Origin: Sinohyriopsis cumingii
Taxonomy: Eukaryota > Mollusca > Bivalvia > Unionida > Unionidae
Direction: 5' to 3'
Length of the DNA stretch: 64,000 bases
NCBI GenBank assembly: GCA_028554795.2
Contig: CM068835.1
Span: 34,752,901-34,816,900 of the forward strand
The notes under the pieces are model-generated. The model searched no databases and was not told where the DNA came from. It saw only the letters and a list, made by a program, of their open reading frames with translations. Numbering within the stretch: the stretch's first letter is position 1; the number at the start of each line of letters is the position of its first letter. Shown piece by piece: positions 1 through 64,000 of the stretch. The position numbers were made by a program, and so were the translations under genes.

Positions 1-1
1 C

Positions 2-682
2 CAATCTTACCATCGAAGCATCGGACGTGCCCCGCAAGACGTGACTCCCGACAACGAAGTGCTGGTGTTTGAGCGCCTGTTCGGTACGTCCCCGACGAGG
101 GCTGTCCCCAAGAAAAGTGGAGAGTTGGCCGTAGGAGATTGGGTGCGCATTGGCAAAACCAAACGCATTTTTGACAAAGGTTACTTACCTAACTGGACGA
201 CCGAATTGTTTCGCGTCACTGGACGAGTGCATGGCCGTCATCCTGCCGTCTATAAATTGGAAGACATGAACGGAGAAGTGCTCAAAGGAACGTTTTATTT
301 GCCCGAGTTACAACGTGTCACCAAAAAAGAAGACGACGTGTACGACATCGAAAGCATTCTCGAACGAAGAACCCGTAAAGTGGGCAAACGACGTGTCAAA
401 GAAGTCAAAGTACGTCGGAAAGGATATCCACCCAGTTTCGATTCTTGGATCGACGCTTCGCAAGTCATCGACTATAAAAAGAAGTCACCATCATGCCCTT
501 TCACACAGCAAACGCAGCTACGTCAACCACTCCTTCTTCTTCACCTAGTTCTTCTGTGCAAGATTTACAAAGACAACCCTTGTGGGTGTGGTGTGGAGAA
601 CGTGTGCCTAAAACGCAAATCGTCTTTTTCTGCCAAATCTTCGTGGTGTATTGTGTCATCGGGGCAGCCATTGCCAATTTGA
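2..682 (+). CDS. Polinton-type retroviral-like integrase, C-terminal part (5' end outside window)
   Basis: This is the end of an RVE-family integrase that would insert the element into host DNA. The visible part starts just after the catalytic core (SYHRSIGRAP is the family's conserved stretch after the catalytic Glu), followed by an SH3-like region (VGDWVRIGK) and a chromodomain-like module (DVYDIESILERR, then KGYPPSFDSWI), which usually guides integration to modified chromatin. The homologous gene in copy 2 stops at 21,924-21,926 (TGA). Here those bases read differently, so the frame runs on over the start of the next gene to 682; the last 60 or so residues are probably not native. The catalytic residues lie outside the window. 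Confidence 0.85.
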   Translation, partial: QSYHRSIGRAPQDVTPDNEVLVFERLFGTSPTRAVPKKSGELAVGDWVRIGKTKRIFDKGYLPNWTTELFRVTGRVHGRHPAVYKLEDMNGEVLKGTFYLPELQRVTKKEDDVYDIESILERRTRKVGKRRVKEVKVRRKGYPPSFDSWIDASQVIDYKKKSPSCPFTQQTQLRQPLLLLHLVLLCKIYKDNPCGCGVENVCLKRKSSFSAKSSWCIVSSGQPLPI

Positions 683-912
683 GTTTGCAACAAGGAGACA
701 AACAATTGTGGACCATTTTATTGAGCAGTTGATTCGGTTACCTACTTCCCAATCCCTCCCTGAAATTCTCCTCGAACGGAAACCTTGTGTCCAGTGCCAG
801 TGTCAGTCACCACTCCAACCACAATCACAACCAGAACCCCATTTTGGGCGGAGACACGCCTCTGACGTCCAGTAATATCCCCTCGGACAGCCACAGAACT
901 CTGGAATTATGA
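493..912 (+). pseudogene. Small membrane protein of the Polinton late block, one in-frame stop
   Basis: About 139 codons. A Ser/Thr-rich N-terminus is followed by a conserved VPKTQIVFF segment and a hydrophobic stretch (roughly residues 45-65, FVVYCVIGAAIANL), then a second hydrophobic patch near LWTILLSS and a low-complexity tail. The frame is closed by TGA at 730-732 where copy 2 has TGC; beyond it the frame stays open to TGA at 910-912, which overlaps the next ATG (ATGA overlap at 909-912). I know small proteins of this kind only as companions of the F54H12.2-like capsid genes of animal Polintons. The function is unknown; a virion or host membrane role is a guess. Confidence 0.7.
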
Positions 913-1278
913 GTCACCAAAACCAATTTTACTTAACCTTACCCAGTGACAGTTCCATGGAGGTGTTTCCCCACAACACGTTGTGCTGTTACACGGCCAA
1001 ATTACCTCAGGCCATCCCCTTAGATCACGAAGCCCATTGGGAAGTGGCTTTGGTAGAAATGATTCACCCGACCCAAGTCCACAATGTTCTTTCCAATCAA
1101 AATTTTTTTGATGTGGAAGTTCATGACCCACAATTGCAACTGGAGTTGGATAAGAGAACCATATCTGACAAGAAAACCTATAATGAAAGCACTAAAAAGT
1201 GGACCTACCACTTGTTCATTTCCCCAGGCTATTATTTTAGTGGTCATCATTTGGTCAGCACCATAAGCTCCAAGTTTA

Positions 1279-1388
1279 CACTGGTCAACAGTGAAATCAT
1301 TACTGACTTGAAAAGGCCCTAATCTGTAGTATTTTGGTGTGCCGAACACGAATATAACCATGAAAAATTTGTATTGGCTCTCGTTTTG
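1279..1388 (+). repeat. Left terminal inverted repeat of the CACTG transposon
   Basis: It begins CACTGGTCAACAG and pairs, imperfectly, with the reverse complement of 3557-3678. The best-conserved inner blocks are GAACACGAATAT and TTGGCTCT. The outer six bases, CACTGG, are perfect on both arms. Confidence 0.75.
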
Positions 1389-1540
1389 AAGATATTCATA
1401 TACCTCATTTTCTATGTTTCACTGTGTAAATTTCTCCAGTAGGACTGCAGCAACATCCGGAATAATGATTTAACATTGCATAATACCATCATGCTCACAT
1501 CATCCACAGTTGATTGCATCATTTTCTGATGCAATGCAAT

Positions 1541-1658
1541 ACTAATGCCATGCGGCTGCTGAAGTAAGTTGACGTCAGCAGTGTACTATACATGTGTAGG
1601 CCTATTATACTAATGCCAGGCGGCTGCTGAAGCTGACGTAAGCAGTGTACTATATAAA
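1541..1658 (+). promoter_or_regulatory. Transposase promoter: imperfect direct repeat plus TATA box
   Basis: Two copies of a roughly 45-50 bp unit (sharing GCGGCTGCTGAAG and GCAGTGTACTAT) begin near 1541 and 1609. The second copy ends in TATATAAA at 1651-1658, about 115 bases before the transposase ATG. This is a plausible RNA polymerase II promoter; inner repeats could also bind transposase. Confidence 0.5.
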
Positions 1659-1772
1659 GCCCAATCAGATAGGTTCAGCATTTAAAATATTTTAGACGTT
1701 GTGCGAGACAGTTCAAGCTACTGTTACATAAAACTTATTATTTTATCCATTTACGTACAATAAAGAACAGTA

Positions 1773-3461
1773 ATGCCTCGAAAGTGTGTTAATACCGCGG
1801 ACAATTTTTGCTATATTTGTGGGGAAGTGACATTTGCCAACCAGAAGAAAAGTATCAATTCTCAAGTGAAGAAGGCATATCATCTTTACTTCGGATGCAA
1901 GGTTGGTGACCAAGACAAGCCTTGGGCTCCGCATATATGCTGTGCTACATGTACAACACAGCTTTCACAGTGGTTGAATTGCAAAAGGTCATCAATGCCG
2001 TTTGCAGTCCCAATGGTGTGGAGAGAGCCAAGCAACCACCTAAATGACTGTTACTTCTGCTTCGTTCCTCCTCTTTCCGGCGGAATAACGAAGCGAAAGA
2101 AGTCGAGAATAGTCTACCCAAACATTCCGTCTGCATTGAGACCAGTTCCACATGGTGAGGGACTTCCTATTCCAGAACCTCCAGCAGAATATTCTCTTGA
2201 TTCATCTGACGAAGACAAAGGTGAGTCGACCTGTTCTTCTCCTGGTCCATCAGCATGCAGTGATCCAGATTTTCACTGTGGTGCATCATCAACCCCACAC
2301 AGAATAACACAGGAAGAACTAAATGACCTGATTCGTGATTTGGACTTATCAAAGAACAAGGCAAAATTGCTAGGATCAAGACTCCAACAATGGAATCTTC
2401 TAGAAGAAGATGTCACAATTACTGCATATCGAAAGCGCCATCAGCAATTGGAGCCTTTCTTCAGAAAGGAAAGTAATCTGATATTCTGTTCCGATATTGA
2501 GGGCCTCATGAATGCTTTAAAAATCACTCATGACCCACAAGAATGGAGACTATTTGTGGACTCTTCGAAACTGAGTCTCAAGGCTGTGCTTTTGCACAAT
2601 GGAAACATTCTTCCATCTATTCCAGTAGCGTATGCTGTCCACATGAAAGAGACATACGATAACTTAAGGCAGCTACTGAATTCCATTGAGTATAACAAGT
2701 ACAGCTGGCACCTCTGTGGTGATTTGAAGGTAGTTGCCCTTTTAATGGGACTGCAGCAAGGATATACAAAATACATGTGTTTCTTATGCGAGTGGGATAG
2801 CCGAGCAAGGGAAATGCACTACATGAGGAAGGAATGGACTCACAGGCAGAATGTAGCCATTGGAGAGAAGAATATCCAACACCCAGCTCTGGTTGAGGCT
2901 CAGAAAATCTTGCTACCACCCCTTCACATCAAACTAGGTTTGATGAAGAACTTCGTGAAAGCCATTGACCGGACTTTGCCAGCATTCCGATACCTGCATG
3001 AAAAATTACCTCGACTCAGCGAAGCAAAGATTAAAGAGGGAGTTTTTGTGGGTCCTCAGATTCGAGAGCTTTTCAAAGATGACCGGTTCAACAACTTGCT
3101 GGAAGGTGACGCGAAACAAGCATGGAATGCTTTTCGCCTAGTTTCTACAAACTTCCTCGGAAATGTTAGGGCAGAAAACTATAAGGAACTAGTAGAAGAC
3201 ATGTTGATGAAGTATAAGAAACTTGGCTGCAATATGTCTCTAAAGATTCACTTCCTTCATTCCCATTTGGATTTCTTTCCTAGCAACTGTGGTATTGTTA
3301 GTGATGAACACGGCGAACGTTTTCATCAAGATATCGCAACAATGGAACAAAGATACCAGGGAAAATGGTCCACTACAATGCTGGCTGACTACTGCTGGAC
3401 ACTCCTCAGAGATGCTCCCGAACAGCTGTACAAGAGACAGGCGAAGAAATCTAAGATGTAG
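1773..3461 (+). CDS. Transposase of the CACTG-ended transposon (DDE type)
   Basis: This 562-residue open frame would catalyse cut-and-paste movement of the surrounding 2.4 kb unit. The N-terminus has paired cysteines (NFCYICGE, HICCATC, DCYFC) that look like a zinc-binding DNA-recognition region. A Ser/Asp/Glu-rich linker follows at about residues 145-175. The catalytic core shows an Asp near residue 263 (LFVDSSK), an Asp near 317 (CGDLK), a C-x2-C pair at about 336/339 (CFLC) and a late HGE motif with Glu near 515 (DEHGERFHQD). The spaced D-D-E with a C-x2-C after the second Asp fits the CMC pattern. I recognise the family as abundant in arthropod and other invertebrate genomes. No stop or frameshift is visible, so it could be functional. 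Confidence 0.75.
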   Translation: MPRKCVNTADNFCYICGEVTFANQKKSINSQVKKAYHLYFGCKVGDQDKPWAPHICCATCTTQLSQWLNCKRSSMPFAVPMVWREPSNHLNDCYFCFVPPLSGGITKRKKSRIVYPNIPSALRPVPHGEGLPIPEPPAEYSLDSSDEDKGESTCSSPGPSACSDPDFHCGASSTPHRITQEELNDLIRDLDLSKNKAKLLGSRLQQWNLLEEDVTITAYRKRHQQLEPFFRKESNLIFCSDIEGLMNALKITHDPQEWRLFVDSSKLSLKAVLLHNGNILPSIPVAYAVHMKETYDNLRQLLNSIEYNKYSWHLCGDLKVVALLMGLQQGYTKYMCFLCEWDSRAREMHYMRKEWTHRQNVAIGEKNIQHPALVEAQKILLPPLHIKLGLMKNFVKAIDRTLPAFRYLHEKLPRLSEAKIKEGVFVGPQIRELFKDDRFNNLLEGDAKQAWNAFRLVSTNFLGNVRAENYKELVEDMLMKYKKLGCNMSLKIHFLHSHLDFFPSNCGIVSDEHGERFHQDIATMEQRYQGKWSTTMLADYCWTLLRDAPEQLYKRQAKKSKM

Positions 3462-3556
3462 TCAATGACTTGATTTTTTATAGGTAGGCTATTACAGTTG
3501 ACCTTTTACTATTGGAATGCATTTCGTTATGTAAACATTAATTTCTTGCAGATTAC

Positions 3557-3678
3557 AAAAAAACTAGAGCCAATTTTGCAATTTGACTGTCATATTCGTG
3601 TTCAGCACATAAAAATTGATAAGAATTGACTAATTTTATTTCAGTAACATGACTTTTGTAAAAATTTGTTGTCCAGTG
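3557..3678 (-). repeat. Right terminal inverted repeat of the CACTG transposon
   Basis: On the minus strand it begins CACTGGACAACAA and shares GAACACGAATAT and TTGGCTCTAG with the left arm. The exact edge may be off by one base because of nearby homopolymer runs. Confidence 0.75.
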
Positions 3679-4257
3679 TTAATGGCGTGTTTGGGAAAGT
3701 TTTGGAGCTTACCTCAAAAAAAGTCACCATAGAGTACCACAAAGCAGCTCGTCGCTTATTGATGAAATTTCCTGAGGGGTCCAAAATCATGTCTTTCTTA
3801 TTTTGTCCTGAATTGTTTGACATGTTGGGCGGTGACATGGATCTGAGGAAGAAATTAGAACAAAAAACACCACCCCAATTATCAGTCATTTCTGACAACG
3901 ATTCTTTTGCCAAGTTTTTTCGTTCCCCGGTAGAACTGAACCAAGGACTGAATTTGATCTTTGTGTGCTCCGATGTGGTGGAGTACAACGTGGTGGGACA
4001 CACCTCCGTGCCGTTACTGCGTGTCATTCCTTTCAAAGTGGATTCTGCCACGGCCGCTGACGAGGAAGGTGGAAACACTTACCACGTCCACCGCTAATTT
4101 GTCCATCCTCACTATTTGCCTGTCAGCAAGTCGTATTTGGACACGGTCAACATTACTATAAAAGGAGATTTGGGACAAAATATTCCATTCACCAAAGGAA
4201 AAGTCACGGTGAAACTCCATTTTCGAAAACGGTTTTCTCACGATTCGTAAGTAAGTC

Positions 4258-4680
4258 ATGTATCCAGTGTACCGAGGGGTTGCACGACAGCGAGGACACG
4301 GTTTAGGAGACATGTTAAAATCGGCCTTTCGTTCGGTGGCCCCGGTGTTGAAACCGATGGTGACACGCGGATTGCACGCCTTGAAAGATGCGGCACTGAC
4401 GCAAGGCAAAGAATTTCTCCAAAATGTCATCATCGACAAACAAAACCCTAAAGAAGCCTTCATGAGGGCAGGCAAAAATGTCTTGCTGCAAACGGGTAAA
4501 GACATTTTAGGCCGACGAGACACACCTATAAATGCCCTGCACGCTACCGAGTCAGGCATTCAGCAAGGACAAGGCAGAAAGAGACGACGACGAAGAAAAT
4601 ACCCTTTCACTAGACTTCAAGCTAAAAAGGCCAAGAAAAGAAGAAGAACCGTTCGAGACTTAGACGTTTTCGATTATTGA
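4258..4680 (+). CDS. Basic core protein (adenoviral core/pVI-like in character)
   Basis: An intact frame of 140 residues. The N-terminal third is amphipathic (GLGDMLKSAFRSVAPVLKP), the middle is mildly basic, and the tail has runs of Arg and Lys (GRKRRRRRKYPF, KKAKKRRR) before a short acidic end. It lies between the two capsid genes, 7 bases after one and 12 before the next. Small Arg/Lys-rich proteins in this place in adenoviruses and adintoviruses bind genomic DNA or lyse membranes during entry; which of these applies here is unclear. The homologue in copy 2 (23,275-23,706) is frameshifted. Confidence 0.65.
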   Translation: MYPVYRGVARQRGHGLGDMLKSAFRSVAPVLKPMVTRGLHALKDAALTQGKEFLQNVIIDKQNPKEAFMRAGKNVLLQTGKDILGRRDTPINALHATESGIQQGQGRKRRRRRKYPFTRLQAKKAKKRRRTVRDLDVFDY

Positions 4681-4692
4681 AACACAGAAAAA

Positions 4693-5997
4693 ATGATGCA
4701 CCGAGAGTCTTGCGCTTGTTCCAAGACAGAACTGGATCTGTTTGCCATGCCCCCTACCATGATGACCATGCAAGAATCCCAATGGGTGGAATTTCACCCC
4801 GTCTCCTCATTAACCGATTCCGCTCCCATCGAGTTTGAAATCAAAGGACAACCCGAAGATTACATCGATCTGAATAGCAGTTACTTGTACTTGAAAGTCC
4901 AAGTTCTAGATAAGGATGGTAATGGAGTAGATGACGCTGAACAAATAGCTCCCGTCAACAATTTCATGCATTCCTTGTTCAGCTCAATGGATTTGTACTT
5001 GAACAACTAACTAGTCAGCAGCAGCATGGATACTTACCCTTACCGTGCCTACCTGGAAAATCTCTTGACGTACGGAATAGATGCCAAGGATACTCATCTC
5101 AATGCCTGCGTGCTGTGGGAACCTGACGAAGCGGGCAAGTTCGAAAAATTGGATGAAAGCAATTCCGGCTTTGAGCAAAGAGAACTCAAAATCTTAGAGA
5201 AGAAGAGTTTAGAACTGATGGATCGTTTGCATTTGGACATGTGGTTGCAAGAGAAATATTTGCTGAACGGGGTCAATGTCCGCTTGAGACTGAATCGCAG
5301 CAGTACCGCTTTCCATTTGCAGGCTGATCCTGATAAGACTGGCATTCCTAAAAGCAAAATCGAAGAGGCCAAACTCCATGTACGACGCGTAGAAGTGTTA
5401 CCCAAAGTGGGAAACGACATCAGTCAAACGTTGAGCAGAACGACCGCCAAGTATCCCATACGACGTGTGGAAGTGAAAACGTTCACCATTCCTGCTGGAC
5501 AGCATTCCATGATCGAAGATCATCTGTTTCAAGGACAGTTACCCAAGCGTTTAATCCTTGGTATGGTCTCGAATTCAGCCTTCAACGGAGCCTTCAAAGA
5601 AAATCCTTTCAACTTTCAACACTTCAGCGTGAAGAAAATCGAAGTCAGTCGCGATGGCAAGACCTTGTGTACCCGACCTTTCGAACCCGCCTTTGACAAG
5701 AAGAATTACTTGAGGTCGTACTTGTCCTTGTACGAAGCTACCGGACAGTTAGGAACCAACACCAGTCACGGTATTACGCACGAGGATTATGCAGGAGGCT
5801 ATGCTTTGTGGGCTTTCGATTTCACTCCAGACCAAGGCAGCGACGAGGGACATTTCCACCCTATAAAATCCGGCCAGATTCGTGTGGAACTTCAGTTTGC
5901 AAAAGAACTACCAGCAACAGTGAACGTCATCCTGTATGCAGAATTCGATAATACCATAGAAATCAACAGTTTGAGAGAAGTCATTCTAGATTATTAG
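4693..5997 (+). pseudogene. Major capsid protein candidate (F54H12.2-like family), one in-frame stop
   Basis: A 434-codon frame opens at ATG 4693 and stays in frame to TAG 5995-5997. It is broken only by TAA at 5008-5010, where copy 2 reads AAA. Conserved stretches are ESQWVEFHPVSS, EDYIDLNSSYLY, MDTYPYRAYLENLLTYG, the region around residues 255-305 and EFDNTIEINSLREVILDY at the C-terminus. I recognise the family as the F54H12.2-like proteins found throughout animal genomes beside Polinton integrases, thought to be the capsid protein of these elements. The stop is directly followed by CTAG, a context known to favour readthrough in metazoans. A double jelly-roll fold is expected but cannot be seen by eye. 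Confidence 0.7.
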
Positions 5998-6002
5998 AAG
6001 CC

Positions 6003-6509
6003 ATGGAAGACTGTTATCCCTCTTTATCTAGTGGAGAAACTTTGGACATGGAATGTGAGGAGACCGTGGAAAAAGAAGAATCCCAAGACAAAGACGAAGA
6101 AGTTGTCATGATGAAGTCAAGATGGCCAGAACAAGAAGCCCATTTAGTCTGCTGTTTTGCCAAACACTTAGTCGAAAAAATGACGGAATTGATCAAGAAA
6201 AATTGCTATGGATGTCAAAACGATCATCCCAGTCAAATTCAACACGATAAATGCCTGATGTTAAGTCAAGAAGAAAAATTGGACGAGTATCTGGACGAAG
6301 CTTGGAGTCTCATCTCGAACAAAGACGTGTTGCACCAGTGGTATAAAGACTTGCGTGAACATTCTTGTCCACCATTAACCACTCAAGAGATCCATCGTAT
6401 CGAAGCTCTCCTGAATCAGAGTGAGGAAACAGAACGAATAACCGTTTATTCGTCAGACATTTTCAAGCAAAAAGTCAGGATCGAATTGACGACTTATTAT
6501 TACCTGTGA
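6003..6509 (+). CDS. Acidic conserved protein of the late block, function unknown
   Basis: Intact frame of 168 residues starting 5 bases after the capsid gene. The N-terminus is rich in Glu and Asp (residues about 15-35), the middle has Cys pairs (LVCCFAKH, NCYGCQ), and a conserved segment DEYLDEAWSLI leads into LREHSCPPLTTQEIH. It is kept in copy 2 (25,056-25,532), where the segment around residues 60-75 is shorter. Its constant place between capsid and protease argues for a structural or assembly role, but I know no family. No membrane segment is visible. Confidence 0.7.
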   Translation: MEDCYPSLSSGETLDMECEETVEKEESQDKDEEVVMMKSRWPEQEAHLVCCFAKHLVEKMTELIKKNCYGCQNDHPSQIQHDKCLMLSQEEKLDEYLDEAWSLISNKDVLHQWYKDLREHSCPPLTTQEIHRIEALLNQSEETERITVYSSDIFKQKVRIELTTYYYL

Positions 6510-6532
6510 AGAAGAAAACAACACACAAAACA

Positions 6533-7093
6533 ATGGATACCTGGGAACTTTATTACCTTTTGAACCACAGTTCGTATACGGCTTCTTGGAATCCTGTCGT
6601 CTGTGCTAAAGATGAACTCCCTCATCGCAAACCTAAAGACCATCAAGCTTACGTGATCAACACGGACGACAGTCATCTCCCAGGAACCCACTGGGTAGCC
6701 GTCTACTTTCCTCAAGAAGGATGTGTGGAATATTTCGATTCGTACGGATTGCCCCCTTTGGAAGACGATATCATCGACTTTATGAGAAGAAATGCTCAGA
6801 CCACCCGATTCAATAATGTGAAATTACAAGGCACAGATTCCTTGGTGTGTGGATAGTACTGTGTGTATTTTCTGCATCATCGCAGCCTGGGCTATTCCTT
6901 AGAACATTTAGTGACTCATTTTGATCCTCGTTCTTCTTCAAGAAACGATGTGAAAGTAGATCGATGGTTTTGTGACCATTAGGCTTATCTTTTGTCTCAA
7001 GCTAGGAAACGTAGTGTCCATCAATGGCCTAATGATTTCCAACAGTGGAAATCACAATTTCATTCACAACGTTGTCAGCCCTGTTTAAAGTAG
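6533..7093 (+). pseudogene. Adenain-type cysteine protease, two in-frame stops
   Basis: About 187 codons from ATG 6533 (an upstream in-frame extension to 6506 is unlikely to be used). The pattern fits the adenovirus protease family, which matures capsid proteins: the His of GTHWVAVYF, the acidic residue of VEYFDSYG, then a Gln and a Cys of the LQGTDSLVCG region. A TAG at 6854-6856 falls right inside the nucleophile motif, between CG and YC. A second TAG is at 6980-6982; both leave the frame open on either side to TAG 7091-7093. The length agrees with the family's usual 190-210 residues. Copy 2 has lost nearly all of this gene. Confidence 0.8.
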
Positions 7094-7183
7094 ATTGTCA
7101 ATGGAGAAAAAATTGTTTGATGTTATATTGTTGGATTATTGTTAAAAATGTTAGAGTTGTTGTTTAGTGTTAAGTGATTTTTC

Positions 7184-7189
7184 AATAAA
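7184..7189 (+). terminator. Poly(A) signal ending the late gene block, copy 1
   Basis: AATAAA lies 91 bases after the protease stop and is followed by a T/G-rich stretch and an A-run. The same arrangement is kept in copy 2 at 25,828-25,833, so the capsid-protease block appears to end by ordinary cleavage and polyadenylation. Confidence 0.6.
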
Positions 7190-7317
7190 AAATGTTGTGT
7201 TTTGAAAAAAAATGCCTTTGTCTTTTGTTTAGCTATAAGAATGTTGGATTGATGCACTTTCATTTCTTACTATCCCTCTCATGATACTCACTGAACGTTG
7301 CGGCTCGAAAATCGTGT

Positions 7318-7356
7318 GGGGGATGTTTTCCTTCACGTCCGCGCTTTGACTTTAAG
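7318..7356 (+). promoter_or_regulatory. Shared early-type promoter motif, copy P1
   Basis: GGGGGATGTTTTCC, then TTCACGTCCGCGCTTTGAC and a degenerate TATA (TTTAAG), ending 55-59 bases before the ATG at 7411. The same block precedes each of the small genes. Confidence 0.7.
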
Positions 7357-7410
7357 AACCGGGGTTGTTTCCAGTCTAACCATCCATTGTCGACTCATCC
7401 TCCTAAGAAG

Positions 7411-7773
7411 ATGTGTTCCAAACTAGCTAAGCTCAACGAAGCCTACGTGAATTTGCATAGGGTCAGACACAGTCTGATACCGAAGCCAGAAGAAATAGAG
7501 AATGTGAGAATGTTAAAAATCACTGAAGACCTGATAGAAGAGCTCTTCAGAGAAGAAATGAACAGGGAAAAAGAAGAATGGACAGAGAAGTACAGACTTC
7601 AGAGACAGCAGCAACAGCAGCAACAACAGCAACAGCAGCAGCAACAACCTGAAGCTGACAGAGGCTTTGTCGATTGTCGTATCGACACCAAAGAGTTCTT
7701 CTTCTCTTTCCGAAGAAGCAGACCTATCGCCAGAAAGTCTATCCTCAGAGGACATCGCATTCTTAGAAACTAA
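7411..7773 (+). CDS. Small tandem gene A with polyglutamine tract
   Basis: 120 residues from ATG 7411. The N-terminal helix (CSKLAKLNEAYVNLHRVRHSL) resembles that of small genes B and D, so the three look like paralogues. A charged region (EELFREEMNREKEEW) leads into about 17 glutamines coded by a CAG/CAA repeat at roughly 7601-7648. The tail lacks the Cys-rich end of genes B and D, so the repeat may have shifted the frame. The gene lies between promoter motif P1 and a histone-type stem-loop that starts 31 bases after its stop. The function is unknown. Confidence 0.55.
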   Translation: MCSKLAKLNEAYVNLHRVRHSLIPKPEEIENVRMLKITEDLIEELFREEMNREKEEWTEKYRLQRQQQQQQQQQQQQQQPEADRGFVDCRIDTKEFFFSFRRSRPIARKSILRGHRILRN

Positions 7774-7803
7774 AAAAGAATGCCATAGCAAACAAAAAAA
7801 AAC

Positions 7804-7842
7804 AGCCCTTTTCAGGGCTACCCCAATACTCTAGAAAAGAAA
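7804..7842 (+). terminator. Histone-mRNA-type 3' stem-loop and downstream purine element, gene A
   Basis: A 6 bp stem with loop TTTC (AGCCCTTTTCAGGGCT, 7804-7819) has an A-rich lead and ACCCC directly after it, then GAAAAGAAA at 7834-7842. This matches the metazoan histone 3' end (stem-loop with UUUC loop, ACCCA, purine-rich U7 site) except that the basal pairs begin A-T instead of G-C. Confidence 0.75.
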
Positions 7843-8151
7843 TAACGATCGATTTGCCAATGTGTGTAGGTAGAGTAGTGTGAAAATAAACACTAACTCT
7901 TTTTTTTTTAAAATGTGAGGGTATGTGTTTGTGTGTTTGTGTTTGTAAGTACTCACGTAAGTTGGTGTGGATAGTAGATTAAAATAATGTTTTTTTGGTG
8001 TTTGAGGTGTATATTTGGGGTTAGATTGGATTGCTTTGTGTATGTGGATAGTCTATTGAAGTGATTTATAAAAAAATTTAAAATAGTGATGGGCAGCATA
8101 AAAAAGCGAGTGAGTGTTTCTTTTAGGTCCGCGCGTTGTTGTTTTGGGTCA

Positions 8152-8180
8152 TGATCTAGGTAAGATCAATTTTATGTTTT
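8152..8180 (+). repeat. GATCTAGGTAAGATC upstream element, first copy
   Basis: ATGATCTAGGTAAGATCAAT lies directly upstream of promoter motif P2. It recurs upstream of P4 at about 8875-8903. The two GATC halves flank a short spacer, as in a dyad binding site. A degenerate GTCCGCGCGTTGTT block precedes each copy. Confidence 0.55.
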
Positions 8181-8182
8181 TA

Positions 8183-8220
8183 GGGGGATGTTTTCCATCA
8201 CGTCCGCGCTTTCACTATAA
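8183..8220 (+). promoter_or_regulatory. Shared early-type promoter motif, copy P2
   Basis: GGGGGATGTTTTCC, ATCACGTCCGCGCTTTCAC and TATAA, 55-59 bases before ATG 8273. Confidence 0.75.
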
Positions 8221-8272
8221 ATTGAAACTCGCTGGGCAGTCTAGCTACCCTTGTTGATTGATCAACACAAGA

Positions 8273-8581
8273 ATGAATAGCAGAATAAGCAAACTTCTTG
8301 AACTCCAGATACATCTGGAATATGTCAGACGCCTGTTAAATGAACTGGCCGCGGAGGCTATAGTAGAAGAGGAAAGAATGAAGAACGAAGAGGAGGAGAG
8401 AAGACAGAGGGAAGAGGAGGAAAAGAAACTAGAAGAGAGGATGTCGTACAATATTCCCGAGACAGAGGATTGGGGTGTTGAAGCGAATCATCCTCCCTCT
8501 GCGCTCCCCAGAAGAAAGGTGAAAGGAGACTGGGGAAGAAGATGCGTGTGTGGCGCCAGGCCAGGAAGGTGCAACCATTAG
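8273..8581 (+). CDS. Small tandem gene B, coiled-coil protein with Cys-rich end
   Basis: 102 residues from ATG 8273. The N-terminal helix (RISKLLELQIHLEYVRRLL) runs into a Glu/Arg/Lys-rich coiled coil at residues about 30-60, and the protein ends in RRCVCGARPGRCNH, a compact Cys/His cluster that could bind zinc. The homologue in copy 2 (26,052-26,435) keeps both ends and differs in the middle, which supports real coding. It is preceded by P2 and followed by a histone-type stem-loop 31 bases after the stop. No known family is recognised; an early regulatory role is only a guess from the promoter. Confidence 0.65.
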   Translation: MNSRISKLLELQIHLEYVRRLLNELAAEAIVEEERMKNEEEERRQREEEEKKLEERMSYNIPETEDWGVEANHPPSALPRRKVKGDWGRRCVCGARPGRCNH

Positions 8582-8611
8582 ATAGGTGCATCTGGAGTTC
8601 AAAAAAAAAAC

Positions 8612-8649
8612 AGCCCTTTTAAGGGCTACCCAATACTCTAGAAAAGAAA
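8612..8649 (+). terminator. Histone-mRNA-type 3' stem-loop and downstream purine element, gene B
   Basis: AGCCCT / TTTA / AGGGCT at 8612-8627, preceded by ten A and followed by ACCCA, with GAAAAGAAA at 8641-8649. The loop differs from the usual TTTC only in its last base. Confidence 0.75.
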
Positions 8650-8835
8650 TAACTATTAATTTGCCAATGTGTGTAGGTAGAGTAGTGTGAATATAAACAC
8701 TAACTCTTTTAAAAAAATGTGAGTGAATGTGTGTTAGTGTTTGTAAGAGCTCAGGTATGTTAGTGTGAATAGCAGATTATAGGTTTCTTAGCGTATGTGA
8801 AGAGTTAGGGTTTTATTATATGAAATGAGAAAGTA

Positions 8836-8864
8836 GGGGGATGTTTTCCTTCACGTACGCGCGT
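8836..8864 (+). promoter_or_regulatory. Shared promoter motif, degenerate copy P3
   Basis: GGGGGATGTTTTCC then TTCACGTACGCGCG, without a TATA box. It lies about 70 bases upstream of P4, with the GATCTAGGTAAGATC element between them. Confidence 0.6.
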
Positions 8865-8874
8865 TGTTAGGTCA

Positions 8875-8903
8875 TGATCTAGGTAAGATCAATTTTATGT
8901 TCT
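8875..8903 (+). repeat. GATCTAGGTAAGATC upstream element, second copy
   Basis: Same sequence as at 8152-8180, again just before a complete promoter motif (P4). The duplication shows that upstream element and promoter were copied together. Confidence 0.55.
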
Positions 8904-8905
8904 TA

Positions 8906-8944
8906 GGGGGATGTTTTCCATGACGTCCGCGCTTTCACTATAAG
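8906..8944 (+). promoter_or_regulatory. Shared early-type promoter motif, copy P4
   Basis: GGGGGATGTTTTCC, ATGACGTCCGCGCTTTCAC and TATAAG, about 55 bases before ATG 8994. Confidence 0.75.
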
Positions 8945-8993
8945 AACCCACCAAGTTTGTCGTTGGAACCATTCTACGGAAGAACCCAAGAAA

Positions 8994-9516
8994 ATGAGTA
9001 TTGAACTATTTAATGAGCTAAAGGATAGTTGGTACTGGATGACAGATGCAGCCTATGTGGTGGAAAGGCTAGAGAAGGAGTGGATGCATGAAGTTACTAA
9101 GGACTTTGTCAAAGTCAAGTGACGAATGTAAAACTTGCCAGGGATCTGATTGTGGACATGATTGAAGAGGAAGTTAAAAAGTTAAGAGGCTTCATAAAAC
9201 TTGACTATGTGATAGTAGGTAAACTGAAAGAGGCCCTTGATTATGCTATTGAAGTGAGGTGTTTTTTAAAAGATATTTTGGAGTGGACTGAGTGGTCCTA
9301 TGTGAAATAGGGTTTAAACCAAATGATGAAAGCAGAGGAGATGATGAGGAAAGTGATGAGAGAACAAGTCAAGATAATAAAAGAAAAGTGGTCAAAGGAA
9401 AGAAAAGAAGAAGAAAATAGAAAAAAAAGGATGAACTAGAAAAACTGAACACAAACTGGATGAAAATCCAAGAGAAGTTCCGGGCCATGGGCCACCCGGA
9501 CTGGCTGCCGGAATAG
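8994..9516 (+). pseudogene. Small tandem gene C, frameshifted
   Basis: It starts at ATG 8994 (SIELFNELKDSWYWM) and hits TGA at 9120-9122. Coding character continues in the -1 frame from about 9119 to 9310 (DLIVDMIEEEVKKL), then in a Lys/Glu-rich helix from about 9322 and a last piece ending FRAMGHPDWLPE near 9516. The arrangement (P4 upstream, histone-type stem-loop downstream) matches genes A, B and D, so I read this as a third module member broken by at least two frameshifts. The distance from the last stop to the stem-loop is longer here than in the others. The function is unknown. Confidence 0.5.
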
Positions 9517-9602
9517 AAAAGAAGAAGAAAGGAATGATGGACAAAATAAGAGGATGGTGGAAAAAGTTAAGAAGTTAAAAGAAGAAGAAAAAAAAACCCA
9601 AA

Positions 9603-9640
9603 GGCCCTTTTCAGGGCCACCCATATTTCTCGAAAAGAGA
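9603..9640 (+). terminator. Histone-mRNA-type 3' stem-loop and downstream purine element, gene C
   Basis: GGCCCTTTTCAGGGCC at 9603-9618 fits the canonical histone stem-loop consensus fully, including the basal GG/CC pairs and TTTC loop. AAA stands before it, ACCCA after it and GAAAAGAGA at 9632-9640. Confidence 0.8.
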
Positions 9641-9689
9641 TAGCCTTTCAATTGCCTACCCCTTTTTTTTTAAAAAAATTTTTTTTTAA

Positions 9690-9890
9690 AAAATATAAAA
9701 AAATCCCATGTTCAATTCCCCTTGTCCCTAAACAAGCCCAAACTCTATTTCCCATGTTAAATTCCCCTTGTACGTAGAGTGACCCACGAGTTTTCGCCAT
9801 GTTAAATTTCCATTGTACGTAGAGTGTCCCAGGGGTCCCTGTAATGCTAATTCCCATTGTACGTAGGGTGCCCCCCCCCCCCCAACTACT
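9690..9890. repeat. Degenerate tandem repeat of about 60 bp
   Basis: Three to four imperfect units share CCATGTTAAATT and TTGTACGTAGAGTG. A C-run at about 9871-9884 ends the array. Further loosely repeated text (TACTATCCACACACG) continues to about 9970. No coding sign. Confidence 0.5.
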
Positions 9891-9982
9891 TACTATCCAC
9901 ACACGGGAAGAAGCCAAATTAAACCCAAATTCTACTATTCACACACGCGGAGAAGCAAACAACTAAACACACATTTACTATC

Positions 9983-10138
9983 CCTTTAATATTTGATGTG
10001 GCAAGAAGAAATGATACAATACGCAACACAGGGATTGTAAGTTTACACTCCAATCTGTCTGCACTGCAGTGGTAACAACGCTGTTGCGTTGGCATTATTT
10101 TGCATCACTGCCTTAGAAAAACAATGCATCGCTCAATG
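9983..10138 (+). repeat. Inverted repeat between the two Polintons, left arm
   Basis: About 155 bp whose reverse complement recurs at 11,842-11,996 with good similarity (shared GAAGAAATG, CAACACAGGGATT, GCATTATTTTGC, CAATGCATCGCTCA). Similarity stops abruptly at both edges. Confidence 0.7.
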
Positions 10139-10865
10139 AGATCAAGAGAGTGAAAGAACAACAGTGGCAAATCCAGTAGGATGACAGAACCAACACGACC
10201 AGTGAAGAAATAAATTTGTTTGATACCTCATGAAGATTATTTTGTACAATCTAGTAGACCCGAAAGTGACTTGTACCAAAATTTAGAACGATGACATACA
10301 CCAACACGGTTACATAAAATTGTTTACGTCAATGTTTGCTATTTCTTTGTTATTAAATGTTCATGCAAACGATATGCGTGTAAGCGAAAGCTAACACACG
10401 CCCGCACACACATACAAGTGTTACTGCATTGAGTGACAGTAGAACGGGCAGTACTTTAGTCTGGAATGTTTTGAGAGATGGTCAGATAGACTTAACATTA
10501 CAGTGGAAAGAGAAAGAAAAAATGGTAAAGAAAAAAAAAACGTAGGACACCATTTTTGGCTCCGTTATTCTTGCGGTATTATAGGACAAATAACTATTGA
10601 GTCAAACATACATTCTATTTGAAATATGTTCTTTGTTTTCATTCATTCTTCAATTTCATCAAAAGGTAATGTGATGTTTATTGTCGACTGACTGCTTAAC
10701 ATGTCTCAGATTTAAGATATATCCTGTATTTCGCATCACACGCTACCAACAATGTTGCAAAGTTTTCACAAATCTAAGGCGGAGAAAAAAACGAAGAAAA
10801 AAAAAACAGCACCATAACGTTCCTTGTTCTATCCACAGCCTAAACTGGGAGAAAATAGGTCTAAT

Positions 10866-11062
10866 ATTGTTACATATTTTCTGAACGTGTGTTTTGGTTT
10901 TAAAATTCAGAGTTAACCATAGGCAGGGTTATACAGTGCAATGCCACTCGCGTCATTCTTGACCATTGTTACATTTTTTCGGAACGTGTGTTTTGGTTTT
11001 AGATTTCAGAGTTAACCATAGGCAGGGTTATACAGTGCAATGTCACAAGCGTCATTCTTGAA
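10866..11062 (+). repeat. 99 bp tandem duplication
   Basis: Two copies of a unit containing GAACGTGTGTTTTGG and AACCATAGGCAGGGTTATAC lie head to tail with a period of about 99 bases and only a few differences, so the duplication is fairly recent. Confidence 0.7.
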
Positions 11063-11369
11063 AAAGCCTTCTGTTTGTTTCCTTTCTTGAAAAACGGTAG
11101 GTCTAATGTTAGAATTTTTCCTTTACACATTGCAGTGCCAAAATAAAGAGAAAGCCAAGATACCTGAATTGTACAAGTTCGTCCACTCAAGATTTTATTT
11201 CATCCAGCGATTTACTGATTTACAATTTGTAAGGATGTAAGTGTTTCAAAAAATTTTTTTTTTACATGACAAACGAAACAGTTCACAGAAATAGGGTGAC
11301 TACTGATCACAAATTTTGAGAGGTATCTTCACACGGGAACAGATACCATTAAAATTTCAATAATAACTG

Positions 11370-11372
<3 letters not shown>

Positions 11373-11412
<40 letters not shown>
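11373..11412. repeat. (GA)n microsatellite
   Basis: About 19 perfect GA units. Confidence 0.9.
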
Positions 11413-11414
<2 letters not shown>

Positions 11415-11841
11415 ATTCCTACTGTAGAACATATCAAGATACTTAGTCTGTTTTTACAGTATATTTTCCTGAAGAAAGATTCAAAGAAACACTCAATCCA
11501 CTCAGATAATCACAGCCATAGAAAAATTCACTATTATTAAATATCACCAGAGTGAACTGAAGATTATGGAGACCAAAAAATTCCTCCTTTTTTGATAACT
11601 TGGATGTAGAGTTCTCACAGAATAGTTCATCCAAATATGATGTGATGTATTTGACTATAAAACTGACACAATTTATGTGGGATCGCCCAGGGTACGATTG
11701 TTCTTGCGTTAGTTGTACTTTTTTTAATTATTTTATAAATCACCTAGCAGTGAGACACGACCTAACTCGACACTGTTACTTAAGTCAATTCGTAGTTAAC
11801 GTGGTCAGAAAATAAGTCTAGCCATTGAAATCGTTTATGAT

Positions 11842-11996
11842 GAGCGATGCATTGTTTTGTTCGAAGTTAGTGTGGCAAAATAATGCCTACGCTCTTGCGT
11901 TGTTACCTATGTAGTGCAGACTGACTGGAGTGTGAACTTGAAATCCCTGTGTTGAGTATTGTACCATTTCTTCTTACAACATCAACTACTGAAAGG
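11842..11996 (-). repeat. Inverted repeat between the two Polintons, right arm
   Basis: Reverse-complement partner of 9983-10,138. The arms could be terminal repeats of a 2 kb non-autonomous transposon, or the right terminal repeat of copy 1 facing the left one of copy 2. No target duplication is evident. Confidence 0.7.
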
Positions 11997-12282
11997 TCAC
12001 AGTACTGGTTCACGTTCTGAAACTGTCAGTTTCTTTTTACCTCACTTAAACATTTTGACATACACGCTCACATCGGTAGAGTCAGAAGTGATACAGTACT
12101 GAGTTGCATGGTTTTTTGTTTGTTTTAATTTTTTTTAAATTGTGAACCTCAAGGATGATGATCCAAGCTGTCTGTCTATTGATGCATGTATTTACTTAAG
12201 AAGAAATATGACCTCTAAAACACAAAGATATACGGCAAGCGTGATTAGAATGAACACATCGGAAGCTAACTGTAGTAACAAA
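11997..12282. other. Spacer before Polinton copy 2, nothing recognised
   Basis: No coding, repeat or RNA signal was seen. Confidence 0.4.
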
Positions 12283-12315
12283 GGGGGTGTTTTCCTTCCC
12301 GTCCGAGTTTCAATC
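12283..12315 (+). promoter_or_regulatory. Shared promoter motif, degenerate copy P5
   Basis: GGGGGTGTTTTCC then TTCCCGTCCGAGTTTCAATC, without a TATA box, about 430 bases before the polymerase gene. It marks the left region of copy 2. Confidence 0.6.
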
Positions 12316-12483
12316 CTCTTTCAAGACAAACTTGTATCCTTTTGTAGGGCTTGAAATAAAAAAACTGAACAAACTTAAGCACTTTGCTCTAGATATTTCC
12401 TTTTGCAGCAACAGACTATACAGCATAAATACTGTTTCAACAATAGAAAGCCTTAAATCTTCTAGCAAAAAGTAATCTCCACT

Positions 12484-12527
12484 TTCACACATTGGCAAAT
12501 TGAATACTGTTTCTTTTCTAGAGTTTT
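12484..12527 (-). repeat. Inverted copy of the histone-downstream-element block
   Basis: The minus strand reads AAAACTCTAGAAAAGAAAC, then ATTTGCCAATGTGTG, the same block that follows the stem-loops of the small genes. No stem-loop precedes it here. It could be the end of a lost minus-strand gene or part of a terminal inverted repeat pairing with about 26,490-26,535. Confidence 0.55.
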
Positions 12528-12662
12528 GCTTAGTCCATATGTTCTTATTCTACAACCAAGAGACACTTACGTTTTATGTCAGGTGTATTCTGATCCAATG
12601 AGAGTGAAATGAATAGTGGAAGGCAACTCACACACCCTTTATATACGCTGGTCTGCCATGGA

Positions 12663-12669
12663 TATAAAG
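12663..12669 (+). promoter_or_regulatory. TATA box of the polymerase gene
   Basis: TATAAAG lies 54 bases before the ATG at 12,717, the same spacing as in the small genes and close to that of the BIR, ATPase and basic-protein genes (45-63). This supports that start. Confidence 0.5.
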
Positions 12670-12716
12670 TGACCCATGATGTTTCACATGTAGTCATTTG
12701 ACTTTTTGCTATCAAG

Positions 12717-15700
12717 ATGAAACGATCACATTGATTCGTGAAGAAAGGAGAAGAAGACAGTAAGAGGCAGAAACGTGATCTATCGCCTCGTACCATCGCT
12801 GAAGTCGTGGCACAAATTCATGTAAGTGATTCTGAAGAGGACACGAGTGAACCAGAATCCAGACTCATAGAGTCTACACCTAGCCAAAGTTCACCAGTCA
12901 ACCCTGAAAAGTACAATCACATTCGAGAGACGGAAATGCGCCCCTCTAGAAAATTTAAAACCACGGCTTACAAATACACGATGAAGTTTTAAGATTTCAA
13001 GTCCCACATACTGTTGGAGAAAGCAGAAGGGTTCATCACCGAGGTGTGGGATTCTTTGCTCACCATACTAAAGCGACAATGTCAACCCAAAGAATACGAT
13101 CGCTTCAGATTTTCACTAGAACACGACGGTTTGAAATCCCCTGTTTGGATCGAGTTTAGCAGCCCTGCAGAATTGACCGCTTCCAAAGTCATGGACAAGA
13201 TTCAACACGTACAACAATCGAATGACCAGTTTGACATCACCGATGGAAAAGCCACACTGTCCATGACCCACGTCTCTCCTCCTCAAGGGACCAGACAACG
13301 CAAAAAGGTCTTATTGGTTGACGACCTTCGCAGCATTAAGCGTAGCCTCGTCCGAATTCACTACCCTCAACACCAGATGTGTTTAACCAGGGCTATCGTG
13401 GTGGGACAAACCTATGCCAACAAGAACGACACGGCAGAATGGAAAAAAGCCTGGGAGAATATTCGAAAATCGGACCGAGCCAAACAACGAAGTGAAGCAG
13501 AACTCCTGTTACAACAAGCCGGCCTGTCCAAAGACACACCCTGTGGTATTCCTGACATTCAAAAATTGCAAGATGTCCTAGCTCCACGCTACACCTTGAA
13601 AGTGCACCCTCAAGAAGTGCGCGGGCCTCTGTTGTTCCGATGCCAAGATTTTAAAGATGGAAAATACATTCATGTCTATCATTACCATGGACATTTCGAT
13701 GCCATTACCAGGAACAGTGCATTCCTGGGATACGGTTATTACTGTGAACAATATGACTATGGCTATAACAATCGAGAGCAACACAAACATTGTGGATCGA
13801 AATGCTCAGGATGTTTGGCCTCTCAACCCTGTCTGGACGAAGGACAAGAACGAGTGCATTGTCCAGCTTCTCAGCGCACGTATGTCAGCCCTACCTGTTA
13901 CCAACAACATTTGAAGACACAAGGTTCCGGCAGAAATGTGCTTGTCAGCTGCTGCGATTGTATCCTACGTGTGGACAAGGCATACGTACCAACAGTACCA
14001 AGGCACACATATGTTCAGGAAAGAAAAAATGTCACATTTGTCACCAAATCGTAGATTTGGAACACCAATGTTACATGCAAAAATACCAACCCCAACAAGA
14101 GAAAGATGAGGACCACAAGAAGAAAGGCAATTTCATCTTTTTAGATTTCGAATCATGCATGAGACCGGCATTCACATTCCTAATTTCTGCGTGGCTCATC
14201 GAGCGTGCAAAAAGTACATTAAAGAACCTATCTTGAGTCATTGCCCTCACTGAAGCAAGATTCCTGGAGGACGTGAAAAAATCTTTCGAGGACCGAACAC
14301 GCTAGCCGATTTTGCCCAATGGGTCTTAAACCCCATCGACAAGGCATGGAGCCAAGAGGACATCGAACGTTACGGAGATTCTCATCGCTATGCCAGAGTG
14401 ATGGCCCACAATTTCGCGGGATACGATGGACAGTTTCTTTTGAGATACTATACGGAACAAGGCACCGAACGTCCTAAAGTCACTTTGAACGGAGCCAAAA
14501 TCATTTTCATGCAAGTGGGACAAGTACAGTTTAAAGATTCGATGAGTTACTTGGCTATGCCTTTGAGTCGAATGCCTAAAACTTTTGGAATGACAGAAAT
14601 GGCCAAAGGTTACTTTCCACACTTTTTCAATACAGAAGCCAATCACCATGCCGTTCTACCCCATTTGCCTGAGGCTCACTTTTACGACCCAGACAACATG
14701 CGTACCGAACAACGAGAAGCCTTCTACGCTTGGTACCGCACCCATCCCTCTGACCCTTTCGACTTTCAGGAAGAAATGTTAAAGTATTGTCGTTCCGACA
14801 TGGACATTTTACGGCGTTGCTGTGGAAAATTTCGAGAACTGTTCATGGAACACGGAGGGGTCGATCCTTTGAAAGAAGCTTGCACCATTGCCAAAGCGTG
14901 TTCCTTAGTGTACCGACAATAATCCTTGCCTGAAAACAGCCTAGCTGACATCAGTCCTCAAACGACTAACTATGTCAAACGTCAATACTCGGTCAAAGCC
15001 CTACGTTAGTTACATTACTTGTGCGACAAGGAAGACAAATGGATTCAACATGTCCTCAACGGAAGGGGTGAAAAGAACATCGGAACACATTCGTTAGATG
15101 GCTGGGAGTTAGAAAACCCCAAGATCGTGTACGAGTTTAACGGTTGCTTATTTCACGGATGTCCCGTCTGCTACCCTGATCGTGGCACTAAAAATCAGTT
15201 TTTACAACGAACCAAACCATGGAAGACTTGTACCAGGCCACTTGTCAGAGACGCCTAAATTTAGAACAGCAAGGATACCAAGTAGTGGAAATGTGGGAAT
15301 ACGAGTACGATCACCGTTTAAAAATTGATCCCGAGTTTAAACGCATCGTAGAAAGTTACCAGTGGGTGGACCCCTGAACCCGAGGTACAGTTTGTACAGA
15401 GGAAGGACCAATGCCACCTGTTTGCTGTCCCAAGCCGACGAAGATAAAAGAGAAGAAATCAAATAATTGGACGTGTGCTCACTGTATCCCTACGTGTGCA
15501 AATAGTGTCACTTTCCTGCAGGACGCCCGCAATTGCTGACGGAATGCATCGACCTGAAAAACATTCGACAATACGAAGGCTTGATCAAGTGCAAAGTTTT
15601 GCCTCCCACAGACTTGTACCATCCCGTGTTACCTCGCCATTGTCAAGGCAAACTGATGTTTCCTTTGTGCCGTACTTATTCCGAAACGTGCAACCAAGAC

Positions 15701-16797
15701 CAGCCTTGTCAGCACAACCCGGAAGAACGGGCCTTGACGGGGACGTGGGTCAGCGTAGAATTGTTTAAAGCTCTGGACATGGGATATCAACTGTTAGAAG
15801 TGTACAAAATTTACCACTTTCCCAAGACACAACAATACCAAAAAGGGAACCCCACTCAGAAAGGCATTTTCGCAGACTCCATGAATGCCTTTTTGAAACT
15901 GAAACAAGAAGCCAGCGGATATCCTTCCTGGTGTCACACTCCCGAAGACGAAAAAACATTCAAAGAGAAACACTGGGAACAAGAAGGCATCACTTTGGAC
16001 CACATTGAGAAAAACGAAGGTAGGCGATCGTTTGCCAAAACGATGTTAAATTGCTTGTGGGGTAAAATGGCACAACGGTCGTGTTTACCCAAGACGGAGT
16101 ATTTGACAGAACCTTCCCGCTACTTCTAGATGATTCACGACGAAACCAAATTCATGAAACACGTGGACGTCGTTCGCAAGGATTTGATCTTAGTCAATCA
16201 CGAAGAAGATCTGGACTTTGTTGAAGTCGACGCATTTGGAAATGTCATCATTGCGGCTTACGTGACAGCTCATGCTCGCTTAAAATTGTACGATGCTTTA
16301 GAACTGTTAGGGGATCGCGTCCTGTACTTTGACACGGACATTTGCATCTACATCGATCGACCGGGTCAGCAACACCCTAACATGGAAGGAGACCGTTTAG
16401 GAGCCTGGACAGATGAATAACCTGACGAATAGATTCTAAGTTTCGCTAGTGGCGGTCCTAAAAATTACGGCTACGAATACCGGGACAAGCAAGGAAAAGT
16501 GTACACCGAGTGTAAAGTGAAAGGATTGACTCTGAATTATCGTACCAGTCGAGTGGTGAACTTTGGCGTATTGAAAGAAGCCTTGCAATCTAGAGAGGAT
16601 GAAAGTTTAAAGTGACCACCTATCAACCAAACAAGATTGTACGTTTACCCACTCACCAAATCGTCAGTTGACCCTTGGAAAAAGTCTATCAAATCGTGTA
16701 CCAGAAGCGAGTGCGACTTCCCAACCACTTTACTTTGCCGTACGGTCACATCGATATTGGTCAGCATATAAAAAGGGACTATGTGCAAGATCGATAG
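12717..16797 (+). pseudogene. Polinton-type DNA polymerase B (protein-primed family), decayed
   Basis: About 1,360 codons that would replicate the element. Exonuclease motifs: DFESC (Exo I, near 14,150), HNFAGYD (Exo II, near 14,405) and YCRSDMDIL (Exo III, near 14,785). A cysteine-rich region with EFNGCLFHGCPVCYP (near 15,130-15,175) is typical of this family. Polymerase motifs: A, DVCSLYPYV (15,470); B, KTMLNCLWGKMAQ (16,037-16,077); C, YFDTD (16,325). Breaks include stops at 12,732, 12,990, 14,920, 15,007, 16,127, 16,418 and 16,433 and frameshifts near 13,930, 14,165, 15,220 and 16,615. All catalytic motifs are still readable, so loss of function is recent. Confidence 0.85.
16767..16775 (+). 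promoter_or_regulatory. TATA box upstream of the BIR gene
   Basis: TATAAAAAG overlaps the end of the polymerase gene, 63 bases before ATG 16,830. Confidence 0.45.
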
Positions 16798-16829
16798 TGT
16801 ATTATGACTACCAAGACCAAGCGAACAAG

Positions 16830-17462
16830 ATGAATTCTTTCGGAGAAACACAAAACAAGTTCAGACAGGCACAATTCAAATTTGGGGTCTCTAAAGTGGA
16901 ATGCGATGCTGAACCTTACGATGTGAGCGCTGCTGAACGTTGTGACCTCAGTGATGCAGTAAAGCATCATGGGAACTTTATTACCACTACTCCTATGATG
17001 GAAAGTGATGCTGTGCGTGTCAAACCTGATGGATGCGAAAGCGATGTCACTCGTCATCTTGGACACTTTACTGGGTTTCCTTGTCAATGTTGATGTCAAC
17101 CTTCACGTCTACCACCCTATGGATGTCATCCAGCCCTGAGCAAACTCCTATCCATGTCACCCTACCCTCATCGAGATCCTGTGAAAGACGAATATTCGTT
17201 TCCTGTGCAATTGCCTGAATTCTGTAACTTTGAAAATCGTTTTCAATCGTTCAAAGGAAAATGGCCTAAGTATCTGGGAGGACGGACCCCCGAAGAATTA
17301 GCCAGAGCCGGATTTTTCTACTTGGGCGAAGGGGATAAAGTCAAGTGTTTCAGTTGCGGTGTGTCACTTCACCACTGGGAACCACAAGATACGGCCTACC
17401 TGGAACATGCTCGATGGTCTCCCAATTGTCACTATTTACTTTTAGTGGGACGATATCAGTAG
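16830..17462 (+). pseudogene. BIR-domain (IAP-type) protein carried by the Polinton
   Basis: The clear part is 17,154-17,462: a baculovirus-IAP repeat with NRFQSFKGKWP, ELARAGFFYLGEGDKVKC and a perfect C-x2-C-x16-H-x6-C zinc pattern (CFSC to HARWSPNC). BIR proteins restrain caspases or signal in death and immune pathways, so this is a likely captured host gene that could delay cell death. The same frame extends upstream to ATG 16,830 through one TGA at 17,091-17,093; a frameshift near 17,050 is also possible, so the N-terminus is uncertain. A Gly-Gly-His plus Cys pattern after the stop (about 17,525-17,570) might be a relic of a RING finger. It lies between polymerase and ATPase. Confidence 0.75.
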
Positions 17463-17724
17463 CCCTGAATGGATACTTTACAAGAGAACATTCGCTGTCA
17501 TGGACATTCCTGAAAGACCCTTTCGGGAGGACACTTGTGTGACCTTACCTTCTGTAGATCTTGTCAGAAGATTACCCAAAACATGATGTACAGAGACTTG
17601 TGTGTATTCCACTTTGATCGTTTTCATGTGTCATTTATCGTTGTACATAACTATTTGACTTTGATGTATTTTTTGTCTTATGTCTTTATATTTAAATAAC
17701 ATTAATAAACGTGTCCTGAAGAAG

Positions 17725-17731
17725 TATATAA
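17725..17731 (+). promoter_or_regulatory. TATA box of the packaging ATPase gene
   Basis: TATATAA stands 54 bases before the ATG at 17,779. Confidence 0.5.
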
Positions 17732-17778
17732 ACTCTTGTCTTGTCTGTGATCGTGTGACAAGTGACATTCCTGACACT

Positions 17779-18476
17779 ATGGCTACCTCTACTGTCTCTG
17801 CTCCCTCTTCCTCCACTGTCATCGACGAACATTTAGATCGTGCCAGTTCGAAGGCTTTATATCTTCGTCATCCCTTTAACATGCTCATTGCTGGACCTAG
17901 CGGTTCAGGCAAAACCGAATTTGTCAAACGTTTGATCGAACATAAACATCATTTGATCGATCGTCCACCTCAACGTATCGTGTGGTGTTACAAAGAGTGG
18001 CAATCGGCGTAACAGTCTCTTGCGAGAAAGTCAAGGCGATTCCATCGTATTTGTGGAAGGCATTCCTAACGAAGACGACGGAATCGTGTCTGACCCCCGT
18101 CAAACCCATTTGGTCATTTTTGACGACATGTTAGGAGAAGACGAAGAAGAAATTAAACTGGTTTACGTGCAAAGGGCATCATCGTAATGCCAGTGTCGTT
18201 TACAGCACTCAAAATTTGTTTCAACAAAGTAAAGCCCATCGCACCATCAGTCTCAATGCTCATTACGTGGTCTTGTTTAAAAGCCCTCGAGATAAATTGC
18301 AAGTGCAAGCCTTAGCCAAACAGTTCGGAATGCCTTGGCGCACTCAGGAGTACGACTATTTACTTGTCGATTTGAAACCTACTACCCCCGATGATTTGCG
18401 ATTTCATACCCATTTGTTTCACCACTGGTGTCAAGACGGAGGGCCTGTCCTGTACACGTCTCCATCCTCGACTTAA
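17779..18476 (+). pseudogene. A32/FtsK-type genome-packaging ATPase, frameshifted
   Basis: About 230 codons for the ATPase that would drive element DNA into capsids. Walker A is GPSGSGKTEF (near 17,895), Walker B is LVIFDDML (near 18,112), and a sensor-like VVYSTQNLFQQ follows near 18,200. The frame is closed by TAA at 18,010-18,012, then coding moves to another frame through Walker B and shifts again near 18,160 before ending at TAA 18,474-18,476. Its length matches small Polinton ATPases. It lies downstream of the BIR gene and 60 bases before the next ORF. Confidence 0.85.
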
Positions 18477-18491
18477 CCAACAAAACAAATC

Positions 18492-18499
18492 TATAAAAA
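18492..18499 (+). promoter_or_regulatory. TATA box of the basic core gene
   Basis: TATAAAAA stands 45 bases before the ATG at 18,537. Confidence 0.5.
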
Positions 18500-18536
18500 C
18501 CTCGGTCACTTTTGGTCTGTCTCACACAGCGTCAAC

Positions 18537-19646
18537 ATGGCGTCCCTTCAGTCTCATCTTTCCGTCAAATTGATTCGTGCCTTGTATGACATCAGTCGCG
18601 AAAAAAATCAACAAATATGTGCTCGTGTCTTTGAAGCCAGTCTCAAAGAAGTCTTACGATGGTTCACGGTGACAGCACGTAAATTACTGCAAGGCATCAT
18701 TCAGATTCCTCATCAAACCAAACGCTTTTTTGATAGAAACAAAGTCGCTCTGACCCAACTGGCCGATCGCCGCATCGACACTCAAACCAAAAAGCAAATC
18801 ATTTTGAAACATGGAGCAAGCGGTAATCTAGAAGGTGTCATCATTCGCTCCCTCTTAAGATGGGATCCTGATGCCCCCAAAGTTCTCCCCAAGAAAAAAA
18901 CCACTCCCAAAAAAGCCAAACGAAGTCCCACGAAGAAAAAAAGCAATGGTGTCCAGACCAGATCACCACGGCGGAAAAAGAAAAGCCCACCGAAAACAGC
19001 TTCTACTCGCAAGAGAGGCACTTCGGCCAGGACGCAACCTTACATTCGCAAACCACGACCTGCAACGACGGTGACCGCGTCTCCGGCAGCCTCGGGTTCA
19101 TCCACTTCTCCGTTGATGACCCCTTGGAAGCCCGTGTCTCCAAGAACTTCTCCTCCAGGGGTGACACCTTCCTCCTCTTTATCAGCAGTGTCAGATGCTC
19201 ACAAAGTACCTGCTCCCAAAATCCAAGTCCAAGAGAGATCGGGCATGTTAGAGAGTTTACTGGATTTGTCCTAGCCAGAACTGACTCGTTTTCGTCCGTT
19301 GCGAACCCCTCCACGAAGCGTGTTGCCTGTCCTCAAATTGCTACGACGTAAAGAAAATCAATGCCGACGCGTTCCAGCTCCTGATCTCCCAAAAGATGTC
19401 ACCACAAAGAAGTGCACACCAGCACTATCATCATTCTCCTGTCCAAAAAAAAAAGAGACAAAGACAGTCTCGTCATTCGACAAAGCGCTTAGCCAAGCAT
19501 CGACGTTACCCTTAGAAGACACCATCGTTCAAAGAAAAAGAGGAGTCCCCAAAAGGGAGGATTCCTTGGCGATTTTGGAAAACACAATGTCACCTTTAAG
19601 ACAAAGCAATAGTCAAAAAAAAAATGATAAAAGGGCGCGTCCTTAG
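18537..19646 (+). pseudogene. Large basic core-like protein, one in-frame stop
   Basis: The frame runs from ATG 18,537 to a TAG at 19,272-19,274 and continues open in the same frame to TAG 19,644-19,646, 370 codons in all. Residues 1-105 look folded and helical; a segment ending TKKQIILKHGA resembles ITIRQKKMLVQRGG of the next gene, so the two share a module. After residue 115 it is Lys/Arg/Pro/Ser-rich (KKTTPKKAKRSPTKKK), like a DNA-condensing core protein. A later part keeps the same composition. The exact role is unknown; a nucleic-acid-binding virion protein is the best guess. Confidence 0.6.
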
Positions 19647-19697
19647 TCATTGACGTTAGTGTATTTTTGATGAATGTCCCGGAACCAACAAGCAAAG

Positions 19698-20096
19698 ATG
19701 GCACCCTCTAGAAAACATTCCTCTTCTAAACCCTAAGGAAAGAAAAGGAAAGGACTGCCTCCTCGTTTAGTCAAATATGGGGACATGTTATCTGTCCTGT
19801 CCAAAGCTTCTCCACCCATGCGGAAAAAACTCATTCAAGCGGCCTCCAAAGATGTCATCGATACCGTGTGCGAAAGTTGTTTGAACGTTTTGAAAGATAC
19901 GATCCCTTTGTCCAAACACCAGAAACAATGCTTAGGCAAACATCGTCACGTTCTTCGCCAAATAGTTCAAAAGAAAATCACCATTCGTCAAAAGAAGATG
20001 TTGGTCCAACGTGGAGGAATTTTACACATCTTGTTAGGACCTTTGCTGAAAGGAGTCTTGGGAACCATGTTGGGAGTACTCGTGGGAGCAAGATAA
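19698..20096 (+). pseudogene. Small Polinton protein with hydrophobic Gly-rich tail, one in-frame stop
   Basis: 133 codons from ATG 19,698, with TAA at codon 12 and an open frame after it. A helical basic middle (SKHQKQCLGKHRHVLRQIV) leads to KKMLVQRGG and a hydrophobic Gly/Leu tail (LLGPLLKGVLGTMLGVLVGA). I know this family as a frequent companion of F54H12.2-like genes in cnidarian and mollusc genomes. The tail resembles membrane-active or virion-associated peptides, but no function has been shown that I know of. It is a probable distant paralogue of the N-terminal domain of the preceding gene. Confidence 0.65.
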
Positions 20097-20144
20097 AAAG
20101 GACCTCTGAAATCCCAAGATCTCAGACGTAACCCTTGACATCCA

Positions 20145-20837
20145 ATGGAAGGACAAAAACTAGCTTTAGTGACTTACAAAGGATGGATGGAATACCATCG
20201 TTGGCAAGAACAACGAACCCCGCATTTACCTCCCAATCCCCATCTGACCGAGATGTCTCAGTTACAACACGAATTGCAGTCCTTGATGGATGGCCAAGAT
20301 TTGTCCAAAACAGAAAAATCGCAAATGTACGGTCAACTCTTGCAACGACTGCAACTCTTTCACCAGAAAGCTTTAGACGAAACAGCTCTACCCACTCTGT
20401 AAGATTTTAAGACCTTGATGAAAAGTCCATCCCCCACACCACCGCCACCACCACCATTCCCAGTGGTCACGGGAGAGGCTACCCCACGAAGGCCTAAGGA
20501 AGAAGAGATACGAGAAGTTTTTCAAACACCGTCAGCAGCTCCCATTTCTAGTAAGTTTAAAGCATCCTTGTTGACCCCTTCCCCCACACCCCAACGAGAA
20601 GAAATGAAAGCTTGGGTTAAAAAGATGATGTCCACTCCCCCTTCGACAGAAGTGAGAAAAAAAAGAAGTGAAACCAGAAGTGAAAAAAAGGAAAAGAAAA
20701 CCAAAGCCATTCCCTTACCACCTCGACCACTAGCTTCGACTTCTACTCCCTTGGCTCATCGGACACGTAAATCCGTTTCCAAACCATCCTTACACCCTAT
20801 TCCAAGTAGCATCAGCGAAGAGTGGGTCACTTATTAA
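20145..20837 (+). pseudogene. Two-part coiled-coil and Pro/Ser/Lys-rich protein, one in-frame stop
   Basis: ATG 20,145 opens an 85-residue helical part (LTEMSQLQHELQSLM) ended by TAA at 20,400-20,402. The same frame continues at once with a Pro-rich tract (PSPTPPPPPPFP) and a Lys/Arg-rich tail to TAA 20,835-20,837, so the two parts are probably one 230-residue protein. The end overlaps the integrase start. A structural or scaffold role is possible from composition and place; no family is recognised. Confidence 0.55.
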
Positions 20838-21926
20838 CAAACAAAAAAGTGAAAAAGGTGTTAGCCAGTATTTACTACGATCCATCCAATCCTGCAGGTT
20901 ACGCAGGAGTTCAAAAATTGCATCGTGCTGCCAAAACTCGACTGAAAAGTCTCCGTTTACCTCAAGTACAACAATGGTTACAAGAACAAGCTACCTTCAC
21001 TTTACACAAAACCCATTCGATGCAAGTTTACCAAAAGTCGCACCCAAGTGGAAGGCATCGATCATCAATGGCAATCCGATTTAGCCGATGTCTCTCATTT
21101 GGCCACCTACAATGGTAGCTACAAATACTTGTTTTGTGTCATCGACGTCTTTTCCCAATTTGCCTGGGTCGTGCCATTGACTTCCAAATCGAGCAGCGAG
21201 TTAGTGCGAGCCCTGCAACAGGTGGCAAACCGACAAAGGCACCGAATTTCTGATCCAAGCTTTCCAAAAAGAATTAAAGAAACGTGACATTCATTTTTTA
21301 CCACCGAGAATCCTGAAACCAAAGAGAGTATCGTGGAACGTTTTCAACGCACTTTGAAAGAACGCATGTGGAAATATTTTACGCATCACCACACTCTGAT
21401 GTACATCGACATCTTGCCGCACCTGGAGCAAGCGTACAACCAATCTTACCATCGAAGCATTGGACGTGCCCCGCAAGAAGTGACTCCCGACAAGGAAGTG
21501 CTGGTTTCTGATTGCCTGTTTGGCACGTCCCCGACGAGGGCTGTCCTCAAGAAAAGTGGAGTGTTGACCGTAGGAGATTGGGTGCGCATTGGCAAAACCA
21601 AACCCACTTTTGACAAAGGTTACTTACCTAACTGGACCACTGAATTGTTTCGTGTCACTAGACGAGTGCATGGTCGTCATCCTGCCGTCTATAAATTGGA
21701 AGACATGAACGGAGAAGTGTTAAAAGGAACGTTTTGCTTACCCGAGTTACAACGTGTCACCAAAAAAAGAAGACGACGTGTACGATATCGAAAGCATTCT
21801 CGAACGCAGAACCCGTAAAGTTGGTAAACGACGTGTCAAAGAAGTCAAAGTACGTTAGAAAGGATATCCACCCAGTTTTGATTCTTGGATCGACGCTTCG
21901 CAAGTCATCGACTATAAAAAGAAATG
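20822..21926 (+). pseudogene. Polinton-type retroviral-like integrase with chromodomain, frameshifted
   Basis: About 368 codons. The N-terminal region (YYDPSNPAGYAGVQKLH) is typical of the F54H12.3-like family. The RVE core shows D1 in WQSDLADV (21,069-21,092), the IDVFSQFAWVVPL strand, D2 in TDKGTEF (near 21,228) and the Glu in SIVERFQRTLK (near 21,330), D2 and Glu being 35 residues apart once breaks are allowed for. The SH3-like and chromodomain-like parts follow, as in copy 1. Frameshifts lie near 21,010-21,050, 21,215 and 21,297, and another near 21,765; a TAG is at about 21,857. The stop is TGA 21,924-21,926. The gene may start by ATG or GTG near 20,822. Confidence 0.85.
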
Positions 21927-21932
21927 ACCATC

Positions 21933-22358
21933 ATGCCCTTTCACACAGACTCAGTTACTGCTACCACTCCTTCGCCCAGTTCTTCTCTGCAAGATTTATA
22001 GAAACAACCCGTGTGGGTGTGGTGTGGAGAACGTGTGCCTAAAACGCAAATCGTCTTTTTCTGTCAAATCTTCGTGGTGTATTGTGTCATCGGTGCAGCC
22101 ATTGCCAATTTGAGTTTGCAACAAGGAGACAAACAATTGTGGACCATTTTATTAAGCAGTTGCATCGGTTACCTGCTTCCCAATCCCTCCCTGAAATTCA
22201 CTTCGAACGGGAACAACGGGAACCTTGTGTCCAGTACCAGTGCCAGTCACCACTCCAACAACAACAACATTAGCCCCATTTTGGGCGTAGACACTCCTCT
22301 GACTTCCAGTAACCCCTCGGACAACCAAAAACTCTGGAATTATTATGAGTCGCCCTAA
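21933..22358 (+). pseudogene. Small membrane protein of the late block, copy 2, one in-frame stop
   Basis: It starts at ATG 21,933, with TAG at 21,999-22,001, after which the frame is open to TAA 22,356-22,358. The hydrophobic core (QIFVVYCVIGAAIANLSL, then LWTILLSSCIGYLLP) is identical over long stretches to copy 1, and this copy shows the second hydrophobic segment uninterrupted. An Asn/Ser-rich tail follows. Two membrane-spanning segments are likely. The end overlaps the next gene. Confidence 0.7.
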
Positions 22359-23271
22359 CCAATTTTACTTAACCTTTCCCAGTGACAGTTCCATGAACGT
22401 GTTTCCCAATAACACTTTGTGCTGTTACACGGTCAAATTACCTCAGAACATTCAATTAGATCACGAAACCCACTGGGAAGTGGCTTTAGTGGAAATCATT
22501 CACCCGACCCAAGTCCTCAATGTCCTTCCCAATCAAAAATTTTTCAGTGGAAGTTCATGACGAGCAAATGCAAAAGTACTTGAATACTTTAAAATATGAC
22601 AATAAAACCTATAATGAACAAACTCAAAAGTGGACCTACCACTTGTTCGTTCCCCCAGGCTATTATTTTAGTGGTCAACATTTAGTGAGCACCATTGCCT
22701 CCCGATTTGATGTCGTGTTTCTTAAAGCTCTGGAAAGTGTCAGAAAAAGTGTCACCCTGGAGTACCACAAAGCAGCTCGTCGCTTCCTGATGAAATTTTT
22801 GACGGGGGTAAAATCATGTCTATTTTATTTTGTCCTGAATTGTTTGACATGTTGAGCGGGCAGATCGATATGAGGATGACCATGATGAAGAAAAACGAAT
22901 TACCAGTCATTTCCGACAATGATTATTTTACCAAGTTATTTCGTTTTCCAGTAGAAATGAACCAAGATTTGAATTTGATCTTTGTGTACTCCGATGTGGT
23001 GGAGTACAATGTGGTGGGACACGCCTCCGTACCGTTACTGCGTGTTATTCCTTTCAAAGTGGATTCTGCCACGGTCACGGATGAGGAAGGTGGAAACACT
23101 TATCACGTTCACCACGAAATTGTACATCTTCATTATTTGCCGGTCAGTAAGTTGTATTTTGACACTGTCAACATTGCTATAAGAGGAGATCTGGGACAAA
23201 ACATTACATTCACCAAAGGAAAAGTCACAGTGAAACTCCATTTTCGAAAACGGTTCTCTAACGAGTTGTAA
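22345..23271 (+). pseudogene. Penton-like minor capsid protein candidate, copy 2, frameshifted
   Basis: It starts FYLTFPSDSSMNVFPNN at ATG 22,345 and ends at TAA 23,269-23,271. Frameshifts near 22,545 and 22,805 split it into three pieces; the last (22,816-23,271) is long and clean. It aligns along its whole length with the transposon-split gene of copy 1 and shows the original sequence at the transposon target site (near 22,707). The role is inferred from position in the block. Confidence 0.6.
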
Positions 23272-23274
23272 GTC

Positions 23275-23706
23275 ATGTATCCAGTGTACCGAGCAGTTGC
23301 TCGACAGCAAGAACATGGTTTAGGAGATATGTTAAAATCGGCCTTTTGTTCGGTGGCTTCCATTTGAAACCGATGGTGACACGAGGATTACACGCCTTGA
23401 AAGATGCCGCACTGACGCAAGGCAAAGAATGTCTCCAAAATGTCATCATCGACAAACAAAACCTTAAGAAGCCTTCTTGAGGGTAGGCAAAAATGTCTTA
23501 TTGCAAACAGGCAAAGACCTTTTGGGTCGATGAGAAACTCGTGTAAATGCCCTGAGCACTAGCGAGTCAGGCATTCCTACTTCCCTGACGACACAGCAAC
23601 GACAAGGCAGAAAAAGACGAAGAAGAAAACACCCTTTTACAAGACTTCACACTTCTAAAGCTAGAAAGACAACGAAAAGAAGAACTTAGACGTTTTCGAT
23701 TATTAA
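23275..23706 (+). pseudogene. Basic core protein, copy 2, frameshifted
   Basis: ATG 23,275 and the amphipathic start (HGLGDMLKSAF) match copy 1. Small deletions near 23,355 and 23,465 shift the frame, and the Arg/Lys-rich tail (RQGRKRRRRKHPF in the right frame) is still readable before TAA 23,704-23,706. Confidence 0.6.
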
Positions 23707-23724
23707 AGTATTAGAAACAGAAAA

Positions 23725-25050
23725 ATGATGCACCGAGAGTCTTGCGCCTGTTCCAAGTCAGAACTGGATCTGTCTGCCATGCCACCCACCATGATGACGA
23801 TGCAAGAATCCCAGTGGGTGGAATTTCATCCCGTCTCCTCTTTGATGGATTCAGCTCCCATTGAATTGGATATCAAAGGTCAGCCCGAAGATTACATCGA
23901 TCTGAATAGCAGTTACATGTACTTGAAAGTCTAAGTGATCAAAACAGACAAAACTAATCCAGGAGCCGATGCTAGAGTAGCTCCTGTCAACAATTTCATG
24001 CATTTCTTGTTCAGAGAAGTGGACTTGTACTTGAATAACAAACTGGTCATCAGCAGCATGGATACTTACCCTTATCGAGCGTACCTGGAAAATCTCTTGA
24101 CGTACGGAAAAGAAGCCAAGAATACTCATCTGGATGCTTGCGTGGTATGGAAACCTGACACATCGGGTGAGAACACGTTTAACGACACAGTTCTGACAGC
24201 AGATGACGATCCTCACAATGTGTGGTTTAATGACCGTCGTAAGAAAATTCTGCAAGGACGTAGCTTAGAACTATTGGATCGTTTGCATTTAGGCATGTGG
24301 TTACAAGAAACGTATTTGCTGAACGGCGTGGATATCAGCCTGAGACTGAATCGTAGTACTGCTGCTTTCCATTTGATGGCCCATGCCAACGAATACAAAA
24401 CTATCATTCAAGAAGCCAGGCTCTACGTGCGTCGTGTGGAAGTGTTACCTAAAGTGGGAAATGACATCAGTCACACTTTGAGCAGAACGACCGCCAAGTA
24501 TCCTATACGAAGAGTGGAAGTGAAAATGTTCACTATTCCTGCTGGACAACGATCCATGATCGAAGATCATCTGTTCCAAGGACAATTACCCAAACGTTTG
24601 ATCATTGGCATCGTCAAGAATTCAGCCTTCAAAAGACTTCACAACGAAAACCCTTTCCAGTTTCAACATTACAATGTAGCCAAAATCTAAGTCAGTCGCG
24701 ATTGCAAGACCTTGTGTACCAGACCCTTTGAGCCTAAGTTTGGTGACAGGAATTATTTGAGATCGTACTTGTCCCTGTACGAAGCCACGGAGCAGTTAGG
24801 GACCAACACCAGTCACGGTATTTCGTACGACGATTATGCAGGAGGCTATGCTTTGTGGGCATTTGATTTCACTCCCGACCAAGGTAGCGACGAGGGACAT
24901 TTCCACCCTATAAAATCAGGCCAGATTCGTGTGGAACTTCATTTTGCGAATCCAATACCCCCAGATAACACAGTGAACGTCATCATGTATGCAGAATTTG
25001 ACAATACGATAGAAATCAACAGTTTGAGAGAAGTCATTCTAGACTATTAG
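23725..25050 (+). pseudogene. Major capsid protein candidate, copy 2, two in-frame stops
   Basis: 442 codons from ATG 23,725 to TAG 25,048-25,050 in one continuous frame, interrupted by TAA at 23,932-23,934 (CAA in copy 1) and TAA at 24,688-24,690 (GAA in copy 1). The stops are at other positions than in copy 1, so the two copies died independently. It is 8 codons longer than copy 1, the difference lying in variable stretches near 24,160-24,230 and 24,950. The strongest conservation is in the central region and the C-terminus. Confidence 0.7.
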
Positions 25051-25055
25051 AAGCC

Positions 25056-25532
25056 ATGGAAGACTGTTCTCCCTCTTTACCTAGTGGAGAATCTTTGAGG
25101 ATGGAATGTGAGGAGACCGTGGAAGGAGAATCCCAAGACAAAGACGGAAAGGACATCGTGATCAAGTCGAGATGGCCAGAACAAGAACAGCAATTGGTCT
25201 CCTGCTGTGCTACATACTTGGCAGAAACAATTACGATATGGATGAAGAACGATTACTGTGGATGTCAAAACATCAGACAAGAAGAAAAATTCGACGAATA
25301 TCTGGACGAAGCGTGGAGTCTCATGCATGAAAAAGATGTGTTACATCGGTGGCATAAAGACTTGCGTGAACATTCCTGTCCTCCACTAACGACTCAAGAG
25401 ATCCACTACATCGAAGCCCTCTTGGATAAGAGTGGGAAGACAAAACGAAGAAACGGTTACTTGTTAGACAAATTCAAAGAGAAAGTCCGAATCGAATTGA
25501 TCACTTATTATCACCAAAAGAATATTTTTTGA
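25056..25532 (+). CDS. Acidic conserved protein of the late block, copy 2
   Basis: Intact frame of 158 residues from ATG 25,056, 5 bases after the capsid gene. It keeps the acidic start, CGCQN, DEYLDEAWSLM and LREHSCPPLTTQEIH of copy 1, with a 12-15 residue deletion in the middle. Its C-terminus runs into the edge of the protease deletion, so the last five residues differ. The function is unknown. Confidence 0.7.
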   Translation: MEDCSPSLPSGESLRMECEETVEGESQDKDGKDIVIKSRWPEQEQQLVSCCATYLAETITIWMKNDYCGCQNIRQEEKFDEYLDEAWSLMHEKDVLHRWHKDLREHSCPPLTTQEIHYIEALLDKSGKTKRRNGYLLDKFKEKVRIELITYYHQKNIF

Positions 25533-25712
25533 CTTATTTTGATCGTCATTCTTCTAGAAACGATGACAAAGTATATCGATGGTTTTGTGACCATTATACT
25601 TATCTTTTGTCTTTTAGCTATGAAATGTAGTATACATCAATGACTCAATGACTTTCCACACTGGAAATCTCAATTTCATTCACCATGTTGTCAACCCTGT
25701 CCAAAATAGAGT
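25533..25712 (+). pseudogene. Remnant of the adenain-type protease, 3' end only
   Basis: Directly after the acidic gene the sequence matches the last quarter of the copy 1 protease (ATCGATGGTTTTGTGACCAT is shared) and its 3' flank. About 410 bases with the His, acidic and Cys catalytic regions are missing. A copy with this deletion could mature capsids only with a protease supplied by another element. Confidence 0.7.
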
Positions 25713-25827
25713 GTTAGTTGAAAAAACGTTAGTGAGTTAAATTGAATGGCTAGTGTTAAAATATTGTGAGTTGAATTATATGGTTATTGTTAACAATTTT
25801 GTTACTTGTTAGTGTTAAGTTATTTTG

Positions 25828-25833
25828 AATAAA
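25828..25833 (+). terminator. Poly(A) signal ending the late gene block, copy 2
   Basis: AATAAA in the same setting as at 7184-7189 of copy 1, followed by TTTTGTGTTTCG and an A-run. Confidence 0.6.
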
Positions 25834-25961
25834 AAATTTTGTGTTTCGAAAAAAAATGCCTTTGTCATTTGTTTGGCTATGGGTATCGTGATTCATGCTC
25901 TTTGACTTCTCTCTATCCCTCACATGACACTATTTGAACGTTCCGACTCGAAAACCGTGTA

Positions 25962-25999
25962 GGGATGTTTTCCTTCGCGTCCGAGCTTTGACCATAAAA
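25962..25999 (+). promoter_or_regulatory. Shared early-type promoter motif, copy P6
   Basis: GGGATGTTTTCC, TTCGCGTCCGAGCTTTGAC and CATAAAA, about 57 bases before ATG 26,052. Confidence 0.7.
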
Positions 26000-26051
26000 C
26001 CGGGGCAATCTCCAGTCTGACCATCCATTGTTGACGAGACATCAGTGAAGA

Positions 26052-26435
26052 ATGAGTAACAGAATAAGCAAACTGATGGAACTCCAGATACACCTGGAAA
26101 ACGTCAGGCGTCTCCTGAATGAGCTGACAGCGGAGACCATTGTAGAAGAAGGAAGAATGAAAGAGGAGGAGCAGAGAAGAAAGAAAGAAGAGGAGGAAAA
26201 GAAGAGAGGAATCAGGTTTCACCCTAGGATGAGACCTAGACAAGGACAGCATCCTAGACTACGGGATAGAAGAAGAAGAAGACAGATGGAAGTTTTCGTT
26301 ATCCCAGAAACTGAAGATTTCGGTACTGAGGCTACTCATCAAGACTCTGCACTCCCAACCACAAGGGTAAATTGGGAAGGGGATTCGAGCAGACGATGCG
26401 TGTGCGGTGCCAGACCTGGAAGATGCCAGCATTAG
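26052..26435 (+). CDS. Small gene D, homologue of gene B in copy 1
   Basis: 127 residues. The N-terminal helix RISKLMELQIHLENVRRLL and the C-terminal RRCVCGARPGRCQH match gene B; the Glu/Lys/Arg coiled coil is followed by an Arg-rich insert (residues about 57-80) not present in gene B. Conservation of both ends across diverged element copies argues for selection on the protein in the past. P6 lies upstream, and a histone-type stem-loop begins 33 bases after the stop. The function is unknown; the Cys/His end might bind zinc. Confidence 0.65.
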   Translation: MSNRISKLMELQIHLENVRRLLNELTAETIVEEGRMKEEEQRRKKEEEEKKRGIRFHPRMRPRQGQHPRLRDRRRRRQMEVFVIPETEDFGTEATHQDSALPTTRVNWEGDSSRRCVCGARPGRCQH

Positions 26436-26467
26436 CCAGGAGACTCTGAAGTTCAAAAAAAAACAAC

Positions 26468-26505
26468 AGCCATTTTCAGGGCTACCCAAAACTCTAGAAA
26501 AGAGA
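26468..26505 (+). terminator. Histone-mRNA-type 3' stem-loop and downstream purine element, gene D
   Basis: AGCCAT / TTTC / AGGGCT at 26,468-26,483 with one mismatched pair, A-rich lead, ACCCA after it and GAAAAGAGA at 26,497-26,505. Confidence 0.7.
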
Positions 26506-26573
26506 TACTATTCCATTTGCCAATGGGTGTGAGTGTGAAGCAGTGTGATTATAAGCATTCCATTCCTGATGTA

Positions 26574-26575
<2 letters not shown>

Positions 26576-26606
<31 letters not shown>
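26576..26606. repeat. (GT)n microsatellite
   Basis: About 15 GT units just past the right end of Polinton copy 2. Confidence 0.9.
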
Positions 26607-27117
26607 TTTGGATTTTTTAACGTAACTGTAACAATTTTTCAGTCATATCGCTATGATGTCTGCAGTGTGGCAGTCTAGCATTGGGGCATCAAATGATATC
26701 CTTTACGGAGGTTAAAGTTAGGCGACATTATTATTGACTGAAACTAGTAAATTAAGTCTAGTAAATTAAGAGTGGCGCCCATGACGTCACATTAACTTTC
26801 TTAGACTTTACTGAAAATTAGCAGTGTTTTCCCTAAGAGGCAGCCACTATTGAAAATAATGTTTTAATTACTAAATTACATTTATTGAACAAAATATCAA
26901 TTTAATGTGTAATAACATACCATTCTTGGTATTTTACTTTCCAAAATTTGACCAAAGTTTAACTTTAACTTTCATACAGAAACCATGTCAACGTTTCAAT
27001 TATAAGCAAGCAGTTGTCCACAGATTGCCAAATATTGTATCTGCTCAGACTACATGTCCTGCTAAAAGTGTACTAGGTACCATCAATGTGGCTTTCTCAT
27101 CTTCAGCTTCAAAATCT
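26607..27117. other. Intergenic spacer, nothing recognised
   Basis: AT-rich; a short doubled phrase (AGTAAATTAAG, near 26,750) is the only structure seen. Confidence 0.4.
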
Positions 27118-27650
27118 TGAAAGAACTAGCCTGTATGACAGCACATAGCTCTAGCCTATATGACAGACCATTGACAGCCCATAGCGATAGCCTATATGAC
27201 AGCCCATATACATGGCATATATAACTGCCCAAATACATAGACTACCTGAAAGCTCACATACAGCCTATATGACAGCATATAGACAGGTCTATATGACAGT
27301 CCATAGACAGCCTATATGACAGTTTATAGACATAGCCTATATTACAGCCCATATTCATAGCCTATATGACAGCCCATGAGACAGTCTATACGAAAGCCGA
27401 TATAGATAGCCTATATGACAGCCCATCGAAATAGACTATATAACAGCCCATATGTATAGTTTATATGACAACCCACATGACAGTCTATATGACGGTTCAT
27501 ATACATAGCCTATATGACAGCCCATATTCATAGCCAATGACAGCCCAGAGACAGAGCCTATACAGCAACTCATAGAGATAGCCTAGATGACAGCCCATAG
27601 ATATAGCTTATATGACAACTCATAGAGATAGCCTATATGACAGCTACTAT
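27118..27650. repeat. Minisatellite of about 22-26 bp units
   Basis: Roughly twenty imperfect units built on GCCTATATGACAGCCCATA. Unit length and sequence vary, so the array is old. Confidence 0.8.
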
Positions 27651-28690
27651 GTATATTTGATTTAATTTATATTTTATTTAATTTAATTGCTTGTTTGTTA
27701 GTTTAAAATATAAAAATTGATTCTATTACATGCTATTGTAGTATAACTTTATTTACTGGAGTTTACGTTTTCCAGAAATTCAGTTAAGTCTGGCCTGACT
27801 CTATTTCATAAACACCTAATAATATAAACTTTGTATATTATGCTGACCTAGTTCCTGACCTTGATTCAGAATCAATAAGAGTTTAAGTAAACAATTTTTT
27901 TTAAAACTATTCTTTCTCACAGTACAATTTATAAAGTGAAATCGAGGCCCTACTTGGAGTACTTGACAAATAACGTGTAGCAATTTTTCAAACGCTGGTT
28001 TATCCAGTGGACTGACCTACATCCAGACATCTGTTTTGCGCCATAGCTAGATTTATTATTGATGTATTGAGAAAGAATAATCATTCATGCCATAACCCTT
28101 GAAAAGTTAGTGTTTTATGTTGTGACCACTTTTTGGGGGCTAATTATTTTGTTTTCTTCAAACTATTAGGATTCCAAGAGATTATTTTTCCCTGAAAATA
28201 TTTGTACTCTAAATTAATTCTTGGACAAAAACAGTTGTAGAAATTTACACAGAATTCAAACAATGGAATATTTTTTATGTGATTCAACAAACAAGTGTTG
28301 ACACATCAGTACGACACTGACCACAGCATACGTCATCGCCTTCCAAGAATTCAGCATCGACTTTAAATTCATTACATGTTTCGGTACAAGTTTACATAAA
28401 TAAACTGCGTGCATAACTTGAATCTGCAGCAAATTTTCTTCATCTAAACAACTAGTTATATTTGTTTAAACAGTCCTCAAACAGAAGATTAGCCATTTGC
28501 ACTTATTTTTACACACGCTGATAGAAAACTGCCGGTAGTTATTTTTAACTCATCCTCTTCAAAACAATGCTTACATCATTGGTTTGACATGCAGGCTCTG
28601 TCCTTCACTTTTGTAAAGTTATGTATTACTTTTTCACTTAGTTTATTATCACATTAAACGGTTTAGTCGTTGACAGTTGGCAAAGAGACT

Positions 28691-28731
<41 letters not shown>

Positions 28732-31700
28732 AGTCAAAACCTAAGACAAAAATATATGAAAAGACCTGAACCTTTTAAAATAAAAGCATATTTTTTATGG
28801 AGACTACGCATTCACCTCAAAATGAAACCGTTTTTGATCTGAAACTACTCTTTTGACACTTCTGAGAAAGAAAATGTTATTACAAATTATTTGTTGGTCC
28901 TATGTTTTGGTGTCAAAAATTTACTATTCTGGCAATATGCCTGCCAATTGTTGTCAGATCTTCATGACAAATAGTACTTTTCAGGTAAACCAATGTATCG
29001 AGTACTACTTGGGACGGAGAAGTATTGACAAGCGAGTTGATAGCTTCTCCAGAGAGATTAACAAAAGACGAATAACTTTGATAACCATAGAGAAAGCCAG
29101 TGAATGAGGCAACGAGCTATGAATTAATATAGAGACTAGTCCAAAAGTTCTTCTTCTAATAATTGATTTTGTTTCAAAGGCCCAGTAAAATTATAGTCAA
29201 GATTTCTTGTAAAAATTAGCTGGTATACGTCTTCTTTCTTTAGCTCCTTTGTTTCTTTGTTGTGCGCTGTAAACTGATTGTTTATACAAATATTTACACT
29301 AGAGGTAAAACTATTTACAAGAAGAGACTGAGTCTGCTGCTAATAAAGTGATGTGAGGACTGAAGGAGGTATTAAGCAGATATCCTTTGTGTCAACAGAT
29401 AGTCTTGAAGTACGTGATTGTTCTGGGCTCACTTAACCTAAAAAGAATTATTGTTTATAGTACCCATGGCTGTATACCTACCTTACTTATGTTTAACTGT
29501 TAGAAGTACAATAGTATGTTCACCCTTATCGTGTTTGAGAAGTCATGCACTGTTTTTACGAGTAATTTTCTAAACATCCCCTCCACAGAAGTTCCCTGTG
29601 TGATACCCGGGAGTAGAGTGACACTCGGTTCACACACACTACTTCCCTCGACTTAAGTCTTTATATTCGTCTGTAACAATTTCATTGATAAACCTTCGCG
29701 TGCCATATATTTTTGTCTATCTTTAAACTGATATATTTAAAGGATCAATCTGTGTAACTTACCTATTTTCCAATTTATGTGTAGAGCACAACGGGAACGT
29801 TGCAGAAGAGAAATATGTGGATCAAGAACGTAAAGGAAGCTATTGCTACTATGATATTTGTTATACTGAATTTAATTATATTATTTTTATGGTGTAATTT
29901 CGGAAAGTTTCGATACTTATATATGTATTAAAAATAAGAAAGAAATAGATGTAAGGAAATCCAAAGATAGGAAGCAGTTAGCATGAAAAAAAGTTATCAC
30001 TTTTGTATTTTTTTCTAACACAATTGATTACAATAAGTATCGAGCATAAACAAACAATGAAACTAACGACAAAGGTAATAATGTCTCAAAAGAAAACAAG
30101 AGCATTCTGTTAGCAGATAAATTTAATTAAAAGATATGAACAAACTGAGAGAAAACATAACGTTAATCTTTAACAGTATACACAGATTTATGCCATCATA
30201 TTCTGCAAACAAAAATAAAGCACATTCTATGAACAAGAAAGTAATGCAAATATTTTAACAACTAAGCATATGTATACGTTTACCTTTCACATATGTTACA
30301 GTCACTGAAGCATTCCAACCTGTCAATGGTTACTGAGATTCCAAATATAAATTTTCAGTACGTTGGTCGATCGATTCTACCTTCCAGTCCTAACCAATGA
30401 GGAATGGTTTCTACCCCTAGCAGCCGCTTCAGTACCCTTCTGAGGGAAGGAAGATGATATGACCAGCCTGACCAAGCAACTGACCATAATAAATACAACA
30501 CAGCGGGACACTTGCATCATACAAAAGAGATTATTATAGCAAGCCTGTATATCAATTAGTTTTCTCTTTCTCAAAAAAGAATGAAAGCAAGAATTAGAAA
30601 TTAAATGTTAAAAATTTAAGAAATGGCAAATTAATGGGTAAAACATATTTTTGAAATCACACAACACACTGCTTCTCTTAATACAAAGTATGCATCATGA
30701 GTAGGTTTGGATATTGCGTGTCGTGTACACCGTAGCTGCAGTTCGTCGTCTCTGTTTGACAGGGGAACATTGGGGCTAATTTGAAGTATTCATACGCAAA
30801 TAACATGCTGACTTTCTAACACATACAATGGATAGAATCTTTAACATGTATAATTTAACAGTCTATAGACTTGATTTCTTATCTAATACATAAGGTGGTA
30901 TGTGTCAAAGAACCATCAGCAAATAGCTTAGCACCAATGTTAAAGGTAACAACGATACAAAATTTTACAGAATGGAAGAACCAAGGTGATTGATTAAGCA
31001 ACTTCAGTTAGTGTATATCAGTATCTGAAGATTAATCATAGAAAATGATGCAACATTGATTTAGGATTGCCGTGGTTAATTGGTATATATTTCTATAACC
31101 TTTGTTAGACTAATTAGGTCCAAACGGCCTCTTTGAAAACGTGATTTAGTTTGAATTTACACAAGTATTGAGGAAAGAAAAGTAAAAATAAAAAACAAAT
31201 AGCCGTATTTGCAAATTGCAAAAAGATAAACTCTGACAGGATATCGCTACAGATAAACGAATATGTCAAACTGCTTTAATTTTATGAAAAGAAAAGAAAC
31301 GATGACTCGAATCTATCGTAGAGTTTGATTCAAAATGGTTATTGGAAAGTATTATCATCTGAATAAGTTACTCAGTTTGTTGAGTAATATTTTTGGTAGA
31401 TGAAATTTCTTTTCCTGTAGGGAATGCGCTGTTTGCAATACTTTCGTCAGTCATGGACCTTGGAAAAAGCAGGATAACTCCGTCCCAATTCAATTACTAA
31501 TTTGTATTATCCACTAAATGAGACTGCACTAATACTACACTAGTTATATCTCACCTGTCTTGTCTGTCGTGCAAAGTTTAATATACAGCAGTCATCTTTA
31601 CATCATACATATTTCCAGACTGATTTATATCAGAATTGAAACTTACTCATTTGCATCGTTTTGTGAAATCTACTTAGAATTCTTTAACGCTCTTTTTCTA

Positions 31701-31828
31701 AACAGAAGTGCAGAATAAATCACTCTTTAAACAGATAACGCGAGATCCATAAAGGACATAACTTGAAGCATGATGAACGCATGTCTGTACTTGAAACTCG
31801 CTTGTTCTTCAGACAAATGCACCGCATA
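27651..31828. other. AT-rich intergenic region, no gene seen
   Basis: No open frame with protein-like composition, no RNA gene and no recognisable transposon. The only repeat is a (GA)n microsatellite at 28,693-28,729. The 3' untranslated region of the minus-strand cadherin-like gene should lie just below 31,829. Confidence 0.45.
28693..28729. repeat. (GA)n microsatellite
   Basis: About 18 GA units. Confidence 0.9.
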
Positions 31829-47901
<16,073 letters not shown>

Positions 47902-49195
47902 CTGTTACATGCAAGAAAGAAATTTTACTGCATTAACATTGATTATTAACAAACAATAGCAGTAATAATTTTCACTAAATCAATGCTTCCTAAATTAAAA
48001 AGATGGAGATTCCTCTGTCTTGAAATTAGTTTTTTTCTTCATTTTGCCATTATAGAGGGTACATGTAGGCCAGTGCAAATAAAAGATGTGCGGAAAAAAC
48101 TCTTTGTTTGCCAGCGGACTTGATGACAGGATTTTTCTAAGGTTCACTTTCATTTCATTAGCCAGACGCCATATGTGTTATTAGCTTGGATATCCTTCTT
48201 CACTTTCTGATCGATGTTGTTCTAATCCAGCGTGACTTTGTCTCCATTTCGTCTGGTTTCTTAGATCTTTTAGCGAAACTCCATGCTATGACTGCCATTT
48301 TAATCCTAGTCCATACTTACAGCAATGTTATGAATCGCATTTTGTATGCTTCGTATGTCACAGGTCCCATGGGTCACATCATGCCTTTTTAACCAATTCG
48401 ATGTATTTCGTGTAGAAATGTCACATATAAATCCAGTCTATAATCACGAAATTTCGTAGATTCGAAAGCAATACCAAAATCTATTCATTCCAGATCAAAT
48501 GGAAAAGTTGTTGCAATGCGCATTCAATCACAATATGACTCCAAATTTCAATTTTAACTAGACACGCCATTTTCTTTGAAAGTTATGTCGAGCGTCGAGC
48601 GCGCGACTAAGATCAAGTTTATCTGGGCGGAATTATGCGCGCAGTATAATGTTGTTGTTTTGTAATGATGAATCTGCGCTTGTGTATTTAGTTTGGAATA
48701 TGGCACACATTCAGTTACTTTGTTTCTTATAGTGTATTTTGTTAATATACTTATGCATTAGGTAGAATTAAAAAAAAATTAGCATATAATAAAAAGGTTA
48801 ATGCATTTGTATGGGAAAATATGAACTCGTTTTGTCGGATGGATAAACTGCACTCCCAAGGTCGTGAAGTATTTCCATTCGAAAAACTCGTTCATATTTT
48901 CTCACACAAATCTAGTAACCTATAATTATTGGATTCATAAGATACTTTGTATGATAATAGCTTAATACTAAGGCACTATATAAAATTGTATAAAATATTA
49001 ATTAAAACATTGATATGTTGTATAGCCTTTATAAAGATGTAATTATGTGTATGACTATTTGTCTCTGTTTCGTTATTTTACTTTAATTTTAAATGAACTT
49101 TTCGTAACTTTTCGCAACGTTTCGTAACTTTTCGCACTTTTCGTAACTTTTCGCATTTTAGTCATACCGTTAAAGGGGTCTTACATTATTTATTG
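47902..49195. other. Upstream of the last recognised cadherin-like exon, nothing firm
   Basis: Further 5' exons of the minus-strand gene are expected here or beyond, but none could be fixed. A short tandem phrase (AACTTTTCGT units) is at about 49,090-49,160. Confidence 0.4.
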
Positions 49196-49445
49196 TGGGC
49201 CGCGGTTGGCTGAGTGGTCTAAAATGCTAGCCTTTACCGACCAATGCAGTCTCACCACTGTCGGCATGGGTTGAGTCTCGGGCTCGGGAAATGTGGGTAA
49301 ATAAGAAAGCTTGCCAGCAGCTTCCGATAGGTTGGTGGTTCTTAACGGTGTTTTCACAGGTTTTATCCTCCACCAGTTATACTGGCTGCCATGTCTAGCC
49401 AGCCTATCATGCGCTGAAAAATGGTGTTAAATCCCAAAACAATAA
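49196..49445 (+). mobile_element. tRNA-derived SINE, family 2
   Basis: TGGCTGAGTGG (A box) and GGGTTGAGTCTC (degraded B box), then a body with AAGCTTGCCAGCAGCTTCC and TGGTGTTAAATCCC. The same body occurs inverted at 59,655-59,889. Confidence 0.7.
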
Positions 49446-52529
<3,084 letters not shown>

Positions 52530-52612
52530 CACAATTGCATTTATGTCATTCATTCCTATTAGGTCGTTATATGAACGATCGATAGGTTCATGTCATTCAT
52601 TCCTATTGTTAT
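52530..52612 (+). repeat. 53 bp satellite, left fragment
   Basis: One to two units with GAACGATCGATAGGTTCAT and TCATTCCTATT, cut by the LINE. The array continues after the LINE from 55,636. Confidence 0.75.
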
Positions 52613-55600
52613 TCTCATTGACAGAGAACTCTCCCGACTGAACATCGACATTGCCTGCCTCCAGGAGACCCGACTGGCTGACAGCGGCACCATCAGGGAA
52701 GCCAATTACACATTCTTTTGGCAGGGGAAGCCCTTGGATGAACCTAGGCAGCATGGTGTAGGCTTTGCCGTCAAGAACACGCTAATCGCCTTCATTGAAC
52801 CTCCATCATCAGGTACTGAGAGAATCCTTGCCCTCCGGCTGTCAACATCCTTAGGCCCGGTCAACATCTTCAGTGTGTACGCCCCAACCCTCTACTCCAC
52901 CTACGAGGAGAAAGACAAGTTTTATGAGGCTATGGATCAGGCAATATCCAGTATCCCCAACAATGAAAGCATTTACTTACTACGAGACTTCAATGCTAGA
53001 GTGGGAGCTGACCATGAGGCCTGGTCCACCTGTCTCGGCTTTTACGGAAGGGGCAAGATCAACGAGAATGGTCAGCGACTGCTGAAGATGTGCTGCTCCC
53101 ACAGCCTATGTGTGACAAACACTTTCTTCAAATGCAAGGAGATCCACCAGGTGTCGTGGAGACACCCACGTTCACGCCACTGGCACCAGCTAGACCTCGT
53201 CATCACCAGGCGTGCAGACCTGGCCAGTGTCCTCCTTACCCGCAGCTACCACAGTGCCGATTGTGACACGGACCATTCCCTCGTGGCCAGCAAGGTGCGA
53301 ATATTACCCAAGAAGCTGCACCACGCCAAGTAGAAGGGTCACCCACGTATCAACACCTACTGTGCAAGCAACCCAGAGAAAACACAGCAGTTCATCAGCA
53401 AACTGAAGGAAGCGCTCACCAAAGTGACACCTGATGACACCATTGATTCCAAGTGGTCCCATATCCGTGACTCTGTGTACAAATCAGCCATCACAGCTTA
53501 CGGGAAGAGGGAGCGAAAGAATGTCGACTGGTATGAGGCAAACTGGGAGGAGATGCTGCCCGTGACTGAGGCAAAGAGGAAAGCCCTTCTGGCATACAAG
53601 GCTGCACCTAGCCCCAGAACACTACAAGCCCTCAGGATTGCAAGGAATAACGCCCAGAAGACCGCCCGCCGCTGTGCCAACACCTACTGGCTGAACCTTT
53701 GCAACAGTATACAGACAGCTGCTGACACCGGGGATACAAGAGGAATGTATGAGGGTATCAAAAAAGCGACAGGCCCCCCCAGCTACAAGACCGCCCCCCT
53801 CAAGTCCAAGACGGGCGAAGTCATCACAGACCAGGGGAAACAACTGCAGCGATGGGTTGAGCACTATCTTGAGCTATATGCAACCCAAAACAATGTCACT
53901 GGAACTGCCCTGGACGCCATTCCAGACTTGCCTGTCATGGAGGAGCTAGACACACAGCCCACCCTGGAAGAGCTCGGAAAAGCCATCGATTGCCTTGCCT
54001 GTGGGAAGGCTCCTGGAAGCGACGGCATTCCGCCTGAAGTCCTCAAGAGCGGAAAACCAGCACTTCTCCAGCCCCTACACACACTCCTCTGCCTTTGCTG
54101 GGAACAGGGATACATCCCACAGGACATGCGTGATGCCAACATCGTCACTTTGTACAAAAACAAAGGAGACCGTAGCGACTGCAACAAGTATCGGGGCATC
54201 TCCCTCCTCAGCATCGTCGGAAAGGCCTTCGCCCGTGTTGCCTTGGCACGCTTGCAGATCCTAGCCTCCCGCGTCTACCCAGAATCCCAGTGTGAATTTC
54301 GAGCCGGCAGGTCAACTGTAGACATGATCTTCTCACTACGTCAGCTGCAGGAGAAGTGTCGCGAGCAGCGGATGCCCCTCTACATTGCCTTCATAGACCT
54401 GACGAAGGCGTTTGACATGGTTAGTCGGAGTGGACTCTTCAGACTCCTGCAGAAGATCGGCTGCCCCCCACGTCTGCTTGCTGTCATTATGTCGTTCCAC
54501 GAGAACATGCACAGCACAGTGTGCTTCAATGGCGCAACATCTGAAGCATTCCCAGTCGTTAGCGGAGTCAAACAAGGCTGTGTCCTTGCACCGACGCTCT
54601 TTGCCATCTTCTTCTCCATGCTTCTCCAGTACGCATTCAAGGACTGCAGCGAGGGAGTGTACATCCATACCAGGGCTGACGGCAAGCTGTTCAACATCAC
54701 CCGTCTCCGTGCTAAGACTAAAGTCACAGAGGTACTCATCCGTGAATTGCTCTTTGCCGACGATGCAGCCTTGACATCACACACGGAAGATGGACTTCAG
54801 CAGCTGGTATGCTGCCTCTCCCATGCATGTAAGGAATTTGGACTGACCATCAGTTTGAAGAAAACAAATGTCATGGCACAGGACACAGACTCCCCTCCCT
54901 CTGTCTCCATCGATGGGTACAATTTGGAAGTTGTCTAGAACTTCACATACCTCGGGTCTAACATCTCCAGCTCACTCTCCATTGATTCTGAGGTGGGCGG
55001 CAGGATTGCCAAGGCAGCAGCAGTGATGGCCAGACTTAACCAGAGGGTCTGGAACAACCCCAACCTCACAGAGAAGACCAAACTGCGTGTCTACCAAGCG
55101 TGCGTGCTCAGCTCACTTCTCTACAGCAGCAAAACATGGACCACCTATGCAAGACACGAGAGGAAACTCAACAGCTTCCACCTGAGATGTCTGCGGCGCA
55201 TTCTGCACATCCAGTGGCAGAACAAAGTACCCAACACAGAGGTTCTAGAACGCGCCAACATGAACAGCATGTTCTCCATACTCAGCGAGAGGCGCCTTCG
55301 CTGGCTCGGCCATGTCAAGAGAATGGACCCAGGTCGCATTCCCAAGGACCTGTTATATGGGGAGTTAGCAGAAGGTGCAGGACCAACTGGACGACCACAT
55401 CTGCGCTACAAAGATGTTTGCAAGAAGGATATGAAGACAGCAAACATCAATGTCAACGACTGGGAGAGCTGTGCAAACAACCGTTCTAGATGGCGTCTAG
55501 CTGTCAGGCAGGGAGTTCAAAACGCAGAGGAAAAGAGAAGAATAAAGCAAGCTGAAAAGAGAGCTAAAAAGAAGGATAAGCAAAAGCGTACTTTGGAGCT

Positions 55601-55619
55601 ATGCCATCGTCTCTCGTAG
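52590..55619 (+). pseudogene. Non-LTR retrotransposon (LINE) endonuclease-reverse transcriptase, two TAG stops
   Basis: One continuous frame of 1,010 codons is broken only by TAG at 53,331-53,333 and 54,936-54,938. The first part is an endonuclease/exonuclease/phosphatase fold: CLQETRL, RDFNARVG and DTDHSLVASK hold the catalytic Glu, Asp/Asn and His. The reverse transcriptase follows with GKAPGSDGIP, YRGISLL, FIDLTKAFDMV, SGVKQGCVLAPTLF and the catalytic LLFADDAAL; the C-terminus has RRLRWLGHVKRM and a Lys-rich tail. The endonuclease lacks its usual first residues because the 5' end is truncated at the satellite; the real LINE sequence begins near 52,613. I do not assign a clade. Confidence 0.85.
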
Positions 55620-55641
55620 ACGGACGGATGCCAAGAAAATG
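52613..55641 (+). mobile_element. 5'-truncated LINE inserted in a satellite array
   Basis: The left border joins satellite text to the endonuclease coding region. The right border is just after GACGGACGGATGCCAAGAAAA, where satellite units resume. Truncation at the 5' end is the normal outcome of target-primed reverse transcription. Confidence 0.7.
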
Positions 55642-56330
55642 AACGATCGATAGGTTCATAATGTCATTCATCCCTATTGCTATGTCGTTATATGAACGAT
55701 CGATAGGTTCATAATGTCATTCATCCCTATTGCTATGTCGTTATATGAACGATCGATAGGTTCATCATTCCATTCATTACTATCGTTATATGAACGATCG
55801 ATAGGGTTCATCATTTCACCATTTCATTTATTCATATTCCTATTTAGGTATCGGTTTACGATCGATAAGTTCTTAATAACACGTATTGCTGTGTCGTTGT
55901 GGGAACAGTCGATAGGCTAATAATTTCATTCATTCGTATAGTTATATGAACAATCGTTAGGTTTATAATGTTATTAATTCCTATTGCAACGCAGTTATGT
56001 GAACGATCGATGGGTTTATAATGTTATTAATTCCTATTGCAATGCCGTTGTGTGAACGATCGATAGGTTTATAATGTTGTTCATTCCTATTGCAATGCCG
56101 TTGTGTGAACGATCGATAGGATTATAATGTTATTAATTCCTATTGCAATGCCGTTGTGTGAACGATCGATGGGTTTATAATGTTATTCATTCCTATTGCA
56201 ATGCCGTTGTGTGAACGATCGATAGGTTCATCATTTCATTCATTCCTATTTCAATATCTGGTTACGATCGATAGGTTCGTAATTTGCACTGCTTTTCTAA
56301 TCGTTATTTGAGCGATACATAATTACATTC
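55636..56330 (+). repeat. 53 bp satellite array
   Basis: About twelve units of GAACGATCGATAGGTTCATA followed by ATGTCATTCATCCCTATTGC, drifting in sequence towards the right. Each unit contains the inverted pair TGAAC / GTTCA around GATCGATAG. Confidence 0.9.
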
Positions 56331-56760
56331 TTTTCTGAATCGTTATTTGAACGATACATAATTACATTCTTTTCTAAATCGTTATCTGAACGATACCTTA
56401 AAGACTTTTTATATTGAGGTGTAGATCACTTTTATTTTGTTGGTCGGTGATAGGATTTCACGTTTGTTTTGAAATTACATTCGTTAAATTAATGTTGGAG
56501 TTTTGTTTTCTCTCGTTGGAGTTATTTGTTGATGATAGTTCCATGTTAGGAACTTTATAATTTTCCTTATCTTTTGATTATAATGGTGTCAGATTTGTTA
56601 TATTTAAATTGCATTTATAAATAAACATCTTGTAAACGCAGTTGCTTTTGGTGTCTTCCCTAATCCAGTGCCAACCCGGCTTCATCCTATGACAAATGGT
56701 ATACTATACAAAGAATTTTAATGGAAACGACATGTCTATTTGAAAGCAGACATAGCAAGA
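56331..56760. other. Spacer after the satellite, possible 3' end of a transcript
   Basis: AT-rich, with AATAAA at about 56,618 near TGTAAACGCAGTTGC. No coding signal. Confidence 0.35.
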
Positions 56761-57360
56761 GTTTTCAAAATGGCGGCTATGAAACCTATGCTGGACGTCA
56801 GATCGGCAGAATTTTAATTTCAGACCATTCACATGTCATTTGAAGTCTTTAGTAATACATTCTATCGATATAATTATTCATTAAGGACGAGGAGTGATAA
56901 CAATATTTTCAAGATGGCCACCGTGGTCAAAGGCAGTATTTTCATTTAGAACCATCTAAATACCATGAAAAGACGTTTAGAAACTCTCCCCCCCCCCCCA
57001 TATCGATATGATAATGATTAATTAAGAATCAAATTGCAGTGCGTATCAAATCGCAATACTGCCATGATCGGTGATGTATTCATGATCGGTCATGTCTTTT
57101 CAAGGAGAAAATTTCAAGTAGCGATAACAAAAATTCAAGATTGCTGGCATGATGGAAGATCGGTACCATTTTTATTTGGGATTATCTATTAAGCCATAGG
57201 AAATTGTTTATCAAAACCCCTCATCGATATGACCATCTGTTCAGGAGTAGTAGCGATAACAAGATTTGTAACATGGCCACCATGACGACCATATTGGATT
57301 TTCGATCGAAGGGCGCCATTTTTATTTCGGATCAAATCGACCTCAGAATGAAACTATATA
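56760..57360. repeat. Degenerate tandem repeat of about 165-190 bp
   Basis: Three to four diverged units share AGATGGCCACC, TTTTATTT plus ACCATCT and TATCGATATGA. A C-run lies at 56,990-57,000. Confidence 0.6.
57035..57115 (+). repeat. Inverted repeat flanking the LINE/satellite block, right arm
   Basis: Partner of 51,785-51,870. The two arms enclose 5.2 kb that includes the LINE and the satellite. Confidence 0.7.
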
Positions 57361-59525
57361 CAATGTTTCACAATATTTACTCAAGTAATACTTGTTTTTG
57401 CTGACGATCGACAACACAACATCTGGAAGCAGACGACGGACGCAGAAGTATTCCACAATACAGCCAATATCAGACTACATGGATTTACTTCGCTAATTTT
57501 CCTTGTACGAGAACACTGACATTATGCCATGTCAGAAACTGAAGAAAAAAATCCCGATACAATTTTTTCTTAAATTAAGATAGATGTTTGTGAAGTAACG
57601 AATTTTTAATTGCAGTGAACTTTAAAGTTGAATGCATTGAGCATTAAAATTTTATCTCATTTAAGCCAGAAGATTCTTTGTGAAGGGTCACTTCGACCTC
57701 GTTCATCTCCCCCGTGTCAGTGTAAACTCCAACTCAGTGAAATTGACCGGGTTATCTTAACACGGTCCTTAGAAAGTAAACATTTGAGCTACCAACCCTA
57801 ATCACTTGGTAGGAGCCTGTGTCAAATTATCATTTTTCCAAAGAGAAAATGGTATGCACCGTCTTTCACAGATTCTGAGCTGTCTAATCTGATGAAAGGA
57901 ATTATTTATTTGGGATAATTAGGGACCGCTGCCTACGATTGGGCAGAATAAATTCAGGCGTACACTTTTAAAGTGACGATCTTAGAAATTCTTTAGTCTG
58001 AAATTTCATGAAAGAGGAAAAGAGACTTGACTCCGGGGAGGCCTAATGAAAATAGTGCGTTCGTCGTTAAACAAGAAAGAGACCAGGTGGCCGTCTTGTA
58101 AAAAGAAAGACAGGTTTTAGTGCTAGGACGCACAAGTTCTGAAAGAGAACAGCAATAAGGTATACAATTTTTGTTTCACGTAATATTCTATTATTTGATT
58201 GTTTGTTTTATGCAAATGTGTTTCTATGACTAGGTTTCGATATTATGTGTCGTTTATTCAATTTCATGGAAATATGTTGAAGCTAGATTTGTTATGCAAT
58301 TTATTTTTTAATTTTACAGTTATTAGTTCATTTTAAAATTAATTGCATGCGATCCAAATGTTCATATGTGTAGGATTTCATAGGGTTATATGAATTAACT
58401 TCCTTTGTTTGTTAGGAAGATACAGATCATCTTGAGTTAACGATACTTATCAAATTATATCTGATTTTATAATGTTTGAATAATCTTGTAGGTTAAAGAT
58501 TGCTGTGAGTTACAATTTGTGAATTTCATGCAGTAGTAATCGAACATGTAGTAGCATATATATATAGAATACGGTAGTATTCGATAGACGCTCACGTGGT
58601 AATTTAAGACTTGTCGCTGGAAGCGAGGTCTATGTCCTACCGTACTCAGTCAGACTTTACGCAGTGTGTGGATAGCCAGCATGCTCTGAGTAACGTGAAG
58701 GAATTTAATGTACGTCTAGAGAGTGAGGTATACAGAAATTATGGGGTAATTTGGTCCTTTAAGGAACAGCTTTCTGGGAGAGAGACGAGACAGTCTGAAG
58801 GCAGAAGTCCGATGAAAAGTAGGACGAGGTCAGAATGAAAGGACCAGGAAGTCCATGAAGGGGCAAAGCATAGAGCTTAGGAAGGATGAAATAGGAGACG
58901 TTGTTTTACGGTCAAGATAGGAATTGTGGACATTGCGCTCTTTTGACCTCTCGTTATGATGATGAAGTAAATCCACATTGGACACTCCTGTTAAATTCTA
59001 TTGATATACTCAAACTTCAATTGGAATTGCCGTTATTAATTTGTTCTGATTCAATTTGTTATTTTCTTGTCAAAGGGGCTTGTATTGTTTTATTTCTTCC
59101 CAGTATTCTCGCTCAGTTCTCTGTTGAAATTCTATTCTTCTTTCACTCCCGCCAGGCTATAATATTGAGGGAGTCATCCTCTAGATAACACCAGCCAAAT
59201 CCAATTAATCACCCCTGTTACTAAGAGGGAGACGTTACAATGGTGTTGGGTCAAGAAACTGGATATCTACATAAAATTGTATGGCACTGTGTGACAGCTA
59301 CCCAAACGCATAGGCTTTCTAGTAACTGACACTTGTTTGAAAAGGAGAAGGGAATAGACACAAAACATAATTGGAATTTTATATGTATTAAAATGCAACA
59401 ATTCCAAAGGTTTATCTTTGAATAAATTTATCGAAACCACAACTATATACAGCATTAAGAAAACATACCTAAACCTGTAGTTATAGAGGCCCGATGTGCG
59501 ATTTATCTGTTCTGAATGTTTTAGG
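57361..59525. other. AT-rich DNA, no gene recognised
   Basis: A 75-codon frame at 58,611-58,838 and others are short and without a recognisable domain. Confidence 0.4.
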
Positions 59526-59600
59526 CAGGGAAGTCCAATCTTTTCTGGCTGAGGGCCAAAACAGATACTGTGTTTAAGGTCGCAGACCACGTGAGCAAGA
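59526..59600. mobile_element. Possible hAT-type transposon end relic
   Basis: CAGGGAAGTCCAATC, then CTGAGGGCC, reads like the terminal region of common hAT elements. No partner end was found. Confidence 0.25.
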
Positions 59601-59654
59601 AAAGTTCCTCGTTGCTAATTAACATCACATTAAAACATTCCTATTACGTGGTTG

Positions 59655-59889
59655 CTATTGTTTTTTATGTGATTTAGCGCCATTTTTCAGCACACGGTAG
59701 GCTATGCATGGCAGAGGAAGAAACCGGGGAAAACCCAGGGAAAATCCACCGACCCACGAGATGCTACTGGAAAGCTTTCTCACATACCCACATTGGCCGA
59801 ATCCTAGACTCGAACCCACGCAGACAGAGGTGAAATGGCAGTGATCAATAACAGAGAGCGCTTTATACCACTCGGCCACACGGGGCCCC
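59655..59889 (-). mobile_element. tRNA-derived SINE, family 2, inverted copy
   Basis: The minus strand starts GGCCCCGTGTGGCCGAGTGG (A box), has GGGTTCGAGTC (B box), AGAAAGCTTTCCAGTAGC and a body like the copy at 49,196-49,445, ending near AATGGCGCTAAATC. Confidence 0.75.
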
Positions 59890-60534
59890 TTACATGGTTA
59901 CAATAACATTGTTAAATACGATAGCCACATATTATGGTAGATACATAAAACATTATCAGACAGCAATACAGAAAATGGAATAAGTATTAACTATAATGCA
60001 TATTCTCAAAACGGCTGCCGATTGGACACATCTGGTTTTAGGTCTGCACTTTTAGTGCCATCATTAAATAAATCATTTTCCTTCAAAATAAAAATAAATG
60101 CATGCGGATGTCACCTCAATAGTCTGAAGATGAACATTAAAAAAAAATGTCAGTAACTACGCCAGAAGTCAATGAGATTGCTGAGAAAATGGGTACTCAT
60201 TCATGGTCACATATAGTATTCGTACAATCATGGACAGCAAACGTGCACCTCGGATTTCAATAATGTAATTCCACACTTGTAAGTGAACATGATTCAATGC
60301 TGAGTGCCATGAGCTTGAACATATGCTCAAATAGGGTTCGGCAAGTTTTGACAATTTTAGAAACGTTATACCTTTATACAGATTTTCGATAATAATAATA
60401 ATAATAATCATCATCATCATCATCATCATTAAAACCTGATACATTTTTCAGAATAGACACGTAAAACCACGTTAAAGACAGTGACAGTCGCCTGTATTTT
60501 ACCATAAAGTCCGATATGACCTTTCTTCAGCTAA

Positions 60535-60571
<37 letters not shown>

Positions 60572-63570
60572 AGAGAGACAGAGAGAGAGAATACCTATTC
60601 CCTGTATGACTGAAAGAAACAATATGACGCTCTTACAGTCCATATCCATGTTAGGTTTGCTCACGAATAACCCTATCTGCAAATGGTGCTTTATACTGAC
60701 TTGAGTGAAAACACCCAATATTTAACTGATGTGTTCGTCAGTGATTGGTATATCCAGTACATCTAAAATTAGACATAGAAATCCCTCGTGCTATTTACAG
60801 ATTCGAACGTGCAGAATCCTGGGAAGGAAAGAGTTCGTGCAATAAAAAGAGCAAGATCTAAATCGAGTGATGACGTCTTTGGAATAAGCTACCAGGAAGT
60901 GTTGTTACACAGAGAAGAGCTGGAAGATTTAAAAGTGTCTTAAATAATTCAATCATGCGATGTCCTTGAAAATTCGACTTAAGGCATAGCATATTTCCGT
61001 TACGTGGAATACAGAATTGCGTTAATTTCGAAGAAAACATCCCGAGTATTAAATGTAACACCCGTGTAATACCGAACTGTACGCATTTATGTGTAGCTAA
61101 GTTTCTAACGCATTGCATAAGAGCGGAGCCAAGTTGCACTTAGTCATTTATTGGCCCCCGCTCAGCTGTTGCTTTTTTTGTGCATCCAGACATGTCTTGT
61201 GCATTGTCGTGAATATTTATGAGACCATGTGATGTCAATCTACGTTGCCATCGAAGATCTCTAAAAGTCCTGTATTGATTGATTCTCAGTGCTATTAAAT
61301 CTACGGGATCTGCATGCAGGAAGGAATTTTGCAATAACTTTAATTAGGATCCGTTTGACATGTAAATTTATCAAACGCCCGGCTTTGGTTCAAATAGATA
61401 ATCTGATCTACTTGTTCTGCCACTACACCCCCACCCCTAATCCCGGAAAGACGGCGGCACTTTTTTCTTTACGTTTGTTTTCCCCAACAAAGATATGAAT
61501 TAAATATAGTAGCCACTGGACTTATTGGAATTTTCGTATTTGTTATTATAGTTTGTTCTGGAAATTACCTGCGATTAGCCGCGAAGATGACTTGGAATAA
61601 TTGCAAGTCCATCTTACTGGATGGCAGTTTGAACACTGTTTTACATTTTTGTGCTGACACCGATATAAATTATACCAACTTACTTAATATTAGAAAATCT
61701 TACGTCACTGGCATATTGCTTGAATGCACACGTACTTAGATTTATTCGCCAGGGTAATTAGGTCATACTGGGGAATTCCGAAAGGATATGGGTGAAGGCA
61801 GTACCTTATCACCGAAAACGAAAGTAAATGCGCGACAAGAAACAAAAGTTTCACGTGAAATGCATTAAACCGAGCCGAGAATGAATTGCAACCGAGAATT
61901 TATAGGAACTGAAACTGAAACAATTCGGACGTTAAACAGATATTAGTGTAAATATATTGATTGTTTTGCTGTTGTTGTTGTCTATGCTGTTGTTGTCTGC
62001 GTGCTGGTTTTATCAGTAATTTTAGCACAATGTTGGCTCTATCATGCAGAGAAAATAGAAGCTATACACGTTTCTCAAGGACACGCTGAGGTAACAGGCC
62101 TGGGCGGGTATCGAACCCGCTCTTCTTGGACCACTAGTTGCGCTACTTGGTTGACTGTGAAGTGTGTACGTTACAGAGCGGTGAGTATTTAAGAGAGGTG
62201 ATGGTGGGGTTGATAAAATTGCAAAATGATGTTGCATATGAAAATCCACCGCCTCCAAAATGTCTGCGGTCAGCTACGACTGTATGGCTCCAGATATCTA
62301 ACTATACACTATCCAAATCCGTGCTTGCACACACGCTCAGTCGATAACGTTTTATCTGTAATCGGAAAGAATACTGTCGTTGACTAAGTTCAGTGTAGCA
62401 TCATTACAATTGTGTGGCTAGTGTACGAAGTGTACGGTTTGATGAGACTTCCATTCCTGTATACATGGTGGCTCATCTGGCCATTATTTTGCTTGCCATT
62501 GTTTCATGAGACTCAGTTTGTATGCACTTTTCACAAGGCCATCTTCTCTCTGTCGTCATCGCTCTGACCTTTTAGGTTGAATAATTTAATATTTTTGGAC
62601 AAGTGGGTGGGTGTTCGTAAGTTTTGGGATGTTTAAGTTATCACGTAATGTTTTCTATCTTCTTTTTATGTGGTCAGATTTATGCACTCAGGTAAGCTTA
62701 TTTGTTTATTCAAGATATTTTAACGGAAATAAGACTCAATCAATCATCGTTGAGCCGAGAAATACAATTACTATAGCGCAGAGCGAATTTAGTCAGTTAC
62801 TACTATTGTCATTCCTAATCATTGTGATAATTGGTTTTCGCTGTCAATCTGACTGCGCTTCAGTATATGTGAGCATCTGAATTATTTTTTATCAGCTATC
62901 GATAATAGCGAAGTTACATATTCTGATAATGCCTGTTTATTTTGTAGGTGAATAGCCTCCTTTCATGTACAGCTTCCTCGTCTTATTGATTTTCCGCTGG
63001 TACTGACCTTATACACAAATATTGTTCAACTTTTATATTTCTATTTTATTATGCTGGTAGAAATATGTGTACATTATAGTACTATTACATACATACATAC
63101 ATACATAAATGTGAAATCACCAAACTCTGCTCGGGTAAAAAAAAAAAAAAAACGTGTTTGATCTCCACTATGAGCTGCTTTATAAATGACCACTCTCTAT
63201 ATAATTTGCATCGATTATTCCTGCGCTACATGGCGATGTTTTATGTAACCCAATGGTAACATTTTAATAGCTCTGTTTGATGTATTGATGATGTTTAAAT
63301 AGCATGATAGTGTTTCAGTAGTAAGATATGAATGAAGCCTTGACACCATTGCAGAAAATGCAAATAGTCAAGGAAGCAGCCTCGCAGTTAATGGTTTTCT
63401 TGTTTTCATACAGTAGTAGCGTAAGTTGTCAAGCGATCACATTCAAATATTAGCTGTGTTTCAGTAGTATGTGATATCTGAGGTCTATATGGAACAGTAA
63501 TTGTATTTATTCAGTGAACCGTTTTATTTTATTATTTGGCTTGAGAGACAGTTGATATTTAGAAGACATT
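59890..63570. other. AT-rich DNA with simple repeats, no gene recognised
   Basis: Contains (GA)n at 60,537-60,590, ATA/ATC triplet runs near 60,390-60,430, a tRNA-like B box phrase (minus strand GGGTTCGATACCCG, near 62,110) and TACA runs near 63,090. No coding pattern was seen. Confidence 0.4.
60537..60590. repeat. (GA)n microsatellite
   Basis: About 25 GA units with two interruptions. Confidence 0.85.
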
Positions 63571-63577
63571 TAGCAGG

Positions 63578-63680
63578 AAGTCTCGTAGTCGTCCACATGA
63601 CCTACTAGTGACGTAGACCGAGCTACATGAAGTCTCGTAGTCGTCCACATGACCTACTAGTGACGTAGACTAGCTACTGG
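63578..63680 (+). repeat. 52 bp tandem duplication
   Basis: GTCTCGTAGTCGTCCACATG through TAGTGACGTAGAC occurs twice in a row, almost identical. Confidence 0.85.
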
Positions 63681-64000
63681 AAGAGGCAACCCACTTCGCG
63701 GAGTATGATGAACATAATCTCCTTGGGTTTTCTGTCGCAAAAACATTTATATTTATTCAAAATGTGCTATAACGTCTAATCAAATGTAATTGTGTGTATT
63801 TGAACTAACTTGCATTCAGCTCTTTTCACTATCTATCTATCTACTTTCTAGCTACCTTTATCCAACCATGTCTTCTTTGTCTTTCGTTATACACACCGAG
63901 TCATTGTGATACTTGGTTTTCGCTATCTATCTGTTATATGCTCACACTTAGTTGGCAACGACGCCGGAACCTATGTGGTAGCCCGAGGTTTGGTTTAAAC

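Follow-up and report, generated by a model that had tools for sequence, protein, structure and literature searches.

The element and its genes

The window analysed here, a 64-kb stretch of Sinohyriopsis cumingii DNA, contains two copies (copy 1 and copy 2) of a mobile element which, judged from its sequence, is a member of a multi-copy Polinton/Maverick family. The genes considered are the following.

266..682, + strand: copy 1 integrase, chromodomain-like end (PF00385, 22.7 bits, just below the cut-off of 25.1)
4693..5997, + strand: copy 1 putative capsid protein gene, in two pieces (602 homologues, F54H12.2-like by name in oysters)
7411..7773, + strand: small gene 1, encoding a glutamine-rich protein of 120 aa without a Pfam family above cut-off
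8273..8581, + strand: small gene 2, encoding a charged protein of 102 aa (median dN/dS 0.22 among relatives)
8994..9578, + strand: small gene 3, frame broken in the window copy (open frames at the same place in loci L098 and L099)
14401..14919, + strand: copy 2 family B DNA polymerase fragment, organellar and viral type (PF03175, E 1.3e-12)
26052..26435, + strand: copy 2 counterpart of small gene 2, 127 aa

In common with the Polintons/Mavericks (adintoviruses), the element has a DNA_pol_B_2 polymerase, of the viral and presumably protein-primed type, an rve integrase with a chromodomain-like end and a candidate capsid gene akin to the oyster F54H12.2-like proteins. The retrovirus-like integrase is recognized in a sister copy, L039 (PF00665, E 1.4e-11), and inverted arms of 140 nt, 81% complementary, which are candidate terminal inverted repeats, lie at 9982–10121 and 11857–11996, next to the ends at which copies 1 and 2 face each other. 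The product of 4693..5997, which we take to be the Polinton capsid protein, gave as a candidate no Pfam match above cut-off and no PDB match.

Nor did the small proteins give anything in Pfam above the curated cut-off, and no histone family was found in six small proteins of other copies or in small genes 1 and 2 of the window. Selection on small gene 2 is apparent in the dN/dS value given above, which was obtained at a median dS of 0.87 (40 of 45 pairs); database searching with its protein gave two relatives at E<=0.001.

Histone-type stem-loops behind the small genes

Downstream of the small genes lie stem-loops of the kind that ends replication-dependent histone mRNAs, in copy 1 each followed by a purine block.

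7804..7819, + strand: histone-type 3′ stem-loop 1, of small gene 1, loop TTTC (RF00032, 29.3 bits)
7834..7842, + strand: purine block (HDE-like) GAAAAGAAA, 14 nt past stem-loop 1
8612..8627, + strand: histone-type 3′ stem-loop 2, of small gene 2, loop TTTA (RF00032, 31.1 bits)
8641..8649, + strand: purine block GAAAAGAAA, 13 nt past stem-loop 2
9603..9618, + strand: histone-type 3′ stem-loop 3, of small gene 3, loop TTTC (RF00032, 42.5 bits)
9632..9640, + strand: purine block GAAAAGAGA, 13 nt past stem-loop 3
26468..26483, + strand: copy 2 stem-loop, decayed, 5 of 6 pairs (RF00032, 19.1 bits)

A sequence-only reading of this DNA had described a 6 bp stem after three genes of copy 1 and one of copy 2, and had proposed that the four sites be scored with a covariance model. 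When the whole window was searched by cmscan with Rfam RF00032 (Histone3, the histone 3′ UTR stem-loop; gathering score 34), one of the four exceeded the curated cut-off (E 3.2e-9, the match running from 9598), two were significant below it (E 5.6e-5 for stem-loop 2 and 2.7e-4 for stem-loop 1), and the decayed copy 2 site was not significant alone (E 1.7). The site above the cut-off is the one at 9603, to which the full histone consensus had been ascribed; its arms are GGCCCT/AGGGCC (those at 7804–7819 are AGCCCT/AGGGCT), and all 16 nt are identical to the stem-loop of the host H2B gene. The six pairs stand for copy 1; at 26468–26483 one stem base is altered and the full stem no longer forms. 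The TTTC or TTTA loops can be read directly in the sequence, as had been claimed, and ACCC follows the stem immediately at all four window sites. The gap from stop to stem is 30, 30 and 32 nt in the window genes with clear stops, in agreement with the stem start at nucleotides 31–33 reported before, and GAAAAGA begins 13 nt past the stem, or 14 nt at the first site, close to the earlier figure of about 14. A chance palindrome is ruled out by the RF00032 scores together with a search of the 2.9 Gb host genome for the stem-loop and the purine block as one exact pattern, which returned 33,336 matches and 0 in the reversed control.

The host's own histone genes provide a yardstick. The histone 3′ stem-loop, found throughout animals, is bound by SLBP, and U7 snRNP cuts after it, giving S-phase mRNAs without poly(A); histone mRNAs are considered the sole class of animal protein-coding mRNA with a stem-loop end in place of poly(A). 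Five host histone genes have the same stem-loop architecture, with GAAAAG 13–14 nt past the stem in all five (13, 13, 13, 14 and 14 nt), which is the spacing of the HDE-like purine block in the element. Among them the loop is TTTA in H2A and TTTT in H3 and H4, the H1 stem has one pair changed, and H2B, H2A and H1 (of one H2B–H2A–H1 repeat) score 38.2, 39.4 and 35.0 against RF00032. The element genes have in common with replication-dependent histone genes, the substrates of SLBP and U7 snRNP, the stem, the loop, the A-rich lead, the purine block 13–14 nt further on and the position of the stem-loop soon past the stop. Unlike histone genes, they belong to a mobile element and encode proteins without a histone match in Pfam, and we infer their 3′ processing from sequence.

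Distribution among copies of the element

Across copies of this Polinton, five small genes end in a stem-loop: three at the right end and one divergent pair at the left end. In all 26 of the measured genes, each with an open frame, the stem-loop lies 19–36 nt past the stop, and five stretches retrieved from other copies likewise gave Histone3 matches. Since loci L006–L035 were picked by stem-loop score, particular interest attaches to the samples that were not chosen by stem-loop, which are only two: 20 copies of small gene 2, all of them 99–100% copies of the window protein, in every one of which a fully paired stem lies 27–33 nt past the stop, and two loci selected through their capsid gene, both with all three right-end stem-loops. 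The purine-block spacing is exact in 19 of 20 of the sample not chosen by stem-loop; a wider scan, which demanded a block within 44 nt, found it at 13 nt in 56 of 57 stem-loops and at 14 nt in the other, some stem-loops with an altered block falling outside these 57. Small gene 1 of locus L043 has no recognizable stem-loop. The element's own polymerase, integrase and capsid genes, carried by the same copies as the small genes, differ from them in having no histone stem-loop at their ends (eight 9.9-kb stretches, each holding only part of an element).

In small gene 2 the stem-loop is 94% identical, compared with 68% for the stretch from stop to stem (gaps counted as differences), in loci that are mostly the same ones picked by stem-loop score; an earlier conservation comparison on those loci was partly circular for that reason. 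Downstream non-coding sequence is also conserved in part. In a hand-picked table of 22 stems (5 host and 17 element rows, 18 distinct), 95.4% of cells are paired, compared with 91.8% in shuffles, and two stem pairs are changed on both sides, a number reached by 20 of 500 shuffles: pair 1 in six sequences and pair 3 in host H1 only. The number of pair types in the same table does not exceed that of shuffles, 466 of 500 of which attain the observed value. Compensatory change, the test set by the sequence-only reading, is seen among element sequences at pair 1 only, the base of the stem, which is G–C in some genes and A–U in others.

Four distant Polinton relatives in other hosts (L001–L004, contaminant loci in genome contigs) gave no Histone3 match, in a scan that did not take in the right end of L001, because that locus ends 1.3 kb past the capsid gene, and in which the small-gene regions of L002–L004 were not located; the MAG records holding the four have one RF00032 match below threshold (24.6 bits). 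Capsid scans of viral contigs returned no relative, and stem-loop patterns in viral contigs returned 0 and 1 matches, the one being judged from sequence alone and taken as chance. The element also differs from the Polintons/Mavericks of the literature searched, in which we found no description of histone-type gene ends in Polintons or adintoviruses.

Host histone promoter elements

Going beyond the earlier stem-loop observation, what is new here is that the right-end genes are preceded by putative promoter elements of the host histone genes.

7320..7347, + strand: H1/H2B-type histone promoter element ahead of small gene 1, agreeing with the host H2B core at 23 of 24 nt
8117..8137, + strand: promoter element identical to the host histone H4 upstream element (21 of 21 nt)
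8185..8212, + strand: promoter element of small gene 2 (8187–8210 identical to host H2B, 24 of 24 nt)
8838..8865, + strand: first promoter element of small gene 3 (25 of 28)
8908..8935, + strand: second promoter element of small gene 3 (27 of 28)
25962..25989, + strand: promoter element of copy 2 (25 of 28)

Taken together, the right-end elements match the host at 24 of 24 nt for H2B and 23 of 24 for H1, and a second element matches H4 at 21 of 21; these H2B, H1 and H4 motifs are a further feature common to the right-end genes and the replication-dependent histone genes of the host. The best agreement with the 28-nt promoter word in unrelated or shuffled sequence is only 17–18, and the promoter element has 29,667 matches genome-wide against 0 in the control. 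In the first 6.28 Mb of contig C1, 51 of 88 promoter sites are followed on the same strand by a stem-loop 200–1300 nt downstream; flipping the strand leaves 0, and rotating the list 200 times gives a mean of 0.67 and a maximum of 5. The divergent promoter of the left end resembles host histone promoters no more than shuffles do. The 28-nt promoter element is absent from the single H3 upstream region of the host that was examined, and in the four relatives from other hosts it is absent as well (best 17–18 of 28). The promoter elements are independent evidence that supports the proposed tie to DNA replication.

Interpretation and alternatives

We suggest, with a probability of roughly 0.87, that the right-end and left-end small genes are transcribed and 3′-processed like replication-dependent histone genes and are thereby tied to host S phase. 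The reading of the 3′ ends as histone-type agrees with their sequence, spacing, position past the stop, covariation at the stem base and match to the host histone genes; given a histone RNA end signal on several genes and a promoter signal on three, the genes are probably switched on when DNA is copied. The notion that these are host histone fragments only is rejected because the stem-loops come after the element's reading frames.

The alternative that deserves most attention, though we regard it as unlikely, is that most of the mRNA is polyadenylated, with the histone-type end used occasionally or in S phase only, as is known for some histone genes; it overlaps with the preferred explanation. 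Small gene 1 has AATAAA 80–81 nt past the stem start in three of three copies checked, and in three of six left ends the A-rich lead of the 190-aa gene contains AATAAA 8 nt ahead of the stem, so that poly(A) use is possible for these two. Against this, small genes 2 and 3 lack both AATAAA and ATTAAA over the interval that runs from a little ahead of the stop to 120 nt past the stem start (seven of seven genes checked). The element's other genes have no regular AATAAA signals either, so that this signal does not set them apart from the small genes by type of 3′ end. On the host side, the SLBP domain gave 0 matches at E<=0.001, a search in which the domain may be intron-split and which gave none in control genomes either; the U7 snRNA search gave three weak matches below cut-off and no convincing gene, and a putative U7 Sm-site pattern gave 10 sites against 3 in the reversed control, with no U7-like hairpin in the six of the ten that were read.

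We give little credence to passive hitch-hiking, in which a host histone gene end and promoter were captured once, spread by duplication and are functionless now. Cassettes 1 and 2 are indeed tandem duplicates and the motifs are near the host ones, but genes for different proteins on both strands carry the stem-loop at the correct distance past the stop, it has persisted across a median synonymous divergence of 0.87, over which the preceding stretch drifts, and promoter and end signals are paired in the right order and strand. Their location near both element ends could suggest that the palindromes are a DNA signal or another RNA signal (for replication, packaging or transcription stop) with a convergent likeness to histone ends; we consider this very improbable in view of the covariance score, the loop and flank letters, the host-spaced purine block and the histone promoters before the right-end genes. 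That the host histone genes got their signals from the element might be argued from the near-identity of the promoter motifs; such a reverse flow is scarcely credible, as the histone stem-loop is animal-wide and in the host five different genes carry it, with loops and stems that vary among them.

If the small genes are indeed controlled like histone genes, host histone transcription factors would fire the right-end promoters in S phase, host SLBP would bind the stem-loop of the mRNAs, and the U7 machinery would cleave the RNA between stem and purine block; the mRNAs would be translated without poly(A) and destroyed once replication stops, and the element proteins would be made when replication factors and nucleotides are on hand. 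The RNA ends, the SLBP and U7 dependence and the S-phase timing are predictions of this model. Embryos express histone genes during cleavage, as do germ cells when they divide; histone-type control would therefore, by further extension, favour heritable insertion, which may help to explain the very large copy number.

We think it likely that an animal virus-like mobile element has taken on the grammar of its host's histone genes, at the promoter as well as at the 3′ end, in a set of genes that encode no histone, giving a cell-cycle-gated class of viral mRNA without poly(A) and a reason for its multiplication to very high copy number in embryos and the germ line. If this is true, the stem-loop end and the promoter words on unrelated proteins would mean that the histone pathway can be hijacked as a unit, and the many copies of the element would offer an independent readout of which bases of the host histone promoters matter. 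Sequencing of RNA selected for poly(A) would overlook these small genes. For the Polintons themselves, histone-type control would provide a testable answer to how they time their expression.

Histone promoter and 3′-end signals in the element

Our main new result is that the upstream repeat of the Polinton recurs in the upstream regions of host histone genes. The promoter element GATGTTTTCCATCACGTCCGCGCT at 8187 is identical at 24 of 24 positions to the upstream region of host H2B and at 23 of 24 to that of H1, with a weaker copy (20/24) on the opposite strand at H2A, and a second promoter element, at 8117, agrees at 21 of 21 positions with the region upstream of host H4. For the 28-nt promoter word, background matches reached at best 17 in 32 kb of unrelated window sequence and 17–18 in three shuffles; four Polinton relatives from other hosts (L001–L004) gave only 17–18, as background. 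The promoter element did not occur upstream of host H3 in the single region checked, and the divergent promoter of the left end resembled none of the five host histone promoters more than shuffles did.

The small gene in each cassette (small gene, promoter element and stem-loop) had been proposed in the sequence-only reading to carry a histone-type 3′ end, and this is supported by the stem-loops at 7804, 8612 and 9603 (small genes 1, 2 and 3) and by a fourth, decayed one in copy 2 at 26468. At the site at 9603, claimed to fit the full histone consensus, RF00032 (Histone3) gives the top match of the window against all of Rfam (9598–9643, 42.5 bits, E 3.2e-9). Scoring of the four sites by covariance model, proposed as a check, thus placed one over the curated cut-off of 34 bits, whereas the remaining three fell under it, at 31.1 (E 5.6e-5), 29.3 (E 2.7e-4) and 19.1 bits (E 1.7). 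Genes with a clear stop have stop-to-stem gaps of 30, 30 and 32 nt, in keeping with the distance claimed; the reading frame of small gene 3 is broken in the window copy.

A stem-loop ends all five host histone genes, which lie in tandem arrays whose repeat unit is about 8.3 kb long. Of 30 loci, all had the H3 end and 29 the H4 end; the H2B, H2A and H1 ends were read from one repeat (L074). Host H2B and small gene 3 have exactly the same 16-nt stem-loop, and host H2A and small gene 2 have a TTTA loop in common, whereas the loop of host H3 and H4 is TTTT and one stem pair is changed in H1. GAAAAG follows the host stem at 13 nt in H3, H4 and H2B and at 14 nt in H2A and H1. One of the 30 host H3 copies (L044, on C801) lacks the usual start region. 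Histone mRNAs of Lucina pectinata are described in PMC6210712 as having a stem-loop near the stop and purine-rich elements in only some.

Identity and layout of the element family

Copy 2 contains DNA_pol_B_2 fragments by Pfam search, an rve integrase core was found in the sister copy L039, and a chromodomain-like end lies at 266–682 (22.7 bits, slightly below cut-off). The capsid-type gene was named by neither Pfam nor PDB sequence search. It has 602 database relatives, and among the best 120 of these the eukaryotic names are oyster F54H12.2-like proteins, which we take to be Polinton capsid proteins. Such relatives suggest that the host is a bivalve.

Features of the window
C12:34752901-34816900: the window, in a 2.9 Gb assembly
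1773-3461: 562-aa ORF, no Pfam match, within a ~2.4 kb stretch in copy 1 that is absent from copy 2 and looks like a foreign insertion
12284-12311, plus strand: weaker histone-type promoter match (22/28), copy 2 left end
12477-12539, minus strand: cassette-end relic, copy 2 left end; stem lost, purine block retained
17154-17462: BIR (inhibitor of apoptosis) domain gene in the element (PF00653, E 1e-23); sister copies L036 and L042 have two BIR matches apiece
52590-55619: ordinary non-LTR-type retrotransposon encoding endonuclease and reverse transcriptase domains

Thirty excised loci show two arrangements, namely right-end cassettes as in the window and a divergent gene pair encoding about 190 and 77 aa, both genes of which are terminated by a stem-loop. 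In all six fetched left ends the pair adjoins the polymerase gene; in L036 it is inverted relative to that gene, unlike in the five others. Cassettes lie 3′ of the capsid gene in both fetched right ends, one of which has a protease-like gene, presumably a protease. Since longer stretches assign both arrangements to one kind of element, the family has five stem-loop genes, two left and three right, as a composite of partial stretches from separate copies. In eight fetched stretches the polymerase, integrase and capsid genes showed no stem-loop at their ends, and in L043 the stem-loop of small gene 1 is no longer recognizable.

Abundance and regularity of the signals

Copy numbers given here are pattern or candidate matches rather than complete elements. 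The exact pattern of stem-loop plus purine block (the GAAAAGA block 3′ of the stem) occurs 33,336 times in the genome (reversed control, 0), and the 24-nt promoter form 29,667 times (control, 0). RF00032 has at least 75 matches across many contigs, all above cut-off (scores exist for 75 of 589,472 first-look candidates). Among the matches listed for the first 6.28 Mb of C1, a same-strand stem-loop lies 200–1300 nt downstream of 51 of 88 promoter sites, and a promoter site upstream of 53 of 100 stem-loops; flipping the strands gave 0, and 200 rotated lists a mean of 0.67 and a maximum of 5.

Scanning the window and L001–L035 for the structure returned 57 sites, 52 with 6/6 stem pairs and five with 5/6. 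The purine block starts 13 nt past the stem at 56 of them and 14 nt past it at the other; the scan demanded this block, and several stem-loops with an altered block exist among the excised loci. In 20 copies of small gene 2 sampled independently of the stem-loop, a fully paired stem lies 27–33 nt past the stop in all 20 and the exact purine block is present in 19. They were drawn from 150 scored copies, and because their proteins are 99–100% identical to that of the window the sample informs on recent copies. Of the 150, 118, among them the copy in the window, encode a protein listed as 100% identical to that of the window, suggesting very recent spread. Two loci drawn from 95 scored capsid matches, likewise independently of the stem-loop, each have three of three right-end stem-loops. 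In all 26 distinct open-frame genes (10 of small gene 2, eight of 77 aa and eight of 190 aa, mostly from loci picked by stem-loop score) the stem-loop lies 19–36 nt past the stop, with an altered stem in three.

The suggested scan of other Polintons reached four contaminant loci (L001–L004), which lack a histone stem-loop, the MAG records holding them giving one weak, sub-threshold match. L002 has a sub-threshold twister-P1 ribozyme match (11731–11795, 28.9 bits, E 0.034) about 0.5 kb past its Polinton capsid gene. In Mercenaria mercenaria, 7,091 Maverick copies (31.4 Mb) are given in one column of a table in PMC8905726.

Constraint on the cassettes

Median dN/dS was 0.22 for small gene 2 (median dS 0.87; of the 45 pairs among 10 distinct open frames, 40 had a usable dS), 0.45 for the 190-aa gene (median dS 0.09; 22 of 28 pairs) and 0.15 for the 77-aa gene (13 of 28 pairs), small gene 3 being left out of the set. 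Across the small gene 2 set, identity is 94% in the stem-loop, 93% in the purine block and, with gaps counted as differences, 68% from stop to stem; in the noncoding flank it is 75% at +37 to +60 and 57% at +101 to +150. The stretch from +61 to +100 of the stem start (8673–8712 in the window) is noncoding, yet 88% identical among relatives. Base pair 1 of the stem is either G-C or A-U, depending on the gene. Of the alignment cells of the stem, 95.4% are paired vs 91.8% in shuffles; the number of stem pair types is not above shuffles.

Implications for expression

We show, at the level of sequence, that five genes carry host histone cis-signals at their 3′ ends and three carry them in their promoters, correctly ordered and spaced. 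The earlier view that such ends are undescribed in Polintons or adintoviruses holds for the literature searched, a scope outside which most subscription papers fall; no paper there pairs the histone stem-loop with Polintons, one mentions histone, stem-loop and adintovirus a single time each, and in work on SLBP, Maverick, RF00032, transposons and viruses, no title or abstract among the matches listed concerned histone-type ends. Genome searches identified neither host SLBP nor U7. AATAAA lies 80–81 nt downstream of the stem start of small gene 1 in three of three copies, a site that this gene may also use, and 8 nt before the stem of the 190-aa gene in three of six left ends; around the other genes of L039, none lies within 600 nt of the gene ends.

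The small genes would probably be transcribed in S phase, SLBP would bind the stem-loop, and U7-guided cleavage would follow, yielding mRNA without poly(A) that would decay as S phase ends. The small proteins are charged and match no Pfam family above cut-off; our guess is that they act early in replication of the element.
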